Below, piece after piece: positions 1 through 64,000 of a DNA stretch of 64,000 nucleotides. Source of the DNA: Cellulomonas sp. APG4 (GTDB taxonomy: Bacteria > Actinomycetota > Actinomycetes > Actinomycetales > Cellulomonadaceae); the NCBI RefSeq assembly GCF_009996735.1, contig NZ_JAACYI010000017.1, positions 1-64,000 on the forward strand, in the 5' to 3' direction. The notes under the pieces are model-generated. The model worked only from the letters and a program-made list of their open reading frames with translations. It was not told the origin of the DNA and made no database searches. Every line of letters starts with the position of its first letter. The stretch's first letter is position 1. A program made the translations under genes and the position numbers.

Positions 1-3000
1 GTTCCGCGCCCCAGGACGGCGTCGCCGCGGCCGGCGTCGCGGGAGCGGCGGGCGCCGCGGACGGCTGCCACGGGGTCGGCACCTCGGGGGCCATCGGCAC
101 CTCGGCGACCGGAGCGGGCTGCTGCGCGGGCGCCTCGGGCTGCGCGTGCGCACCGTCCGAGCTTCCCCAGGCGGACTGCCGCACCGGGCTCGCCGTGGGG
201 CTGAAGCCGGTCGGGATCGGCGCGAAGCCGGTCTGGATCGTGGGCTCGGCGGGAGCCGCCTCGGGTGCCGGGGCCTCGTCCTCACGACGCTTGCGACCGA
301 ACCAGCCGCGCTTCTTCTTGCCCTTGCCGGAGTCGGCCGCCGGCTGCTGCGCGGCGGGCTGCGGAGCCGGGACCGGAGCGGCCGGGGCGGCGGGCTGCGC
401 CGCGACCGGGCCCCACGCGGGCGCCGACGAGGTCGCGGGTGCGGGCTCGGCGTCGACCGCCGGACCCGTCGGGGCGGACCATGCGGCCGACGGCGACCAC
501 GCGGGCTCCGTCGGCGCACCCCACGTCGAGGGGTCCGCCTGCGCAGCGGCGGGGCCGGGCTGCTCGGTCGGCTGCCACGGCTCCGCGGCGGGGGCCTCGG
601 TCGGCTGCCACGGCTCGGCGGCGGGGGCCTCGTCCCGGTGCTCGGCGACGGGCTCGGCCTGAGGCGCCGACGGCGGCCAGGTCGCGTCGGTCGCGGGGGG
701 CCACGGGACGTCGTCGGCGACGGGCTGATGGACCTCGGTCGCGTCACGGTCCCAGACGGCGGCCGCGGCCGTCCCTGCGTCCCAGGCGGGGGCCGCGGGC
801 TGCGCCTCGGCGGCCGGGGCCTCGGGCTCGGCCCACGCGGGGGCGTGCTCCGCGGAGTCCTCGACCGGCTCGACGGCCGGGACCGTCCAGGTCTGCTCGG
901 CGACCTCCTCGGGCACGTAGGCGTGCCGGCCGAAGTACGGGATCTCCTCGTCCTCGTCGGCGGCCTCGGCCACCGGCTGCGGCAGGGGCTCCTGCGGCGT
1001 CCAGCGCGCCGACTCGGGCCCCTCGACGACCACGGCGGGGGCACCCGGGGCGAACACCGGGTCGCCGTAGCTCTCCTCGTCCTCGACCAGCGCCGGGATC
1101 ACGAACGCGGGCTGCTCGTCGACGGGCTCGGGCTCGGGCTGCGAGGCCTCGGCCGCCGTCGGCTCGGCCGCGGGCGAACGACCGAAGAAGGCCGCGGCCG
1201 CGGCGAGACGCTCGGCGCCGTCCGTCTGCTCGCCGGCGGACGGGCGGTCCTCGGTGGCCTCGTCGCCGTGCTCGACGCGCACCGCGGCGGCCGCGAGCTC
1301 CGCGCGCCGCGACCGGAACCCGGTGAACATCGCGGCACGGCCCTCGGGCGCCGCGGGAGCGGACGCCGCCGCAGGCGCCGAAGGGGCGGCCGGAGGGAGC
1401 ATCGGGCTCGTGGGCTGACGCGTGGGCAGCGCGGTCCCCGACTCGACCACCGGCGGGGTGGGCCCGGCGGGCTGACGGGGGGGCAGGGCGGGGCCCGCCT
1501 CGGCGGGCGTCCGGAGGGGGAGGCTGCCGGTGTCCGTCGGTCGACGGGTCGGCAGCGCTGCCGCAGGAGCCTCGGTGGGGGCCGCGGGCACCTCGGGCGT
1601 GGGCTCGACGTGACGGCGCACGAGCGGCGGCGCCGACGCGTCGACCACGGGCGGCGTCCAGACCTCCTCGTCGTCCAGCGTGACGCCCGCGAAGGCCTCG
1701 GCGCGGGGCGCGAGGGGGATCGACGGGGCGGCCGCGGCGTCGTCGGCGTCGCGGTCGTAGCTGCTGGGGGCGGGCGCGCCACGGTCCGCGGGCACGGACC
1801 GGCGACGGGGCAGGCCGTGCTGCGTGGTGCCGTCGGTGAGGGCCGCGAGGTCGACCTCCTCCGCGGGGTTCTGCTCGGAGCCCACCGAACCCGGAGCGAC
1901 GTCCTGCACGTGCGCGGGCGCCGGCGCGTACTCGGCCTCGTGGACGACCTCGGCCGCCTGCTCGGGCAGGACGAACCGCTCGGGCTGGGCAGCCACCTGC
2001 GTGGGCGGCGTGAACGGGATCGACGCGGCGTCGACGAAGAGCACGATCGGCATGCGCACCGTCACGAGCGTTCCCGTGCCCTGCGGGCCGCGGGCCAGCT
2101 CGACGCGCGCGCCGAGGCGCGCGGCGATGCGACCGACCACGAAGAGGCCCAGGCGCTGCGAGCCGAGCACGTCGCCGGCCGACGTCGTCGCGATCTTCGT
2201 GTTGGCCTCGGCGAGCTCGTCGGGCGTCATGCCCAGGCCCTGGTCGAGCACGGTGATGAGGACCCAGTCCTCCTCGACACCCGTCGAGACGTGCACGGGC
2301 GTGCCCGGGTCGGAGAAGACGGTCGCGTTCTCGAGGATCTCGGCGAGCATGTGCGCGGCGGGCAGGGCCGTGTGACCGAGCATCGCCGGGTCCACCGGCA
2401 GGTCGAGCTGGATGCGCTCGTAGTGCTCGATCTCCGACGAGGCGGTGCGGATGACGTCCGACGTGGGCAGCGGGTCCCGCAGACGGCGGCCCGTGTCGAT
2501 GCCCGCGAGCACGAGGAGCGACTCGGCGTTGCGGCGCATCCGGGTGGCGAGGTGGTCGAGGCGGAACAGGTCGGCCAGGGTCTTCGGGTCCTCCTCCGAG
2601 CGCTCGAGCGCGTCGATGAAGGACAGCTGGCGGTTGAGGAGCACCTGGTCGCGGCGGGCGACGTTGACGAACATCTCCGCGATCGAGCCACGCAGCGCGG
2701 CCTGCTCCTGGGCGACCTGGATGGTCGTCGCGTTGACGTCGTTGAACGCGGTCGCGAGCTGGCCGATCTCGTCGCGGCTGTCGACGGGGATCGTGGTCAG
2801 CTTCAGGTCAGGTCCCTGACCGGGGATCGCCACCTGGTCGACGAGTCGCGGCAGCTCCTCGCGGACGGTGCCGGCGGCCTCGGTGAGTCGCCGCAGCGGG
2901 TTGACGATCTGGCGGGCGATGGCGAACGCGACGACGATCGACGCGACCACCGCGGCGAGCGAGATCGCGATGGTCAGGATGGCCGTGCGCAGCTCGGCGC

Positions 3001-3916
3001 CCGCCACCTCGTTGGCGCGTGCGGTGGCCGCGCGGCGCAGCTCGTTCTGCACGGGGTCGAGGGCCTCGACCTCCTCGCCCGCGCGCTCGACCCAGTCGGC
3101 CGCCTCGACGAAGTCGAGGTTCTGGTTACGACCCGTCGCGATCAGGGTGCGGAAGCTGTCGTAGGACTGGTTGTCGCGGAACGAGGCACCGAGCCGCGGG
3201 ACCTCGACCTGGTCGCCGAGGTCGAGGTTCGCGACCGCCTCGATCGCGGTCGTGTGCTGCAGGTCCGTCGCAGGGAAGAGCGTCGACAGGAAGACCAGGT
3301 CCGAGTCCTGGCGCTCGCTGCCGCGGAGCACCTCCGCGCCGAGCACCTGCTCCTCGAGGTAGGACTCGGCGAGGATCGCGACCTCGGTGTGCGCGTCCAG
3401 GATCTGCGCGAGGCGACGGTCGTCGAGGCCGTCCGCCATGCGCTGCGGCAGCACGATGACGGCGTCGATGTTGCGCGAGAAGTCGTTGAGGACGGGGCGC
3501 ACGCCGACGGCGCGGCTCTCGACGCGGCTGCGGACGTCGTCGAGGCGCGAGAGGGACGTGTACATGTCGTCGATCGCCGCCTCGACCGAGGGGTCGAGGG
3601 CGGAGAAGTTCACGCGGTCGGCGGAGCGCCGGAAAGCCTGCAGGGCGTCGGTGGTCTGGGCACGGGCCGCGTCGACCTGCTCACGCACGGCGTCGTCACC
3701 CGCGAGGTACTGCAGCGAGACACGACGCTCCTCCTGCAGGGCCGTCGCGACCTCGCGGGACTCCTGGACCGCGGAGAGCAGCGAGGTCATGGTGCGCGAC
3801 GTCTGCGCCGCCTGCACCGCGTCGAGCGAGACGACGCCGGCGAGGACGAAGAGGACGAGCACAGGCACCGACAGGGCCGCGAGGACCTTCCCGCGGATAC
3901 CCAACCTGCGAAGCAT
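1..3916 (-). CDS. Nitrate/nitrite-sensor-type histidine kinase, CvnA-like (3' end outside window)
   Basis: Membrane sensor kinase of the actinobacterial conservon (CvnA) class. The ATG at 3916 follows GAAGGAGAC, a strong ribosome binding site. Visible in order: transmembrane helix about residues 11-30; extracytoplasmic all-helical NIT-type sensor to about 305; second helix about 310-332; HAMP; a DHp-like helix with LDHLATRMRRN near 450; HATPase with N box (EILENA, near 522), G1 (DQGLGM, near 558) and G2 (GLFVVGRIA, near 588). From about 620 to beyond 1305 the chain is Pro/Ala/Trp-rich and looks disordered, with a basic patch near 1200 (GKGKKKRGWFGRKRRED). No stop codon occurs before the window edge. 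In known conservons CvnB (roadblock), CvnC (DUF742) and CvnD (GTPase) follow, so they are predicted just off the left edge. Confidence 0.88.
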   Translation of the reverse strand, partial: MLRRLGIRGKVLAALSVPVLVLFVLAGVVSLDAVQAAQTSRTMTSLLSAVQESREVATALQEERRVSLQYLAGDDAVREQVDAARAQTTDALQAFRRSADRVNFSALDPSVEAAIDDMYTSLSRLDDVRSRVESRAVGVRPVLNDFSRNIDAVIVLPQRMADGLDDRRLAQILDAHTEVAILAESYLEEQVLGAEVLRGSERQDSDLVFLSTLFPATDLQHTTAIEAVANLDLGDQVEVPRLGASFRDNQSYDSFRTLIATGRNQNLDFVEAADWVERAGEEVEALDPVQNELRRAATARANEVAGAELRTAILTIAISLAAVVASIVVAFAIARQIVNPLRRLTEAAGTVREELPRLVDQVAIPGQGPDLKLTTIPVDSRDEIGQLATAFNDVNATTIQVAQEQAALRGSIAEMFVNVARRDQVLLNRQLSFIDALERSEEDPKTLADLFRLDHLATRMRRNAESLLVLAGIDTGRRLRDPLPTSDVIRTASSEIEHYERIQLDLPVDPAMLGHTALPAAHMLAEILENATVFSDPGTPVHVSTGVEEDWVLITVLDQGLGMTPDELAEANTKIATTSAGDVLGSQRLGLFVVGRIAARLGARVELARGPQGTGTLVTVRMPIVLFVDAASIPFTPPTQVAAQPERFVLPEQAAEVVHEAEYAPAPAHVQDVAPGSVGSEQNPAEEVDLAALTDGTTQHGLPRRRSVPADRGAPAPSSYDRDADDAAAAPSIPLAPRAEAFAGVTLDDEEVWTPPVVDASAPPLVRRHVEPTPEVPAAPTEAPAAALPTRRPTDTGSLPLRTPAEAGPALPPRQPAGPTPPVVESGTALPTRQPTSPMLPPAAPSAPAAASAPAAPEGRAAMFTGFRSRRAELAAAAVRVEHGDEATEDRPSAGEQTDGAERLAAAAAFFGRSPAAEPTAAEASQPEPEPVDEQPAFVIPALVEDEESYGDPVFAPGAPAVVVEGPESARWTPQEPLPQPVAEAADEDEEIPYFGRHAYVPEEVAEQTWTVPAVEPVEDSAEHAPAWAEPEAPAAEAQPAAPAWDAGTAAAAVWDRDATEVHQPVADDVPWPPATDATWPPSAPQAEPVAEHRDEAPAAEPWQPTEAPAAEPWQPTEQPGPAAAQADPSTWGAPTEPAWSPSAAWSAPTGPAVDAEPAPATSSAPAWGPVAAQPAAPAAPVPAPQPAAQQPAADSGKGKKKRGWFGRKRREDEAPAPEAAPAEPTIQTGFAPIPTGFSPTASPVRQSAWGSSDGAHAQPEAPAQQPAPVAEVPMAPEVPTPWQPSAAPAAPATPAAATPSWGAE

Positions 3917-4101
3917 GGTGTCTCCTTCACTGTGCGATGTGCGCACACCGCACGAGGTGCTGGACGACGACATGGAGCGTCAGCCCTGCCGTCCGAGACA
4001 ACATCGGCCCGCACCCTGTCCGGCATTAGGCCGAAGCACGAACCGGATCGCCCGCGCCACACGATATAGGTCGTTTTTCACCCGCCTGCAACAATTCTCC
4101 C

Positions 4102-5076
4102 GTGCGAATCGTCACGGCAGCTCGACCGGGCGGGCCCGAGGTCCTCGGCCCCGCTGACGTACCGGACCCTGTGGCCGCGCCCCACGAGGTGGTGATCGAC
4201 GTGGTCGCGGCGGGCGTGAACAACGCTGACCTGCTGCAACGCGCAGGCCACTACCCACCGCCGCCCGGGGCCCCGTTCTGGCCGGGGCTCGAGGTCTCCG
4301 GACGCGTGAGCGCCGTGGGCGGCGACGTCACGCGGTGGCGCGTCGGGGACCACGTGTGCGCGCTGCTCGACGGCGGGGGCTACGCCGCGCGTGTCGCCGT
4401 CAGCGCGGCACAGGTGCTCCCCGCGCCCCTCGGCGTCTCCCTCGTCGAGGCCGCTGCTCTCCCCGAGGCGCTGTGCACGGCCCTGTCGACGTTCGACGCG
4501 GCCCGGCTCACCGAGGGCGAGACGCTCCTGGTGCACGGCGGCTCGGGCGGCGTGGGCCACCTGGCCGTGCAGGTGGGCCGCGCGCTGGGCGCGCGCGTCC
4601 TGACCACCGCGGGTGGGCCCGAGCGCGCCGAGCGGTGCCGCGCGCTGGGCGCCGAGGTCGTGATCGACCACCGCTCCGAGGACTTCGTCGAACGCGTCCG
4701 TCAGGTGACGGACGGCCGCGGGGCCGACGTCGTCCTGGACGTGGTGGGGGCCGCGTACCTGGGCCGCAACCTCGACGCGCTCGCGACGGGCGGCCGCCTC
4801 GCGGTCATCGGCATGCAGAAGGGGCGCCGCGGCGAGCTCGACCTGGGCACCCTGCTGACCACGCGGGCGACGGTGCTGGGCACGACGCTGCGCTCACGCC
4901 CGCCCGCCGAGAAGGCCCGGATCGTCACCGACGTCGAGTCGCGCCTGTGGACCGCGGTGACCCGCGGAGAGATCCGTCCGGTGGTGCACGCGCGCATCCC
5001 CCTCGACGAGGCGGAGCGGGCCCATCGCCTCATGGCCTCGGGCGAGGTGTTCGGCAAGGTGCTGCTCGAGCCCTGA
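4102..5076 (+). CDS. NAD(P)H:quinone oxidoreductase, zinc-independent MDR family (PIG3/QOR-like)
   Basis: 324-residue medium-chain dehydrogenase/reductase of the quinone oxidoreductase branch, which reduces quinones with NADPH in the cytosol. The N-terminal GroES-like fold contains the GVNNADLLQRAGHYPPP segment typical of the PIG3/TIGR02824 group. The nucleotide-binding site is HGGSGGVGHLAVQ near residue 150, and DVVLDVVGAAYLGRN follows. The cysteine cluster of zinc alcohol dehydrogenases is absent. The GTG start has no Shine-Dalgarno sequence but is preceded by AACAAT exactly 6 nt upstream, which suggests a leaderless mRNA. It diverges from the sensor kinase gene across a 185-nt gap. The physiological substrate is unknown. 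Confidence 0.88.
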   Translation: MRIVTAARPGGPEVLGPADVPDPVAAPHEVVIDVVAAGVNNADLLQRAGHYPPPPGAPFWPGLEVSGRVSAVGGDVTRWRVGDHVCALLDGGGYAARVAVSAAQVLPAPLGVSLVEAAALPEALCTALSTFDAARLTEGETLLVHGGSGGVGHLAVQVGRALGARVLTTAGGPERAERCRALGAEVVIDHRSEDFVERVRQVTDGRGADVVLDVVGAAYLGRNLDALATGGRLAVIGMQKGRRGELDLGTLLTTRATVLGTTLRSRPPAEKARIVTDVESRLWTAVTRGEIRPVVHARIPLDEAERAHRLMASGEVFGKVLLEP

Positions 5077-5091
5077 CCCGGGCCCCACCGG

Positions 5092-6336
5092 TCAGGTGGT
5101 GCTGTCGAGGAGTCCGCGGGCGAGGGCCGGGGCGAGCACGGGTGTGAGCGGGAGCCGCGGGATCAGGGTGGCCTGGACCGCGTGGTAGAGGTCGGCCTTG
5201 CCGCCCCAGACCGTGCGCGAGACCTCGCCGTCGGGCGCGAGCTCGTGCCACCAGGAACCGCCGTCGTGGTCGAGGAAGTGCGTGGCCGCGTGGTCCCACC
5301 ACGTGCGGTACCAGGCGTCGTAGCGCGGGTCCCCCGTCACCGCGTGCAGCGCGGCAGCCGCACCGAGCGCCTCGCAGAGCACCCAGTGCATCCGCTCACG
5401 CACCACGGGGCGTCCCTGCCAGTCGACCGTGTAGACGAAGCCCTCGGCCCCGTCGACCGACCAGCCCTCGCGCACCGAGGCGTCGAAGAGCGCGGCCGCG
5501 TCCTCGACGGCCCACGTGGGTGCCGGGCGCCCCGCGACCTCGAGCGCGGCGCGCACGTGCAGGGTCAGCCGGGCCCACTCGAGCCAGTGGCCGACGGTCG
5601 CGCCGTAGGGACGGAACGGGTGCGCCGGGGCGTCGCGGTTGTACTCGAGGTCGGGCACCCAGTGCGGGTCGAAGTGCTCGGGGATGCGCCACTGGTTCCC
5701 GCGTGCGAACCCGTGCACCACGCGCTCGGTGATGCGCGCCGCACGGTCGAGCCACGCGAGGTCGCCCGTGACGTCGGCCGCGGCGAGGTACGCCTCGACC
5801 GTGTGCATGTTCGCGTTGACGCCGCGGTAGGCCTCGCACGTCGTGAAGGTGCGGTCCCACGACTCGACGACCATGCCGGCGTCGTCGTCCCAGAAGTGCG
5901 CGAGCTGCACCGCGAGCGCGTCGTCGAGCAGCTCGCGCGCGCCGGGCCGGCCGGCCGCGACCGCACTGGCGGTCGCGAGCACGACGAACGCGTGCGGGTA
6001 GGCGTCCTTGAGGGTGTGCTCGTCCGCGACGGCCCCACCCACGCCCACCGCCGAGAACCAGCCTCCGTGCTCGCGGTCGCGGAACGGGCCCGCGAGCGCC
6101 GCGACGCCGTGATCCGCGAGCGCACCCGCCCCGGGACGTCCGAGCAGCGCACCGAGCGACTGCACGTACGTCATGCGGCATGTGATCCACAGCTCGCTCG
6201 GGCCCTCCTCGAGCCGGCCGCGCTCGTCGAGGCGCCCGAACCCCTCCGCGGTGCGGGCTGCGCGGCCGAAGGCGAGCAGACGGTCCGTCTCGCCCTCGAG
6301 CCAGCGGCGGTGGGCGGCAGACGAAAGCCAGGTCAT
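5092..6336 (-). CDS. AGE-family sugar epimerase/isomerase (mannose isomerase or N-acylglucosamine 2-epimerase type)
   Basis: 414-residue protein with an (alpha/alpha)6-barrel fold. Family landmarks are NANMHTVEAYLAAAD (His in the NxNMHxxE motif), HPFRPYGATVGHWLEWARL, ERMHWVLCEALGAAAAL and the C-terminal KADLYHAVQA with its conserved His. These residues in the AGE superfamily catalyse 2-epimerisation of N-acylglucosamine or cellobiose, or mannose/fructose isomerisation of the YihS type. The length and lack of an ATP-binding region fit the mannose-isomerase-like group better, but the substrate cannot be fixed from sequence. The open frame extends 40 codons further upstream; ATG 6336 was chosen because it has GGAG about 8 nt before it and begins at the conserved domain. 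It converges on the quinone oxidoreductase gene 15 nt away. Confidence 0.85.
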   Translation of the reverse strand: MTWLSSAAHRRWLEGETDRLLAFGRAARTAEGFGRLDERGRLEEGPSELWITCRMTYVQSLGALLGRPGAGALADHGVAALAGPFRDREHGGWFSAVGVGGAVADEHTLKDAYPHAFVVLATASAVAAGRPGARELLDDALAVQLAHFWDDDAGMVVESWDRTFTTCEAYRGVNANMHTVEAYLAAADVTGDLAWLDRAARITERVVHGFARGNQWRIPEHFDPHWVPDLEYNRDAPAHPFRPYGATVGHWLEWARLTLHVRAALEVAGRPAPTWAVEDAAALFDASVREGWSVDGAEGFVYTVDWQGRPVVRERMHWVLCEALGAAAALHAVTGDPRYDAWYRTWWDHAATHFLDHDGGSWWHELAPDGEVSRTVWGGKADLYHAVQATLIPRLPLTPVLAPALARGLLDSTT

Positions 6337-6464
6337 CGAGGGCTCCACAGGTCGACCGGGACGGGCGACCGGTGTGCGGCAGCGCCCGACAGGGCCGCGT
6401 CGGCGCGGACCCGCCGTCACGCTACCGGGCGCGGACCGGGCCGCCCGTGGGGACAATGGGAGGC

Positions 6465-7034
6465 ATGAGTGACGCCGACGCGACGCCCCGGGCCGCCGAC
6501 GAGCACCGCGCCCCCGCGCCCGGCGCCGAGGGACCCGACCCGGAGCGACGCGACGCGGCGCGCGCGGACGAGGTACCCGACGCGACGTTCGTGGGCCAGC
6601 CGGCCAAGGTGATGCGCATCGGCACCATGGTCAAGCAGCTGCTCGAGGAGGTGCGCAACGCCCCGCTCGACGAGGCTGCGCGCGGCCGCCTCGCCGAGGT
6701 GCACGACAGGTCGCTGCGCGAGCTCGAGGACGGTCTCTCACCCGATCTGGTGGACGAGCTCCGGCGCATCACCCTGCCGTTCTCGGACGACGCGAACCCC
6801 TCGGACGCCGAGCTGCGTGTCGCCCAGGCCCAGCTCGTCGGCTGGCTCGAGGGCCTGTTCCACGGCCTGCAGACGGCGCTGGTCGCGCAGGAGATGTCGA
6901 CCCGGGCCCAGCTCGCCCAGATGCGCCGCGCCCTGCCCCCGGGCACGGTCGTCCCGCCCGACGCCGGCACGGCCCTCCCGCCCGGCGCGAGCCCCGGCTC
7001 GCCCGACGAGCGCCACCCGGGGCAGTACCTCTAG
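6465..7034 (+). CDS. bpa: Bacterial proteasome activator Bpa/PafE (DUF2587)
   Basis: ATP-independent ring activator of the 20S proteasome, in the family described in Mycobacterium as Bpa or PafE. The 189-residue product has an acidic, disordered first 45 residues and then the conserved helical core (QPAKVMRIGTMVKQLLEEVR, LRRITLPFSDD, LRVAQAQLVGWLEGLFHGLQ). It ends in GQYL, the HbYX-like C-terminus that docks in the proteasome alpha ring and opens the gate. ATG 6465 is preferred over ATG 6456 because GACAAT lies 7 nt before it, a leaderless-type signal. This implies that the organism has a 20S proteasome, whose genes are outside the window. The stop codon overlaps the stop of the converging EamA gene. 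Confidence 0.92.
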   Translation: MSDADATPRAADEHRAPAPGAEGPDPERRDAARADEVPDATFVGQPAKVMRIGTMVKQLLEEVRNAPLDEAARGRLAEVHDRSLRELEDGLSPDLVDELRRITLPFSDDANPSDAELRVAQAQLVGWLEGLFHGLQTALVAQEMSTRAQLAQMRRALPPGTVVPPDAGTALPPGASPGSPDERHPGQYL

Positions 7035-7915
7035 TCCTGGCCCGCGGGCCGTGGACGACGCCGCACCGAGGTCAGCGCGATCGCGGCGGAGACGAGCACG
7101 AGGCCGACGACGTCGAGCGGGTGCGGCCACTGGCGCAGCACGACCGCGCCGATGACCGCCGCCGTCGCCGGGAGCATCGCGAGCAGCACGGCGAACGTCG
7201 CCGCGCTCACCTTGCGCAGCACCACCTGCTCGAGCGCGTAGGGGACCACTGACGAGAGCACCGCGATGCCGAGCACCGCCAGCAGCAGTCCCGGGTCGGC
7301 GAAGGCGGCACCGCTGCGCGGCGCGAGGACCGGCGCCCACGCGAGCGCGCCCACGGCCATCGCGACGGACAGCCGCGTCACGCCGTCGCCCCGCAACGCC
7401 ATCCGCCGCCCGAGCAGGATGTACCCGGCCCAGCACGCGGCGGCGAGCAGGATCAGCACGAGCCCCTGCGTCGCCTCGGGCCCGCCGAGCGAGAGGGTCA
7501 CCCCCGCGAGCAGCACGACGCCGACGGCGGCCAGGGCGATCCCGGCGCGCTCGCGCCAGCCGCGGCCCGTGATCGCCGCGACCGCCACCGGGCCGATGAA
7601 CTCGATCGCGACGGCGGTGCCGAGCGGCAGCCGTGCGATCGCGAGGTAGAAGACGATGTTCATCGTCGCGAGCGTCAGGCCGAACGCGGCCGCGGCGCGC
7701 AGGTCGGCCCCGCTCCAGCGCGCACGCCACGGCCGGCGCCACGCGAGCAGCACTGCCGCCGCGGCCACGAGACGCAGCCACCCCACCTGGGCGGCCCCGA
7801 GGCGGGCGAAGAGCCCCACCGCGAGCGCGGCCCCGAGGTACTGGCTGAGCCCCGAGACGACGAAGAGCGCCGGTGCCGGGACGCGGCCCACCAGGTGGCC
7901 GGGGCGCGGGATCAC
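7031..7915 (-). CDS. EamA/DMT-family metabolite exporter, RhtA-like
   Basis: 294-residue integral membrane protein with about ten predicted helices in two homologous five-helix halves, as in the drug/metabolite transporter superfamily. Conserved pieces are NIVFYLAIARLPLGTAVAIE in the first half and VLSSVVPYALEQVVLRKVS in the second, the pattern of RhtA-type threonine/homoserine exporters. The substrate is not determinable. The GTG start is preceded by TAGCCT exactly 6 nt upstream (7922-7927) with no ribosome binding site, the leaderless pattern seen repeatedly here. Its TAG stop and that of bpa share the tetranucleotide CTAG at 7031-7034. A terminator hairpin of the sugar transporter operon lies just upstream. 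Confidence 0.88.
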   Translation of the reverse strand: MIPRPGHLVGRVPAPALFVVSGLSQYLGAALAVGLFARLGAAQVGWLRLVAAAAVLLAWRRPWRARWSGADLRAAAAFGLTLATMNIVFYLAIARLPLGTAVAIEFIGPVAVAAITGRGWRERAGIALAAVGVVLLAGVTLSLGGPEATQGLVLILLAAACWAGYILLGRRMALRGDGVTRLSVAMAVGALAWAPVLAPRSGAAFADPGLLLAVLGIAVLSSVVPYALEQVVLRKVSAATFAVLLAMLPATAAVIGAVVLRQWPHPLDVVGLVLVSAAIALTSVRRRPRPAGQD

Positions 7916-7928
7916 CGGGCCAGGCTAG

Positions 7929-7975
7929 GCGCACGTCGGCCGGTGGCCCGCAGCGGACCACCGGCCGACGTGCGC
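7929..7975 (-). terminator. Strong hairpin terminator after sugar ABC operon
   Basis: A perfect 18-bp inverted repeat (7929-7946 with 7958-7975) closes an 11-nt loop. It lies 11 nt beyond the stop of the last permease gene and before the leaderless EamA gene, so it probably ends the lacI/agl-like operon. There is no U-tract, as is common for high-GC actinobacterial terminators. Confidence 0.75.
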
Positions 7976-7986
7976 GTGGGCTGGGC

Positions 7987-8973
7987 TCAGCCCTTGACCG
8001 ACCCCGCGAGCAGCCCGCGGACGAAGTAGCGCTGCAGGCTCAGGAAGACGATCACGGGAACCACCATCGAGATGAACGCACCCGCCGAGAGGAGGTGCCA
8101 CGTCTGCCCGCGCGTGCCGGCGAGCTCGGCGATGTGCACCGTGAGCGGTCGTACGTCCTGGGCGGAGCCGAAGACGAGGGCCACGAGCAGGTCGTTCCAC
8201 ACCCACAGGAACTGGAAGATCGCGAAGGCGGCGATCGCCGGTACCAGCAGGGGCAGCAGCACCTGGAAGAAGATCTTGACGTGACCCGCGCCGTCCACGC
8301 GGGCCGCCTCGACGAGCGACGGCGGGATGTCCTTCATGAAGTTGTGCAGCAGGAAGATCGCGAGCGGCAGCGCGAAGATCGAGTGCGAGAGCCACACCGT
8401 CCAGAACGAGCCCGCCAGCCCCCAGTCGACGTACTGCGTGAGCAGCGGGATGAGGGTGATCTGGATGGGCACGATCTGCAGCGCGAACACCGCGACGAAG
8501 AGGACGTCGCGGCCGCGGAAGTCGATCCACGCGAAGGCGTACGCCGCGAGGAGCGCGATGCTGATCGGGATGAACACCGCCGGCAGCGTGATGACCAGCG
8601 AGTTCACGAAGTAGTCCGCGAGGTTCGTGGACCCCGTCATCGCGTCGCTGTAGTTCTGCAGCGTGAACGTGAACCCGGTCTCGCTGTCGAACGGGTTGAG
8701 CGCATTCCACCAGCCGTTGTCGCGGATGGCCCCGGACGGCCGGAACGAGGTCACGAGCAGGCCGAAGGTCGGGACCGTCCACAGCAAAGCGATCACGATC
8801 GCGATGCCGGAGGCCCAGGGGTTGGACAACCGCTGCTTGGCGAGCGTGCCGAGCTGCCGGCGTGACGTGCGACCGGACTTCCGTCCCGTGTCGACACCCG
8901 GGGCCGTGCCGCCTTCGACCTCGTCCGGCTCGGCCTTCTCGAACGCCTGCGGGGGAGGGGGCGTCGTGGTCAT
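7987..8973 (-). CDS. Sugar ABC transporter permease, MalG/AglG-like (CUT1)
   Basis: 328-residue inner-membrane permease of the CUT1 binding-protein-dependent family. A roughly 50-residue cytoplasmic N-terminal extension precedes the first helix. The EAA loop that contacts the ATPase is EAARVDGAGHVKIFFQVLLP near residue 223. The region around GFTFTLQNYSDAMTG resembles alpha-glucoside permeases (AglG). The ATG overlaps the stop of the upstream permease gene by 4 nt (ATGA), indicating translational coupling. No ATPase gene is in the cluster, so a shared MsiK-type ATPase is inferred, as known in Streptomyces. The exact sugar is uncertain. Confidence 0.9.
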   Translation of the reverse strand: MTTTPPPPQAFEKAEPDEVEGGTAPGVDTGRKSGRTSRRQLGTLAKQRLSNPWASGIAIVIALLWTVPTFGLLVTSFRPSGAIRDNGWWNALNPFDSETGFTFTLQNYSDAMTGSTNLADYFVNSLVITLPAVFIPISIALLAAYAFAWIDFRGRDVLFVAVFALQIVPIQITLIPLLTQYVDWGLAGSFWTVWLSHSIFALPLAIFLLHNFMKDIPPSLVEAARVDGAGHVKIFFQVLLPLLVPAIAAFAIFQFLWVWNDLLVALVFGSAQDVRPLTVHIAELAGTRGQTWHLLSAGAFISMVVPVIVFLSLQRYFVRGLLAGSVKG

Positions 8974-10010
8974 CGGATCTCCTCCGAGAGGCGCATCTGC
9001 CGGACGTTGTAGATGACGATCGGGATCACCAGGATGAACAGGATGACCGCGAGCGCAGCGCCGAGACCCTGGTTGAACTGGCGGAAGCTCTGCTCGTAGA
9101 ACTCGTTGGCGACCACCGACGTGCCGAAGTTGCCGTTCGTCATCGTCCGGACGATGTCGAAGACCTTGAGGGTGGCCATGGCGATCGTGGTCAGGACGAC
9201 GACGAGGGCCGGCCGGATGCTCGGGATCGTGATGTAGCGGAACATCTTCAGGCCCGTGAGGCCGTCGAGCCGCGCCGCCTCGACGATGTCGTCCGGGATC
9301 GCCCGGATCGCGGCGGCCAGGATGGTCATCGCGAACCCGGCCTGGATCCAGACCATCACGATCAGCAGGAAGACGTTGTTCTCAGGTGCGTCGAGGAGGA
9401 ACTGCTTGCTGTCGAACCCGAGGCTCACCAGCACCTGGTTGAGCAGACCGGTCTGCTCCGCCTCGGTCTGGCGGTACTCGTACATGAAGCGCCAGATGAT
9501 GCCCGCGCCGACCATGGAGATCGACATGGGGAGGAACATCAGCGTCTTCGCGAGCTTCTCGAACCGTGTGCGGTCCACGACCACCGCGTAGACCAGCCCG
9601 ATGAACGTCGCGAGCAGGGGCACGAGGAGCACCCACAGTGCCGTGTTGCGCAGGACGAGCTGGAACTCGGCCTGGGTGAACGCCTGGGCGTAGTTGTCGA
9701 ACCCGACGTACTCGGAGCCGTTGCGGTTGAAGAACGACGAGTAGGTGGTCCGCAGCGCCGGGTAGACGAGGCCGAACGCGAGAGCCGCGAGCGCGGGGCC
9801 GACGAAGGCTACGGTCACGAGCCACCCAGGGGCCCGTCGGCTGCGGTCGACGAGCAGCAGGATGCCGCCCATCACGACCCCGAAGAGTGCGATCGCGACC
9901 ACCATCAGCGCGATCTTGTGGCCTGGTCCGCTCGGGTCCAGCAGCCACTCGCGCACCGGTCGGGTGATGTACTCGATCCACAGACCGGCGTTGTTCCAGA
10001 TCTCGCCCAT
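8970..10010 (-). CDS. Sugar ABC transporter permease, MalF/AglF-like (CUT1)
   Basis: 346-residue permease with about eight predicted helices, the usual partner of the MalG-type subunit. The EAA loop reads EAARLDGLTGLKMFRYITIP, and the C-terminus ends in QMRLSEEIR, a tail typical of AglF-like alpha-glucoside permeases. It is second in the operon, 128 nt after the binding-protein gene and separated from it by a hairpin, and it overlaps the next permease by 4 nt. The two permeases would form the membrane channel for a di- or oligosaccharide. The family assignment is firm; the substrate is inferred only from resemblance to Agl proteins. Confidence 0.9.
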   Translation of the reverse strand: MGEIWNNAGLWIEYITRPVREWLLDPSGPGHKIALMVVAIALFGVVMGGILLLVDRSRRAPGWLVTVAFVGPALAALAFGLVYPALRTTYSSFFNRNGSEYVGFDNYAQAFTQAEFQLVLRNTALWVLLVPLLATFIGLVYAVVVDRTRFEKLAKTLMFLPMSISMVGAGIIWRFMYEYRQTEAEQTGLLNQVLVSLGFDSKQFLLDAPENNVFLLIVMVWIQAGFAMTILAAAIRAIPDDIVEAARLDGLTGLKMFRYITIPSIRPALVVVLTTIAMATLKVFDIVRTMTNGNFGTSVVANEFYEQSFRQFNQGLGAALAVILFILVIPIVIYNVRQMRLSEEIR

Positions 10011-10091
10011 CCAGTCCTCCGTCGTCCTCGTGCCGGGGGTCTCACGTGAGCCGGGACGGGGGCTGTGCCCGAAGCCGTGAGCGCGGGGTAC

Positions 10092-10128
10092 GCAGCAGGG
10101 GCCTGCCGGTGCGGCAGGCCCCTGCTGC
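10092..10128 (-). terminator. Intra-operon hairpin between binding protein and permease genes
   Basis: A perfect 17-bp inverted repeat (10092-10108 with 10112-10128) has a 3-nt loop and lies 10 nt after the binding-protein stop, inside the operon. In such operons a hairpin of this kind is known to protect the upstream message or partly terminate transcription, so that binding protein outnumbers permease. There is no U-tract. Confidence 0.75.
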
Positions 10129-10138
10129 GGTCATCGGA

Positions 10139-11524
10139 TCAGGGCCAAGAAGCCTCGATCGCGTCGAGGACGGCTGCGTCGTCCTTGTCGTTCGCGATCC
10201 AGTTGACCATCTCGCTCCAGAACGAGGACGAGCCGACCTCACCGGGCATCAGGTCCGACGCGTCGAACCGGAACACGGTGTCCTCGGCGGCCAGCAGCTC
10301 GGCCGAGAGGGCGTCGATCGGGGACTCGTAGAGCGAGGTGTCCTGCTCGCTGTTCGCGGAGACCCAGCCCGGACCGGTCGCCTCGATCTTGGCGTTGGTC
10401 CACTCCGGAGACGTCAGGTAGGCCTGGAAGGCCGCGACCTCGGGACGGTCCGAGAAGGCCGCGACGAACTCGCCACCACCCAGCACGGGCCGCTCGTCGC
10501 CGTTGGTCGGGAAGTAGAACGCGAAGACGTCGCCGTCCTCGGCCACGGTCACGCCCTCCTGGGCGCTCTCCCAGTTCGCGGCGTAGAAGGACGCCTGACG
10601 GTGCATCCAGCACTCACCGTCGAGGATCGGGAAGCCGGCGTCGGTGAACGGCGTCGACGCGATGCTCTGCACGTCGCCGAAGCCGGCGTTCACGTACTCC
10701 GGGTTCTTGAGGATGCCGCCCACCGTCGCGAGTGCCTCGGCCACGGCCGGGTCGTTGAACGGGATCTCGTGGCTGACCCACTGGTCGTAGACCTCGGGGC
10801 CTGCCGTGCGGAGCATGACGTCCTCGAGCCAGTCGGTGGCGGGCCACCCGGTCGCGTCACCGGACTCGATGCCGGCGCACCACGGCGTGCCGCCGTCGGC
10901 GACGATCTGGTCGGAGAGCTCGATGAGCTCGTCCCACGTCTCGGGGATCTCGTAGCCCGCGTCGGCGAACATCGACGGCGAGTACCAGACGAACGACTTC
11001 ACGTTCGCGCCGAGCGGGGTGGCGTAGTACGTCCCGTCGATCGAGCCGTACTCCTTCCACGAGGGGTCGTAGTACTCGTCGACGTTGGCCTCGGCCGCCT
11101 CGCCCACGGGCACGACGGCGTCCGGGAAGTCGCGCACGAGCGTCGCGAGCAGACCCGGCTGCGGGATGTAGGCGACGTCGGGCGCGTTGCCGGACTGCAG
11201 GCGGACGGGCAGCTGCGCCTCGAACTCGCGCGAGCCGTCGTACTCGATCGTCGCGCCCGTGCACTCCTCGAACGGCACGTACGAGTCGATGTGCGGCTGG
11301 TCCTCGGGCGAGGTGATCGAGGTGTAGACCGTCACGGTGGTGCCGCTCAGGTCCCCGTACTGCTCGAAGGCCTCGCAGCCCTCGGCCATCTCGCGGTCGC
11401 CGTCGTCGCCGCCGCTGGTGCCCTCCTCCTCGGGGGGTGCGGTGCAGGCGGCGAGGGCCAGCGCGAGGGTGAGCCCCCCGGTGATGGCGACCGCGCCCGC
11501 GCGGCCCTTCCTCATGCTCCTCAT
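10139..11524 (-). CDS. Sugar ABC transporter substrate-binding lipoprotein, AglE-like
   Basis: 461-residue extracellular solute-binding protein of the CUT1 family. A signal peptide ends in a lipobox (LALAACT), so the mature protein would be lipid-anchored at Cys. The fold shows CTGATIEYDGSREFEAQLPV and APDVAYIPQPGLLATLVRDF near the N-lobe, the wording typical of alpha-glucoside-binding AglE proteins, and late conserved FRFDASDLMPGEVGSSSFW. ATG 11524 has GGAGGAAG 7 nt upstream; a second ATG three codons later has no comparable site. It is the first gene after the lacI-type regulator, with a LacI operator 97 nt upstream of its start. It would capture an alpha-glucoside such as maltose, sucrose or trehalose; cello-oligosaccharides cannot be excluded. 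Confidence 0.9.
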   Translation of the reverse strand: MRSMRKGRAGAVAITGGLTLALALAACTAPPEEEGTSGGDDGDREMAEGCEAFEQYGDLSGTTVTVYTSITSPEDQPHIDSYVPFEECTGATIEYDGSREFEAQLPVRLQSGNAPDVAYIPQPGLLATLVRDFPDAVVPVGEAAEANVDEYYDPSWKEYGSIDGTYYATPLGANVKSFVWYSPSMFADAGYEIPETWDELIELSDQIVADGGTPWCAGIESGDATGWPATDWLEDVMLRTAGPEVYDQWVSHEIPFNDPAVAEALATVGGILKNPEYVNAGFGDVQSIASTPFTDAGFPILDGECWMHRQASFYAANWESAQEGVTVAEDGDVFAFYFPTNGDERPVLGGGEFVAAFSDRPEVAAFQAYLTSPEWTNAKIEATGPGWVSANSEQDTSLYESPIDALSAELLAAEDTVFRFDASDLMPGEVGSSSFWSEMVNWIANDKDDAAVLDAIEASWP

Positions 11525-11621
11525 CAGATGCTTCCTCCACGTCGTCGTGGGGCGCTCACGCGTCCCCGGGGAATGTCACGGCGCGCGCCTGCATGAGGCG
11601 CTCCGTCGGGCATCCCTGTCA

Positions 11622-11635
11622 TGCAAGCGCTTGCA
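11622..11635. promoter_or_regulatory. LacI-family operator upstream of sugar-binding protein gene
   Basis: TGCAAGCGCTTGCA is a perfect 14-bp palindrome with the central CG of LacI/GalR-family operators. It sits in the 221-nt gap between the lacI-type gene and its transporter operon, and is the likely site of repression relieved by sugar. Confidence 0.8.
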
Positions 11636-11745
11636 CGGCCGGGGGGCAACCCCGTGCGGCAACATCGCAGCCACAGGGCAGTAACGATTCGGTCACGGAG
11701 GCTGTCGGATCGTTCTGACGCGCGTGCTCCGAGCGACGTGGCAGG

Positions 11746-12783
11746 TCAAGCCCCGCGCGGGACGTGCAGACGGCGGCTCCCGGGCGGCGGTCCGGTGCTC
11801 GACCTCTCGACGAGCTGCGTGGGCGCGATCGTCTCGTCGTCCGGCGCACCGCCGGCAATCATCTCGAGGACGAGCTCCGCCGCGCGCGCACCCTGGGCGC
11901 CGGCGTCCTGCGCGATCGTCGTGAGCCCTGCGAGCTCGGCGAGGTCGTGGCCGTCGATGCCGATCACCGAGACGTCCTCGGGCACGCGCAGACCGGCCCG
12001 CCGGACGGCGAGGACCGCACCCATCGCCATCTCGTCGGACGCCGCGAAGATCGCCGTCAGGTCGGGCACGTGCTCGAGCAGGTGGCTGGTCGCGTCACGT
12101 CCGCCCGCGAGGTCGAAGTTCCCGGGGACCTCGAGGTCCGAGCCGGCCGCGAGGCCCGCCTCGGCCATCGCCGCCCGCCAGCCCGCCTCACGTCCCACCG
12201 GCGGCGACATCGGCGCGACGTCACCCGGCGCACCCGTCACGTGCGCGATGCGCCGGTGCCCGAGGCCGACGAGGTGCGCCGTCGCCTCGTAGCCGGCAGC
12301 GACGTCGTCGAGACGCACCGTGACCTGCCCCGAGCCGCCCCAGCCGACGCACACGAGCGGTCGGTCGAGCCCGACGAGGGCGTCCATCTCGTCCTGCTCG
12401 AGGGGCAGGCCGACGATGAGGACCCCGTCGACCCGGCGACGCAGCACGTCCGGGTCGACGCGGGGGCGACCCCGCCGCCGCCGGATGTCGAAGGTGTAGA
12501 GCAGGACGTCGAAGCCCTGCGCGCGCAGGGTCCGCTCGGCCCCCTCGATCACGTTCGCGAAGAACCAGCGGTTGATCCAGGGGCTGATGAGCCCGATGGT
12601 GCGCGTGCGCCCCGAGGCCAGGCTCGCCGCGCTCGGGGACGCGACGTAGCCGAGCGCGGTCGCGACCTCCCGGACCCGGGCACGCGTGGCAGGTGTCACG
12701 TTCGGCAGGCCGCGCAGCGCCCGCGAGACGGTCGCCGTCGAGACGCCCGCGGCGCGGGCCACGTCCTCGATGCCGGCGGCCAT
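11746..12783 (-). CDS. LacI-family transcriptional regulator of the sugar transporter
   Basis: 345-residue repressor. The N-terminal helix-turn-helix and hinge read IEDVARAAGVSTATVSRALR, with the family's minor-groove hinge at YVASPSAASLASGRTRTIG. A periplasmic-binding-protein-like effector domain follows (VDGVLIVGLPLEQDE, IFAASDEMAMGAVLAVRRAG, VSVIGIDGHDLAELAGLTTI). It is encoded immediately upstream of, and in the same direction as, the AglEFG-like genes, and a perfect LacI-type palindrome lies between them, so local control is likely. The ATG at 12783 is preceded by CACAAT 8 nt upstream, suggesting a very short leader. Four phased TCCCAC repeats lie 67-104 nt upstream. The effector sugar is unknown. 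Confidence 0.92.
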   Translation of the reverse strand: MAAGIEDVARAAGVSTATVSRALRGLPNVTPATRARVREVATALGYVASPSAASLASGRTRTIGLISPWINRWFFANVIEGAERTLRAQGFDVLLYTFDIRRRRGRPRVDPDVLRRRVDGVLIVGLPLEQDEMDALVGLDRPLVCVGWGGSGQVTVRLDDVAAGYEATAHLVGLGHRRIAHVTGAPGDVAPMSPPVGREAGWRAAMAEAGLAAGSDLEVPGNFDLAGGRDATSHLLEHVPDLTAIFAASDEMAMGAVLAVRRAGLRVPEDVSVIGIDGHDLAELAGLTTIAQDAGAQGARAAELVLEMIAGGAPDDETIAPTQLVERSSTGPPPGSRRLHVPRGA

Positions 12784-12849
12784 GGGCGCTGATTGTGCTC
12801 CTCACGCCCGTCGGGGTCCACCCCGCACCGTCGCAGGTCGTGCGCGGTC

Positions 12850-12887
12850 TCCCACGCCGCTCCCACGGTCTCCCACCCGGTTCCCAC
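12850..12887 (-). repeat. Four phased GTGGGA repeats, MraZ-box-like
   Basis: TCCCAC (GTGGGA on the minus strand) begins at 12850, 12861, 12871 and 12882, spacings of 11, 10 and 11 nt, so all copies face one side of the helix. Known MraZ boxes upstream of division clusters are TGGGA-type repeats spaced by about one turn. Here they precede a lacI-type gene instead. Confidence 0.55.
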
Positions 12888-12998
12888 GCTTCCGCGGCGA
12901 CGACGTGCGACGTCCCACCGCCGTCCACGGAGCCTCCGACGTCCGCCCCTCGCGCCGCGGCGCGGCCCGGTCCCCGGCGAGCGGGCAGAGCCCGGCGC

Positions 12999-13814
12999 TC
13001 AGTCGCGCGCGGAGGCGACGCTGCGCAGCACGGCCGCGGCGCCGTCGTCCTCGATCGCACCCGTGACCTCGTCGGCGGCCGCCCGCACGTGGTCGCCCGC
13101 GTGGCCCATCGCGACCCCCCGCGCGGCCCAGCGCAGCATGTCGACGTCGTTGCTGCCGTCGCCCACGGCGACGGTGCGCGCCCGCTCGACCCGCAGCATC
13201 CCGCGCAACCGCTCGAGCGCGCTCGCCTTCGTCACACCCTCGGGCGCGACGTCCATCCACGCCGTCCAGCCGATCGCGTACGTCACGTCGGCCAGACCCG
13301 TGCGGGCGACGAGCTCGTGGAACTCCTCGCTCGTGTGGCCAGGGCTGCGCACGATCAGACGCGTCACGTGCTCCCCCGCGAGCTCGTCGAGGTCCACCAC
13401 CCGGTGCACGCCCGTGAGCTCGCCGTCGGGGAAGAGCTTGTTCATCCGGAAGCCCGTGCCCAGCTCCTCGACGGCGAAGTACGCGTCGGGGAACTCGGCG
13501 TGCATGAGCCGCAGCGCGGGCGCCGGGTCGAACGTGATGACCTCGTCGGCCTCGTAGCCGTCCGGCAGCTCCGGGTCGAGCCGGATCGTGACCGACCCGT
13601 TGGAGCACACCGCCCAGCCGCGCGTGATCCCGAGCTCGTGCGCCACGGGGACCGTGCCGTGCACCGACCGACCCGTCGCGAGCACCACGTGATGGCCCGC
13701 CTCGGCGACCTCGGCGACGGCCGCGCGCACCGCCGGCGCCAGGCCACCGTCGTAGTGCAGCAGCGTGCCGTCGACGTCGAGCGCGACCAGGTGCGGGCCC
13801 GGGCCCGCGCTCAC
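12999..13814 (-). CDS. HAD-superfamily Cof-type sugar-phosphate phosphatase
   Basis: 271-residue cytosolic hydrolase. HAD motif I is [15 protein letters not shown] with the nucleophile Asp at residue 12; motif II is VLATGRS; the motif III lysine lies in GVTKASAL; and motif IV is [13 protein letters not shown]. The Cof-type C2 cap occupies the middle. Members dephosphorylate sugar phosphates or flavin intermediates, and the substrate here is not known. The start codon overlaps the serS stop by 4 nt, so it is translationally coupled to seryl-tRNA synthetase, a conserved arrangement in actinobacteria. Confidence 0.9.
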
Positions 13815-15094
13815 GCGTCCTTCCCGACCGGGGTGAGCACCTCAAGGCCGTCCAGGTAGGGGCGCAGCCCCTCGGGCACGCGCACCGAGCCGTCCGCCTG
13901 CTGGTGGTTCTCCAGGATCGCGACGATCCAGCGCGTGGTGCCGAGGGTCCCGTTGAGCGTCGCCACGGCGCGGGTCTCACCCGTGCCCGTGCGTTCGCGC
14001 GCACCGAGGCGTCGGGCCTGGAAGGTCGTGCAGTTCGACGTCGACGTCAGCTCGAGCCACCGCTCCTGGCTCGGCAGCCACGCCTCGCAGTCGAACTTCC
14101 GCGCCGCGCTCGAGCCAAGGTCACCCGCCGCGGTGTCGATGACGCGGTAGGGCAGCTCCACGAGCGCGAGCATCTCCTCCTCGAGCGCGAGCAGCCGCGC
14201 GTGCTCGTCGGCGGCGTCCTCGACGGTGGTGTACGAGAACATCTCGACCTTGTGGAACTGGTGCACGCGGATGATCCCGCGGGTGTCCTTCCCGTGCGAG
14301 CCGGCCTCGCGCCGGTAGCAGGCCGACCATCCCGCGTAGCGCAGCGGGCCCCCGCTCAGGTCGAGGATCTCGTCCGCGTGGTAGCCCGCGAGCGCGACCT
14401 CCGAGGTCCCCACCAGGTACAGGTCGTCGGCCTCGAGCCGGTACACCTCGTCGGCGTGCGCGCCCAGGAAGCCCGTGCCGCGCATCACCTCGGGCCGCAC
14501 GAGCGTCGGCGTGATCATGGGCGTGAACCCGGCCGCCGTCGCGCGGTCCATCGCCGCGTTGAGCAGCGCGAGCTCGAGGCGCGCTCCGATGCCCGTCAGG
14601 TAGTAGAACCGCGCGCCCGACACCTTGGCGCCGCGCTCGGTGTCGATCGCACGCAGCATCTCGCCGAGCTCGAGGTGGTCGCGCACGGGCACGCCCTCGG
14701 CCGCGAGGTCGCGCGGGGTGCCCTCGTGCCGCAGCACCACGTAGTCGTCCTCGCCACCCGCGGGCACGCCGTCGAGCACGACGTTCCCGATCCCGGCGAG
14801 GGCCGCGTCGAGCTCGGTCGCCGCCGCGTCCGCGTCCGCCTGGAGGGCCTTGACCTGCTCGGCGAGGTGCTTGGCCCGCGCGAGCAGCGCCGCCTTCTCG
14901 TCACCGGTGGCCTTGGCCACCTGCTTGCCGAGCGCCTTCTGCTCGGCGCGCAGCTCCTCGAACTGCGTGAGCGAGGCCCGACGGCGCGCGTCGAGGTCCA
15001 GCACGCGGTCGACGGCGGACGGGTCGTCGCCCCGCAGGCGCTGGCTGTGGCGGACGGCGTCGGGGTTCTCCCTCAGGAGGCGCAGGTCGATCAC
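13811..15094 (-). CDS. serS: Seryl-tRNA synthetase
   Basis: 427-residue class II aminoacyl-tRNA synthetase that charges tRNA-Ser and also supplies Ser-tRNA(Sec) where selenocysteine is used. The N-terminal arm forms a long antiparallel coiled coil (about residues 30-105, including [20 protein letters not shown]). Motif 2 is [16 protein letters not shown] near 270-286, and motif 3 is [17 protein letters not shown] near 380-397. The open frame continues 24 codons upstream, but GTG 15094 starts exactly at the conserved [14 protein letters not shown] and is preceded by TACCCT 6 nt upstream, the leaderless pattern. It is coupled to the HAD phosphatase gene downstream and diverges from the lipid kinase gene. 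Confidence 0.95.
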
Positions 15095-15100
15095 CTGCCG

Positions 15101-15201
15101 AGGGTATCGAGCCCCGCCGGGCGCGCCGCACCTGATTCGTGGTGCCGCGGGTCGAAGCGATCCCACGGCCCGGTGCGGGAACCCTCCGCGCGCACTAGCG
15201 T
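15101..15201. promoter_or_regulatory. Divergent leaderless promoters of serS and lipid kinase gene
   Basis: TACCCT (minus strand, 15101-15106) lies 6 nt before the serS GTG, and TAGCGT (15196-15201) lies 6 nt before the ATG of the kinase gene. Both fit -10 boxes whose transcript would begin at or next to the start codon. Confidence 0.6.
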
Positions 15202-15207
15202 GCGGCC

Positions 15208-16389
15208 ATGACGTGGGTCGAGTGGGTCACCATCCTCACGGCGGTGGTGGCCGTGGTCGCGGTCGTCCTCGCCGTCCTCAACCGCCGCGCCCTCGTGGGC
15301 CACGGCGTCGCGGTGTCTCCGTCGATCGGCGCCCCGGGCCGCGCCGGCACCGCCTCGACCGATGACACCGACGCCGCGCACACGCTCGTCGCGTTCGTCG
15401 CGAACCCCACCAAGCCGGGGGTCCCCGAGCTGCGCGACGCCGCCGTGCGCGCGTGCGCCGCGCGCTACCTGCCCGAGCCGCTGTGGTTCGACACCACCGT
15501 CGAGGACCCGGGGATCGGGCAGACGCGCCAGGCGCTCGAGCAGGGCGCGCAGGTGGTGATCGCGGTGGGCGGCGACGGCACGGTGCGCGCGGTGGCCGAG
15601 GGTCTCGCGGGCACGGGGGCCGCGATGGGCCTCATCCCGCAGGGCACGGGCAACCTGCTCGCACGCAACCTCGACCTGCCCATCAACGACGTCGACGAGC
15701 TGCTCAAGATCGCGCTCACGGGCACCGAGCGGCCCATCGACGTGGGCTGGCTCACGGTGGTGCGCGACGAGTCGCAGGTCGCCGACGACATCGCGGAGGC
15801 GGACCCTGAGGCGGTCGAGCCGGGCGAGACCCCGCCCGAGGTGGACGAGCCGGCGCGCGACCACATCTTCCTCGTCATCGCGGGCCTGGGCTTCGACGCG
15901 GCGATGGTCGCCGACACCGACGAGGAGCTCAAGGCGCGGGTGGGCTGGATCGCGTACTTCGTCGCGGGCATGAAGCATCTCAGCGGGCGCCGCATGCGCC
16001 TCGAGATCGCCAAGGACGGCGGCCCCTGGGTGCCCGTGCGGCTGCGCAGCCTGCTGTTCGGCAACGTCGGACGCCTCCCGGGCGGCATCACCCTGCTGCC
16101 CGAGGCGGAGATCGACGACGGCTGGCTCGACCTGGGCGCGATCGACACCCGGGGCGGCCTGGCGGGCTGGACCCAGCTGTTCGGCGAGGTCGCGATGCAG
16201 CGCTTCGGGGTGCGCACGGACCTGCCCAACAAGATCGGTCACATCGACCACTCCCGCGCCAAGGAGGTGCGCGTGCGCTCGCGCGAGCCCCAGCAGGTGC
16301 AGGTGGACGGGGACACGATCGGCGAGATCCTCGAGGTCTCCGCGCGCGTCGACCGGCACGCCCTCGTGGTGCGCGTGCCCGGCGACTGA
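15208..16389 (+). CDS. Diacylglycerol/sphingosine kinase-family lipid kinase
   Basis: 393-residue protein with one N-terminal transmembrane helix (residues 5-24) and a DAGK catalytic domain. The nucleotide-binding signature is [17 protein letters not shown] (GGDGT at 121-125), followed by [17 protein letters not shown], both diagnostic of the family. The C-terminal half carries the [13 protein letters not shown] and [22 protein letters not shown] segments of the second beta-sandwich domain. It presumably phosphorylates diacylglycerol or a polyprenol-like lipid at the inner membrane. An acidic insertion between about 190 and 215 is unusual. ATG start is preceded by TAGCGT 6 nt upstream. Confidence 0.9.
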
Positions 16390-16415
16390 CGCCCGGCCGC
16401 ACGCGCACGGCCCGC

Positions 16416-17396
16416 TCAGTGCGCGCGGCCCTCGCGCAGCTGCTGGACCCACGAGCGCGCGGCCGCGAAGTCGGCGTCGTGCGTCCCGGGGCGCACGTCC
16501 CCGTGCGGTGCGTCGACCCGCGGGTACGAGCCGAGGAACCGCACGTGCGGGCACACGCGGTGCAGCCCCATGAGGGCCTCGGCCATGCGTTCGTCCGCCA
16601 CGTGGCCCTCGGCGTCGATCGAGAACGAGTAGCGCCCGAGCGCGTCGCCGATGGGCCGGGACTCGATGCGCGACAGGTTCACGCCGCGCGCCGCGAACTG
16701 CTCGAGCATCTCGAGCAGCGCACCGGCCTGGTTGCTCGGCAGGTGCACCACGAGCGTCGTCTTGTCGGCGCCCGTGGGCGGGGGCACCTGCCCGGGCGGC
16801 CCGACGACGACGAACCGGGTCACGGCGCGCTCGTTGTCCGCGACGTGCGCGGCGAGCGGCGTCAGACCGTAGTGCTCGACGGCGGGCGGCGGCACGAGCG
16901 CCGCGTCGAACGGCAGCGCGCCGTCCTCGCCCGCGAGCAGCGCCGCGGGGGCCGTGTTCGAGGTCGCGGGCACGTGCACCACGTGCGGCAGGTGCGCCGC
17001 GAGCCAACGCCGGCACTGGGCCCACGCGTGCGGGTGCGCCGAGATGCCGCGCACGTCCTCGAGCCGCGTGCCGGGCCGCGCTGCGAGCACGAACGAGACG
17101 GGCACCAGCACCTCGCGCAGCAGCACGAGCGGGGCGCCCGTCGCGAGCGTGTCGAGCACCGCGGTGACCCCGCCCTCGACCGAGTTCTCGATCGCGACGA
17201 CGGCGCGGTCGGCCGCGCCCGTGCGCACCGCCTCGATCGCGGCGACCACGTCGACCTGGGGTAGGTACTCGGCCTCGTCGGGACCCGCGACCTGCCGCAG
17301 CGCGGCCTCGGTGAACGTGCCGGCCGGCCCGAGGTACGCGTACCGGAGCCGCCGCGACGAGCCGTCCGCGGGCGCGGCGTCCTCCTGCTCGGCCAT
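16416..17396 (-). CDS. pheA: Prephenate dehydratase
   Basis: 326-residue monofunctional enzyme that converts prephenate to phenylpyruvate in phenylalanine synthesis. The catalytic domain opens with YAYLGPAGTFTEAAL and includes VVAIENSVEGGVTAVLD and the active-site TRF triad in ERAVTRFVVVG. The C-terminal ACT regulatory domain contains GALLEMLEQFAARGVNLSRI and then the ESRP motif that binds phenylalanine, so feedback inhibition is expected. ATG 17396 has AGGAGG 6 nt upstream. No chorismate mutase domain is present. It converges on the lipid kinase gene. Confidence 0.95.
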   Translation of the reverse strand: MAEQEDAAPADGSSRRLRYAYLGPAGTFTEAALRQVAGPDEAEYLPQVDVVAAIEAVRTGAADRAVVAIENSVEGGVTAVLDTLATGAPLVLLREVLVPVSFVLAARPGTRLEDVRGISAHPHAWAQCRRWLAAHLPHVVHVPATSNTAPAALLAGEDGALPFDAALVPPPAVEHYGLTPLAAHVADNERAVTRFVVVGPPGQVPPPTGADKTTLVVHLPSNQAGALLEMLEQFAARGVNLSRIESRPIGDALGRYSFSIDAEGHVADERMAEALMGLHRVCPHVRFLGSYPRVDAPHGDVRPGTHDADFAAARSWVQQLREGRAH

Positions 17397-17490
17397 CCCT
17401 GCCTCCTGTCCGACGGCATCCGCACACCACCGTCACGCGTCCGCCGCGACCTCTCCGCCGCCCGAGCGTAGTGCGCCCTAGGCTTGGCGG

Positions 17491-19851
17491 GTGCCCGGGT
17501 CCAGCAGCAGCATGCGCCGTCTGCGCGGCCGCACGGTGCAGGTGCTGGTCGCCCTCGTCGCGGTCCTCGGCCTGGTCGCCGTGCTCGCCGCGCCGGCCTT
17601 CGCCGACGACGCGCCCGACGGCGCCGCGCAGGAGGCGACCCCTGCGGGTCCCGTGGTCCTGGTCGGCCTCACGGGCGTCCGCTGGGACGACGTGCGCACG
17701 CTCGCGACCCCGGGGCTGTGGGACCTGTCCCGCTCGGGTGCGCTGGGCAACGTCGCGGCGCGCAGCATCCGCTCGACCTCGTGCCCGGCCGACGGGTGGC
17801 TCGGAGTGAGCGCGGGCACGCGGCTGGGCGACCTCGAGGACCCGGACCGCGGGTGCCGCACGCTGCGCGAGGTGCGCACCGACGGGACCGTCGCAGGCTG
17901 GGCCGACTACGTGCTCGCTGCCGACGAGCAGCCCTACCGTGCGCAGCCCGGGCGGCTCGGCGCGACGCTCGCAGAGGCCGGCACCGAGGTGCTCGGGATC
18001 GGTCCGGGGGCCGCGATCGCGCTCGCCGACGTCGACGGGACCGTCGTGGGCCCGGTCGAGCGCACGCCCGCCACGTCCACCGAGCTCTACTCCATGGTCC
18101 GCACCGGCCTGCGGACCACCGACCTCGTGGTGGTCGACGCCGGCACCGTGCGCGACCCGGGCCGCGCGACCGAGGCGCGCCCCGAGCGCGGCCTCCAGAG
18201 CGAGCCCGAGGAGCCCGAGGCCGAGGAGTCGGAGTCGCTCACGGGCACCCCCGAGGACGACCTCGACGGCGTGGGCGCGATCCTCGAGCCGACGCGCCTG
18301 GAGCAGGTGCGCGCCGTCGACGAGCGCATCGAGACGGTGCTCCGTGCCGCGCGCAGCACCCACGCGACGGTGCTCGTGGTCTCGCTCGCGGACTCGGGCC
18401 GCGCGACGCTGCAGCTCGCTGCGGCCCACGGCACGTCCCCCGACGGCGAGCCGTACCGCGGTCTGCTCACGTCGGGGGCGACGCGTCAGCCGGGGCTGGT
18501 CCAGGCGATCGACGTCACACCCACCGTCCTCGGCCTGCTCGGTCTCGACCGCCCCGGGGACGCGTTCGACGGTGCGCCCATGGTCCCCACCGCGGGCCCT
18601 GCGGGAGCGACCGCACGCATCGACGCGCTCGAGGACATGGCCACCGAGGCTCGGCAGGTCACCCGCGTCAGCGGTTCGTACCTGACCCGCGTGGTCCTCG
18701 CGCAGGCCGTCTTCTTCGTGCTCGCCGCGCTGCTCCTGACCGTGCGGACCGTGCCCACGGGCCGGCCGCTGCGACCCGCGCTGCGCGTCCTCCGCGTGGC
18801 CGGGCTGGCGCTCGGGGCGGCGCCGATCGCCTCGTTCCTGGCGGGCCTGGTGCCGTGGTGGAACGCTGGCTCGCCCACGTGGGCCTTCTGGGCCGTGATC
18901 CTCGGCTGGATCGCGCTCATCACGGCCGTCGCGCTGCGCGGGCCGTGGCGGCACCGCCCGCTCGGCCCCGCGGGGGTCGTCGCCGGGGTCACCGTGCTCG
19001 TGCTGCTGCTCGACGCGATGACGGGCGCGACGCTCGTGATCGACTCGCCGATGGGCGCGCACAGGATCATGGCGGCCCGCTTCTACGGGATGAGCAACCA
19101 GGCGTTCGCCCTGCTGACGGCCGCGAGCCTGCTGGTCGCGACGGCGGTCGCCCAGCCGCTCCTCGACCGGGGTCGTCGACGCGCCGCGACCCTCGCGGTC
19201 GCCGGGATCGGCCTCGTGGTGACCGTGGTCAACGGCACGCCCGGCCTGGGCAGCGACTTCGGCGGACCGCCCGCCCTGATCCTCGGGTTCGCGATCCTCA
19301 CGCTCGCCGTGAGCGGCCGCAAGGTGCGCTGGCGCACCCTGCTGCTCGTCGGGCTCGTCGCGGCCGTGGTGGTCATGGGCTTCGCGGTGCTCGACTGGCT
19401 GCGCCCTCCCGCCGAGCGCACGCACCTCGGTCGCTTCTTCGCGACCGTGATCGACGGCGGCCTGTGGGACGTCGTCGTGCGCAAGCTCAGCGTCAACCTG
19501 CGCGTGCTGACCTCGTGGCGCTACCTCGTGCTCGCCATCGGCGGCGTGCTGGTGACGCTGCTCGTGCTGCGCGGGCCCCACCCCGGGGGCCGGATCCTCG
19601 CGGGTCGCAGCCCGCTCGCCGGGCTCGGCCAGGCGGTCCCGCTGCTCGGCACGACCGTCGCGGCCGTGGGCGCCGCGCTGGGTCTCGGCTTCCTCATCAA
19701 CGACTCGGGCATCGTGGTCCCCGCGACCGGGATCGCCGTCGCGGTGCCGTGCCTGGTCGCGGCTGCGGCGCAGTGGCGGCTCGCGCACCCCGACGTGGAC
19801 CTCGAGGCGGCCGAGCCCGACCCGGTCGAGGAGCGGTCAGGCGCGCGGTGA
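17491..19851 (+). CDS. Large envelope protein: alkaline-phosphatase-like ectodomain plus polytopic membrane domain
   Basis: 786-residue protein of unknown function. A signal sequence ending near AAPAFADD (about residue 33) leads to a roughly 360-residue extracellular domain. Its order GPVVLVGLTGVRWDDV, ATVLVVSLADSG and AIDVTPTVLGLLGLDRPG resembles the alkaline-phosphatase-like fold, but the metal ligands cannot be placed with certainty. From about residue 400 there are around ten to twelve predicted membrane helices, with FYGMSNQAFALL and GSDFGGPPALILGF as conserved-looking loops. GTG start has TAGGCT 6 nt upstream. It overlaps the convergent glycosyltransferase gene by 15 nt, which hints at a shared envelope role. 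Confidence 0.75.
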   Translation: MPGSSSSMRRLRGRTVQVLVALVAVLGLVAVLAAPAFADDAPDGAAQEATPAGPVVLVGLTGVRWDDVRTLATPGLWDLSRSGALGNVAARSIRSTSCPADGWLGVSAGTRLGDLEDPDRGCRTLREVRTDGTVAGWADYVLAADEQPYRAQPGRLGATLAEAGTEVLGIGPGAAIALADVDGTVVGPVERTPATSTELYSMVRTGLRTTDLVVVDAGTVRDPGRATEARPERGLQSEPEEPEAEESESLTGTPEDDLDGVGAILEPTRLEQVRAVDERIETVLRAARSTHATVLVVSLADSGRATLQLAAAHGTSPDGEPYRGLLTSGATRQPGLVQAIDVTPTVLGLLGLDRPGDAFDGAPMVPTAGPAGATARIDALEDMATEARQVTRVSGSYLTRVVLAQAVFFVLAALLLTVRTVPTGRPLRPALRVLRVAGLALGAAPIASFLAGLVPWWNAGSPTWAFWAVILGWIALITAVALRGPWRHRPLGPAGVVAGVTVLVLLLDAMTGATLVIDSPMGAHRIMAARFYGMSNQAFALLTAASLLVATAVAQPLLDRGRRRAATLAVAGIGLVVTVVNGTPGLGSDFGGPPALILGFAILTLAVSGRKVRWRTLLLVGLVAAVVVMGFAVLDWLRPPAERTHLGRFFATVIDGGLWDVVVRKLSVNLRVLTSWRYLVLAIGGVLVTLLVLRGPHPGGRILAGRSPLAGLGQAVPLLGTTVAAVGAALGLGFLINDSGIVVPATGIAVAVPCLVAAAAQWRLAHPDVDLEAAEPDPVEERSGAR

Positions 19852-20625
19852 CGGGGGCGCGGTGCGGCGCCCGATCCCGCGCATCACGCCGCGCATCTTG
19901 CGGGCGTTCACGGCGAGCAGCACGTCGCGGTACTGGGCCGCGCGGTGCATCTGACCGCGCAGGTCCGTCCCCGAGGCGCGGTGGCGCAGGTCGCACGGCA
20001 CCTCGACCGCCACGAAGCCCTTGGTGAGCAGGTCGATCGTCATGCCGGTCTCGACACCCCAGCCGCGCGCCAGCGGGGTCGCCGCCTCGAAGGCCTCGCG
20101 TGTGAGGCAGCGCATGCCGGACAGCGGCTGGGTGGGCGTCCACCCCGTCATCGCGTGGATCGAGCGCCGCGCGAGCCCCACGACGATGCCGCGTCCACCC
20201 GCACCGGGCTGGGGCGGGAGGAGCGCGATCGACACGTCGGCCGCACCCTCGAGCACGGGCGGGACGAGCGGCGCCGCGTTGACGGCGGACTCGCCCAGGT
20301 CCCCGTCGAGGAAGAGCAGCAGGCGCGCCGGACGGTCGTCGGTGTCGCGCATCGCGACCACCGCCGCACCGGTCTCCATGGCCGCGGCCTTGCCCCGGTT
20401 GTGCGAGTGGCGCACGACGACGGCGCCGGCCTCGCGTGCGACGTGCTGGGTCGCGTCCTCGCTGCCGTCGTCGACCACGAGCACGAGGTCGACGTGCGGG
20501 ATCGCGCGAGCGGCACGCACGGTGGCCGCGATGCGGCGCGACTCGTCCTTGGCGGGGATGACGACGGCGACCCGCTGCTTCGGGGTGGGGGGTGCGCCGT
20601 CTCGGCGTCCCCGGGTGCTGGCCAC
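19837..20625 (-). CDS. Glycosyltransferase family 2 protein
   Basis: 262-residue inverting GT-A fold enzyme. The nucleotide-sugar site starts with VAVVIPAKDESRRIAATV, followed by LVVDDGSEDAT, the GKAAAMETG loop and the metal-binding LLFLDGDLG. The acceptor half has GWTPTQPLSGMRCLTREAFE and GWGVETGMTIDLLTKG, the ED-like region of dolichyl-phosphate or polyprenyl-type transferases. There is no transmembrane tail, so it is probably a soluble or peripheral enzyme. Donor and acceptor are unknown. GTG start is preceded by TAGGGT exactly 6 nt upstream (20632-20637). Confidence 0.87.
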   Translation of the reverse strand: MASTRGRRDGAPPTPKQRVAVVIPAKDESRRIAATVRAARAIPHVDLVLVVDDGSEDATQHVAREAGAVVVRHSHNRGKAAAMETGAAVVAMRDTDDRPARLLLFLDGDLGESAVNAAPLVPPVLEGAADVSIALLPPQPGAGGRGIVVGLARRSIHAMTGWTPTQPLSGMRCLTREAFEAATPLARGWGVETGMTIDLLTKGFVAVEVPCDLRHRASGTDLRGQMHRAAQYRDVLLAVNARKMRGVMRGIGRRTAPPSPRA

Positions 20626-20698
20626 GCCACCACCCTAACGACGTTTCGAGGCCACGTCAGCGCGGCGCCACGCGATGGTCAACGCCCGGTCATGCGGC

Positions 20699-21535
20699 TC
20701 AGCGCAGCGTGAGCTGACGGGCCACGAGGCCGGCGCGAGCGCGCCGCTCGTTCGCGTCGAGCGGGGCGTCCACCGCGAGCGCGGCGTCGAGTCGCCCGGC
20801 GAGCTCGGCGAGCGGCCCCTCGACCTCCTCGGGCTCGGTGCCGGGGCTCAGGTCCCACACCGGCACGAGCAGACCGCACGAGCGGAACGCACCGATGAAC
20901 TTGCCCAGGTCGCCACCCGCGAGGCCGGACTCGCGGCGCGCGTGCAGCCGGGCCAGCGCGTCGAGGAAGTCCTGCTCGTCGTGCCGCACGGCCCAGCGCA
21001 GGTACTCGCGCTCACCCATGCGCGCCCAGTAGGCGGCCTCGACCGAGGTCAGGCGGCGCGTGGGCACGACCGTCTCGTTGAGCTGGTCCAGCGAGGCCTG
21101 CGCGTCGGGCGGCAGCTCGACCCCCGACGCCGTCCAGTAGTCGAAGCCCTCGTGCACCGTGACCTCGAACGGGACGTCGAGGTCGAGCACGTCCTGCAGC
21201 CGCGGCCCGGGCTCGGGCAGCGGGGCCGAGGTGAGCGGCGTGCCGGCAGGCAGCTCGAGCGCCCGGAGCAGCAGGTCGGCGAGGTCGCGCGACGCGTCCC
21301 CCGAGCCCGCGTGCTGCTGGAGCGCGAGCATGATCGCGCCGTCGCCGCGGTGCAGCGCGGGCCACGCCATGGGCAGGACCGTCGTGACGACGACGTCGCG
21401 CGCACCGTGCTCGGCCGTGGTGCGGGCCGTCCCCGTCGCCGCGGGCACCACCTCGCGCATCGCCACGTAGTCGGGCTCCCCGGGCAGCCCCTCGAAGGGG
21501 CGCAGGACGAAGTCGACGGTCGCTCTCTTGGCCAT
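20699..21535 (-). CDS. DUF5926 family protein
   Basis: 278-residue protein of the actinobacterial DUF5926 family, with no assigned function. The characteristic opening is [20 protein letters not shown], followed by [18 protein letters not shown], and the core carries [19 protein letters not shown]. It has no membrane segment or signal peptide and is acidic. A longer open frame runs upstream to 21913, but it overlaps the phosphoglucomutase gene on the other strand, and the family start matches ATG 21535. TACGCT lies 8 nt before that ATG, so a very short leader is likely. It diverges from pgm. Confidence 0.82.
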
Positions 21536-21629
21536 GGGCAGCGAGCGTACCCGTCGTGCCTGCGCCGCCGGCGGGGCGACTGCGGACGATCCCGTGCGCT
21601 CGGGGACCCGGCGGTGCGAGGATCGGGCC

Positions 21630-23318
<1,689 letters not shown>

Positions 23319-23369
23319 CGTCGCGGGCGACGACGACGGCGTCCTCGGACCTCCCGGGGGCCCGTCCGC

Positions 23370-26054
23370 TCAGGCGACCGGCGGGGCGAGCAGGCTGAGC
23401 CGGAATTCGTCGGCCGGCACGGGGCGCGACCACAGGTAGCCCTGTGCGCTCGTGCAGCCGAGCCGGCGAAGCTCGGCGGCCTGCGCCTCGGTCTCGACGC
23501 CCTCGGCCACGAGGTCGAGGCCCAGGGACTGGCCCAGCCGGACGAGGGTCGTCACGATCGCCCGGCTGCGCACGTCGTCGAGCATCGCCGCGACGAACAG
23601 CCGGTCCACCTTGATCATCGAGATCGGCAGCTCGATCACGCGCGTCAGCGGGCTGTACCCGGTGCCGTAGTCGTCCGCCGCGAGGCCGATGCCGATCCGT
23701 CGCAGCGCCGCGAGGTCGGTCAGCAGCGCGTCGCTCACGGCGTCGAGGTGCGTCTCGGTGAACTCGAGCACCAGACGGGCGGGCGGCAGGCCGGTGCGCG
23801 CGAGGACGCCGCTCACCACGTCGAGGAAGTCCGGCTCGTCGAGCTGCCGCGCGCTGACGTTGACGTGCACCTGGACGTCGTCGGCCGGCCAGCCCACCGC
23901 GAGGCGGCACGCACGCTCGAGCACCCACGCGCCCACCCGCGGCATGAGCCCCGACGCCTCGGCGACGTCGAGCCACTCGGCCGGCGCGAGCACGCCGCGC
24001 GTCGGGTGCCGCCAGCGGACCAGCGCCTCGGCCGCGGTGGTGCGCCCGTCGAGCAGGTCGACCACGGGCTGCAGGTAGACCTCGAGCTCGTCGCGGTCGA
24101 GCGCCTCGCGCAGCTCGGCCTCGAGCTCGACCGCACGCGTGGCCCGCGCCCGGTGCTCGTCGGAGTACACGACCGCACGCCGCTTGCCGGCCTCCTTGGC
24201 CGCGTACATGGCGGCGTCCGCGTCGCGCAGCAGGTCGTCCGCCCGGGCGCCCGCGGTTCCCCACGCGATGCCGATGCTCGCGCCCACGGAGAAGGGGCGG
24301 CCGCCCACCATCGTCGGCGCAGCGAGCGCCTCGAGCACCTCGGCCGCGAGCTCCTCGCCCTCCTCGGGCCCGCGTGCGTGGGGACGCAGGACCACGAACT
24401 CGTCCCCGCCCTGCCGGGCCGCGACGTCGTCGGGCCGCAGCAGCGAGCGCAGGCGCTCGGCGACCTCGACCAGCACCACGTCACCGTTGGTGTGACCCGC
24501 GGTGTCGTTGACGTGCTTGAAGTCGTCCAGGTCGCAGAAGAGCACGACGACGCCCGCACCCTCGGGCAGCGTCCGCAGCGCGAGGTCGATCCTGTCGCGC
24601 AGCAGCGTGCGGTTGCCCAGGCCCGTGAGCGAGTCCTGGAGGGCCTGCGCCGTCAGCCTGTCCTCGGCCGCACGCCGCGAGGTGACGTCGACCATCTGCG
24701 CGACGAACAGCCCGTCGCCCGCGGACGAGGGCAGCGGTGAGATCGCGACCTCGACCCAGCGCGTGCCGTCCCAGCCGACGAGGGCGAGCTCGCCGTGCCA
24801 GCCCGCGAGGCGTCCCTCGGCGATCGCAGCGACGGCGTCGGTGAGCATCGCGCGGTCGCCCTCCTCGAGGCGCCCCGTCCACGAGGTCCCGACGAGGTCC
24901 GTCTCGCTGCTGCCGAGGATCCGCGCCGCCACCGGGTTGAGCTCGACCACGTCGAGCCCGCCGCCACGGTGCCGGCCGAGGCCGTCGGCCGGGGCCTCGG
25001 CGGGCTCGGCTCCCGGCTCGCGACGACCGCCACGACGCTGGAGGTCCGCCTCGGCACGCGTGTCCACGTGCCCCGCCTCGCACCGCCGCAGCAGGAGCGT
25101 GCCGAGCAACGCCTCGCTGAAGCCCAGCCGGAACAGCCGCTCGCTCGCCTCGACCCGCTCGAGCGCCGCGCGCCGCTGCGCGACCGACACCGCGACCGGG
25201 AGCATGATCAGCGCGGCCGCCACCATGTACGCCTGCACGAGCGAGGTGCTCGCGGTGCTGGCCTCGCCCAGCCTCGCGGCGAACGGCCCCCCGCCCGTGC
25301 GGCTCAGCCACGTGAGCAGCACGCCGAGCACCAGGAGCTGCGTGGTCACGGTGCGCGTGCCCAGCCGCAGCGCGCCCCAGACCAGCAACGGCATGGTGAG
25401 GAAGCTCAGCGGCAGCGTCTGCTCGGGGCCGAAGATCACCACGGTCGCCACCACGACGGCCGCCCACTGGAGCGCGGCCTCGAACCCGCGCCCCGGTGCG
25501 CGCGAGCCGAGCACGCGCATGCCGAACGGCACGATCACGAGGATCGCGGCACCGTGGCTCGTCATGACGGTGCGCGCGGTCACGAGGAACCCGCCGTCGG
25601 TGCCGAACGCCACGGTGGCGCCCGCCAGCGCGCCCATCGTGACGATCCCCATCGCCGTCGCCACGAACAGACGGAACACGTCCTCGAGCGAGCGCAGGCT
25701 CGGCCGGCGGCCGTCGCGCGTGAGCCACCAGGCGACCACGAACGCCTCGAGGGCGTTGGCCAGGCCGAAACCCGCCGCAACGGCCGGCTCCCGGCCCGCG
25801 ACGACGTTCGCGACGGCGCTCAGCACGGCGACGACGGCGACCGCGACGAGCCTGCGCGCACGCGTGGGGGCCCAGGCGATCGCGATGACCGAGACGCCCG
25901 CGGCCGGCCACCAGGCGGCGACGCCCGTGTCCGGAGGGGCGAGCGCGACGGCTGCCGCGGCCAGGCCGAAGACCGCGGCTCCGAGGCCCACGTAGGTCAG
26001 CAGGCCGTAGGACGCCAGGGCTGCGGCCACGCGACGCACCGACGACGGTCCCAT
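23370..26054 (-). CDS. MASE1-PAS-GGDEF-EAL cyclic-di-GMP enzyme
   Basis: 894-residue bifunctional signalling protein. An N-terminal MASE1-type membrane sensor of about eight helices (residues 1-300, including AAWWPAAGVSVIAIAW) is followed by a PAS domain near 365-465. The GGDEF domain has ARQGGDEFVVL near 546, with an intact I-site RPDD five residues upstream. The EAL domain has AAEALVRWRHP near 675, ADDYGTGYSPL and VAEGVETEAQA. Both diguanylate cyclase and phosphodiesterase motifs look intact, so the net activity must be controlled by the sensor. ATG 26054 has the strong GGGAGGAGG site; the open frame extends further upstream without one. It diverges from the MFS gene. Confidence 0.9.
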   Translation of the reverse strand: MGPSSVRRVAAALASYGLLTYVGLGAAVFGLAAAAVALAPPDTGVAAWWPAAGVSVIAIAWAPTRARRLVAVAVVAVLSAVANVVAGREPAVAAGFGLANALEAFVVAWWLTRDGRRPSLRSLEDVFRLFVATAMGIVTMGALAGATVAFGTDGGFLVTARTVMTSHGAAILVIVPFGMRVLGSRAPGRGFEAALQWAAVVVATVVIFGPEQTLPLSFLTMPLLVWGALRLGTRTVTTQLLVLGVLLTWLSRTGGGPFAARLGEASTASTSLVQAYMVAAALIMLPVAVSVAQRRAALERVEASERLFRLGFSEALLGTLLLRRCEAGHVDTRAEADLQRRGGRREPGAEPAEAPADGLGRHRGGGLDVVELNPVAARILGSSETDLVGTSWTGRLEEGDRAMLTDAVAAIAEGRLAGWHGELALVGWDGTRWVEVAISPLPSSAGDGLFVAQMVDVTSRRAAEDRLTAQALQDSLTGLGNRTLLRDRIDLALRTLPEGAGVVVLFCDLDDFKHVNDTAGHTNGDVVLVEVAERLRSLLRPDDVAARQGGDEFVVLRPHARGPEEGEELAAEVLEALAAPTMVGGRPFSVGASIGIAWGTAGARADDLLRDADAAMYAAKEAGKRRAVVYSDEHRARATRAVELEAELREALDRDELEVYLQPVVDLLDGRTTAAEALVRWRHPTRGVLAPAEWLDVAEASGLMPRVGAWVLERACRLAVGWPADDVQVHVNVSARQLDEPDFLDVVSGVLARTGLPPARLVLEFTETHLDAVSDALLTDLAALRRIGIGLAADDYGTGYSPLTRVIELPISMIKVDRLFVAAMLDDVRSRAIVTTLVRLGQSLGLDLVAEGVETEAQAAELRRLGCTSAQGYLWSRPVPADEFRLSLLAPPVA

Positions 26055-26194
26055 CGCGCCTCCTCCCGAACGGCCACCGCGGCCGTGGTGCCCCCACGGC
26101 GCCATCGTGCCCAGCATCCTTCCACGCGGCCCCGCACGCACGAGGGGTGAAAACACGGGCCTCGGCACCCTCGGCGGGCTGGGAGAATCCTCGG

Positions 26195-27409
26195 GTGCTC
26201 CGCCCCTACCGCGAGGTGCTCGCGCACCCCGGCGCCGTCGCGTTCTCCGCGGCCGGCGCACTCGCCCGGCTCCCGATCTCCATGGTCGGCATCGGGATCG
26301 TCCTCATGGTCTCGGACGTGTACGGCTCCTACGCCCTCGCGGGGCGCATCTCGGCCGTCCAGGTGATCACGCACGCCATCTGCTCGCCGCTGCTCTCGCG
26401 CCTCGTCGACCGCCGCGGCCAGGCCCGGGTCATGCGGCCCGCCGTCGTGCTCACCGCGCTCGGGATCGGTGGCCTCGTGGTCCCCGCGCTGCTCGGCTGG
26501 CCCTCGTGGACCCTGTACGCGGGTGCCGTCGTCGCGGGGGCGAGCGCGGGCTCGATCGGGGCCCTGGTGCGCGCGCGGTGGTCGTACGTGCTGCACGACC
26601 CTCGCACCCTGCACACGGCGTACTCCCTCGAGTCCGCGGTCGACGAGCTCGTGTTCATCGTCGGCCCGGTGCTCGCGACGCTGCTGGCCACCGGGGTGCA
26701 CCCGGTCGCGGGGCTGGTGGTGCCGATGGTCGCGGTGCTGCTCGGGGGCGTCTGGTTCCTCTCGCAGCGCGGCACCGAGCCACCGCCCAGCGCGCGCGAG
26801 CCCGGGACGAGCCACCGGCACGTGATGCTCTCGGGCGGCATGGTCGCGCTCGCGGCGGTCTTCGTGTGCATGGGCGCGGTCTTCGGCGCGACCGACGTCG
26901 CGACGGTCGCCTTCGCCGAGGAGCAGCAGAACAAGGGCGCCGCGGGCCTGGTGCTCGCGATCTTCGCGGCGGGGTCCATGATCTCGGGCCTCGGCTACGG
27001 CGTGCGGCACTGGGTGAGCCCGCTGTGGCGCAGGTTCGCGATCGGGGTGGTCGCGCTCGCCCTCGGCGTGACCCTGTTCTTCGTGGTGACGAACCTCGTC
27101 GCGCTCGCCGCCGTGATGTTCGTGGTCGGCTTCGCGATCGCGCCGACCCTCGTCAACGGCAACGGACTGGTGCAGCAGCTCGTCCCTCGGACGCAGCTCA
27201 CCGAGGGGCTCACCTGGGTGGGCACGTCACTCGGTGTCGGGGTGTCGCTCGGCGCGTCGATCGCTGGTGCGGTGATCGACGCGCGGGGTGCGCACGCGGG
27301 GTTCGCCGTCGTCGCGCTCTCGGGTGTCGCGGCGGCGGTCGCCGCGCTCGCGGGACTGCCCGCGCTGCGCAGCCGCACGGCCGTGCCGGCGATCCCCCAC
27401 GCGGGTTGA
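26195..27409 (+). CDS. Major facilitator superfamily transporter
   Basis: 404-residue permease with about twelve predicted helices. The loop between helices 2 and 3 reads SPLLSRLVDRRGQARVMRP, the MFS signature with its basic residues. ESAVDELVFIVGPVLATLLA in helix 5 is common in actinobacterial drug/metabolite efflux MFS proteins. No substrate can be named. The start at GTG 26195 was chosen over an upstream ATG at 26147 because the alignment-like region begins there and GAGAAT lies 6 nt before it, a leaderless-type -10. The gene ends 12 nt from the convergent VIT1-family gene. Confidence 0.85.
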   Translation: MLRPYREVLAHPGAVAFSAAGALARLPISMVGIGIVLMVSDVYGSYALAGRISAVQVITHAICSPLLSRLVDRRGQARVMRPAVVLTALGIGGLVVPALLGWPSWTLYAGAVVAGASAGSIGALVRARWSYVLHDPRTLHTAYSLESAVDELVFIVGPVLATLLATGVHPVAGLVVPMVAVLLGGVWFLSQRGTEPPPSAREPGTSHRHVMLSGGMVALAAVFVCMGAVFGATDVATVAFAEEQQNKGAAGLVLAIFAAGSMISGLGYGVRHWVSPLWRRFAIGVVALALGVTLFFVVTNLVALAAVMFVVGFAIAPTLVNGNGLVQQLVPRTQLTEGLTWVGTSLGVGVSLGASIAGAVIDARGAHAGFAVVALSGVAAAVAALAGLPALRSRTAVPAIPHAG

Positions 27410-27421
27410 GGCGCTCCCGCC

Positions 27422-28498
27422 TCAGCCGAGCGTCGTGTCGAACAGCGAGCCGAGGCCCCAGGTGACCGCGGCAGCGGCGCCACCGATCGCGAGCTGACGC
27501 AGCGCACGCAGCAGCGGCGGGGCGCCCGAGATCAGGCCGACGACGGCGCCCGTGGCGAGCAGCGCGAGGCCCACGGCACCGAGGGCGACGAGCACCGCGA
27601 CCGTCCCTTCGAGGCCGACGAGCCACGGCAGCACCGGGATGAGCGCGCCCGACGCGAAGAAGAGGAAGCTCGAGACGGCGGCGCCCGTCGCCGTGCCGAC
27701 CTCCTCGTGCGCGTCGACCACCGTGTCGGCGTGGAACTCGCGGCTCTCGTGGCCGAGGCGCGCGATGTCGTCGAGCACCGCATCGGCGCGTGCGCGGGCC
27801 TCGGTCGCGTCCAGCCCGCGGGCGCGGTAGACGAGCTCGAGCTCGTTCGCGTCGAGGTCCAGGTGCGGCAGCGCCTCGTGCGCCGCGGGGCTCGGGGTCG
27901 AGGCCGCGAGCAGCTCGCGCTGCGAGCGCACCGAGATGAACTCGCCCGCACCCATCGACAGCGCACCCGCGAGCAGCCCCGCGAGGCCGGTCAGCAGCAC
28001 GGTCGCCGTCGGTGTCCCGGCGGCCGCGACGCCGATGACCAGCGCCAGGTTGGAGACGAGGCCGTCGTTGGCGCCGAAGACGGCGGCGCGGAACGTCCCG
28101 GCGAGGCGCTGGCGACCCCGTGTGGCGAGGGAGCGCACCACCTCCTCGTGGATGCGCTCGTCGGCGGCCATCGCAGGCGTCGCGTCGGCGTCGAGCTCGT
28201 ACGTCGCGCGGGCCTCGGCCCGCTGCGCGAGCGCCAGCACGAAGACCGAGCCGAAGTACCGCGCGAGCCGCGCGAGGATGCGGAACCGCACGTCGCCGCG
28301 GCGCGGCTCACCCACGTGGTCGCCCAGCAGCTGTTCCCAGTGCGCGGCGTGGCGGCCCTCGGCCTCGGCGAGCGCGAGCAGGATCTCGCGCTCCTCGCCG
28401 TGGCGGTGCCGCGAGAGCTCGCGGTACACCGCGGCCTCGGCGCGCTCGTCGGCCAGGTGCCGGCGCCACCGGCGCAGCTGGGCAGGGGTCGGTGTCAC
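27422..28498 (-). CDS. Ferritin-like/VIT1 (CCC1) family metal transporter, MbfA-like
   Basis: 358-residue protein joining an N-terminal ferritin-like four-helix domain to a C-terminal VIT1/CCC1 transporter. The first part has ERAEAAVYRELSRHRHGEE and AEAEGRHAAHWEQLL, where Glu and the ExxH motif could form a di-iron site. The second part has FGANDGLVSNLALVIGVAAA and LAGALSMGAGEFISVRSQRE, both diagnostic of VIT1, and five predicted helices. In MbfA proteins this pairing exports iron under excess or peroxide stress, and the same role is inferred here. GTG 28498 is taken as the start; another GTG lies six codons upstream at 28516. Confidence 0.87.
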   Translation of the reverse strand: MTPTPAQLRRWRRHLADERAEAAVYRELSRHRHGEEREILLALAEAEGRHAAHWEQLLGDHVGEPRRGDVRFRILARLARYFGSVFVLALAQRAEARATYELDADATPAMAADERIHEEVVRSLATRGRQRLAGTFRAAVFGANDGLVSNLALVIGVAAAGTPTATVLLTGLAGLLAGALSMGAGEFISVRSQRELLAASTPSPAAHEALPHLDLDANELELVYRARGLDATEARARADAVLDDIARLGHESREFHADTVVDAHEEVGTATGAAVSSFLFFASGALIPVLPWLVGLEGTVAVLVALGAVGLALLATGAVVGLISGAPPLLRALRQLAIGGAAAAVTWGLGSLFDTTLG

Positions 28499-28582
28499 GA
28501 CGCCCAAGCCTGCCACCTCGCTGCCGGCATCCCGGCCCCGAGGTCCCGGGCCCCACCGCGCGCGGGCGGTGGGACGCAGACG

Positions 28583-29563
28583 TCAGGGGGCGGCGGCGCG
28601 CAGGCGCTCGAGCAGCGGACCGGCGGCGGTGTCGAGGAACTCCTGCTGCTTCTCGTCCCCGATCTGCACCAGCGCGAGGTCCGTGAACCCGGCGTCCCAG
28701 AAGGCCGATGCGGCCTCGACCACGGCGTCCAGGTCGGGCCCGCACGGGATCGACGCCGCGACGTCGTCGGGCGTGACGAACTGCGTCGCCGCCTCGAACG
28801 CCTCGGTGGTCGGCAGGTCGGCGTTGACCTTCCAACCGCCCGCGAACCAGCGGAACTGGTCGTGCGCCCGCGCGACGGCGGCCTCACGGTCCGGGTCCCA
28901 GCTGATCGGCATCTGCCCGATCTTGCGCGTACGGCCCTTCCCGGCGTCCTCGCGCGCGGCGTCCCAGCGCGTGATCAGGTCGCCGTCGGGCTCGACCGCG
29001 ACCAACCTGTCGGCGAGCGGTGCGAACCGCGACACCGACTGCGGGCCGGACACCGCCACACCGATCTCGACGGGCGTCTCCGGGCGGTCCCAGACGTGCG
29101 CGGAGTCGACCCGGTAGTGCTCACCCGAGTACGTCACGCGCTCACCCGCGAGCAGTGGCCGGATGATCTCGATCGCCTCCTCGAGCATGTCGTGCCGCTC
29201 GCCCACCGCGGGCCAGCGCTCGCCGACCACGTGCTCGTTGAGGTTCTCGCCCGCGCCGAGGTTGAGGCCGAACCGCCCATCGCTCAGCACGCCCAGGGTC
29301 GCGGCCTTCTGCGCGACGACGGCGGGGTGGTAGCGCAGGATCGGCGCCGTCACGTAGGTCATGAGCTCGATCCGCTGCGTCGCGTGCGCGACGGCGCCCA
29401 GCGTGCTCCACACGTAGCCCGCATGGCCCTGGCTGTCGAGCCACGGGAAGTAGTGGTCGCTCGCCACGGCGAGGTCGAAGCCGACGCGCTCGGCGGCGGC
29501 GGCGTAGTCGACGAGCTCGCGCGGCCCGCTCTGCTCGGTCATCAGCGTGTACCCGAATCTCAT
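28583..29563 (-). CDS. LLM-class F420-dependent oxidoreductase, glucose-6-phosphate dehydrogenase-like subgroup
   Basis: 326-residue TIM-barrel enzyme of the luciferase-like superfamily. Motifs of the F420-dependent subgroup are FGYTLMTEQSGPRELVDYA at the N-terminus, DLAVASDHYFPWLDSQGHAG, and LGLNLGAGENLNEHVVG in the cofactor-binding region. The closest recognised group is TIGR03557-like relatives of Fgd. Whether glucose 6-phosphate is the substrate cannot be judged. It points to F420 use in this organism, in agreement with the Ddn-like reductase at 52917. The ATG lies 63 nt after the start-side flank of the dehydrogenase gene at 29627, in the same direction. Confidence 0.87.
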   Translation of the reverse strand: MRFGYTLMTEQSGPRELVDYAAAAERVGFDLAVASDHYFPWLDSQGHAGYVWSTLGAVAHATQRIELMTYVTAPILRYHPAVVAQKAATLGVLSDGRFGLNLGAGENLNEHVVGERWPAVGERHDMLEEAIEIIRPLLAGERVTYSGEHYRVDSAHVWDRPETPVEIGVAVSGPQSVSRFAPLADRLVAVEPDGDLITRWDAAREDAGKGRTRKIGQMPISWDPDREAAVARAHDQFRWFAGGWKVNADLPTTEAFEAATQFVTPDDVAASIPCGPDLDAVVEAASAFWDAGFTDLALVQIGDEKQQEFLDTAAGPLLERLRAAAP

Positions 29564-29626
29564 GCCTCAGCCTCACCCGGGATCGCCCGTCCGGCACCTC
29601 GAGCCCGCGGGCGGCGGCGAGGACGG

Positions 29627-30757
29627 TCAGGCCGGGGCCCAGGGCTCGCGGGACGTACGGACCACGCGGCGCGTGCGGGCGGCCTCGACGACGGCGAGGC
29701 CCACGAGGTGGTCCTGCGCGGCCTCGGCGAGCGGGTACGGCGGCTCCCCGTCGCCGCGCACCCAGGCCCGGGAGCGGTCGAGCAGGGTCGCGACCGCGAT
29801 GTCGTCGTCCGACAACCGCGCGCCCAGGTAGGGGTTGCGGTAGACGACGCGCCCCTCGAACGAGAGGTGCTCGAGGTCGGCCCGCTCCATGTCCTGACCG
29901 ATGCCGTGCTGCCGGCGCGCGAGCAGCGACGTGACGCTCGCGCGCGGGTCCACCCACCGCTGCACCGCGTCGTCGGCGAGCTCGCCGTGGCTCCCGCGCA
30001 CCAGCACGCGGTCCTGGCGCAGGTCGTTGCGCGGCTGGTTGGTCGTGAAGTCGTAGAACGCGCTGAGCCCGTCGCCCAGGTCGAGCAGCGCGAGGGTCGT
30101 GGTGACGTCCGACGGCTCCGTCGCCCCTGTCCAGCCCGCCCGTGAGCGCGGGTCCATGAGCGGGGCGGTGTGCTGCTGACCCGTCACCTCGACCGGCCCG
30201 AACAGGTCGGCCTCCGCCCCACCCGCGCGCAGCAGGCCACGCACCAGCGCGAGCGCGTGGTACTGGTGCGTCGAGGAGACGTGCACCGACGTCGCACGGC
30301 CCACGGCCCCGTCCGCGAGCACCCGTGCGCGGGCGGTGTGGCCCGGCAGGAACGGGCTGTGCTCGGCCACCTGCACGAGGCCCGACGCGCCGACGTCGTG
30401 CCACACGTCGCGCAGGGCGGGCGCGTCGGGCGCGGGAGGGGTCTCGGCGAGCACCGGGACGCCCGCCGCGACGAGCTCGCGGACCAGGCCGGGCGTCACC
30501 GACCACGGGGTCGAGGTCACGACGAGGTCAGGGAGCACGGGATGCGCCCGCAGCAGGTCTGCGACGGACCTCCACGTGGGCACGCCGTGGGCGGCGGCGA
30601 CCTCCTGGCCCCGCTCGGCGGTCCGGGTCACCACACCGAGCAGCTCGAATCGCTCGGGCAGCGCACGGGCCATGCGGAGGAAGAACTGTGCACGCCACCC
30701 GCTGCCGACGACGGCGTAGCGCAGCGGGTGGGCGGGCGTCTCGCTCCAGGAGGTCAT
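29627..30757 (-). CDS. Gfo/Idh/MocA family oxidoreductase
   Basis: 376-residue NAD(P)-dependent dehydrogenase. The Rossmann site is LRYAVVGSGWRAQFFLRMAR, and the conserved EKP-type motif is replaced by LAETPPAP near residue 105, so the usual catalytic lysine of this motif is not evident. The C-terminal domain has LVQVAEHSPFLPGHTARAR and VHVSSTHQYHALALVR. Substrates in the family are sugars, inositols or related compounds, and none is certain here. The open frame runs far upstream, but ATG 30757 starts at the domain and follows CAGGAT by 6 nt. It lies upstream of the F420 enzyme gene in the same direction and may form a unit with it. Confidence 0.85.
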   Translation of the reverse strand: MTSWSETPAHPLRYAVVGSGWRAQFFLRMARALPERFELLGVVTRTAERGQEVAAAHGVPTWRSVADLLRAHPVLPDLVVTSTPWSVTPGLVRELVAAGVPVLAETPPAPDAPALRDVWHDVGASGLVQVAEHSPFLPGHTARARVLADGAVGRATSVHVSSTHQYHALALVRGLLRAGGAEADLFGPVEVTGQQHTAPLMDPRSRAGWTGATEPSDVTTTLALLDLGDGLSAFYDFTTNQPRNDLRQDRVLVRGSHGELADDAVQRWVDPRASVTSLLARRQHGIGQDMERADLEHLSFEGRVVYRNPYLGARLSDDDIAVATLLDRSRAWVRGDGEPPYPLAEAAQDHLVGLAVVEAARTRRVVRTSREPWAPA

Positions 30758-30889
30758 CACCCCATCCTGAGGCCGCGCGACCCCAGGCGCCCAGGTGGCT
30801 CCCAGGTCCAGAGCGTACGATCGAGCGGTCCGCGCCGCGGACGTCCCGCGGGACTCCCCCGCACGCTCCCCAGACGAAGGATCGCGCCT

Positions 30890-31879
30890 GTGCGCCGACT
30901 CGCCGCCGCCCCTGTCGCCCTGATCGCCACGGCCCTGCTCCTCGCGGGCTGCTCGGGCGACGCCGAGCCCGAGGCGACGCCGTCGCCCACGCAGGAGGCG
31001 CCCACCGTCCCCGAGCCGAGCGCGGACGACGTCGCGGCCCTCGACGACGTCACGCTCGAGGGTGAGGCGGGCGCCCCGCCCACGGTCACCTTCGACCAGC
31101 CGTTCGACGTGAGCGCGGCCGTCGCCCGCGTGGTCGACGAGGGCACGGGTGACGCGCTCGAGCTCGGCCAGGAGCTCCAGGTGAACTACGTGGTGCTCTC
31201 GGGTGAGGACGGCTCGCAGCTCGCCTCGACGTGGGAGCTCGGCTCGCCCGAGCGCCTGTCGTTCACCGACCAGGCGCTCGTCCCCGCGCTGATCGAGGCC
31301 CTCACCGACCAGCAGGTGGGCACGCGCCTGCTGTTCGCCGCGCCCGGGACCGAGGGCCAGGCTGCGACCGAGACCACGCAGGAGATCCCGGCGAGCCCCG
31401 CGACGGTCATCGCGATGGAGGTCGTCGAGGCGACCTTCCCGCGTGCCGAGGGCGAGCCGGTCGAGCCGCCCGCGGGCCTGCCGACGGTCGAGCTCGGCGA
31501 GAACGGCGAGCCGTCGATCGAGATCCCGGCCGACGCCGAGAAGCCGACCGAGCTCGTGGTCCAGCCCCTCATCAAGGGCGACGGGGCCGTGGTCGAGGCC
31601 GGTCAGAACGTGCGCATCCACTACACGGGCGTGCTGTGGGACGGCACCGAGTTCGACTCCTCGTGGGGCCGGCAGCCGCTCGAGGCCGTGATCGGCGCCG
31701 GTCAGCTCATCGAGGGCTGGGACGAGGGCGTCGTGGGACAGACGGTCGGCAGCCAGGTGCTGCTGGTGGTCCCGCCCGAGAAGGGCTACGGCGCCGAGGG
31801 CAGCGGAACCATCCCGGGCGACGCGACCCTCGTGTTCGTCGTCGACATCCTCGAGGCGACGGCTCCCGTCGGCTCCTGA
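30890..31879 (+). CDS. FKBP-type peptidyl-prolyl isomerase lipoprotein with two FKBP-like domains
   Basis: 329-residue secreted lipoprotein (lipobox LLLAGCSG, Cys at about residue 21) that would assist folding of exported proteins. After a Glu/Pro-rich linker come an N-terminal domain around residues 65-175 that keeps FKBP spacing (GQELQVNYVVLSGEDGS) but lacks the aromatic active-site residues, and a C-terminal domain from about 225 with the full signature VRIHYTGVLWDGTEFDSSW, GQLIEGWDEGVVGQTVGSQV and PPEKGYG. Only the second is expected to be catalytic. GTG 30890 has GAAGGA 8 nt upstream, and a -10-like TACGAT lies at 30815-30820. Confidence 0.9.
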   Translation: MRRLAAAPVALIATALLLAGCSGDAEPEATPSPTQEAPTVPEPSADDVAALDDVTLEGEAGAPPTVTFDQPFDVSAAVARVVDEGTGDALELGQELQVNYVVLSGEDGSQLASTWELGSPERLSFTDQALVPALIEALTDQQVGTRLLFAAPGTEGQAATETTQEIPASPATVIAMEVVEATFPRAEGEPVEPPAGLPTVELGENGEPSIEIPADAEKPTELVVQPLIKGDGAVVEAGQNVRIHYTGVLWDGTEFDSSWGRQPLEAVIGAGQLIEGWDEGVVGQTVGSQVLLVVPPEKGYGAEGSGTIPGDATLVFVVDILEATAPVGS

Positions 31880-31905
31880 CCTCGGCGGGCCCACCCGTCA
31901 CCGCA

Positions 31906-31940
31906 CCGACCCCCGTCGCGCACGTCGCGGCGGGGGTCGG
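31906..31940. terminator. Bidirectional terminator between FKBP and aldose epimerase genes
   Basis: A 15-bp stem (31906-31920 with 31926-31940, one G-U pair) closes a 5-nt loop between two convergent genes that end at 31879 and 31946. Confidence 0.75.
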
Positions 31941-31945
31941 CCGCG

Positions 31946-32875
31946 TCAGAGGTGCTCGAGGTCCAGGTGGAACGCGCCCACGAGCTCCTCGCCCGGCGTG
32001 AGCACCTGGAGGCCGTGCGTCTCGACGCCGTCGGCGAGGAGGTTGAACGCGTCGTTGGCGTTGGTCACCGGCTCGACGGCCACGTAGCCGCGCCCGCGCG
32101 GTGCGTAGACCAGGGTGTGCGCGAGCACGTCGTCGGCCACGAGGTCCACACCCACACCCGACTCCGGCCACTCGAGGCGCACGGGGCCGCCCGCGGGGTC
32201 ACGCACGAGGCAGTCGTTGAGCAGCTCGCCGTCGAGGCGACGCAGCTCACGGAAGTCGAGCAGCCGCGGCACCGGCCCGGCCGGGCCCGTCGGCAGGCCC
32301 GCGTCGAGCGGGTACGCGGCGCGCGCGGGCAGTCGCAGGCTGAGCTCCGAGAGGGCCGGGTCCACGAGCCCGCGGCGGAAGAACGGGTGGTGGCCGAAAC
32401 CCGCGGGGAACGGCTCGTCCGCGAGGTTGCGCACGTGCGTGCGCACCGTGAAGCGCGGCCCGTCGAGCGCGTACGTGACCGTCGCACGGAAGTGCCACGG
32501 GAAGTTCGCGCCCACCGCCTCGCGCGTGTCGAGCTCGAGGGTCACGGCCACCGGTGAGTGCGCGGTGACGCGCCACGGGTACTCGAGCCCCGTGCCGTGC
32601 ATCGCGTTGCCGTCGGGCGAGTTGGGGCGCAGCTGCCAGGTGCGGCCGTCCCAGCGCAGCACGCCGTCGCGCACACGGTTCGAGAACGGCACGAGCACGT
32701 AGCTCGAGCAGCCCCACGGGGTGCGCCGCGCCGCCGCGCGCGTGGGACGCAGCAGATCCCGCCACTCGCCGTCGGGCCCGCGCACGCGGCCGTGCGAGAG
32801 CGACGCACCCGCGGCGGGCAGCACGCCCACCTCCCACACCGAGCTCGCGATCGCGAGCACCCTGTCGTCACGCAT
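31946..32875 (-). CDS. Aldose 1-epimerase (galactose mutarotase-like)
   Basis: 309-residue beta-sandwich mutarotase that equilibrates alpha and beta anomers of aldoses. Catalytic residues are seen in NAMHGTGLEYPW (His), FGHHPFFRRG (His) and YVAVEPVTNANDAFN (Glu). The order and length fit the GalM-like superfamily, although the protein may act on glucose or another aldose. ATG 32875 has GGGAGG 5 nt upstream; an upstream in-frame start at 32902 is less likely. The gene follows cellobiose phosphorylase in the same direction but is separated from it by two hairpins. Anomer conversion suits a cell that makes alpha-glucose 1-phosphate and free glucose from cellobiose. Confidence 0.88.
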   Translation of the reverse strand: MRDDRVLAIASSVWEVGVLPAAGASLSHGRVRGPDGEWRDLLRPTRAAARRTPWGCSSYVLVPFSNRVRDGVLRWDGRTWQLRPNSPDGNAMHGTGLEYPWRVTAHSPVAVTLELDTREAVGANFPWHFRATVTYALDGPRFTVRTHVRNLADEPFPAGFGHHPFFRRGLVDPALSELSLRLPARAAYPLDAGLPTGPAGPVPRLLDFRELRRLDGELLNDCLVRDPAGGPVRLEWPESGVGVDLVADDVLAHTLVYAPRGRGYVAVEPVTNANDAFNLLADGVETHGLQVLTPGEELVGAFHLDLEHL

Positions 32876-32897
32876 CGGGCCTCCCGGGCCTCGCAGG

Positions 32898-32969
32898 CCC
32901 ACCCCGGCGGCCGCGTGGCCGCGGGGGTGGGAGCGGTCGGGCGCCCCCCTGGATGAAGCGCCCGACCGC
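32898..32969 (-). terminator. Two tandem hairpins after cellobiose phosphorylase gene
   Basis: The first hairpin downstream of the stop is a perfect 12-bp stem with 13-nt loop (32933-32944 with 32958-32969). The second (32898-32912 with 32917-32931) has 14 of 15 pairs and a 4-nt loop. Together they should largely isolate the phosphorylase from the epimerase gene. Confidence 0.75.
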
Positions 32970-32971
32970 CG

Positions 32972-35443
32972 TCAGAGGGTCGCCGTGATCCGGACGACCG
33001 AGCCGGCCGGGGCGTAGGGGACCGTGGTCCCCTCGACCGCGACGCCGTCCACCTCGAGGCGGGCGCGGGCGCCGTCGGCCCCCGAGTTCACGACGGTGAT
33101 CTCGTAGGTCGCCCCGCGGGCCACGCGACGCACCGTGAAGCGCGGGACGTCCGGACCGATCTGCGGGTCGACCACGAGGCCGTCGTGGTCGGGGCGCACG
33201 CCCAGCAGGTACTGCGAGACCGCGACGAAGTTCCACGCGGCCGTACCGGTGAGCCACGAGTTCTTGGCCTCGCCGTGCCGCACGGCCTCCTTGCCCGCGA
33301 TCATCTGCGCGTACACGTACGGCTCGAGCCGGTGCACGTCGCTGATCTGCTCGCGGTAGGCAGGCGTGATCCGGCGGTAGTAGTCGAACGCGCGCTCACC
33401 GCGGCCGAGGACGGTCTCGCCGATGATCACCCACGGGTTGTTGTGGCAGAAGATGCCGCCGTTCTCCTTGTACCCGGGCGGGTACGTCGAGACCTCGCCC
33501 ATGTGCACCTGGTAGGTGGTGTACGCCGGGTACTGGAGCACCATGCCGTGGTCGGTCGCGAGCATCTCGCCCACGGCGTCGAGCGCCTGCACGGCCGGCG
33601 CCGAGGCGTCGTCGGGCCCCTCGCCCACGCCGATCCCGGCCATGACCGCGAAGCCCTGGGGCTCGATCCAGATCTTGCCCTCGGGGTGCTCGTCCGTGCC
33701 GATCTTGTTGCCGTAGTAGTCGTACGCGCGCAGGAACCAGCGGCCGTCCCAGCCGTGGGTCAGCACGGCCTCACGCATCGCCTCGACCTCCGCGCGCGCC
33801 GCCGCCGCGACGTCGGCGAGGCCGCGCCGCTCGGCGATCTCGGCGTACTCGGCGCCGTAGAGCACGAACTGCGCCGCGATGAACAGGGACTCGGCGACCC
33901 CGCCGGCCTGGTTCTCGGTGGTCTGGAACGACTCGCCGGGCTCGTTCGAGAAGCAGTTGAGGTTCAGGCAGTCGTTCCAGTCAGCGCGCCCGATGAGCGG
34001 CAGGCCGTGCGGGCCGCGGTTGTCGACCGTGAACCGGAACGAGCGGGTGAGGTGCTCGAACAGCGTGTCCGCGAGGGCGTCGTCGTTGTCGAACGGCACC
34101 TGCTCGTCGAGGATCGACCAGTCGCCGGTCTCCTTCAGGTACGCCGCGGTGCCGGCGATGAGCCACAGCGGGTCGTCGTTGAAGCCCGAGCCGATGTCGT
34201 TGTTCCCGCGCTTGGTGAGCGGCTGGTACTGGTGGTACGCGCTGCCGTCGGGGAACTGCGTCGCCGCGATGTCGAGGATGCGCTCACGCGCGCGCTCGGG
34301 CACCAGGTGGACGAAGCCCAGCAGGTCCTGGTTCGAGTCCCGGAAGCCCATGCCGCGGCCGATCCCGGTCTCGAAGTACGACGCCGAGCGCGACATGTTG
34401 AACGTGACCATGCACTGGTACTGGTTCCAGATGTTGACCATCCGGTCGAGCTTGTCGTCGGTCGACTCGACCGAGTACGTCGACAGCAGCTCGGTCCAGT
34501 AGGTGCGCAGGCGCTCGAACGCCTCGTCGGCCTGGGCGGTGGTCGCGAAACGCGAGAGCAGCGCGTGCGCACGCTCCTTGTTGATCACCTGGTGGGCGTC
34601 GTCGGCCCACTTCTCGTCCTGCGGGTTCTCGACGTAGCCGAGCACCACGACGAAGGTCTGCGAGGCCCCGGGCTCGAGCTCGACCTCGAGCGCGTGCGAG
34701 CCGATCGGGTACCAGCCGCTCGCCACCGAGTTGCCTGCCGTGCCGCGCAGGGGCACCTCCGGGTCCGCGAACCCGCGGTACACGCCGCCCACGAACGTGT
34801 CGCGGTCCGTGTCGAAGCCCGCGGCACGTGTGTTCACGCCGTAGACGGCGTAGTGGTCGCGGCGCTCGCGGTACTCGGTGCGGTGGTAGATCGCGCTGCC
34901 GTGCGGGCCGTCGGGCTCCACCTCGACCTCGCCGATCGACAGGTTGCGCTGGTAGTTGGTCTGGTCGTCCTGCGCGTTCCACAGGCAGAACTCGACGAAC
35001 GTGAAGAGCGTGAGCTTCTTGGTCGCGTCCGAGGTGTTGGTCACCGTGATCTTCTGGACCTCGGCGGTCTCGCCCATGGGGACGAAGAGCAGGGTCTCGG
35101 CGCGCACGCCGCCCCGCTCGCCGGTGATGCGCGTGTAGCCGAGCCCGTGGCGCGCCTCGAAGTGGTCGAGCTCGGCCTTCATCGGCGTCCACGAGGGGGT
35201 CCACACGTCGCCGTCGTCGTGGACGTAGAGGTAGCGGCCGCCCTCATCGGTGGGCACGTTGTTGTAGCGGTAGCGCGTGAGGCGGCGCATCTTGGCGTCG
35301 CGGTAGAACGCGTAGCCCCCGGCCTGGTGCGAGACGAGCGAGAAGAACTGCTCGGAGCCCAGGTAGTTGATCCACGGGTAGGGGGTGTGCGGCGTCGTGA
35401 TGACGTACTCGCGGCTCTCGTCGTCGAAGTGCCCGTAGCGCAT
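32972..35443 (-). CDS. cbp: Cellobiose phosphorylase (GH94)
   Basis: 823-residue cytosolic enzyme that splits cellobiose with phosphate into alpha-glucose 1-phosphate and glucose, saving ATP. It closely resembles the Cellulomonas gilvus/uda enzymes from the first residues ([20 protein letters not shown]) to the end. The GH94 catalytic acid sits in [14 protein letters not shown], Asp491, corresponding to the reported Asp490 of C. gilvus. Phosphate-binding and acceptor loops ([45 protein letters not shown]) are present. ATG 35443 gives the family start. Two CebR-like operators lie 50-142 nt upstream, so it is probably induced by cellobiose. The cebR and cebEFG genes are not in the window. Confidence 0.96.
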
Positions 35444-35492
35444 AGCGGTGCAGCCCCTTGCTCTCTCTACCTCGTCGTGGCCGAGCGGGGCG

Positions 35493-35506
35493 CGGGAGCG
35501 CTCCCC
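35493..35506. promoter_or_regulatory. CebR/CelR-like operator 1
   Basis: CGGGAGCGCTCCCC contains a perfect 12-bp palindrome and matches 12 of 14 positions of the known CebR/CelR operator TGGGAGCGCTCCCA. It is 50 nt upstream of the cellobiose phosphorylase start. Confidence 0.82.
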
Positions 35507-35571
35507 AGCTGGCGCCGGGAGCGACGGCCCCGGCGGGCGGGCTGATCGTCGACGACCTGCTCCGCCGCGCG

Positions 35572-35585
35572 CGAGAGCGCTCCCA
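35572..35585. promoter_or_regulatory. CebR/CelR-like operator 2
   Basis: CGAGAGCGCTCCCA matches 12 of 14 positions of the CebR operator. Its centre is 79 nt from that of operator 1, and it lies in the promoter region of cellobiose phosphorylase. Confidence 0.75.
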
Positions 35586-35687
35586 TGCGGCCGCGCCCAT
35601 GATAGCCACACACGCCCGGCCCCCGGCAGGCCCTTTCTCCGCGCTTCGCGGCCACCCCCGCCGCCACCCACCGCCCGCCACCACCCG

Positions 35688-35759
35688 CCGAGGTCGCCAG
35701 TCCGCGCCGAGGTCGCCAGGTGCAAGCCACGACCTCGGCGTGAAGTGGCGACCTCGGCG
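35688..35759. repeat. Nested inverted-repeat intergenic element, copy A
   Basis: This 72-nt element has two direct arms (CCGAGGTCGCCA at 35688; GCGCCGAGGTCG about 16 nt on) and their two inverted partners (CGACCTCGGCG, TGGCGACCTCGG). It aligns without gaps to copy B at 57954-58025. It lies between the divergent cbp and EF-G-like genes, a 444-nt gap that otherwise holds the CebR sites and a plus-strand promoter. Confidence 0.75.
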
Positions 35760-35822
35760 GAGGTGGTGCGCTGGGCAGGGGTCGGCGGGGTGGAGGGGTG
35801 GGCGGGAGGGGCGATGGTCCTG

Positions 35823-35851
35823 TTCACGTGGGGAGGTGGCGTGGCTAGCCT
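35823..35851 (+). promoter_or_regulatory. Promoter of EF-G-like gene
   Basis: TTCACG (35823-35828) and TAGCCT (35846-35851) are separated by 17 nt and lie 37 nt before the ATG at 35888. The ATG has its own GAAGGAGAT site. Confidence 0.55.
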
Positions 35852-35887
35852 GGCGACCTAGGGCCACTCCGACGAAGGAGATCCGAC

Positions 35888-37996
35888 ATGGACCAGGCAG
35901 CGACGCCGAGGATCCGCAACGTGGCCCTGGTGGGCCACAGCGGTGTCGGCAAGACCACGCTCGCGGAGGCACTCCTCCACAGGGCCGGGGTGATCCCCCG
36001 CGCCGGGCGCGTCGAGGACGGCGGGACGGTGTGCGACACCGAGCCCGAGGAGGCCAGACGCGGGATGACCCTCGCACCCGCGGTCGCGCCGTTCACGTGG
36101 ACCGCGTCCGACGGCGAGACGTACAAGGTCAACCTGGTCGACACCCCGGGGTACGCGGACTTCGTGGGCGGCGTGGACGCGGCTCTGGCGGTGGTGGACC
36201 TCGCGGTGGTGGTGGTGAGCGCCGTCGACGGGGTCGAGGTGGGCACCGAGACGGTGTGGCGCAGGTGTGTCGAGGCGGGGATCCCCCGCCTCGTCTTCGT
36301 CACGAAGGAGGACAAGCCCCGCGCGGACTTCCACCGCGTGCTCGCCCAGCTGCGGTCGACGTTCGGCGCGGGCCTGGTGCCGCTCGAGCTGCCGATCGGC
36401 GAGGAGGACGCGTTCCACGGGGTCGCGGACGTGCTCTCGGACCAGGGTTTCGAGTACGACGCCGACGGCACGCACCACACCGCGACCATGCCCGACGACG
36501 TCGCGGCCGAGGAGCGCGCGCTGCACGAGGAGGTCACCGAGGAGATCGTCTCGGGCGACGACGAGCAGCTCGAGCGCTACCTCGCGGGCGAGGTGCCGAC
36601 GGCGGTCGAGCTCGAGGCGACCCTCGCCCACGAGGTGCTCGCCGGGACCGAGGTGCCCGTGCTGGTGGGCTCGGCGTTCTCGGAGGTCGGCGTCGACCGA
36701 CTCGCCGACTACCTGTGCGAGGTGGGCCCAGCCCCACGGGCCACGCGCGTCGTCGTCGGCGACGAGACCGAGCTGAGCGTCGAGCCGGACCCCGACGGCG
36801 ACCCCCTGGTGCACGTGTTCCGCACGGTGGCCGACCCCTTCGTCGGGCAGGTCTCGCTGCTCAAGGTGCTCTCGGGGACCATCCGCAACGACGACCACCT
36901 GGTCAACACGGCGACGGGCACCGACGAGCGGCTGCACGGCCTGTTCCACCTGCGCGGCAAGGAGCACCTGCCCACGGGCGCCGTCGTCGCCGGGGACATC
37001 GCGGCCGTCGCGAAGCTGACGGCGTCGCCCACGGGCTCGGCGCTCGCGCGACGCGGCACGCCGGTGCGCGTCCCGGCGCCACCCGCAGTCGCCCCCGCGT
37101 ACGCGCTCGCCCTGGTCCCCGTGACCCAGCAGGACGACGACAAGCTGTCGGGGGCGCTCGCGCGCCTGGTCGCCGAGGACCCGACGCTGTCGGTGGACCG
37201 GATCCCCGGGACGGCCGCAGCTCCCGGTTCGTCCCAGCCCGTGCTGCACGCCCAGACGGTCCTCCGTGGCACCGGCGACGTGCACCTCGCGGTCGCGCTC
37301 GAGCGGCTCGCACGCAAGTTCTCGGTCGAGGTCACCACCGAGCCGGTGCGCGTGGCCTTCCGCGAGACGATCGCCGGGACGGCCGAGGCCGAGGGCAAGG
37401 TCAAGAAGCAGTCGGGCGGGCACGGGCAGTTCGCGGTCTGCCAGCTGCGCGTGGGTCCGACCCCGCGCGGTCACGGCAACACGTTCGTCGACTCGATCGT
37501 GGGCGGAGCCATCCCGCGCAACTACATCCCCGCCGTCGAACGCGGGGCCATGGAGGCGATGGAGGCCGGCGGTCTGCACGGGTTCCCCGTGGTCGACGTG
37601 CAGGTCGAGGCCTACGACGGCAAGTACCACTCGGTCGACTCGTCGGACATGGCGTTCCGGACGGCGGCGGCCCACGGTCTGCGCGAGGCGCTCACCAAGG
37701 CCGGCACCGTGGTGCTCGAGCCCGTGTCCCGCGTGCGCGTGGTGGTGCCCGGCGAGCTGCAGGGCGACGTGCTGGGCGACCTCTCGGGCCGGCGCGGGCG
37801 GATCAGCGGCTCGGACGTGCTGCCCGACGGGCGCAGCGTGATCGAGGCGATGGTCCCCGAGGCCGAGCTCGCGCGGTACGTGCTCGACCTCCGCTCGCTC
37901 ACGGGCGGCCGGGGCTCGTTCACCGCCGAGCACGACCACTACGACGCCGTCCCCGCGAACCTCGTCGACCGCGTGCTGGGCGCCGCCCTGGTGTGA
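35888..37996 (+). CDS. Elongation factor G-like GTPase (EF-G2/FusA2 type)
   Basis: 702-residue translational GTPase paralogue of EF-G. G1 is GHSGVGKT at residues 16-23, the switch I region has RRGMTLAPAV in place of ERGITI, and G3 is VDTPGYADF near 85-89. The G4 base-specificity motif is TKED near 138, where NKxD is usual. Domains II-V follow to the C-terminal LRSLTGGRGSFTAEHDHYDA. The mature ribosome-facing domain IV is present (RKFSVEVTTEPVRVAFRETI). EF-G2 proteins are common in actinobacteria, but their function is poorly known. The canonical fusA is expected elsewhere beside tuf. ATG has GAAGGAGAT. Confidence 0.88.
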   Translation: MDQAATPRIRNVALVGHSGVGKTTLAEALLHRAGVIPRAGRVEDGGTVCDTEPEEARRGMTLAPAVAPFTWTASDGETYKVNLVDTPGYADFVGGVDAALAVVDLAVVVVSAVDGVEVGTETVWRRCVEAGIPRLVFVTKEDKPRADFHRVLAQLRSTFGAGLVPLELPIGEEDAFHGVADVLSDQGFEYDADGTHHTATMPDDVAAEERALHEEVTEEIVSGDDEQLERYLAGEVPTAVELEATLAHEVLAGTEVPVLVGSAFSEVGVDRLADYLCEVGPAPRATRVVVGDETELSVEPDPDGDPLVHVFRTVADPFVGQVSLLKVLSGTIRNDDHLVNTATGTDERLHGLFHLRGKEHLPTGAVVAGDIAAVAKLTASPTGSALARRGTPVRVPAPPAVAPAYALALVPVTQQDDDKLSGALARLVAEDPTLSVDRIPGTAAAPGSSQPVLHAQTVLRGTGDVHLAVALERLARKFSVEVTTEPVRVAFRETIAGTAEAEGKVKKQSGGHGQFAVCQLRVGPTPRGHGNTFVDSIVGGAIPRNYIPAVERGAMEAMEAGGLHGFPVVDVQVEAYDGKYHSVDSSDMAFRTAAAHGLREALTKAGTVVLEPVSRVRVVVPGELQGDVLGDLSGRRGRISGSDVLPDGRSVIEAMVPEAELARYVLDLRSLTGGRGSFTAEHDHYDAVPANLVDRVLGAALV

Positions 37997-38016
37997 CACC
38001 GGCGCCGACCCGCACC

Positions 38017-38067
<51 letters not shown>

Positions 38068-38315
38068 AGCGTGACGCCCGATCTCCCGTGGGCCCGCCCG
38101 CCCGCCGCCTGACAGGGGGAACGGGTGGACATCTCCGCGCATCGCGCGGCGAAGGTCACCCGATCAGGCGCGAAGCCCACCCGGACATGGCGGAGCGCTC
38201 AGGCGGGGGGTCGGGACGGTCGCGTCGATGATCCACCGGGTCAGGGCGTGCGCCGGGTCCACAGGTACCGCGGGCCCCCTGCGCCCCGGCCGGACGAGCG
38301 AGCCATCGTCGCGCT

Positions 38316-39260
38316 GTGCCACGCATCCGCATCCCCGTCGCAGATCGACAGCACGGCGTGGTGACCACGGCCCAGTGCCTGCGGGCGGGGATGTCGGCGG
38401 ACCGCTTCGAGCGTCTGGTCCGGCGGGGTGAGTGGCGTCGGTTGCACCGCGGCGTCATGGTCACGCACAACGGCCCGCTCACGTGGCGGGTCCGCGCCGT
38501 CGCGGCTCTGCTCTACGCCGGAGCGGGTGCCGCACTCAGCCACGGCTCGGCCGCGTACGTCCACGGTCTCGTCGACCGCCCCCCGCGGCTGGTCGAGGTG
38601 AGCGTCCGGCGGCCGCGCCAGGTCACCGCGACGTCCCAGGTGCGCATCCGGCGGCGGACCGAGCTCGAGGTCGCCGTCCTGAACGGGCTCTCAGTCACCT
38701 CGCTGCCGACGACCGTCCTGGACCTCGTCGCATCGGCCAGGTCTGACGACGACGCCGTGGGGCTGGTGACCCGCGGCGTCCGGGCGGGCCTGCGGCCGGA
38801 GACCCTGCTGGCCGCGATGTCCAGGCGCTCCCGACTGCCAGGGCGCCCCCTGCTGCTCGAGGTCCTGGCAGCTGTGGACGACGGAGCGGAGTCCCCGCTC
38901 GAACGTCGGTACCACCGTGACGTGGAGCGGCGACACGGCCTGCCCCGATCCACCCGGCAGCGGCGGGAGCTCGTCGACGGTCACTGGATCAGGGCCGATG
39001 CGGTCTACGACGGCCTGGGAGTGCGTGTCGAGCTCGATGGCGCACTGGCCCACCCGGCAGGTCGCACCGACCGCGACACCTGGCGGGACAACGCCGTCCT
39101 GATCGAGCGCGGTGACCTCACGCTCCGCTACCGCTGGTCGCACGTGCGTCGCTCACCCTGCACGACAGCGGCGCAGGTCGGCGCCGCGCTGCGCTCACGG
39201 GGTTGGCGCGGACGACCGCGCGCGTGCTCCCCCACCTGTGCCGTCGGCCGCACCCTCTGA
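38316..39260 (+). CDS. AbiEi-like winged-helix protein with DUF559/nuclease-like C-terminus
   Basis: 314-residue protein of unknown role. The N-terminal roughly 60 residues (HGVVTTAQCLRAGMSADRFE, GEWRRLHRGVMV) match the winged-helix antitoxin-like domain of AbiEi proteins. The C-terminal part has ESPLERRYHRDVERRHGL, a later RADAVYDGLGVRVELDG and RDNAVLIERGDLTLRY, an arrangement of E, D and ExD-like acids seen in DUF559/Vsr-related nuclease folds. It is encoded alone with no AbiEii toxin beside it. GTG start lies 6 nt after CATCGT. Such solitary genes are frequent in actinobacteria, and a regulatory or defence role is speculative. Confidence 0.72.
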   Translation: MPRIRIPVADRQHGVVTTAQCLRAGMSADRFERLVRRGEWRRLHRGVMVTHNGPLTWRVRAVAALLYAGAGAALSHGSAAYVHGLVDRPPRLVEVSVRRPRQVTATSQVRIRRRTELEVAVLNGLSVTSLPTTVLDLVASARSDDDAVGLVTRGVRAGLRPETLLAAMSRRSRLPGRPLLLEVLAAVDDGAESPLERRYHRDVERRHGLPRSTRQRRELVDGHWIRADAVYDGLGVRVELDGALAHPAGRTDRDTWRDNAVLIERGDLTLRYRWSHVRRSPCTTAAQVGAALRSRGWRGRPRACSPTCAVGRTL

Positions 39261-39350
39261 CCGTGCGATCGGGTGAGGATCCCCGCGCGATCGGCGGGAA
39301 GCCCCACCAGCTCGCGCCACCGGCCCAGGCGCGCCGCGTGTGCGCGCGGG

Positions 39351-40109
39351 TCAGCCGAAGTAGACGGCGACGGGGGAGCCGTCGAGCAGGTGGACGGCGA
39401 TCTCGGTGCCGTAGACGTCGCGCAGCACCGTGGGCTCGATGATCTGCCGCGGCGTGCCCTGGTGGACCACGCGGCCGTCGCGCATCGCGACCACGTGGTC
39501 GGACCAGCGCGCCGCGAAGTTGATGTCGTGCAGCACGAGGACGATCGTCTTGCCCAGCTCGTCCGCCGCGCGGCGCAGCAGGCGCATCATCTGGGCGGCG
39601 TGGCGCAGGTCGAGGTTGTTGAGCGGCTCGTCGAGCAGCACGTAGTCGGTGTCCTGGCAGAGCACCATCGCGACGAACGCGCGCTGCCGCTGCCCACCCG
39701 AGAGCTCGTCGAGGAACCGCCCCGCGAACGGCTCGAGGTCGAGGAACTCGAGCGCGCGACGCACGTGCTCGGCGTCCTCGACCGTGGGCCGGCCCTTGGA
39801 CCACGGGTAGCGCCCGAAGGTCACGAGGTCGTGCACCGTGAGCCGCGCGGTGACGTGGTTGTCCTGCCGCAGCGTCGCGAGCCGGCGCGCGAGCAGGTCA
39901 CCCGGCGCGCGGTGCACGTCGTGGCCCTCGAGCGTCACGGTGCCGCCGTCCATGGGCAGCAGCCGGCTCATCATCGACAGCAGGGTCGACTTGCCCGCGC
40001 CGTTGGGCCCGATCACGGAGGTGATCCCCCCGCGCGGGAGCTGCAGGTCGACGTCGTCGACCACGCGCAGCTCGCCGTACACCTTGGTCGCGCCGGCGAC
40101 GTCGATCAT
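39351..40109 (-). CDS. Iron-siderophore ABC transporter ATPase (YclP/FecE-like)
   Basis: 252-residue ATP-binding subunit. Walker A is GPNGAGKST, the Q loop lies in LRQDNHVTARLTVHDLV, the signature is LSGGQRQR, Walker B is DYVLLDEPL and the H loop is VLHDINFAARWSDH. It belongs to the iron(III)-siderophore importer subfamily. The ATG overlaps the upstream permease stop by 4 nt and has GGAGGT 5 nt upstream. As the last gene of a four-gene operon (binding protein, two permeases, ATPase), it powers uptake of ferric siderophore. The order and permease type match YclNOPQ/CeuBCDE systems. The operon is likely iron-repressed through the boxes at 43294-43342. Confidence 0.93.
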   Translation of the reverse strand: MIDVAGATKVYGELRVVDDVDLQLPRGGITSVIGPNGAGKSTLLSMMSRLLPMDGGTVTLEGHDVHRAPGDLLARRLATLRQDNHVTARLTVHDLVTFGRYPWSKGRPTVEDAEHVRRALEFLDLEPFAGRFLDELSGGQRQRAFVAMVLCQDTDYVLLDEPLNNLDLRHAAQMMRLLRRAADELGKTIVLVLHDINFAARWSDHVVAMRDGRVVHQGTPRQIIEPTVLRDVYGTEIAVHLLDGSPVAVYFG

Positions 40110-41221
40110 CGGGCACCTCCACTCGCCCGACGGGCGTCTCGCAGCAGCAGGGTCAGGAAGGTCAGGCCGCCGAGCAGCTCGATCACCACGCTCAGCGTCG
40201 TGTCGTAGCCGAGCACGCGCTCGAGCACGGTCTGGCCACCCACGAGGCACAGGACGGCGACGCCGACGGCGGCCGGGAGCACGTACCGGTGCCGGTGCGA
40301 GCCCGCGAGCAGGTAGGCGAGGTGGGCGACCAGCAGGCCGAAGAACGTCACGGGTCCCACCAGGGCGGTCGACACCGCGACGAGCACGGCCACGACGACG
40401 AGCACGAGGGTCACCACGCGGCGGTGGTCGACGCCGAGCATGGTCGCGGTGGGCCGGCCGAGCAGCAGCACGTCGAAGGTGCTCCGCAGCCGCCAGGCGA
40501 GCACCGACGCACCCGCCACGAGCACGGTCGCGACGCCGAGCAACGCCGGGTCCACCCCGTTGAAGCTCGCGAAGAAGGAGCCCTGGAGCACCGCGAACTC
40601 GTTGGGGTCGATGAGCCGCTGCATGAACGACGCCAGCGAGCGGAACAGCACGCCCAGGATGAGCCCCACGAGCAGCAGCAGGTGCAGGCTGCGCCGAGCG
40701 CCCGTGAACAGCCACCGGAACAGCAGGCCCGCGAACGCGACCAGCAGCACCACCTGCACCGCGAACCGCAGCCGGTGGTCGAGCCCGGCGACCGTGGCCG
40801 AGCCGAGCGTGAACGCCAGGACCGTCTGCAGCAGCACGTAGAGGGTGTCGAAGCCCATGATCGACGGCGTGAGGATGCGGTTGTCAGTCACGGTCTGGAA
40901 CAGCACGGTCGAGACGGCGACCGCGTAGGCGACGAGCGCGAGCGCCGCGAGCTTGGTGCCGCGGAACGGCAGCACGAAGTCCCAGGCGCCGTTCGCGCCC
41001 ACCGTCATGAACGCCACGGCGGCCACGAGCACGAGGCCCCAGATCCCCGCGAGCGCCCAGGCGGGTCGCGTCGAGGCGACGGGCGAGTCGCCCGACGGCG
41101 TCCCAGGCGAGGGCGGGGCCTGGCCCCTCGCGACCGTCGCGCGCACGCCGCCGTCCGGCAGAGCGCCGGGAGGCGCGTCGCCGTCCTGCTCGTCCAGGTG
41201 CACGCGGACCGGGTCACGCAA
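40106..41221 (-). CDS. Iron-siderophore ABC transporter permease (FecCD family, second subunit)
   Basis: 371-residue permease of the FecCD family with about nine or ten helices after an acidic/Pro-rich N-terminal 45 residues. Family segments include SIMGFDTLYVLLQTVLAFTL, FASFNGVDPALLGVATVLV and GPVTFFGLLVAHLAYLLAGS, the latter holding the ATPase-contact Gly. It resembles YclO/CeuC. The open frame starts at TTG 41221, overlapping the previous permease by 8 nt with AAGGGGG upstream; GTG 41203 is an alternative that avoids the overlap. Together with the other FecCD permease it forms a heterodimeric channel. Confidence 0.9.
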   Translation of the reverse strand: MRDPVRVHLDEQDGDAPPGALPDGGVRATVARGQAPPSPGTPSGDSPVASTRPAWALAGIWGLVLVAAVAFMTVGANGAWDFVLPFRGTKLAALALVAYAVAVSTVLFQTVTDNRILTPSIMGFDTLYVLLQTVLAFTLGSATVAGLDHRLRFAVQVVLLVAFAGLLFRWLFTGARRSLHLLLLVGLILGVLFRSLASFMQRLIDPNEFAVLQGSFFASFNGVDPALLGVATVLVAGASVLAWRLRSTFDVLLLGRPTATMLGVDHRRVVTLVLVVVAVLVAVSTALVGPVTFFGLLVAHLAYLLAGSHRHRYVLPAAVGVAVLCLVGGQTVLERVLGYDTTLSVVIELLGGLTFLTLLLRDARRASGGAR

Positions 41222-42248
41222 CGCGGGCCCCCTTGCGCAGCAGGAGGAAGAGGAACAGGACGCTGCCGACCACGCCGACGACGACGCCCACGGGCACCTC
41301 GTAGGGGTAGCGCACCACGCGGCCGATCAGGTCGCAGACGAGGACGAGTCCCGCACCGCCGACGGCGACCCACGGGGCCGTGCGGCGCACGTTGTCACCC
41401 AGGAGGATCGAGACGACGTTGGGCACGACGAGGCCCAGGAACGGGATCACGCCGACGGTCACGACGACGACCGAGCTCACCAGCGCGACGATCGTCAGCC
41501 CCAGGTTGAGGACGGCCCGGTGGTTGAGGCCGAGGTTGGTGGTGAAGTCCTCGCCCATGCCGGCGAGGGTGAACCTGTCGGCCGCGAGGTAGGCCACGAG
41601 CGTGAGCCCCGCGACCACCCACAGCAGCTCGTACCGGCCGCGCAGCACGCCCGAGAAGTCGCCCGTGGTCCATGCGACGAGCGACTGGAGCAGGTCGTTG
41701 CGGTACGCGAGGAACGTCGCGACCGAGCTCACCACCCCGCCGAGCATGAGCCCCACGAGCGGCACCACGAGCACCGAGCGCAGCGGCACCGCGCGCAGGA
41801 TCCGCAGGAAGAGCGCCGTCCCGGCGAGGGCGAACACCACCGAGGCCGCCATCTTGACCATGAGCGGCGCACCGGGAACCGCGAGCGTCGCGACGAGGAT
41901 CCCGAGCACCGCGAACTCGACGGTGCCCGCGGTCGACGGCTCCACGAACCGGTTGCGCGCGAGCATCTGCATGATCATCCCGGCGACGGCCATGCCGGCC
42001 CCCGCCAGCAGGATCGCGACGGTGCGCGGGACGCGGGAGACCAGCACCACGGTGGCCTCGCGGTCCGCGGCGCCGAGCAGCGCGCGCAGCACGCTCGCGG
42101 GGGTCACGTCGCTCACGCCGACCACGAGGCTCACCGCCGAGAGCGCGAGCACGACGACGACGAGCACGACGAACAGCGCCCGGCGGGTCCGCGGACCCAC
42201 CGGGGCGCTGTCGTCCGGCCGTCGGGCGGCGGTGAGGATCGCCGTCAT
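41214..42248 (-). CDS. Iron-siderophore ABC transporter permease (FecCD family, first subunit)
   Basis: 344-residue permease with about nine to ten helices. The segments GAGMAVAGMIMQMLARNRFV, WTTGDFSGVLRGRYELLW and VGVIPFLGLVVPNVVSILLG are characteristic of FecCD permeases, and the second resembles YclN/CeuB. It is 46 nt downstream of the binding-protein gene and overlaps the next permease by 8 nt, so the three transport genes are tightly coupled. The ATG at 42248 begins at MTAILTAARRP; a longer open frame runs upstream but overlaps the binding protein gene. Specificity is set by the binding protein, not by this subunit. Confidence 0.9.
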   Translation of the reverse strand: MTAILTAARRPDDSAPVGPRTRRALFVVLVVVVLALSAVSLVVGVSDVTPASVLRALLGAADREATVVLVSRVPRTVAILLAGAGMAVAGMIMQMLARNRFVEPSTAGTVEFAVLGILVATLAVPGAPLMVKMAASVVFALAGTALFLRILRAVPLRSVLVVPLVGLMLGGVVSSVATFLAYRNDLLQSLVAWTTGDFSGVLRGRYELLWVVAGLTLVAYLAADRFTLAGMGEDFTTNLGLNHRAVLNLGLTIVALVSSVVVVTVGVIPFLGLVVPNVVSILLGDNVRRTAPWVAVGGAGLVLVCDLIGRVVRYPYEVPVGVVVGVVGSVLFLFLLLRKGARVA

Positions 42249-42294
42249 CGGGCCTGGTCGAGCCGGGGCCGACGGCTCGCGTGCGGGGAGGTCG

Positions 42295-43278
42295 TCACGG
42301 GGCGAGGGCCGCCGCGACCTCGTCGGTGATGCGGCCGAGCGTGCCGAGGCCACCGTTGACGATGTACCAGTCGACCGAGTCGACGTAGACGACCTGGTCC
42401 TCGCTCCACGCCGTCGTGCCGTGCACGAGCTCGTTGTCGAGCACCTGCGCGGCCGCGGCGCCCGCCTCACCCGTGGCGGCGTCGCGGTCGACGACGAACA
42501 TCCAGTCAGGGTTGGTCTCGGCGAGGAACTCGAAGCTGATCGCCTCGCCGTGGGTCGCGGCCTCGACGTCCTCGACCGCCGGGGTCAGGCCCAGCTCGTC
42601 GTGCAGGAACCCGAAGCGGGACCCCGGGCCGTAGGCGGTCACCTCGCCGCCGCTGGTCAGGACGATGAGGCCGTTGCCGGCGTCGGCCGCGAGCGCCTTG
42701 GTCTCCTCGATCTTCGTGTCGAGGTCACCGATGAGCTCCTCGACCTCGTCCTCGCGGTCGAAGATCTCGCCGAGGGTGCGCGAGTTCTCCTCGATGCTGC
42801 CGCGGAAGTCCGCCCAGTCGTTCGACAGGTCGATCGTCGGGGCGATCTTGTCGAGCTCGGGCAGTGCCTCGGACGAGCGTCCCGCGACGATGATCAGGTC
42901 GGGCGCGGCCGCAGCCACGGCCTCGTAGTCGGGCTCGAACAGGGTGCCGATGTCCAGCACGTCGTCGGTCGCGAAGCGCTCGAGGTCGCCGGGGAGGTTC
43001 GACTTGGGCAGCCCGTCCACCTCGATGCCCAGCTGGTCGAGCGTGTCGACCGTCGCGAGGTCGAAGGTCAGCACCGTCTCCGGGTTGACCGGCACGGTGG
43101 TCTCGCCCTGCGCGTGCGTCACCGTGATCTCGCTCGGCCCCTCCTCGACCTCGGCGGGCGACTCGTCGACCTCAGCGCCCGGCTCGGCGGTGCTCGCGCA
43201 CGCGGTCAGGGCGAGGCCGAGACCTGCGACGACGACGGCGGCGGCACTGCGCCGGGCGACGGAACGATGGGTGAGCAC
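42295..43278 (-). CDS. Siderophore-binding lipoprotein (YclQ/CeuE-like)
   Basis: 327-residue substrate-binding lipoprotein (lipobox LALTACAS, Cys at residue 27) of the class III iron-siderophore binding family. A Glu-rich linker precedes the N-lobe, which has ETVLTFDLATVDTLDQLGIE, then PDLIIVAGRSSEALPELDKI. The late WYIVNGGLGTLGRITDEVA is typical of YclQ/CeuE-type proteins that bind catecholate siderophores such as petrobactin or bacillibactin; the actual ligand is uncertain. GTG 43278 has GAGGAG about 6 nt upstream. Two DmdR/IdeR-type boxes lie within 65 nt upstream, so expression should rise under iron limitation. Confidence 0.9.
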   Translation of the reverse strand: MLTHRSVARRSAAAVVVAGLGLALTACASTAEPGAEVDESPAEVEEGPSEITVTHAQGETTVPVNPETVLTFDLATVDTLDQLGIEVDGLPKSNLPGDLERFATDDVLDIGTLFEPDYEAVAAAAPDLIIVAGRSSEALPELDKIAPTIDLSNDWADFRGSIEENSRTLGEIFDREDEVEELIGDLDTKIEETKALAADAGNGLIVLTSGGEVTAYGPGSRFGFLHDELGLTPAVEDVEAATHGEAISFEFLAETNPDWMFVVDRDAATGEAGAAAAQVLDNELVHGTTAWSEDQVVYVDSVDWYIVNGGLGTLGRITDEVAAALAP

Positions 43279-43293
43279 GGGTACTCCTCGAAG

Positions 43294-43342
43294 TTAGGTG
43301 AGCCTCATCTTGCTTGGCGCGAGTTAGGTTAGCCTAAGCAAC
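43294..43342. promoter_or_regulatory. Two DmdR/IdeR-type iron boxes between divergent iron genes
   Basis: TTAGGTGAGCCTCATCTTG (43294-43312) and TTAGGTTAGCCTAAGCAAC (43324-43342) match the known consensus TTAGGTTAGSCTAACCTAA best in their left halves. They sit 11 nt apart between the siderophore uptake operon and two reductase genes and could control both directions. Confidence 0.82.
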
Positions 43343-43417
43343 GACGAGGTTCGCAAGGCCCGTCCCACCGCACGCCGCCCGTGGCCACGCCGCGACCGAC
43401 AACCCCGGAGAGAGCAG

Positions 43418-44266
43418 ATGACCGTCGACGCCACGCGCACCCGCACGCGACCCGGGACGGACGACGTGGTGCGGCGGGTGCCCCTCTCCCTCGTCGCACG
43501 CGAGCTGGTGGTCGAGGCCGTCGAGGACCTCAGCCCTTCCCTGCGCCGCGTGCACCTCACCGGCCCGGACCTGCTCGGCTTCGCGTCCCACGGACCCGCC
43601 GACCACGTGAAGGTCTTCTTCCCCGCCGACGACGGCGTGCTGCACCTGCCGACCGTGAGCGACGGCCGGTGGCTCGACCACGGGGACCCGCGCTTCACGT
43701 ACCGCGACTACACGGTGCGCACGTTCGACGGCGAGCGGCTGACGCTCGACATGGTGGTGCACGGGCACGGCCCCGCGGGGCGCTGGACGGCAGCCGCACA
43801 GCCGGGACTCTCACTCGGGGTGCTCGGCCCGCGCGGCTCGATGCTCCCGCCCCTCGACCGCACCCACTACCTGCTGGCTGCCGACGAGACGGGCCTCCCG
43901 GCGCTGCTCAACTGGCTCGACCGCCTGCCTGCGTCGGCGCGGGTGCACGCCGTCGTCGAGGTCGACTCACCCGAGCACCACGTGGACCTGCCCGCGCTCG
44001 CGCGCGTCGACGTGACGTGGGTCTACCGCGATGGCGCCGAGCCGGGCACGACGACGCTGCTGGTCGACGCGGTACGCACGGCGCACGAGGGCCTACGCGA
44101 CGTCCCGCCCGCGCGGCGCTGGAGCTGGGCGGCGGCCGAGACGTCGTCCGTCCGCGCGATCCGCGAGCTGCTCACCGCCGACGGCCACGACCGTACGTCG
44201 TTCGCGATGACGGGCTACTGGCGGCGCGGAACGGCGAACTTCGACCACCACGCACCCGACGCCTGA
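43418..44266 (+). CDS. Siderophore-interacting protein, FAD-dependent ferric-siderophore reductase (copy 1)
   Basis: 282-residue flavoprotein of the ViuB/SIP family, which reduces ferric siderophore in the cytosol and so releases iron. The FAD-binding motif RDYTVRTFDGE is followed by HGHGPAGRW and ADETGLPALLNWLDRLP. The C-terminal NAD(P)H-binding part ends in SFAMTGYWRRGTANFDHH. ATG 43418 has GGAGAG upstream. It faces the iron boxes and is divergent from the siderophore transporter, and its tandem paralogue begins 34 nt after it. No siderophore synthase is in the window, so the pair may serve imported xenosiderophores. Confidence 0.92.
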   Translation: MTVDATRTRTRPGTDDVVRRVPLSLVARELVVEAVEDLSPSLRRVHLTGPDLLGFASHGPADHVKVFFPADDGVLHLPTVSDGRWLDHGDPRFTYRDYTVRTFDGERLTLDMVVHGHGPAGRWTAAAQPGLSLGVLGPRGSMLPPLDRTHYLLAADETGLPALLNWLDRLPASARVHAVVEVDSPEHHVDLPALARVDVTWVYRDGAEPGTTTLLVDAVRTAHEGLRDVPPARRWSWAAAETSSVRAIRELLTADGHDRTSFAMTGYWRRGTANFDHHAPDA

Positions 44267-44300
44267 GCGCTGCGGGGCAGCGCGGGGGAGGATGGGCCCG

Positions 44301-45119
44301 ATGAGCACCAGCCCCACGCAGCGGATCGCGCTCGACGCGCGCCTGCGTCACCTGACCGTCCGCACCGTCACGACGCTGAGCAGCGCGATGCGTCGCGTCG
44401 AGCTCGAGGGGCCCGATCTCGACGGGTTCGAGTGCTTCGGGCCGAGCGACCACGCGAAGGTCTTCTTCCCCGCCGAACCGGGCGGCGTACCCCAGCTCCC
44501 CGAGCTCACGGACGGCCGGTTCACCAACCGCCAGGACCCGCGCTACGTGTGCCGCGACTACACCGTGCGCACGTGGGACCCGGCGGCGGGGGCGCTCGTG
44601 CTCGACATGGCGACCCACGCCCACGGCCCCGCCGGCAGGTGGGCGGCCGCGGCCGAGCCCGGGCACACGCTCGGCGTGTACGGACCGAAGACGTCGAAGC
44701 TCCCACCGATGGACCGCGCCTGGTACCTGCTCGTCGCGGACGAGACGGGCCTGCCGGCCCTGACGAACTGGCTCGAGCGTCTCCCGGCCGAGGCCCGCGT
44801 ACTGGCTCTCGCCGAGGTCGACGACGCCGCGGCCCAGGTCCCCCTGCCCGGCGGCCTCCCGGTCACGTGGCTCCACCGCGACGGCGCCGCTGCCGGCTCC
44901 ACGACGCTGCTGGCCGATGCGGTCGCTGCGCTCGACCTCGACACCGCGGCCCCCGGCTGGGTGTGGGCCGGCGCCGAGGCGCGAGCCGTGCAGGCCGTGC
45001 GCAAGGTCGTCACCGACCGTGGGATCGATCGCGCGTCGTGCTCGATGACGGGCTACTGGCGCCGCGGCACCGCGAACTTCGACCACAAGTCACCGGAGGC
45101 CCAGGGCGCCGACGCCTGA
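44301..45119 (+). CDS. Siderophore-interacting protein, FAD-dependent ferric-siderophore reductase (copy 2)
   Basis: 272-residue second ViuB/SIP-family reductase in tandem with copy 1. Shared landmarks are PSDHAKVFFPAE, RDYTVRTWDP, HAHGPAGRW, ADETGLPALTNWLERLP and MTGYWRRGTANFDH. The central NADPH and acceptor region differs clearly, suggesting different siderophore preference or different kinetics. ATG 44301 is chosen because GGAGG lies 9 nt upstream and the homologous region starts there; ATG 44292 is an alternative. A hairpin covers the stop codon. As part of the iron-regulated unit, it probably releases iron from ferri-siderophores. Confidence 0.9.
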   Translation: MSTSPTQRIALDARLRHLTVRTVTTLSSAMRRVELEGPDLDGFECFGPSDHAKVFFPAEPGGVPQLPELTDGRFTNRQDPRYVCRDYTVRTWDPAAGALVLDMATHAHGPAGRWAAAAEPGHTLGVYGPKTSKLPPMDRAWYLLVADETGLPALTNWLERLPAEARVLALAEVDDAAAQVPLPGGLPVTWLHRDGAAAGSTTLLADAVAALDLDTAAPGWVWAGAEARAVQAVRKVVTDRGIDRASCSMTGYWRRGTANFDHKSPEAQGADA

Positions 45120-45128
45120 CGCGTCGGC
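45108..45128. terminator. Short hairpin between siderophore reductase and osmoprotectant-binding genes
   Basis: An 8-bp stem (45108-45115 with 45121-45128) with 5-nt loop overlaps the stop codon of the second reductase. It separates two convergent genes; it is short and its role is tentative. Confidence 0.4.
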
Positions 45129-45158
45129 ACCCCGGGCCCCGCAGGTGCGTCCTGAGGG

Positions 45159-46163
45159 TCAGCCGCCGAGCGCCGCGTCCGACGAGAAGACGAGGCCCAC
45201 GCTGATGGTGCCGTCCGTCAGCGCCGTCTTGGTCTGCGGGCCGCCGGCGTCGAGCGAGCTGAACGAGCCGGCGCGGAAGTCGTAGACCTCCTCCAGACCG
45301 GCCTGGCACTTGGGTCGCTCCGGGCACTCGGGCGGGCCGCCGAGCACGGTCGCCTCGCCCGAGCACTTCTCGGCCAGCTCGGTGAGCGTCGAGACGCCGT
45401 AGGTGTCCGCGAACTCCTGGGTCACGGCGAAGGCGTTCTGGTCCTGCGCCGGCGAGGCCTCGCCGAAGACGAGGCCCACCTGCTCACCCAGGTCCTCGAG
45501 CGCGGCGACGGTCTCCTCGAGGTCCGAGGACGAGACCGGCTCCGCCTCGGGTCCGTTGACCTTGCCGTTGAGGAAGTCGGCCATGGTCGCCGCGTACTCG
45601 GGGACCACCTGGATGTCACCAGCCTCGAGCGCGGGCTCGTAGAGCTCACGGTTGCCGATGGTCTGGACCGTCACGGTGTAGCCGGCGCCCTCGAGCGCGA
45701 TGCGGTACAGCTCCGCGAGGGTCTGGTTCTCGGAGAAGTTGGCGGCGCCGATCACGATCGAACCGCCGTCACCGGCCTCGAGGCCCTCGGTCAGCCCGAC
45801 CTCCTCCGCGTAGGTCTGCGCAGCGACGAGCGGGGTCTCCCGCTCGACGTCGACCGCACGGTTGAGCTCGATCAGCTGCTCGGTGTCGAGCGCCGCGGAG
45901 ACGGCGTTGAGCGCCGCCATCAGCTCGGGGGTCGCGACCTCGGCGTTGACCGCCGGGATCACGTTGTCGGTGTTCTGGAGCATCTTGTCGTCCTCGAGGA
46001 CGACGAGCTGCTCCCCGGCGACGGGCGCGCAGCCCTCGCTGCCCGACGTCGCCTCGGGTGCGGCCTTGGTGCCCGAGGACCCCTCCTGGCCGCAGGCCGC
46101 GAGCACGAGGCCCAGGCCCAGGACTGCTGCTGCCGTCACCGACGGCCGACGTGTGGTGCGCAC
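45159..46163 (-). CDS. Osmoprotectant ABC transporter substrate-binding lipoprotein, circularly permuted (OpuCC/ProX-like)
   Basis: 334-residue lipoprotein (lipobox LAACGQ, Cys24) for glycine betaine, choline or a related osmolyte. The order of its parts is unusual. Residues 51-124 (VVLEDDKMLQNTDNVIPAV, LNAVSAALDTEQLIELNRAV) correspond to the segment that normally ends OpuCC/ProX proteins. Residues 134-334 (SIVIGAANFSENQTLAELYR through GTISVGLVFSSDAALGG) correspond to the usual start and middle. Joining the present C-terminus to residue 51 restores the normal sequence order, which defines a circular permutation. It is downstream of its permease genes in the same direction; a divergent ATPase gene completes the system. 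GTG start has AAGG about 8 nt upstream. Confidence 0.86.
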   Translation of the reverse strand: MRTTRRPSVTAAAVLGLGLVLAACGQEGSSGTKAAPEATSGSEGCAPVAGEQLVVLEDDKMLQNTDNVIPAVNAEVATPELMAALNAVSAALDTEQLIELNRAVDVERETPLVAAQTYAEEVGLTEGLEAGDGGSIVIGAANFSENQTLAELYRIALEGAGYTVTVQTIGNRELYEPALEAGDIQVVPEYAATMADFLNGKVNGPEAEPVSSSDLEETVAALEDLGEQVGLVFGEASPAQDQNAFAVTQEFADTYGVSTLTELAEKCSGEATVLGGPPECPERPKCQAGLEEVYDFRAGSFSSLDAGGPQTKTALTDGTISVGLVFSSDAALGG

Positions 46164-46360
46164 GGTTCTCGCCTTCTGTGTCCCGGCGCCGTGGTCCCGG
46201 CGCCGCGTGTCCGGCGGGCCGCTCGCCCACCGAGGATCACGCTACGAGCCACCTCCGACACCGGCGCGGCCAGCGGCCGGATCGTGACCTATCCGACACC
46301 TCGGTGGGCGCGGCGTCGTCGTGACGGCGAGCCCCCGCGGGGACGGACAGGTCGTGCTGC

Positions 46361-47140
46361 TCAGGCGCGACCGGTCGCCGTCGGGCGCCGCAGCACCGCC
46401 GCCCAGCGCGACGGCTTGCGCAGCGGGCGGGGTGTCACCGCGCGCTCGACCACGGCGAGCACACCCTCGACCAGCAGCGCGAGCACCGCGACCAGCACGC
46501 CGCCCGCGAGGATCTGCCCGCCGCCCACGGCCATACCCAGCCCGAAGCCCGCGCTGATGATCTGCCCGAGCCCGCCGCCGTTGACGAACGACGCGAGCGC
46601 GGCCGTCGCGACCACCTGCACCGCCGCCGTCCGGAAGCCCGCCGCGAGGTACGGCACCGCGAGCGGCAGCTCGACGCGCCAGAGCACCTGGGCACCCGAG
46701 AGCCCCAGCCCGCGGGCGGCGTCGCGCGCCTCGGCATCAGCCTGGCGCACGCCGGTGTGCGCGGTCGCGAGCAGCGGCGGCACCGCGAACACCGCGAGCG
46801 CGACCACCACGGGCGCCTGCCCGAACCCGAGGAAGGTCAACGGCAGGATCGTGAGCATCGCGATGACCGGGATCGCGAGCGTCACGTTGGACAGGACCAC
46901 CACGAGCCCACCGCCGCGACGCACGTGCCCGAGCCACAGCCCGAGCGGCCACGCCACCGCGCACCCCAGCAGCACCGCGAGCGCCGAGATGGTCAGGTGC
47001 TCGGTCAGCCGGTCGACCACCCCGCCCGGGTTGGTCCAGTTCAGCGGGTCGTTGAGCCACACGACCGCCTGCTCCACGGGCGACGGGCGCACCGCGGCAC
47101 CCACCGCCGTCGGCCCCGCCACGACCAGCCCCGCGCTCAT
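46361..47140 (-). CDS. Osmoprotectant ABC transporter permease (OpuCB/OpuCD-like)
   Basis: 259-residue permease of the MetI/OpuC type with about six helices. The EAA-like cytoplasmic loop is ARDAARGLGLSGAQVLWRVELP, followed by AVPYLAAGFRTAAVQVVATA and NGGGLGQIISAGFGLGM, all typical of OpuCB/OpuCD. ATG 47140 overlaps the stop of the upstream permease by 4 nt. Two permease subunits and one ATPase are the standard makeup of OpuC. A 197-nt gap separates it from the binding-protein gene downstream, so that gene may have an extra promoter. Confidence 0.9.
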   Translation of the reverse strand: MSAGLVVAGPTAVGAAVRPSPVEQAVVWLNDPLNWTNPGGVVDRLTEHLTISALAVLLGCAVAWPLGLWLGHVRRGGGLVVVLSNVTLAIPVIAMLTILPLTFLGFGQAPVVVALAVFAVPPLLATAHTGVRQADAEARDAARGLGLSGAQVLWRVELPLAVPYLAAGFRTAAVQVVATAALASFVNGGGLGQIISAGFGLGMAVGGGQILAGGVLVAVLALLVEGVLAVVERAVTPRPLRKPSRWAAVLRRPTATGRA

Positions 47141-47823
47141 GCCGGCACCCCCCGCCGGGTCCACGGCGTCAGCGCGCGCCCGACCGCCACCCACGCGAGG
47201 TCGAGCACGAGCGCGAGGACCACGCACAGCACGGTCCCGGTGAGGATCTCCGCGCGGTAGAAGTTGTTGCGGAAGCCGCCGAGGATCAGCTGGCCCAGGC
47301 CGCCGTGCCCCACCAGCACCCCGACGGTGACCAGCGCGACGGTCGAGACGGTCGCGAGCCGCAGCCCCGTGAGGATGCCGGGCAGGGCCAGGGGCAGCTC
47401 GATGCGCAGCAGCCTGCCCCACCGGCTGTACCCCATCCCGGCCGCGGCGTCGCGCACGTCGTCGGGCACCTGGGCGAGCCCGGCCACGGTGTTCCGCACG
47501 ATCAGCAGCAGCGCGTAGAGCACGAGTCCGACGACGACGGTGCGGGTCCCCGTCCCGAGGTAGGGCGCCACGAACGCGAACAGCGCGAGCGACGGGATCG
47601 TGTAGAGCACGCCGGTCAGTGCCAGAATCGGGCCCGTCAGCGACCGGAACCAGAAGGCCAGGACGGCCAGCGGCACGGCGACGAGCGCGGCGACCAGCAC
47701 GGCCTGGCCGGTCAGCTCGGCGTGCTCGCGCAGCGCCGACAGCACCGTGGTGGAGTTGTCCTGCACGTAGCCGAGGTCGACCCAGGGATTGCCGGGGTCG
47801 GCGGCCAGGAGCAGGGAGCGCAT
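47137..47823 (-). CDS. Osmoprotectant ABC transporter permease (OpuCD/OpuCB-like)
   Basis: 228-residue permease with about five or six helices. The ATPase-contact loop is VRDAAAGMGYSRWGRLLRIELP, with GILTGLRLATVSTVALVTVG and GHGGLGQLILGGFRNNFY downstream. It is the first gene of the minus-strand unit. Its ATG at 47823 is preceded exactly 6 nt upstream by TAGCGT (47830-47835), so the transcript probably begins at the start codon. That start is only 2 nt from the start codon of the ATPase gene on the opposite strand. The Opu-type operon is otherwise usually collinear, so the split into two directions is notable. Confidence 0.9.
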   Translation of the reverse strand: MRSLLLAADPGNPWVDLGYVQDNSTTVLSALREHAELTGQAVLVAALVAVPLAVLAFWFRSLTGPILALTGVLYTIPSLALFAFVAPYLGTGTRTVVVGLVLYALLLIVRNTVAGLAQVPDDVRDAAAGMGYSRWGRLLRIELPLALPGILTGLRLATVSTVALVTVGVLVGHGGLGQLILGGFRNNFYRAEILTGTVLCVVLALVLDLAWVAVGRALTPWTRRGVPA

Positions 47824-47825
47824 GC

Positions 47826-48806
47826 ATGGACGCTACAGCGGCGGCACCGATCACTCTCGAGGGAGTGCGCAAGGAGTACCCGGACGGGACGGTCGCGGTC
47901 ACGGGCCTCGACCTGCACGTGCCTGCGGGTGAGGTCGTGGTGCTCATCGGGCCGTCGGGCTGCGGCAAGTCGACCGTGCTGCGGATGATGAACCGGCTGA
48001 TCGAGCCCACCGCCGGGCGCGTGCTGCTGGGCGACGAGGACGTCACGTCCGTGGATCCGGTGACCCTGCGGCGTCGGATCGGCTACGTGATCCAGAACGT
48101 GGGGCTGTTCCCGCACCAGGACGTGCTGACCAACGTCGGCACGGTGCCGCGGTTGCTCGGCTGGTCGAAGGCCGACGTGCGTGAGCGCGCGGCCGAGGTG
48201 CTCGAGCTCGTCGGCCTGGACCCGGCCACCTACGGGCGTCGGTACCCGAGCGAGCTCTCAGGCGGTCAGCGCCAGCGGATCGGCGTGGCGCGGGCCCTCG
48301 CGGCCCGGCCCGTGGTGCTGCTCATGGACGAGCCGTTCTCGGCCGTCGACCCGATCGCGCGCGGCAACCTCCAGGAGGAGTTCCTCCGCCTGCAGGACGG
48401 CGTGCGCACCACGATCGTGCTGGTCACGCACGATCTCGACGAGGCCGTGCGACTCGGCGACCGCATCGCGGTGCTCTCCCAGGGCGGTGTGCTCGAGCAG
48501 CTCGCGACCCCGCGCGAGCTGCTGGGCGAGCCGGCCTCGCCGTTCGTGCGCGAGTTCGTGGGCCGCGACCGGGCCATCCGGCGCATGTCCGTGACTCCCG
48601 TGACCGAGGACCTGCTCGACCCGGTCGCGCCCGTGCCCGACGGCGTCCCGGCGGTCGCGCTGGGCACGTCCCTGTACGAGGCCCTCGCGGTGCTGCTGCG
48701 CACCAACGCCGACGTCGCACGCGTGACGGACGGCGACGCCGTCGTCGGCCTCGTCACCCGGCACCGCATCCTGAGCATCGACTACCCACCCGACCCCACC
48801 CCCTGA
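47826..48806 (+). CDS. Osmoprotectant ABC transporter ATPase (OpuCA-like)
   Basis: 326-residue ATPase subunit. Walker A is GPSGCGKST, the Q-loop region has GYVIQNVGLFPHQDVLTNV, the signature is LSGGQRQR, Walker B is VVLLMDEPF and the H loop is VTHDLDEAVRLGDR. The C-terminus (SLYEALAVLLRTNADVARVT, VVGLVTRHRIL) is a single CBS-like remnant; OpuCA proteins usually carry CBS domains that sense ionic strength. ATG 47826 has AGGGAG about 6 nt upstream, within the divergent permease coding sequence. It energises uptake of osmoprotectant through the two divergent permeases. A GTG start near 47862 is possible but less likely. Confidence 0.92.
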   Translation: MDATAAAPITLEGVRKEYPDGTVAVTGLDLHVPAGEVVVLIGPSGCGKSTVLRMMNRLIEPTAGRVLLGDEDVTSVDPVTLRRRIGYVIQNVGLFPHQDVLTNVGTVPRLLGWSKADVRERAAEVLELVGLDPATYGRRYPSELSGGQRQRIGVARALAARPVVLLMDEPFSAVDPIARGNLQEEFLRLQDGVRTTIVLVTHDLDEAVRLGDRIAVLSQGGVLEQLATPRELLGEPASPFVREFVGRDRAIRRMSVTPVTEDLLDPVAPVPDGVPAVALGTSLYEALAVLLRTNADVARVTDGDAVVGLVTRHRILSIDYPPDPTP

Positions 48807-48869
48807 CCGGTCCGGGTGCGGGCCCACGGCGGCCGTGGTTGCGTGGCCGTCGACCCCGAGGAGGCCACC

Positions 48870-49583
48870 GTGACCGAACGCCCGTACGACTACTCCGACC
48901 TGAGTGCCCTGTTCGTCAGCTGCACGCTCACCCCGTCGCCCGCGCCGTCGAACACCGAGGCGCTCATGGCGGACAGCATCGAGATCATGCGACGCCAGGG
49001 CGTCGCGACGGAGCTGGTGCGCGCGGTGGACCTCGACATCGCGCCCGGCGTCCAGCCGGACATGTCCGACCAGTTCCCCGGTGACGAGTGGCCGCAGCTC
49101 ATGGCCAAGGTGCGCGCGGCCGACATCGTGGTGCTCGGCTCACCCATCTGGCTCGGTGAGAAGTCGAGCGTGTGCACGCGCGTCGTCGAGCGGCTCTACG
49201 CCCACTCGAGCGAGACGAACGACCGTGGCCAGTACCTGTACTACGGCAAGGTCGCGGGCGTGGTCGTCACCGGCAACGAGGACGGGTACAAGCACGTGGG
49301 CATGAACCTGACCTACTCGATGCAGCACCTGGGCTTCACCGTCCCACCGCAGTCCGACACCGCCTGGGTGGGCGAGATCGGCCCGGGCCCGTCCTACGCC
49401 GACGACGGCTCGGGCGGCCCCGAGAGCTCGTTCACCCAGCAGACGCTCACGTTCATGACCTGGAACCTCATGCACATGGCCGCGCTGCTCAAGCGGTCCG
49501 ACGGGATCCCTGCGCACGGCACGTCGACGACAGCGTGGCAGGACGGCGCGCGCTTCGACCACCCCCGCGGCGACGCCCTCTGA
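48870..49583 (+). CDS. NAD(P)H-dependent FMN reductase/flavodoxin-family protein
   Basis: 237-residue flavoprotein. The FMN phosphate-binding loop FVSCTLTPSPAPSNTEALM near residue 15 and ADIVVLGSPIWLGEKSS place it in the flavodoxin-like NADPH-dependent FMN reductase family. The next conserved piece is KVAGVVVTGNEDGYKHVGMN. It probably reduces flavin or quinones in the cytosol; the acceptor is unknown. GTG 48870 has GAGGAGG 5-6 nt upstream; an in-frame ATG lies further upstream at 48816 but lacks such a site. It follows the osmoprotectant ATPase gene in the same direction without evident functional connection. Confidence 0.85.
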   Translation: MTERPYDYSDLSALFVSCTLTPSPAPSNTEALMADSIEIMRRQGVATELVRAVDLDIAPGVQPDMSDQFPGDEWPQLMAKVRAADIVVLGSPIWLGEKSSVCTRVVERLYAHSSETNDRGQYLYYGKVAGVVVTGNEDGYKHVGMNLTYSMQHLGFTVPPQSDTAWVGEIGPGPSYADDGSGGPESSFTQQTLTFMTWNLMHMAALLKRSDGIPAHGTSTTAWQDGARFDHPRGDAL

Positions 49584-49684
49584 CCCCAGGACGACGTCGG
49601 GCACGGCCAGACGCGGGCTCCGCCCGGACGCGGTCGGCCTCGCCCGGATGCGGGTGGCTCCGCCCGGCGACACGCGACCCGCGC

Positions 49685-49763
49685 CAGGTTCGAGCTCCTA
49701 CGCAGATGTTGCCGTTCAGTACGCCCCATCCCGCGCAGAGGTTCGCCTTCGAACCTTTGGGCG
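49685..49763 (+). repeat. 79-nt intergenic element, copy 1
   Basis: This element aligns without gaps to the minus strand of 60461-60539: 66 of 79 positions identical by my count, with the last 34 (49730-49763) fully identical. The core includes GGTTCGCCTTCGAACC, a 6-bp hairpin with a 4-nt loop. It is 39 nt upstream of the methyltransferase start in the same orientation that copy 2 has to its downstream gene. Confidence 0.8.
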
Positions 49764-49802
49764 GGCGTGGGGCGGCTCTCGGGAGGGGGTTACGGTCGGG
49801 GG

Positions 49803-50426
49803 ATGGCGATCTCGCGGTGGCAGCAGAAGGTCGAGGCGAACCCCGAGCACTCGCACTGGTACGTCGAGCGGTTCCGGCGCATGGCGGCCGACGGCGCCGA
49901 CCTCGCCGGTGAGGCCCGCACCGTCGACGCGATGGTGCCCCGCGGGGCGCGCATCCTCGACGCGGGGTGCGGGCCCGGTCGTGTCGGCGGCGAGCTCGCG
50001 GCCCGCGGGCACCACGTGGTGGGCGTCGACGTCGACCCGGTGCTGATCGAGGCCGCGCAGGCGGACCACCCCGGGCCCACCTGGCTCGTGGGCGACCTCG
50101 CCGAGCTCGACCTCCCCGCGCGCGGCATCGACGAGCCGTTCGACCTGATCGTGTGCGCGGGCAACGTGATGACGTTCCTCGCCGCCGGCACCGAGGTCGA
50201 GGTGCTGCGCCGGTTCGCCGCGCACCTGCGGCCCGACGGGCGTGCCGTGGTGGGCTTCGGCGCGGGGCGCGGCTACGCGTTCGGCGACTTCTTCGCCGAC
50301 GTCGAGCGCGCCGGGCTGCGCCTGGACCAGGTGTTCTCGACGTGGGACCTGCGGTCGTTCGACCGCGAGTCCGAGTTCGTGGTCGCGGTGCTCAGCCGTG
50401 CGACGGGCGGGCGCGGCGGGCGCTGA
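49803..50426 (+). CDS. Class I SAM-dependent methyltransferase
   Basis: 207-residue protein with a seven-stranded Rossmann-like fold. Motif I (SAM binding) is ILDAGCGPGRVGGELAARG near residue 51, post-I is HVVGVDVDPVLIEAAQ, and motif III/IV contains FDLIVCAGNVMTFLA. No substrate is recognisable, and the sequence resembles the generic Methyltransf_25/11 group. The open frame begins earlier, but ATG 49803 was chosen because TACGGT lies exactly 6 nt upstream, the leaderless signature seen at many starts here. It overlaps the 3' end of the convergent DUF2809 gene by 35 nt. Confidence 0.85.
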   Translation: MAISRWQQKVEANPEHSHWYVERFRRMAADGADLAGEARTVDAMVPRGARILDAGCGPGRVGGELAARGHHVVGVDVDPVLIEAAQADHPGPTWLVGDLAELDLPARGIDEPFDLIVCAGNVMTFLAAGTEVEVLRRFAAHLRPDGRAVVGFGAGRGYAFGDFFADVERAGLRLDQVFSTWDLRSFDRESEFVVAVLSRATGGRGGR

Positions 50427-50877
50427 CGCGTGCCGCGAGCGCGTCGAGCGCTCCGACGACGCCAGCGCCCACGGCGTACGCGGCGAGGTCACGCGGGTCG
50501 AAGCTCGTGCCGAGCAGCAGCCGCACGGGCGGCCACGCCTCCGCGAGCGCGGCCGGCACGGGCGTGAGCTGGGCGAGCTCGACGGCCGCCGCGACTGCGC
50601 ATGCGAGCGTCGCCAGCACCCACCCGCGCGCGCCGGGGCGCAGCAGCACGAGCCCCACGAAGACCGCCGCGGTGTAGAGCACGCTCCCGAGCGCATCTGC
50701 CCACCAGCCGTCGCCGAGCAGCGCCGTCACCAGCCCCGTCGCCACCACCAGGGCGAGCACGCCCGCCCAGCGCACGCGCGACCGCCGTCGGGCACCACCG
50801 CCCGCTCCGGCCACCACGGCACCCCCGCCGCCCGGCCACGCCGTCGGGCGCGATCCGTCCCCCGCCCGCACACGCAC
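50392..50877 (-). CDS. DUF2809 family membrane protein
   Basis: 161-residue protein with about four predicted helices. The order LGSVLYTAAVFVGLVLLRPG, AVELAQLTPVP and LGTSFDPRDLAAYAVGAGVV matches the DUF2809 family, whose function is not established. The first 35 residues are Gly/Ala/Arg-rich and probably cytoplasmic. GTG 50877 lies exactly 6 nt after TACCGT on the minus strand, pointing to a leaderless transcript. It diverges from yciO with only 37 nt between start codons, and its 3' end overlaps the convergent methyltransferase gene by 35 nt. Confidence 0.8.
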   Translation of the reverse strand: MRVRAGDGSRPTAWPGGGGAVVAGAGGGARRRSRVRWAGVLALVVATGLVTALLGDGWWADALGSVLYTAAVFVGLVLLRPGARGWVLATLACAVAAAVELAQLTPVPAALAEAWPPVRLLLGTSFDPRDLAAYAVGAGVVGALDALAARVSARRARPSHG

Positions 50878-50883
50878 CCCTGC

Positions 50884-50908
50884 ACGGTAGGCGACGTGGT
50901 CCTAGGCT
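50884..50908. promoter_or_regulatory. Divergent leaderless promoters of DUF2809 and yciO genes
   Basis: TACCGT (minus, 50884-50889) and TAGGCT (plus, 50903-50908) are each 6 nt from their start codons, and only 13 nt separate the two -10 boxes. The two promoters must interfere or be co-regulated. Confidence 0.6.
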
Positions 50909-50914
50909 CGGACC

Positions 50915-51535
50915 ATGGCGCGCTACCTGGACGTGCACCCGCAGGACCCACAGCCGCGCACGATCGCGCAGGTCGCGGCGATGCTGCGCGACGACGCGCT
51001 CATCGCCTACCCCACCGACTCGTGCTACGCCCTGGGCGCACGCCTCGACAGCCACACCGCCGTCGAGCGCATCCGCCGCATCCGGCACCTGGACCACCGG
51101 CACCACTTCACGCTCGTCTGCGCGGACTTCGCGCAGCTCGGCCAGTTCGTCCACCTCGACAACGCGGCGTTCCGCGCGATCAAGGCCGCGACCCCGGGCC
51201 CGTACACGTTCATCCTGCCGGCCACCAAGGAGGTGCCGCGGCGGCTCGCGCACGAGAAGAAGAAGACCGTGGGCGTGCGCCTGCCCGACCACCGCGTCGC
51301 GCAGGCGCTGGTGCGCGAGCTGGGCGAGCCCTTGCTCTCGAGCACGCTCCTGCTGCCGGACCACGACGAGCCCATGACCGAGGGCTGGCTCATCAAGGAG
51401 GAGCTCGACCACGTGGTCGACGTCGTGATCGACGCCGGTGACTGCGGCACCGAGCCCACCACGGTGGTCGACTGGTCCGAGGGCTACCCCGAGGTGGTCC
51501 GCGTGGGCGCGGGCGACCCGTCCCGCTTCGAGTAG
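50915..51535 (+). CDS. YciO-type Sua5/YrdC family protein
   Basis: 206-residue protein of the YrdC/Sua5 family in the YciO branch. The N-terminal YLDVHPQDPQPRTIAQVAAM, LIAYPTDSCYALGARLD and HHFTLVCADFAQLGQFVHLD, and the central TPGPYTFILPATKEVPRRL, align directly with E. coli YciO. YrdC proteins form threonylcarbamoyl-AMP for tRNA t6A37; YciO has the fold but its in vivo role is less clear. The SxN- or KSS-type TCA-binding residues cannot be assigned with certainty. ATG has TAGGCT exactly 6 nt upstream. The neighbouring DUF2809 gene is divergent. Confidence 0.9.
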   Translation: MARYLDVHPQDPQPRTIAQVAAMLRDDALIAYPTDSCYALGARLDSHTAVERIRRIRHLDHRHHFTLVCADFAQLGQFVHLDNAAFRAIKAATPGPYTFILPATKEVPRRLAHEKKKTVGVRLPDHRVAQALVRELGEPLLSSTLLLPDHDEPMTEGWLIKEELDHVVDVVIDAGDCGTEPTTVVDWSEGYPEVVRVGAGDPSRFE

Positions 51536-51544
51536 CGCCCGGAC

Positions 51545-51931
51545 CTACTGCGGCCGGGGCCCGACGACGGCGCGCACCTCGACCGGCTGCTGGAGGGCCT
51601 CACCCCGCGGACCGGGAGCGGCCGACACGCGCCCGGCGATCTCGAGCGCGCGGTCCTCGCTCGCGACCTCGACCAACCAGTACCCGGCGAGCGCGGGCTC
51701 GGTCAGCGCACCGTCACGCAGCACCGGCGGATTCGCGCCGTCGCCCGTGACCACGAGCGCGCCGTCGGGCCCCGCGACCGCCTGGGTCTCGACGAGCTCG
51801 CCGCGACCCCGCAGCTCGGCCGCGAGGTCCTCCTGGTACGCGGCGTGCGCGCGCACGTCGTCGGCCTCCCACTCGTCGGCCGGCGGCACGCCGTGGATCC
51901 GTCCGTAGGTCAGCACCAGCAGGTAGCGCAT
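51545..51931 (-). CDS. YCII-related (DGPF-type) small protein
   Basis: 128-residue protein with a YCII-like alpha/beta fold. It begins [20 protein letters not shown], then [15 protein letters not shown] and [20 protein letters not shown], a layout typical of YCII-related proteins often encoded beside ECF sigma factors in actinobacteria; no sigma gene is beside it here. The conserved His/Asp pair of YciI is not clearly retained. The ATG at 51931 has GGGGGAGA about 4 nt upstream, and the gene begins 10 nt after the TPR gene in the same direction, so they may be one unit. Activity is unknown. Confidence 0.8.
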
Positions 51932-51941
51932 CGTCTCCCCC

Positions 51942-52802
51942 TCAGCCGCCGTCGTCGACTCGCCCGCCCGGCACGCGCTCGTGCGCGTCCGGCACATCCT
52001 CATCCTCGCCCTCGACCGTCACGCGCGCGCCCGGACTCTCGCCGAGGGCCTTGATCTCCTCGCGCACGAAGGGGTCGTCGGGCCGCTCGACCAGCAGGCG
52101 TCGCTGCATCGCGAGGGCCTCCGACGTGCGGCCCAACGAGCGCAGGCACCGCCCGATCGCCCAGCGCGCCACCTGCTCGGTCTCGACCGCGTCCGCGTCC
52201 GGCACACCCGGCACGGCCGACGGCGCGTGCAGCCGGTCCAGCGCGGCGCGGTGCGCGTCCTCGAAGTGCGCGAACGCCTCGGCGAGGCGGCCCTCGTCGT
52301 GCAGTCCCCAGCCCAGGTTGGTGTGCAGCGCGACCGCCCAGCGCCGCACCTCGGGGTCCGCCGACGCGCGCACGTGGTTCAGCGCGCGCACCGTCCAGCT
52401 CTCCGCGCCCGCGGGGTGGATGAGCGCGAGCATGTGCAGCGCGTCGACCGCGAGCACGGTCAGTCCGGCGCCCTCGGCCGCGCGCACGGCCTCGCGCAGC
52501 ACGGGCATCGCGAGCCGTGGCGTGCCCGCCGAGCGGTGCAGGCGCCCGCGCTCGAGCAGCACCCGGACGCGTGCGACGTCGTCGGGCCCGGTGCTCGAGA
52601 CCACCTGGTCGAGCACGGCGTGCGCCTCGGCGAAACGACCCAGCAGACCCAGGGCGCGCGCGTGCTGGGTCGCGAGCTCGGCGCGTTGGCGCGGCGGCCG
52701 GGCGTCGTCGGCCGCCGCCTGCGCGAACCTCGCAGCGGTGCCCTCGGGGTCGTGGACGTCCCACATCGCGCGCACGTCCTGCGCCGTCAGGGGCGGTTCC
52801 AC
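51942..52802 (-). CDS. Tetratricopeptide-repeat protein
   Basis: 286-residue soluble protein made mostly of TPR-like helical pairs. Repeats recognisable from sequence include [40 protein letters not shown] and [20 protein letters not shown], spaced by about 35-40 residues over residues 45-245. A Glu/Asp-rich tail follows ([11 protein letters not shown]). Such proteins usually act as scaffolds; no partner can be named. GTG 52802 is taken as the start because it matches the beginning of the conserved part and CACCAT lies 6 nt upstream. A much longer open frame upstream is on the strand opposite a Ddn-like gene. Confidence 0.78.
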
Positions 52803-52916
52803 GCCCCGATGGTGGCACCTCGACCCGCGCGGCGGAACCGTGCGGGCGTCCGAGATGTCACGAACCGCCTGCTGCACGCCCGGAATGCGCGTGCCGCGCC
52901 CGGGGTTGGCGATGGC

Positions 52917-53354
52917 ATGCCTCTGACCGGTGAGTACGCACCCAGCCCGTCCGACCAGGCCCGCAGCCAGGCCGAGCTCTACGAGAGCTCGGGCGGCACC
53001 GAGGGCACCACGATGCGCGGCGTGCCCGTGATCATCCTGACGACGCTCGGTGCGCGCAGCGGCAAGCTCCGCAAGACCCCGCTCATGCGGGTCGAGCACG
53101 ACGGCGAGTACGCGGTGGTCGCGTCGATGGGCGGCGCCCCGACCCACCCGGTCTGGTACCACAACGTCGTCGCGAACCCGCTGGTCGAGCTCCAGGACGG
53201 TCCGGTGCGGCGCGACTACACGGCGCGCGAGGTCACCGGGGACGAGCGCGCCGTCTGGTGGGAGCGCGCGGTCGCGGTCTGGCCCGACTACGCCGCGTAC
53301 GCCGAGCGCACCGACCGGCTGATCCCGGTCTTCGTGCTCACGCCGGTCGACTGA
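52917..53354 (+). CDS. Deazaflavin (F420H2)-dependent quinone reductase, Ddn-like
   Basis: 145-residue split-barrel protein of the nitroreductase-like deazaflavin family (Ddn). The landmark order is [39 protein letters not shown] and [19 protein letters not shown], which covers the F420-binding basic and aromatic residues. Ddn enzymes reduce quinones or xenobiotics with F420H2 at the membrane. Together with the F420-dependent oxidoreductase at 28583-29563, it indicates that the organism makes F420. No clear ribosome binding site is visible upstream of ATG 52917. Confidence 0.88.
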
Positions 53355-53409
53355 CCGACGACGACGGCGTGCCGGGCGGCCGACGCGGGCACGCGGGGAC
53401 GGGGAGAGG

Positions 53410-53610
53410 TCAGTCCCAGAACGGGTGGACGAGCTCTTCGTCGAGGATGACGTCGGGGGTGAGCGTGTCGTTCACGGGGGTGCCTTCGGGTTCGTTCCAG
53501 CAGGTCACCTCTACCATCGGCGCCCGGCCGGCCGGGATTCCGGGACCCTCGACCCACGTCCCGAGCCCGTTCGCGAAGAGTGGCCCTAGGTCCCACCGGC
53601 ACCGTCCCAT
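53410..53610 (-). CDS. Hypothetical small protein or remnant
   Basis: A 66-codon open frame in the 361-nt gap between the Ddn-like and DUF4914-like genes. It uses more A/T-ending codons (GGA, CTA, GTA, GAA) than its neighbours and has no ribosome binding site or leaderless -10. The C-terminus LDEELVHPFWD is not recognised. It may be a decayed or acquired fragment rather than a gene. Confidence 0.3.
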   Translation of the reverse strand: MGRCRWDLGPLFANGLGTWVEGPGIPAGRAPMVEVTCWNEPEGTPVNDTLTPDVILDEELVHPFWD

Positions 53611-53715
53611 CGAGTCGTAACGTCCGGGTAAAGCCGGGCAGCAGGAGACCCCTCGGGCGCGGCAGCAGAGCAGCGTCGCTCGCAGTCCTCACCGCCTGCC
53701 ACCGAGGAGTCCGGC

Positions 53716-55686
53716 ATGAGCCGTCCCGTCGCCCCCGCCCTGTCCGCCGCCCTCGAGAGCACGTACGCCGGGACCGCCGTCGGGCGCGTGCCCGACGGCG
53801 TGCTGCTCCCACCAGCGGTGCGGGCCGCGATCGAGGCAGCGCCGCGCGTCGTCGTTCCCGCGACCCGTGCCGAGCTGTACGCGCTCGCCCTGGGACCCGA
53901 CTGCGGCCCGCGGTTCGACGTCGTCTACGACGCGGGTGGGCGCGCGGTGGTCGAGGCCGACGTGGTGCGCTGCCGCAACGGGATCGCGGTCAACTACCCC
54001 GAGGACTACATGCGCCGGCGCGACCCGGACTGCATGCGGATCGCGGACTCCCTGCCCACCGACAAGCCGCGCTACCGCGACGTCTACGGCCACGACTTCG
54101 CGCCCGTCAAGGCCGAGACGCTCGACTGGCTCGCGGGTCAGGAGCTGGTGGTGGTGCCGTTCCGCGCCGGGGGCCCGCGGCTCGGCTCGCCGTCGCTCGC
54201 GGTGTGCCCGCTCAACGCCGCGTTCTTCGCGCTCGCGCTCGTGGACCTGCAGGGCTGGGTGACGTTCGACGAGCTCGAGACCCAGGTGGGCGCGTGGGAG
54301 CCGCGGTCGATCCTGTACGTCGCACCGCCGTTCCGGCACACGCACTTCGCGGGCCGGCAGGTGGTGGTGCACGACCGCTCCGAGACGCTGCACGAGGTGT
54401 TCGCCTACAACCTGTACCCGGGGCCGAGCGCCAAGAAGGGCGTGTTCTCGGTGCTGCTCGACATCGGCGAGCACGAGGGCTGGCTCACCGCCCACGCGTC
54501 GTCGGTGCGCGTCACCACGCCGTACGAGAACGAGACCGTCGTGATGCACGAGGGCGCCTCGGGCGGCGGCAAGTCCGAGATGTGCCAGGAGCTCCGGCGG
54601 CGCGAGGACGGTCGGATCCTGCTCGGCACCAACGTGGTGACCGACGAGCCGTACGTCATCACGCTGGGCGAGACCAGCCGCCTCGAGCCCGTGACGGACG
54701 ACATGACGCTGTGCCACCGCGACCTCCAGGCCGGCGACGGCACGCTCACGGTGGCCGACGCCGAGGACGGCTGGTTCGTGCGCGTCGACAACCTCACCGA
54801 GTACGGGGAGGACGTGCACCTCGAGCGCGTGATCATCCACCCCGCCGAGCCGCTGGTCTTCTTCAACCTCCAGGGCATGCCGGACGCGACCGTGCTGCCG
54901 TGGGAGCACACGCTCGACTCGACCGGCAAGCCGTGCCCCAACCCGCGCGTCGTCGTGCCCCGCCGTCTGGTGCGCGACGTGGTGGACGAGCCCGAGCAGG
55001 TGGACGTGCGGACGTTCGGCGTGCGGATGCCGGCGTGCACGCGCACGGCGCCGAGCTACGGGATCATGGGCATGATGCACCTGGTGCCACCGTCGGTGGC
55101 CTGGCTGTGGCGGCTCATCGCGCCGCGCGGGGACAAGAACCCGTCGATCGGTGAGAGCTCGGCGGACGCCGTCCTGGCGCACGGGGGCATGGTGGCCGAG
55201 GGGGTCGGCTCGTTCTGGCCGTTCTCGACCGGCACGCGCGTCGCGGCCGCGAACCTGCTGCTGCGGCAGATCGTCGACGCACCGCGCGTGCGGTACGTGC
55301 TCACGCCCAACCAGCACGTGGGCGCCTACCGCGTGGGTTTCGCGGCCGAGTGGCTCACGCGCGAGTACCTGGCCCGGCGCGGCGCCGGGCGCATCCGGCC
55401 CGAGCACCTGGTGCCGTCGCGGTGCCCGCTGTTCGGGTACACGCTGCGCGAGATGAAGATCGACGGGCAGCTCATCCGGCCCACGTTCCTGCGGCCCGAC
55501 CAGCAGTCGCAGGTGGGCGAGGAGGCCTACGACGCGGGCGCCGCGATCCTCACGGGCTTCTTCAAGGCCGAGCTCGCGCCGTTCCTCACGCCCGAGCTCG
55601 ACCCGCTGGGCCGCGCGATCATCGAGGCCTGCCTCGCCGACGCGCCGGTGGACCGCTACGCCGAGCTCACCCCGATGCAGGCCTGA
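53716..55686 (+). CDS. DUF4914-like protein with PEPCK/HPr-kinase-type P-loop
   Basis: 656-residue protein that I assign to DUF4914, a family without known activity. Conserved-looking stretches are NYPEDYMRRRDPDCMRIADS, RHTHFAGRQVVVHDRSETLH, a P-loop-like HEGASGGGKSEMCQELRR near residue 280, and WPFSTGTRVAAANLLLRQIV. The P-loop with GGGKS and surrounding strands resembles the PEPCK/HPr kinase fold, so an ATP- or GTP-dependent carboxykinase or kinase role is conceivable but unproven. No signal or membrane segment is seen. ATG 53716 has GAGGAG 6 nt upstream. It is monocistronic, with an inverted-repeat element downstream. Confidence 0.72.
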   Translation: MSRPVAPALSAALESTYAGTAVGRVPDGVLLPPAVRAAIEAAPRVVVPATRAELYALALGPDCGPRFDVVYDAGGRAVVEADVVRCRNGIAVNYPEDYMRRRDPDCMRIADSLPTDKPRYRDVYGHDFAPVKAETLDWLAGQELVVVPFRAGGPRLGSPSLAVCPLNAAFFALALVDLQGWVTFDELETQVGAWEPRSILYVAPPFRHTHFAGRQVVVHDRSETLHEVFAYNLYPGPSAKKGVFSVLLDIGEHEGWLTAHASSVRVTTPYENETVVMHEGASGGGKSEMCQELRRREDGRILLGTNVVTDEPYVITLGETSRLEPVTDDMTLCHRDLQAGDGTLTVADAEDGWFVRVDNLTEYGEDVHLERVIIHPAEPLVFFNLQGMPDATVLPWEHTLDSTGKPCPNPRVVVPRRLVRDVVDEPEQVDVRTFGVRMPACTRTAPSYGIMGMMHLVPPSVAWLWRLIAPRGDKNPSIGESSADAVLAHGGMVAEGVGSFWPFSTGTRVAAANLLLRQIVDAPRVRYVLTPNQHVGAYRVGFAAEWLTREYLARRGAGRIRPEHLVPSRCPLFGYTLREMKIDGQLIRPTFLRPDQQSQVGEEAYDAGAAILTGFFKAELAPFLTPELDPLGRAIIEACLADAPVDRYAELTPMQA

Positions 55687-55751
55687 CCGGCCCCGCGCGC
55701 CCTTCGCGCCCGTCGTCGCCGTCGCCCGTCACGCGGCCCCTCCCCGCCGGC

Positions 55752-55817
55752 GAGTTCGCACACCCGCATCGAGTTCGCACGCCCCACAGTGCGAACTCGA
55801 TGCAGGAGTGCGATCTC
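55752..55817. repeat. Nested inverted-repeat intergenic element C
   Basis: A perfect 15-bp inverted repeat (55766-55780 with 55789-55803, loop 8 nt) is enclosed by an outer pair GAGTTCGCAC (55752) and GTGCGATCTC (55808) with one mismatch. The layout of two direct arms then two inverted arms is the same as in elements A and B but with a different sequence. It lies between convergent genes. Confidence 0.7.
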
Positions 55818-55851
55818 AGCCAGGCGGCGGGCAGGACCCGCAGGTGGGGCC

Positions 55852-56508
55852 TCAGGCGTGGGGGTGGTCGTGCGGTTCCACGGGCGGGGCGTCGGGGCCG
55901 CCGGGGCCGCGGTGCGCGGACGCCGTCGGCGCGGGCGCCGCGTCGCCGTCGGGCACGGGGTGCGCGGGCTCGCGGGTGAGCCAGCCGTCGATGACCTCGA
56001 GGCTCGCGACCCGCTCGGCCGGTCCCGCCGCGACGCGGGCCGCGACCTGCCCGAAGACGGCGCACCCGGCCAGGGTCAGCACGCCGACGACGGCGGTCAC
56101 GGCGGCGAGGGAGGGCGGGGCTTCTGCACCGCGCGCCGCACCCCACACGAGCAGGACGACGGCCGAGCCGCCCCATGCCGTCGCGAGCGCGGCCAGCACC
56201 GGAGCGCCGGTCCGCCGGCGCGGGAGCAGCCTGCGCGCGACCCCGAGCAGGCCCACCGCCCACGTGGCGCCGCCCACCAGCACGCCGACCACCCCACCGA
56301 CGAGCGCGGGCGTCTCGGGCAGCTCGAGCAGGGCGAGCGTGAAGAGCAGGCCGGTCCACTCGTCGTCGGCCTCGGGCTCGGTGAACGGCACGGGCTCGAC
56401 GAGGGACGCCGCCCACGCGCCCACGAGCGCGCCGACAGCGACGCCGATGGCGAGCACGAGCAGCGCGAGCGCGGCGGCGCGCCACCGCACGGTCTGACGA
56501 CGTTCCAC
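55852..56508 (-). CDS. Hypothetical membrane protein
   Basis: 218-residue protein of unknown function with four predicted helices (about residues 10-32, 60-85, 105-125 and 135-160). The loop after helix 1 contains VEPVPFTEPEADDEWTG, and the C-terminal 50 residues are His/Pro/Asp-rich, ending in EPHDHPHA, which could bind metal. No family is recognised. GTG 56508 has GAGGAG about 6 nt upstream. It diverges from the NhaP-like antiporter gene over a 180-nt gap, so a shared ion-related function is possible but not shown. Confidence 0.65.
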   Translation of the reverse strand: MERRQTVRWRAAALALLVLAIGVAVGALVGAWAASLVEPVPFTEPEADDEWTGLLFTLALLELPETPALVGGVVGVLVGGATWAVGLLGVARRLLPRRRTGAPVLAALATAWGGSAVVLLVWGAARGAEAPPSLAAVTAVVGVLTLAGCAVFGQVAARVAAGPAERVASLEVIDGWLTREPAHPVPDGDAAPAPTASAHRGPGGPDAPPVEPHDHPHA

Positions 56509-56688
56509 GGCTCTCCTCGGCAGGGGGCCTCCACCCTCTCACCCGACCGCCCGCGCTCCCACCCTCCCGCCCGACCCGGCCCGCCACCGGCGGCACCGCC
56601 ACCGGCACCGGCGCGGGAGGGGGCGGGCGAGGGCGGGGGAAGCGCGAGCGCGGATGCGGGGGGCGAGTGTGCGGCCTAGCGTCGGGGG

Positions 56689-57906
56689 ATGCCCGAGCTC
56701 CATGTGCTGTACGCGGTGCTGGGTGGGTCGGCCGTGGCGCTCGCGCTCGTGAGCCGGCGGCTGCGCGAGGCCCCGGTGAGCGAACCGCTGGTCGCCCTCG
56801 TGCTCGGCGTGCTGCTGGGGCCCGCGGCCCTCGGCTGGTTCGTCGTGAGCCCCGAGGCGCGCGACGTGGTGCTGCTCGAGGGCTCGCGCCTCCTCCTGGC
56901 GGCCTCCGTGATGGCGGCCGCGCTCCGCTTCCGCGCTCGCGACCTGCGCGACGTGGTGCGCCCCGTCGCGATCCTGCTCGCCGTCGCGATGCCCCTCGCC
57001 GCCGTCGTGACGGGCGCGCTGACGCTGCTGCTCGGGCTCCCCCTGGCCCTCGCGGCGGTGGTCGGCGCGTGCATGTCGCCCACCGACCCGGTGCTCGCGG
57101 CCTCGGTCGTGACGGGGGAACCCGCCGAGCGTGACCTGCCCGGACGCGTGCGCCGCATGCTGACCGTCGAGAGCGGGGCCAATGACGGGCTCGCCCTCGC
57201 GCTCGTGGGTGTCGCTGTCGCCGCCGCGCTGCCGGGGAGCGGGCTCGGCGACGCGCTCGGACGCGTGACGTGGGAGGTGCTCGGCGGCACGGCGATCGGC
57301 CTCGCGCTCGGCGTCCTCACCGCACGGGCCACGCGCCGCGCCACGGTGGACCGTGCGCTCGAGGCCGGGCCCGAGCTCGTGCTGACCCTGCTGCTCGCCC
57401 TCGGGACTCTCGGGATCGCGCGCGTGGCCCACACCGGCGGCGTGCTCGCCGTGTTCATCGCGGGCCTCGCCTACAACGCGGTGCTCGAGCGCGGCGGCAG
57501 AGCGGCCGACGAGGAGCGCTCGACCCAGGACCGCGTGGACGAGGCGATCAACCGCTACGCGGTGCTGCCGCTGTTCGTGGTGCTCGGCGCCACGGTGCCG
57601 TGGTCGGGCTGGGCCGCGCTGGGGCCGGCCGCGATCGCCGTCGTCGTCGGGGTGCTGCTGCTGCGACGGCTTCCGCTGGTGCTGCTGCTGGCGCGGCCGC
57701 TCGGGCTGCGGCCGCGCGACGCCGTGTTCGCGGGCTGGTTCGGGCCGATGGGCGTGAGCGCCGTGTTCTATCTCGCGCACGCACGGCACGAGGGCCTCAC
57801 CGACCCGACCCTGGACGCCGTCGGCACCCTGCTGATCGCCGCGAGCGTGGTCGTGTTCGGCCTCACGGGTAGCCCGGCTCGCCGCGCCTACGCCCGCCTT
57901 CCCTGA
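56689..57906 (+). CDS. NhaP-type Na+(K+)/H+ antiporter (CPA1 family)
   Basis: 405-residue membrane antiporter with about twelve helices. The ion-coupling motif is GACMSPTDPVLAASVVTGEP near residue 130, followed by VESGANDGLALALVG with the essential Asp, both standard for CPA1/NhaP proteins. The cytoplasmic regulatory tail is absent. It would exchange Na+ or K+ for protons in pH or osmotic balance. ATG 56689 lies exactly 6 nt after TAGCGT, the leaderless signature. Downstream come intergenic element B and a PadR gene. Confidence 0.88.
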   Translation: MPELHVLYAVLGGSAVALALVSRRLREAPVSEPLVALVLGVLLGPAALGWFVVSPEARDVVLLEGSRLLLAASVMAAALRFRARDLRDVVRPVAILLAVAMPLAAVVTGALTLLLGLPLALAAVVGACMSPTDPVLAASVVTGEPAERDLPGRVRRMLTVESGANDGLALALVGVAVAAALPGSGLGDALGRVTWEVLGGTAIGLALGVLTARATRRATVDRALEAGPELVLTLLLALGTLGIARVAHTGGVLAVFIAGLAYNAVLERGGRAADEERSTQDRVDEAINRYAVLPLFVVLGATVPWSGWAALGPAAIAVVVGVLLLRRLPLVLLLARPLGLRPRDAVFAGWFGPMGVSAVFYLAHARHEGLTDPTLDAVGTLLIAASVVVFGLTGSPARRAYARLP

Positions 57907-57953
57907 CCCCGCTCCGCCCCCGGCGCTCCCGCCCCTGCCCCACCCCCAGTCCC

Positions 57954-58025
57954 CCGAGGTCGCCACCTGGCGCCGAGGTCGTCGCTCGCGCCCGGCGATC
58001 TCGGCGCGGAGCGGCGACCTCGGCG
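57954..58025. repeat. Nested inverted-repeat intergenic element, copy B
   Basis: This 72-nt element aligns without gaps to copy A (35688-35759). Outer arms are CCGAGGTCGCCA and GGCGACCTCGGCG; the inner arms differ slightly (CCGAGGTCG with CGATCTCGG). It lies between the antiporter and PadR genes. Confidence 0.75.
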
Positions 58026-58055
58026 CCTTGAGGGGGTGGGGGGAGGACCAGGGTC

Positions 58056-58083
58056 TTGTCGGCGATGCGTTGGCGATATATCG
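58056..58083 (+). promoter_or_regulatory. PadR gene promoter with central palindrome
   Basis: TTGTCG (58056-58061) is followed about 15 nt on by TATATC inside the 10-bp palindrome CGATATATCG (58074-58083). The palindrome could be the operator by which PadR represses itself. The PadR ATG is at 58111. Confidence 0.5.
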
Positions 58084-58110
58084 TGAGTGCATCAACGACA
58101 GGAGATCATC

Positions 58111-58830
58111 ATGAGGAACCATGACTTCGGCCCCGGGTCGGTTCGCGGCGAGCGCCGCTTCCGGCTCGAGGGCGACGACGAGCGCGGCATGCGCGGGCAC
58201 CGCGGACGGCGTGGCCACGGCCCCGGTTGGGGCGGGCGCGGTCGCGGCCGCGAGGACGACGGCCCCGACGGCGCCCCCTTCGAGGGACCGCCGTTCGGTG
58301 GCCCCCCGTTCGGGCCTGGCTTCGGCGGCCCGCCGTTCGGACCTGGTGGCCCGCGCGGCCGCGGCAGGGGTGGCCGGGGGCGCGCCCGCGGCGACGTCCG
58401 CGCCGCGATCCTGCTGCTGCTCGACGAGCAGCCGCGCCACGGCTACGAGCTGATCCAGGAGATCGGCGAGCGCAGCCAGGGCACCTGGACACCCAGCCCC
58501 GGGTCCGTCTACCCGACCCTCCAGGCGCTCGCGGACGAGGGGCTCGTGACCGTCGAGCCCGTCGAGGGCCGACGCACCGCGTCGCTCACGCCCGACGGCG
58601 TCGCGTACGTCGCCGAGCACCGCGAGCGGCTGGGCACGCCCTGGACGGCGGGCGCCGGCGACACGTCGGTCCACGCCTTGCGCACCGAGGTGCTCGCGGT
58701 GAAGGACGCCGCGATGCAGGTGGCGCGGGTGGGCACGCCGGCCCAGCAGGCCGCCGCGGTCGAGGCGCTCACCTCCGCGCGCAAGGCGCTCTACCGCCTG
58801 CTCGCCGAGGACGACGCCCCGGAGGCCTGA
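58111..58830 (+). CDS. PadR-family transcriptional regulator with long Gly/Pro/Arg-rich N-terminus
   Basis: 239-residue regulator. The first 95 residues are disordered, Gly/Pro/Phe/Arg-rich and contain repeats such as PPFGGPPFGPGFGGPPFG followed by an RGG-like stretch. The PadR winged helix follows (AAILLLLDEQPRHGYELIQE, SPGSVYPTLQALADEGLVTV) and a C-terminal dimerisation part. PadR proteins sense small molecules and usually repress efflux or detoxification genes. ATG 58111 has AGGAGA 6 nt upstream. A -10 with a palindrome lies just before it. The target may be itself; no pump gene is adjacent downstream, where a convergent terminator lies. Confidence 0.9.
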   Translation: MRNHDFGPGSVRGERRFRLEGDDERGMRGHRGRRGHGPGWGGRGRGREDDGPDGAPFEGPPFGGPPFGPGFGGPPFGPGGPRGRGRGGRGRARGDVRAAILLLLDEQPRHGYELIQEIGERSQGTWTPSPGSVYPTLQALADEGLVTVEPVEGRRTASLTPDGVAYVAEHRERLGTPWTAGAGDTSVHALRTEVLAVKDAAMQVARVGTPAQQAAAVEALTSARKALYRLLAEDDAPEA

Positions 58831-58833
58831 GAC

Positions 58834-58871
58834 GCCGTCGGGCGGGAGGTGCTCGCCTCCCGCCCGACGGC
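58834..58871. terminator. Bidirectional terminator between PadR and mmsA genes
   Basis: A perfect 16-bp stem (58834-58849 with 58856-58871) closes a 6-nt loop, filling the gap between convergent stops at 58830 and 58872. Confidence 0.85.
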
Positions 58872-60368
<1,497 letters not shown>

Positions 60369-60460
60369 CGCCCCTCCGTCCGCAGGCGCCGACACCGTCG
60401 TCGACCCGTCCAGCATCCAGCACCCGCCCCACCCACCGGAACCCCCGCCCAGCACCACTG

Positions 60461-60539
60461 CGCCCAAAGGTTCGAAGGCGAACCTCTGCGCGGGTGGGCT
60501 CGTCCTGAACCACCACATCCGCACGGGAGCTCGCACCTG
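60461..60539 (-). repeat. 79-nt intergenic element, copy 2
   Basis: Read on the minus strand, this is the partner of 49685-49763. The identical 34-nt core is 60461-60494, with the hairpin-forming GGTTCGCCTTCGAACC. It lies upstream of mmsA, and both copies point toward the gene that follows. Confidence 0.8.
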
Positions 60540-60639
60540 CACCGTCGCCTCGCTCACCGCGGGACCCGATGAGATCGCACCGTCGGTCGTGTCAGACCCC
60601 TGCGGAAGCATCGCGACCCCGCTCACACCAGGAGCCCAC

Positions 60640-62019
60640 ATGTCCGCACCCGCCGGCACCGAACGGTTCCCCGTCGACACCCTGCGCACGCGACTGTCGG
60701 GTCGCGTGCTCATCCCGGGCGATCCCGAGTACGACGACGCCCGCCTGATCGCGCTGGGCGGTCTGGACCCCAGTCCCGCAGCGATCGCGCGTCCGGTCCA
60801 CGACGACGACGTCGCGGCCGTGGTCTCGTTCGCCCGTGAGCACGGGGTGCCGCTCGCCGTGCGCGGCGGCGGGCACAGCGGCGCAGCGCACGGCACCGTG
60901 AACGACGGTCTGGTGCTGGACCTGCGAGACATGACGGCGCTCGACGTCGACGCGGACGCGCGCACCGTGTGGGCAGATGCGGGCCTCACCGCGGGCGACG
61001 TGACAAAGGCACTGAGCCCGTACGGCCTCGCGGTCGGGTTCGGCGACACCGCGACGGTCGGCATCGGAGGCATCACGCTCGGCGGGGGTGTCGGCTTCCT
61101 CTCACGCAGGTACGGGCTCACGATCGACAACCTGCTCGCGGCCGACGTCGTGACGGCGGACGGTCAGGTGCGGCGCGTCAGCGCGGACCACGAGCCCGAG
61201 CTGTTCTGGGGCATCCGGGGTGGCGGCGGCAACTTCGGTGTCGTGACCCGGTTCCAGCTCCGGCTTGAGGCGATCTCGCAGGTGGTCGGCGGCATGTTGC
61301 TGCTGCGCGCGACCTCCGAGGCGCTCGCCGCCGTGATGGTCGCCGCCCAGAACTCCCCCGAGGAGCTGTCGCCCATCGTCAACGTGATGCCCTGCCCGCC
61401 CATCCCCGGCGTGCCGGCCGAGCACCACGGAACGCTCGTGATCATGTGCGAGCTGTGCGCCGTCGGCTCCACGGCCGACGGCGAGGCTGCGGTCGCGCCG
61501 TTCCGCGCCGCCGGCGAGGTGCTGCTCGACGGCGTCGCCCCGCGTCCGTACGCCGAGCTGTTCGCCGAGGAGGGCCCGGCGTTCCGGCCGGTCGTGAGAG
61601 GGACGTCGCTCTTCCTCGACGCGGTGGACGCCGATCTCGCGGTCGCGATCATGGAGAGGCTCGAAGCCGCCGACGGCATGCGCGTCGTGCAGCTGCGGCC
61701 GCTGGGCGGGGCGATCGCGCGCGTCCCGGCCGACGCCACCGCGTACGCCCACCGGGACCGCAGGCTCATGGGCTACGTCGCGGCCATCCTTGGCCCCGGC
61801 GAGGACGCCCAGGGGCCGAGCGACTGGGTGGCCGGCACCGCCGACCTGCTCAGGCAGGGCGACGACGGCGTGTATGTGAACTTCCTCTTCGACGAGGGCC
61901 ACGAGCGCGTGCGCGCGGCCTACCCCGGCGCCACCTGGGACCGGCTCACCGCGCTCAAGGCTCGGGTGGACCCGACGAACCTCTTCCGCCGCAACCAGAA
62001 CATCCCGCCCGCGCGCTGA
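60640..62019 (+). CDS. FAD-linked oxidoreductase, berberine-bridge-enzyme-like
   Basis: 459-residue oxidase of the VAO/BBE type. The FAD-binding domain has PLAVRGGGHSGAAHG with the His that usually binds FAD covalently, then VGFGDTATVGIGGITLGGGV and FWGIRGGGGNFGVVTRFQL. The C-terminal BBE motif is DRLTALKARVDPTNLFRRNQ with the usual NxxF/RxxQNI ending. Typical substrates are sugars, alcohols or secondary metabolites. ATG 60640 has GGAG 7 nt upstream; an in-frame ATG further upstream at 60589 is less supported. No partner gene suggests its pathway. Confidence 0.88.
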   Translation: MSAPAGTERFPVDTLRTRLSGRVLIPGDPEYDDARLIALGGLDPSPAAIARPVHDDDVAAVVSFAREHGVPLAVRGGGHSGAAHGTVNDGLVLDLRDMTALDVDADARTVWADAGLTAGDVTKALSPYGLAVGFGDTATVGIGGITLGGGVGFLSRRYGLTIDNLLAADVVTADGQVRRVSADHEPELFWGIRGGGGNFGVVTRFQLRLEAISQVVGGMLLLRATSEALAAVMVAAQNSPEELSPIVNVMPCPPIPGVPAEHHGTLVIMCELCAVGSTADGEAAVAPFRAAGEVLLDGVAPRPYAELFAEEGPAFRPVVRGTSLFLDAVDADLAVAIMERLEAADGMRVVQLRPLGGAIARVPADATAYAHRDRRLMGYVAAILGPGEDAQGPSDWVAGTADLLRQGDDGVYVNFLFDEGHERVRAAYPGATWDRLTALKARVDPTNLFRRNQNIPPAR

Positions 62020-62346
62020 CCGCGGCGTCGTCTCGCCCGGCGGACGGCCTCTTCTGCCGGGCACGTCGCGCTGCTTCGATCACCCCATGACCCGCGGACG
62101 CCTGGTGAGCAGCGCGCTCACCCGTGCCCGCGTCTCGCTCCGGCGTCGAATGCCCTAGGGCGCGCGCCGTCCCCTCGCACGATCCCGACCGCCCGGCCCT
62201 GCCGTGCGCGCCGTCGTCGTCGTGCAGGTGCTCCCTCGAGCCACGGCCGCGCCCGCTCCGCGACGGCCGACCCACGTCGCGCCGTCGGTGCGCGCCGTCG
62301 TCGTGCGCGCGACCCCAGGACGACTCGACACCCAGGAGCAACCACC
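62020..62346. other. Intergenic region upstream of osmC
   Basis: A 327-nt gap between the FAD oxidase and OsmC genes. It contains a possible 23-codon open frame at 62087-62158 and the palindrome CCCTAGGG near its end. No terminator or clear promoter is seen. Confidence 0.5.
62087..62158 (+). CDS. Possible small upstream ORF (23 codons)
   Basis: ATG to TAG encoding MTRGRLVSSALTRARVSLRR plus three residues. TTCGAT lies 6 nt before the ATG, which weakly resembles the leaderless -10. Short Arg-rich leader peptides occur upstream of actinobacterial sulfur genes, but the Cys residues expected of a cysteine sensor are absent. This is a weak candidate. Confidence 0.2.
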   Translation: MTRGRLVSSALTRARVSLRRRMP

Positions 62347-62901
62347 ATGAGCACCACCACGACCAGCAGCAGCACCACCCTCGCGGCCGACCGTGAGGAG
62401 CGCCTCGGCGCGATCATCTCCGCCACCACGAGCGCCGTCGGCGAGGACCCGACGCGCGCGGCGGTGCAGTTCACCGCGACGGGCTCCGCGACCGGCTCGG
62501 TCGCCACCGACGTCCGCACCCGGCAGCACGCGTTCGTCGTCGACGAGCCCGCCTCGCTCGGTGGCGACGACTCCGCCACCAACCCGGTCGAGTACGCACT
62601 CGGCGCGCTCATCGGCTGCCAGGTGGTGACGTACCGGTTCTGGGCCACGCGCCTGGGCATCCGGGTCGACGACGTGCAGATCGAGGCGGTGGGCGACCTC
62701 GACGTGCGCGGCTTCTTCGGGCTCGACGACGGCGTGCGGCCGGGCTTCGGCGAGATCCGCCTCGACGTGCAGCTCACCGGCCCGGAGACGGCCGAGCGCT
62801 ACGCCGAGCTGCACGCGGCCGTCGACGCGCACTGCCCGGTGCTCGACCTGTTCACGGCCGAGACACCGGTCACCACGACGGTCCGCACCGCCACGGCCTG
62901 A
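62347..62901 (+). CDS. OsmC/Ohr-family peroxiredoxin-like protein
   Basis: 184-residue OsmC-family protein. The two catalytic cysteines are in LGALIGCQVVTYRFWA and HCPVLDLFTAETPV, about 75-80 residues apart as in OsmC, so organic hydroperoxide reduction is expected. Ser/Thr-rich first 20 residues are disordered. The ATG at 62347 has CAGGAG about 9 nt upstream. It ends in a large bidirectional terminator shared with the small gene at 62992. It is probably involved in oxidative or osmotic stress response; no Ohr-specific regulator is evident. Confidence 0.9.
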   Translation: MSTTTTSSSTTLAADREERLGAIISATTSAVGEDPTRAAVQFTATGSATGSVATDVRTRQHAFVVDEPASLGGDDSATNPVEYALGALIGCQVVTYRFWATRLGIRVDDVQIEAVGDLDVRGFFGLDDGVRPGFGEIRLDVQLTGPETAERYAELHAAVDAHCPVLDLFTAETPVTTTVRTATA

Positions 62902-62917
62902 ACCGCCCCAGGCGCAG

Positions 62918-62967
62918 ACGACGACGCCCGCGGCGCTCCCCCACCGGAGCGTCGCGGGCGTCGTCGT
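62918..62967. terminator. Large bidirectional terminator between osmC and a small gene
   Basis: A 22-bp stem (62918-62939 with 62946-62967, one G-U pair) with a 6-nt loop; a further pairing of flanks may extend it. It ends transcripts of both convergent genes. Confidence 0.85.
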
Positions 62968-62991
62968 GCGGGGCGCCTGGGCCCCGCGGGA

Positions 62992-63090
62992 TCAGATGCG
63001 GGTGCGGCGCGGGTTGCTCACCGACGTGGTGCGGATGGTCCCGGCCGCCTCGCGGGCGTCGACGGCGGTCTCGCTGTGCTGCTCGTTCAT
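62992..63090 (-). CDS. Small protein of 32 residues
   Basis: A short gene with ATG 63090 and stop 62992, preceded by the full Shine-Dalgarno AGGAGG with good spacing. The product starts MNEQHSETAVDAREAAGTIR and ends in SNPRRTRI; it is hydrophilic with no membrane or signal segment. A strong terminator follows and the operator-like palindrome 63120-63133 lies upstream, so it looks transcribed alone. It could be a regulatory peptide, stress protein or leader. No family is recognised. Confidence 0.6.
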   Translation of the reverse strand: MNEQHSETAVDAREAAGTIRTTSVSNPRRTRI

Positions 63091-63119
63091 ACGAACCTCC
63101 TCGATCGACGGGCGCGGTC

Positions 63120-63133
63120 TCTTGATATCGAGA
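63120..63133. promoter_or_regulatory. Operator-like imperfect palindrome
   Basis: TCTTGATATCGAGA pairs at six of seven positions of the dyad and lies about 30 nt upstream of the small-protein ATG at 63090. It resembles MarR- or TetR-type operators, but no regulator can be named. Confidence 0.5.
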
Positions 63134-63184
63134 CATCTTGCGTCACTCCGTCAGATTCCGCACCCGGCGGAGCAAGAGACATAC

Positions 63185-63204
63185 GTCACACCTCGAGGTG
63201 TGAC
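63185..63204. promoter_or_regulatory. Perfect 20-bp palindrome
   Basis: GTCACACCTCGAGGTGTGAC is a perfect palindrome that ends 12 nt before the GTG at 63217 and could be an operator controlling the last gene. It overlaps the expected -10 region. Confidence 0.65.
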
Positions 63205-63216
63205 AGGGTGCCTGCC

Positions 63217-64000
63217 GTGGCTGATCTGCGTGTGCCCGGGTGGGACGGCATCGAGCGCCCGACCATCGCCGTCGAACCGGCCGCCCAGGGCGCTGCGGCG
63301 ATCGAACAGCTCGCGCGGACGGCACGCCACGGCCGCTGGCGGGCGTCGGTGTCCGACGACGGCCTCGTGGTCCGGGCGACCGTCCCCGCCCTCGCGATCG
63401 CGCCGTCCCACCTGCTGCGCGAGCCCAAGGACCTGTGGCGCTCGTCCGTGGTGCGGGCCGAGGCGTCGAACGACGGCGTGGGCGGGTGCCGGGTCGAGGT
63501 CGAGGTCGAGGACCGCGGCGCGCGACGGCTGCCGGTCCGCACCGCCGAGCTCCTCTCGGCGTGGGTCGCCGATCTCGAGGCCGCCGGGACACGCGTACGC
63601 ACCGGCATGTGGCGCGACGCCGTTGACGACGCAGGCGGCGACCCGGGCGCCTGGACCACCGAGGGCACGCGGCTGAACGCGATCGCCGACCGCGAGGCCG
63701 CGCGGACCTCTCCGCCCGCATCCTTCGCGCTCACCGATCGAGCCGCGGCGTGGGCCGACGACGTCGCCCTGCGTTGCGGCACGGCGGACGAGCCGTTGCG
63801 CGACCTGACTGCCCGCGCGTGGATCGACGGTCTTGCCGACGCGGGCCTCTCGCGCCGTCGGCAGCCCAAACCCGCCTACGTGGTGGACGCCCTGGTGGGC
63901 GCCGCCGTGGCCGACGGCGTGCTGACCCTGCCCGAGCCCGGCGTGCTGCGCATGGCCTTCGCGCGCCGGGACCCGCAGACGGAGTCGGAGGACGCGTGGG
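63217..64000 (+). CDS. Unknown protein (3' end outside window)
   Basis: At least 261 residues, open to the window edge. It begins ADLRVPGWDGIERPTIAVEP, with acidic and Arg-rich stretches later, such as RVEVEVEDRGARRLPVR. No family, signal peptide or membrane helix is recognised. The GTG start at 63217 has CAGGGT 7 nt upstream and a 20-bp palindrome between 63185 and 63204, so it may be leaderless and tightly regulated. The function is open. Codon use fits the surrounding high-GC genome, so recent transfer is not indicated. Confidence 0.6.
   Translation, partial: MADLRVPGWDGIERPTIAVEPAAQGAAAIEQLARTARHGRWRASVSDDGLVVRATVPALAIAPSHLLREPKDLWRSSVVRAEASNDGVGGCRVEVEVEDRGARRLPVRTAELLSAWVADLEAAGTRVRTGMWRDAVDDAGGDPGAWTTEGTRLNAIADREAARTSPPASFALTDRAAAWADDVALRCGTADEPLRDLTARAWIDGLADAGLSRRRQPKPAYVVDALVGAAVADGVLTLPEPGVLRMAFARRDPQTESEDAW

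Follow-up and report, generated by a model that had tools for sequence, protein, structure and literature searches.

The window, by which we mean the whole analysed stretch of 64,000 nucleotides, carries a gene for a substrate-binding lipoprotein whose two conserved segments stand in swapped order, the normally C-terminal one preceding the normally N-terminal one. The explanation that fits best, and which we consider very probably correct, is a single permutation, in an actinomycete ancestor, of the lipoprotein of an OpuC/ProX-type ABC importer, with fold and transporter kept, a cysteine staple and duplication as the route. The gene and its parts are laid out as follows.

45159..46163, minus strand: gene for a PF04069 substrate-binding lipoprotein in circularly permuted order (334 aa, GTG start, lipobox LAAC)
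46092..46163, minus strand: signal peptide and lipobox, residues 1-24 (...LAAC), read from the sequence
46008..46043, minus strand: new N-terminal extension, residues 41-52, GSEGCAPVAGEQ, with C45 (mean pLDDT 89 over residues 41-50)
45789..46007, minus strand: normally C-terminal segment, residues 53-125 (PF04069 187-256; AfProX 201-274)
45762..45788, minus strand: linker from old C-terminus to old N-terminus, residues 126-134
45162..45761, minus strand: normally N-terminal and central segment, residues 135-334 (PF04069 2-183; EgtUC 9-195)
45363..45365, minus strand: codon of C267, proposed disulfide partner of C45 (codon 46029-46031)

When the window protein was compared with PDB chains by phmmer, two stretches in swapped order were obtained: residues 135-299 correspond to AfProX 7-165 and residues 53-125 to AfProX 201-274, and likewise residues 137-331 to EgtUC 9-195 and residues 52-125 to EgtUC 200-275. 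With these chains, relatives of normal order give a single unbroken alignment. The C-terminal stretch alone is weak in these searches (i-Evalue 0.33 with AfProX and 0.54 with EgtUC). Against PF04069 (OpuAC), residues 1-129 alone give E 8.5e-10 at HMM 187-256, the remainder of the protein covers HMM 2-183 of 257, and the complete protein reaches 130.2 bits in two stretches, the Pfam gathering cut-off being 21.2. The original prediction had taken residues 51-124 for the usual C-terminal segment and residues 134-334 for the usual N-terminal and central part. Both assignments were borne out; phmmer and PF04069 give 53-125 and 135-331, and the predicted boundaries can be regarded as correct within one or two residues.

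Doubling of normal-order homologues raised the Smith-Waterman score of the permuted query by more than 30 in 39 of 39 cases, the median going from 448 to 572 (best shuffled score, 89), whereas in the normal-versus-normal control doubling added at most 6 (n = 38). Along doubled L101, a normal-order protein, all 276 residues were traversed once, one residue being covered twice, with 8 inserted residues at the junction; so short a linker implies that the N- and C-termini of the parent would lie close in space. The swapped-order match is far beyond chance. Exactly one N and one C segment occur in each of 135 loci compared. Presence of each segment once and an alignment restored by doubling the parent are what is expected of a circular permutant. 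Neither the phmmer nor the structure comparisons aligned residues 51-334 collinearly with OpuCC-type proteins, and a collinear match to OpuCC is rejected. The two segments together cover a normal protein once. Both objections named beforehand, a collinear alignment and a misassembly, failed; the earlier claim of a gene circularly permuted behind its lipoprotein signal is supported, and the observation of permuted order is real.

Structure prediction, which had been proposed as a check, gave the same picture. AlphaFold2 models the window protein with confidence as a complete fold; its 22 secondary-structure elements correspond to the 22 of the normal model rotated by five. Residues 10-40 form a tether with pLDDT below 50. 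Residues 53-125 comprise the last strand of lobe 2, the second hinge strand and the C-terminal helices of lobe 1, the lobe limits being set by analogy with EgtUC (PMC9732360). According to the DSSP string, residue 43 forms an additional bridge and one strand is extended to 269-276. Among Foldseek's top 1000 PDB chains, none of the 50 matches listed aligns over the whole length of the permuted model. The protein resembles the F-III group (OpuCC/AfProX/EgtUC) over both lobes, its segments matching AfProX and EgtUC and all elements being present in the model, but it lacks the normal N-to-C segment order of that group. Assignment to the OpuCC/ProX type held as far as both segments match; the closest relatives that turned up, however, are F-III-like proteins of normal order from actinomycetes and not OpuCC itself.

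How could such a protein have arisen? The coding sequence of the binding lipoprotein of an OpuC/ProX-type ABC importer would have been permuted once, in an actinomycete ancestor. The sequence shows that the cut, between ...VFSSDAA and LVVLEDDK, falls in the loop immediately preceding the final lobe 2 strand, that a short linker ties the old C-terminus to the old N-terminus, and that signal peptide and lipobox have kept their place in front. In 89 of 94 permuted ORFs a lipobox-like motif precedes the C segment, and the linker is Gly/Ser-rich in many of 27 permuted rows viewed. The two-lobe fold is predicted to be retained. As a consequence, lobe 1 would become one continuous stretch and lobe 2 a split one, and the lipid anchor would shift from lobe 1 to lobe 2.

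The chain was probably rotated by an in-frame tandem duplication whose outer pieces were then lost. Neither N-C-N-C intermediates nor leftover second copies were found in the 135 loci, and this absence of the tandem intermediate favours another route, in which recombination placed the C segment, or a copy of it, at the front and the 3' end disappeared separately. However, an in-frame tandem would account for two features: residues 135-334 stop at the point at which normal proteins begin their C segment, and the Gly/Ser linker seen in many relatives is similar to the spacer that precedes the N-terminus in normal proteins. Tandem fusion of binding domains, moreover, occurs elsewhere: L142 (G039:C16:246000-249600) is an 874-aa ORF with a permease-like part and two tandem OpuAC/ProX-type binding domains, the kind of intermediate that permutation by duplication would traverse. 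We consider the recombination route rather unlikely.

The ligand pocket can be read from alignment with EgtUC, whose residue numbers equal the chain index plus 229 in the phmmer alignments. T296 and R379 of EgtUC, which hold the ergothioneine carboxylate according to PMC9732360, are kept as T193 and R283, and K242 is replaced by A141. The quaternary-ammonium aromatic cage described there (F293, N339, Y341, Y419, Y443) corresponds to Y190, D241, N243, F326 and D66 in the window protein; in AfProX the cage consists of Y63, Y111, Y190 and Y214 (PMC10087775). Two aromatics are left of the F-III cage and the hinge tyrosines are replaced. Because the full cage is absent, betaine does not seem a likely ligand. 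The carboxylate-holding residues together with acidic D66 and D241 would fit a small amine- or guanidine-bearing acid, which we offer as a guess.

Genes for the remaining transporter subunits adjoin the permuted gene.

46361..47140, minus strand: permease 2, BPD_transp_1 (best NCBIfam match ProW, far below cut-off)
47137..47823, minus strand: permease 1, BPD_transp_1 (best NCBIfam match ProW, far below cut-off)
47826..48806, plus strand: divergent ATP-binding subunit (proV is the best-matching NCBIfam model, at 308.8 bits narrowly under its cut-off of 326.6)

Permease 2 overlaps the end of permease 1 by 4 bases. The ATPase has a weak C-terminal CBS match (E 0.014) below the Pfam cut-off. The ATG starts assumed for permease 1 (minus strand) and the ATPase (plus strand) are two bases apart (window 47821-47828), which leaves no room for a promoter between them, so one start probably lies further inside. 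The same order, a divergent ATPase followed by two permeases and the binding protein, is found in most permuted and many normal loci, and the permutation therefore probably happened inside an existing operon. In the genome of L099 (met again as L140) the permeases are on the other strand and the ATPase directly precedes the binding protein; in certain normal loci, too, the ATPase gene lies at another place. The permuted protein would still close on its ligand and deliver it to the two adjoining permeases. The alternative that it left the transporter and was recruited as a sensor or another lipoprotein could draw on the mostly lost aromatic cage and the changed anchor site. Against it, both permeases and the ATPase adjoin the binding gene in nearly all permuted loci with long enough flanks, and normal-order kin with the same pocket motifs have the same operon, which makes such recruitment quite improbable.

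Several other genes were noted around the transporter. An NADPH-dependent FMN reductase-like ORF (window 48816-49583, plus strand) starts 10 bases past the ATPase stop; no relative of it was detected beside the transporter in the 135 other loci, many of which have short flanks. A dihydrolipoamide-dehydrogenase/mercuric-reductase-like flavoprotein adjoins the transporter in 25 of the 135 loci, all permuted (L007, L008, L038 and L039 among them), in either of two placements, next to the ATPase or past the end of the binding protein gene; no match to it was found in the 64,000-nt window. This neighbour was dropped as a clue to the substrate, given its absence from the window, the short flanks of many loci and the non-independence of placements within a lineage. 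In L054, L063 and L078 (some Promicromonospora), about 1.4-1.5 kb lie between permease 2 and the binding protein and contain short-chain dehydrogenase-like and TetR-like ORFs, family names being given from reading the sequence; we take these genes as a local insertion. Downstream of the binding protein in the window are two adjacent siderophore-interacting protein genes (43418-44266 and 44292-45119) and a Peripla_BP_2 binding protein (42295-43278).

Next, the spread of the permuted order was examined. Six short peptide patterns of the query, a choice that favours close relatives, were scanned against genome contigs of 84,980 species and yielded 77 loci, 69 permuted and 8 normal by the position of the two segments. 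Further loci brought the classified set to 116. Of these, 21 are normal and 95 permuted, the permuted rows representing 91 distinct sequences because they include four pairs of duplicates. Another 20 loci, fetched mostly as normal-looking, gave 19 normal ones and one repeat of L099. A search for the same order in other Cellulomonadaceae had been proposed: taking one collinear match over the whole query as permuted, 135 of 200 sampled genomes of the window's family qualify (one more has a fragment), as do 17 of 394 genomes sampled from the class, the window's own included. Named carriers include members of Micromonosporaceae, Geodermatophilaceae, Promicromonosporaceae and Cellulomonadaceae, among them Micromonospora, Plantactinospora, Geodermatophilus, Blastococcus, Promicromonospora, Isoptericola, Cellulomonas and Actinotalea. 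Actinomycetota account for all permuted loci that are named, and the four Chloroflexi loci are all of normal order. A PF04069 survey of 60 genomes of the class detected five permuted genes, all cut at 182-184/187; it suggested no other cut points, some weak rows covering part of the model. Normal-order sisters, at most about 54% identical over the N segment, are present in related actinomycetes. An assembly or annotation artefact, with adjacent gene pieces wrongly joined or inverted in a single genome sequence, has practically no probability: although the window is part of a draft genome of 48 contigs, its ORF is a single stop-free frame with the codon-position pattern of a conserved protein, and misassembly is excluded because independent assemblies carry the same order, 61 other aligned sequences sharing it at 43-78% identity across dozens of separately assembled named species.

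For phylogenetic analysis, 76 rows (37 of the permuted rows and 39 normal ones) had their segments put into one order, and the tree was rooted on the Chloroflexi rows. All permuted rows fall on one side of a single branch (90/84; 92% of 200 bootstrap trees; 1 change) that arises from within the actinomycete proteins of normal order. The rotated protein is no one-off; it forms one clade across several actinomycete families, and the tree points, with moderate support, to one origin of the permutation within actinomycetes. Its earliest branches are L069 and L099, in either order (AU p 0.42), L099 being a long branch. The window protein and that of Actinotalea subterranea lie inside a Micromonosporaceae clade (100/99), and another member of the window's genus is placed elsewhere among permuted proteins (L117 with L042), a distribution that suggests horizontal transfer of the window's version. 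Two versions of the permuted gene occur in this genus (G505, G546), 74-75% and 53-63% identical to that of the window.

Comparison of permuted and normal rows revealed two extra cysteines, one of the C45 type in the new extension and one of the C267 type in lobe 2. Both are present in 93 of 95 permuted rows; L069 has neither and L075 is cut by a contig end. Not one of the 94 rows with both places readable has a single cysteine of the two. The lobe 2 cysteine is in none of the 21 normal rows, nor in the wider set of 39, and normal rows are without such an N-terminal extension. In 40 normal rows, a cysteine near the start of the C segment was found in four Chloroflexi rows alone, inside the preceding strand and not in an extension. 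The CPxRPxC pair (C280, C286) is common to both orders. Judging from this pattern of residues, a C45-C267 disulfide probably staples the new N-terminus to lobe 2. Since the permutation appears to be of single origin, the co-occurrence of the cysteines may represent one event and not independent replication. L069, permuted and without the cysteine pair, may be a surviving intermediate. We see roughly even chances for the fuller reading that the permutation was fixed once, was kept across several actinomycete families, transferred the lipid anchor to lobe 2 from its former place on lobe 1 and was then locked by the disulfide between new N-terminus and lobe 2, changing the geometry of tethering and docking while operon and fold stayed the same.

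Permutation within this family is already in print: CPSARST detected it between Bacillus subtilis OpuAC and other betaine-binding (ProX-type) proteins (PMC2395249). OpuAC (PDB 2B4L) is, however, cut at PF04069 position ~117, its chain residues 4-150 pairing with a part of the L002 paralogue (152-302) that starts at HMM ~117, whereas the window protein is cut at 183/187. As the cut points differ, identity of the two permutations is rejected. OpuAC also belongs to another subgroup, with a Trp-type cage, according to PMC9732360. TpMglB-2 (Tp0684) of Treponema pallidum, termed 'Type Ic', is likewise lipid-anchored and permuted while binding and closing, and its authors discuss anchoring as a possible reason for permutation (PMC4990184). 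By the description given there, it has a glucose-binding Type I / cluster B fold and is an independent event in another family.

Both segments of the window protein match the F-III proteins AfProX, EgtUC, OpuCC/OpuBC and YehZ/OsmF, all of which, unlike it, have the normal order. The aromatic cage that AfProX, EgtUC, OpuBC and OpuCC possess according to PMC9732360 is mostly gone in the window protein. With the OsmF model (NCBIfam NF049931, cut-off 400 bits) it scores 62.1 and normal-order L101 scores 103.3. No PDB chain in rotated order is among the sequence matches listed. ProX of Mycobacterium tuberculosis has the normal segment order. By the description in PMC5894108 it is, like the window protein, without the conserved aromatic residues; it is described there as not binding betaine, choline or carnitine and as binding polyphenols at 20-70 uM. 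While the PF04069 permutation itself is known, among the open-licence papers listed in literature searches we found none that describes this cut, a permuted F-III-type protein or the two extra cysteines, nor any mention of such proteins in a permutation-search preprint (PMC12667903).

The window protein and its kin, nutrient-catching lipoproteins of many soil actinobacteria, are a clear natural case of protein rewiring, with fold and transporter apparently unchanged. Collinear full-length family models give permuted proteins low scores, and automatic annotation may assign them wrong names. Many of the natural circular permutations on record involve two forms that are far apart, and parent, context and compensating changes are hard to reconstruct. 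Here, normal-order sisters, often in the same operon arrangement, live on in related actinomycetes, so that cause and consequence of the permutation are testable side by side, in anchor position, stability with the disulfide present or absent, docking and transport.
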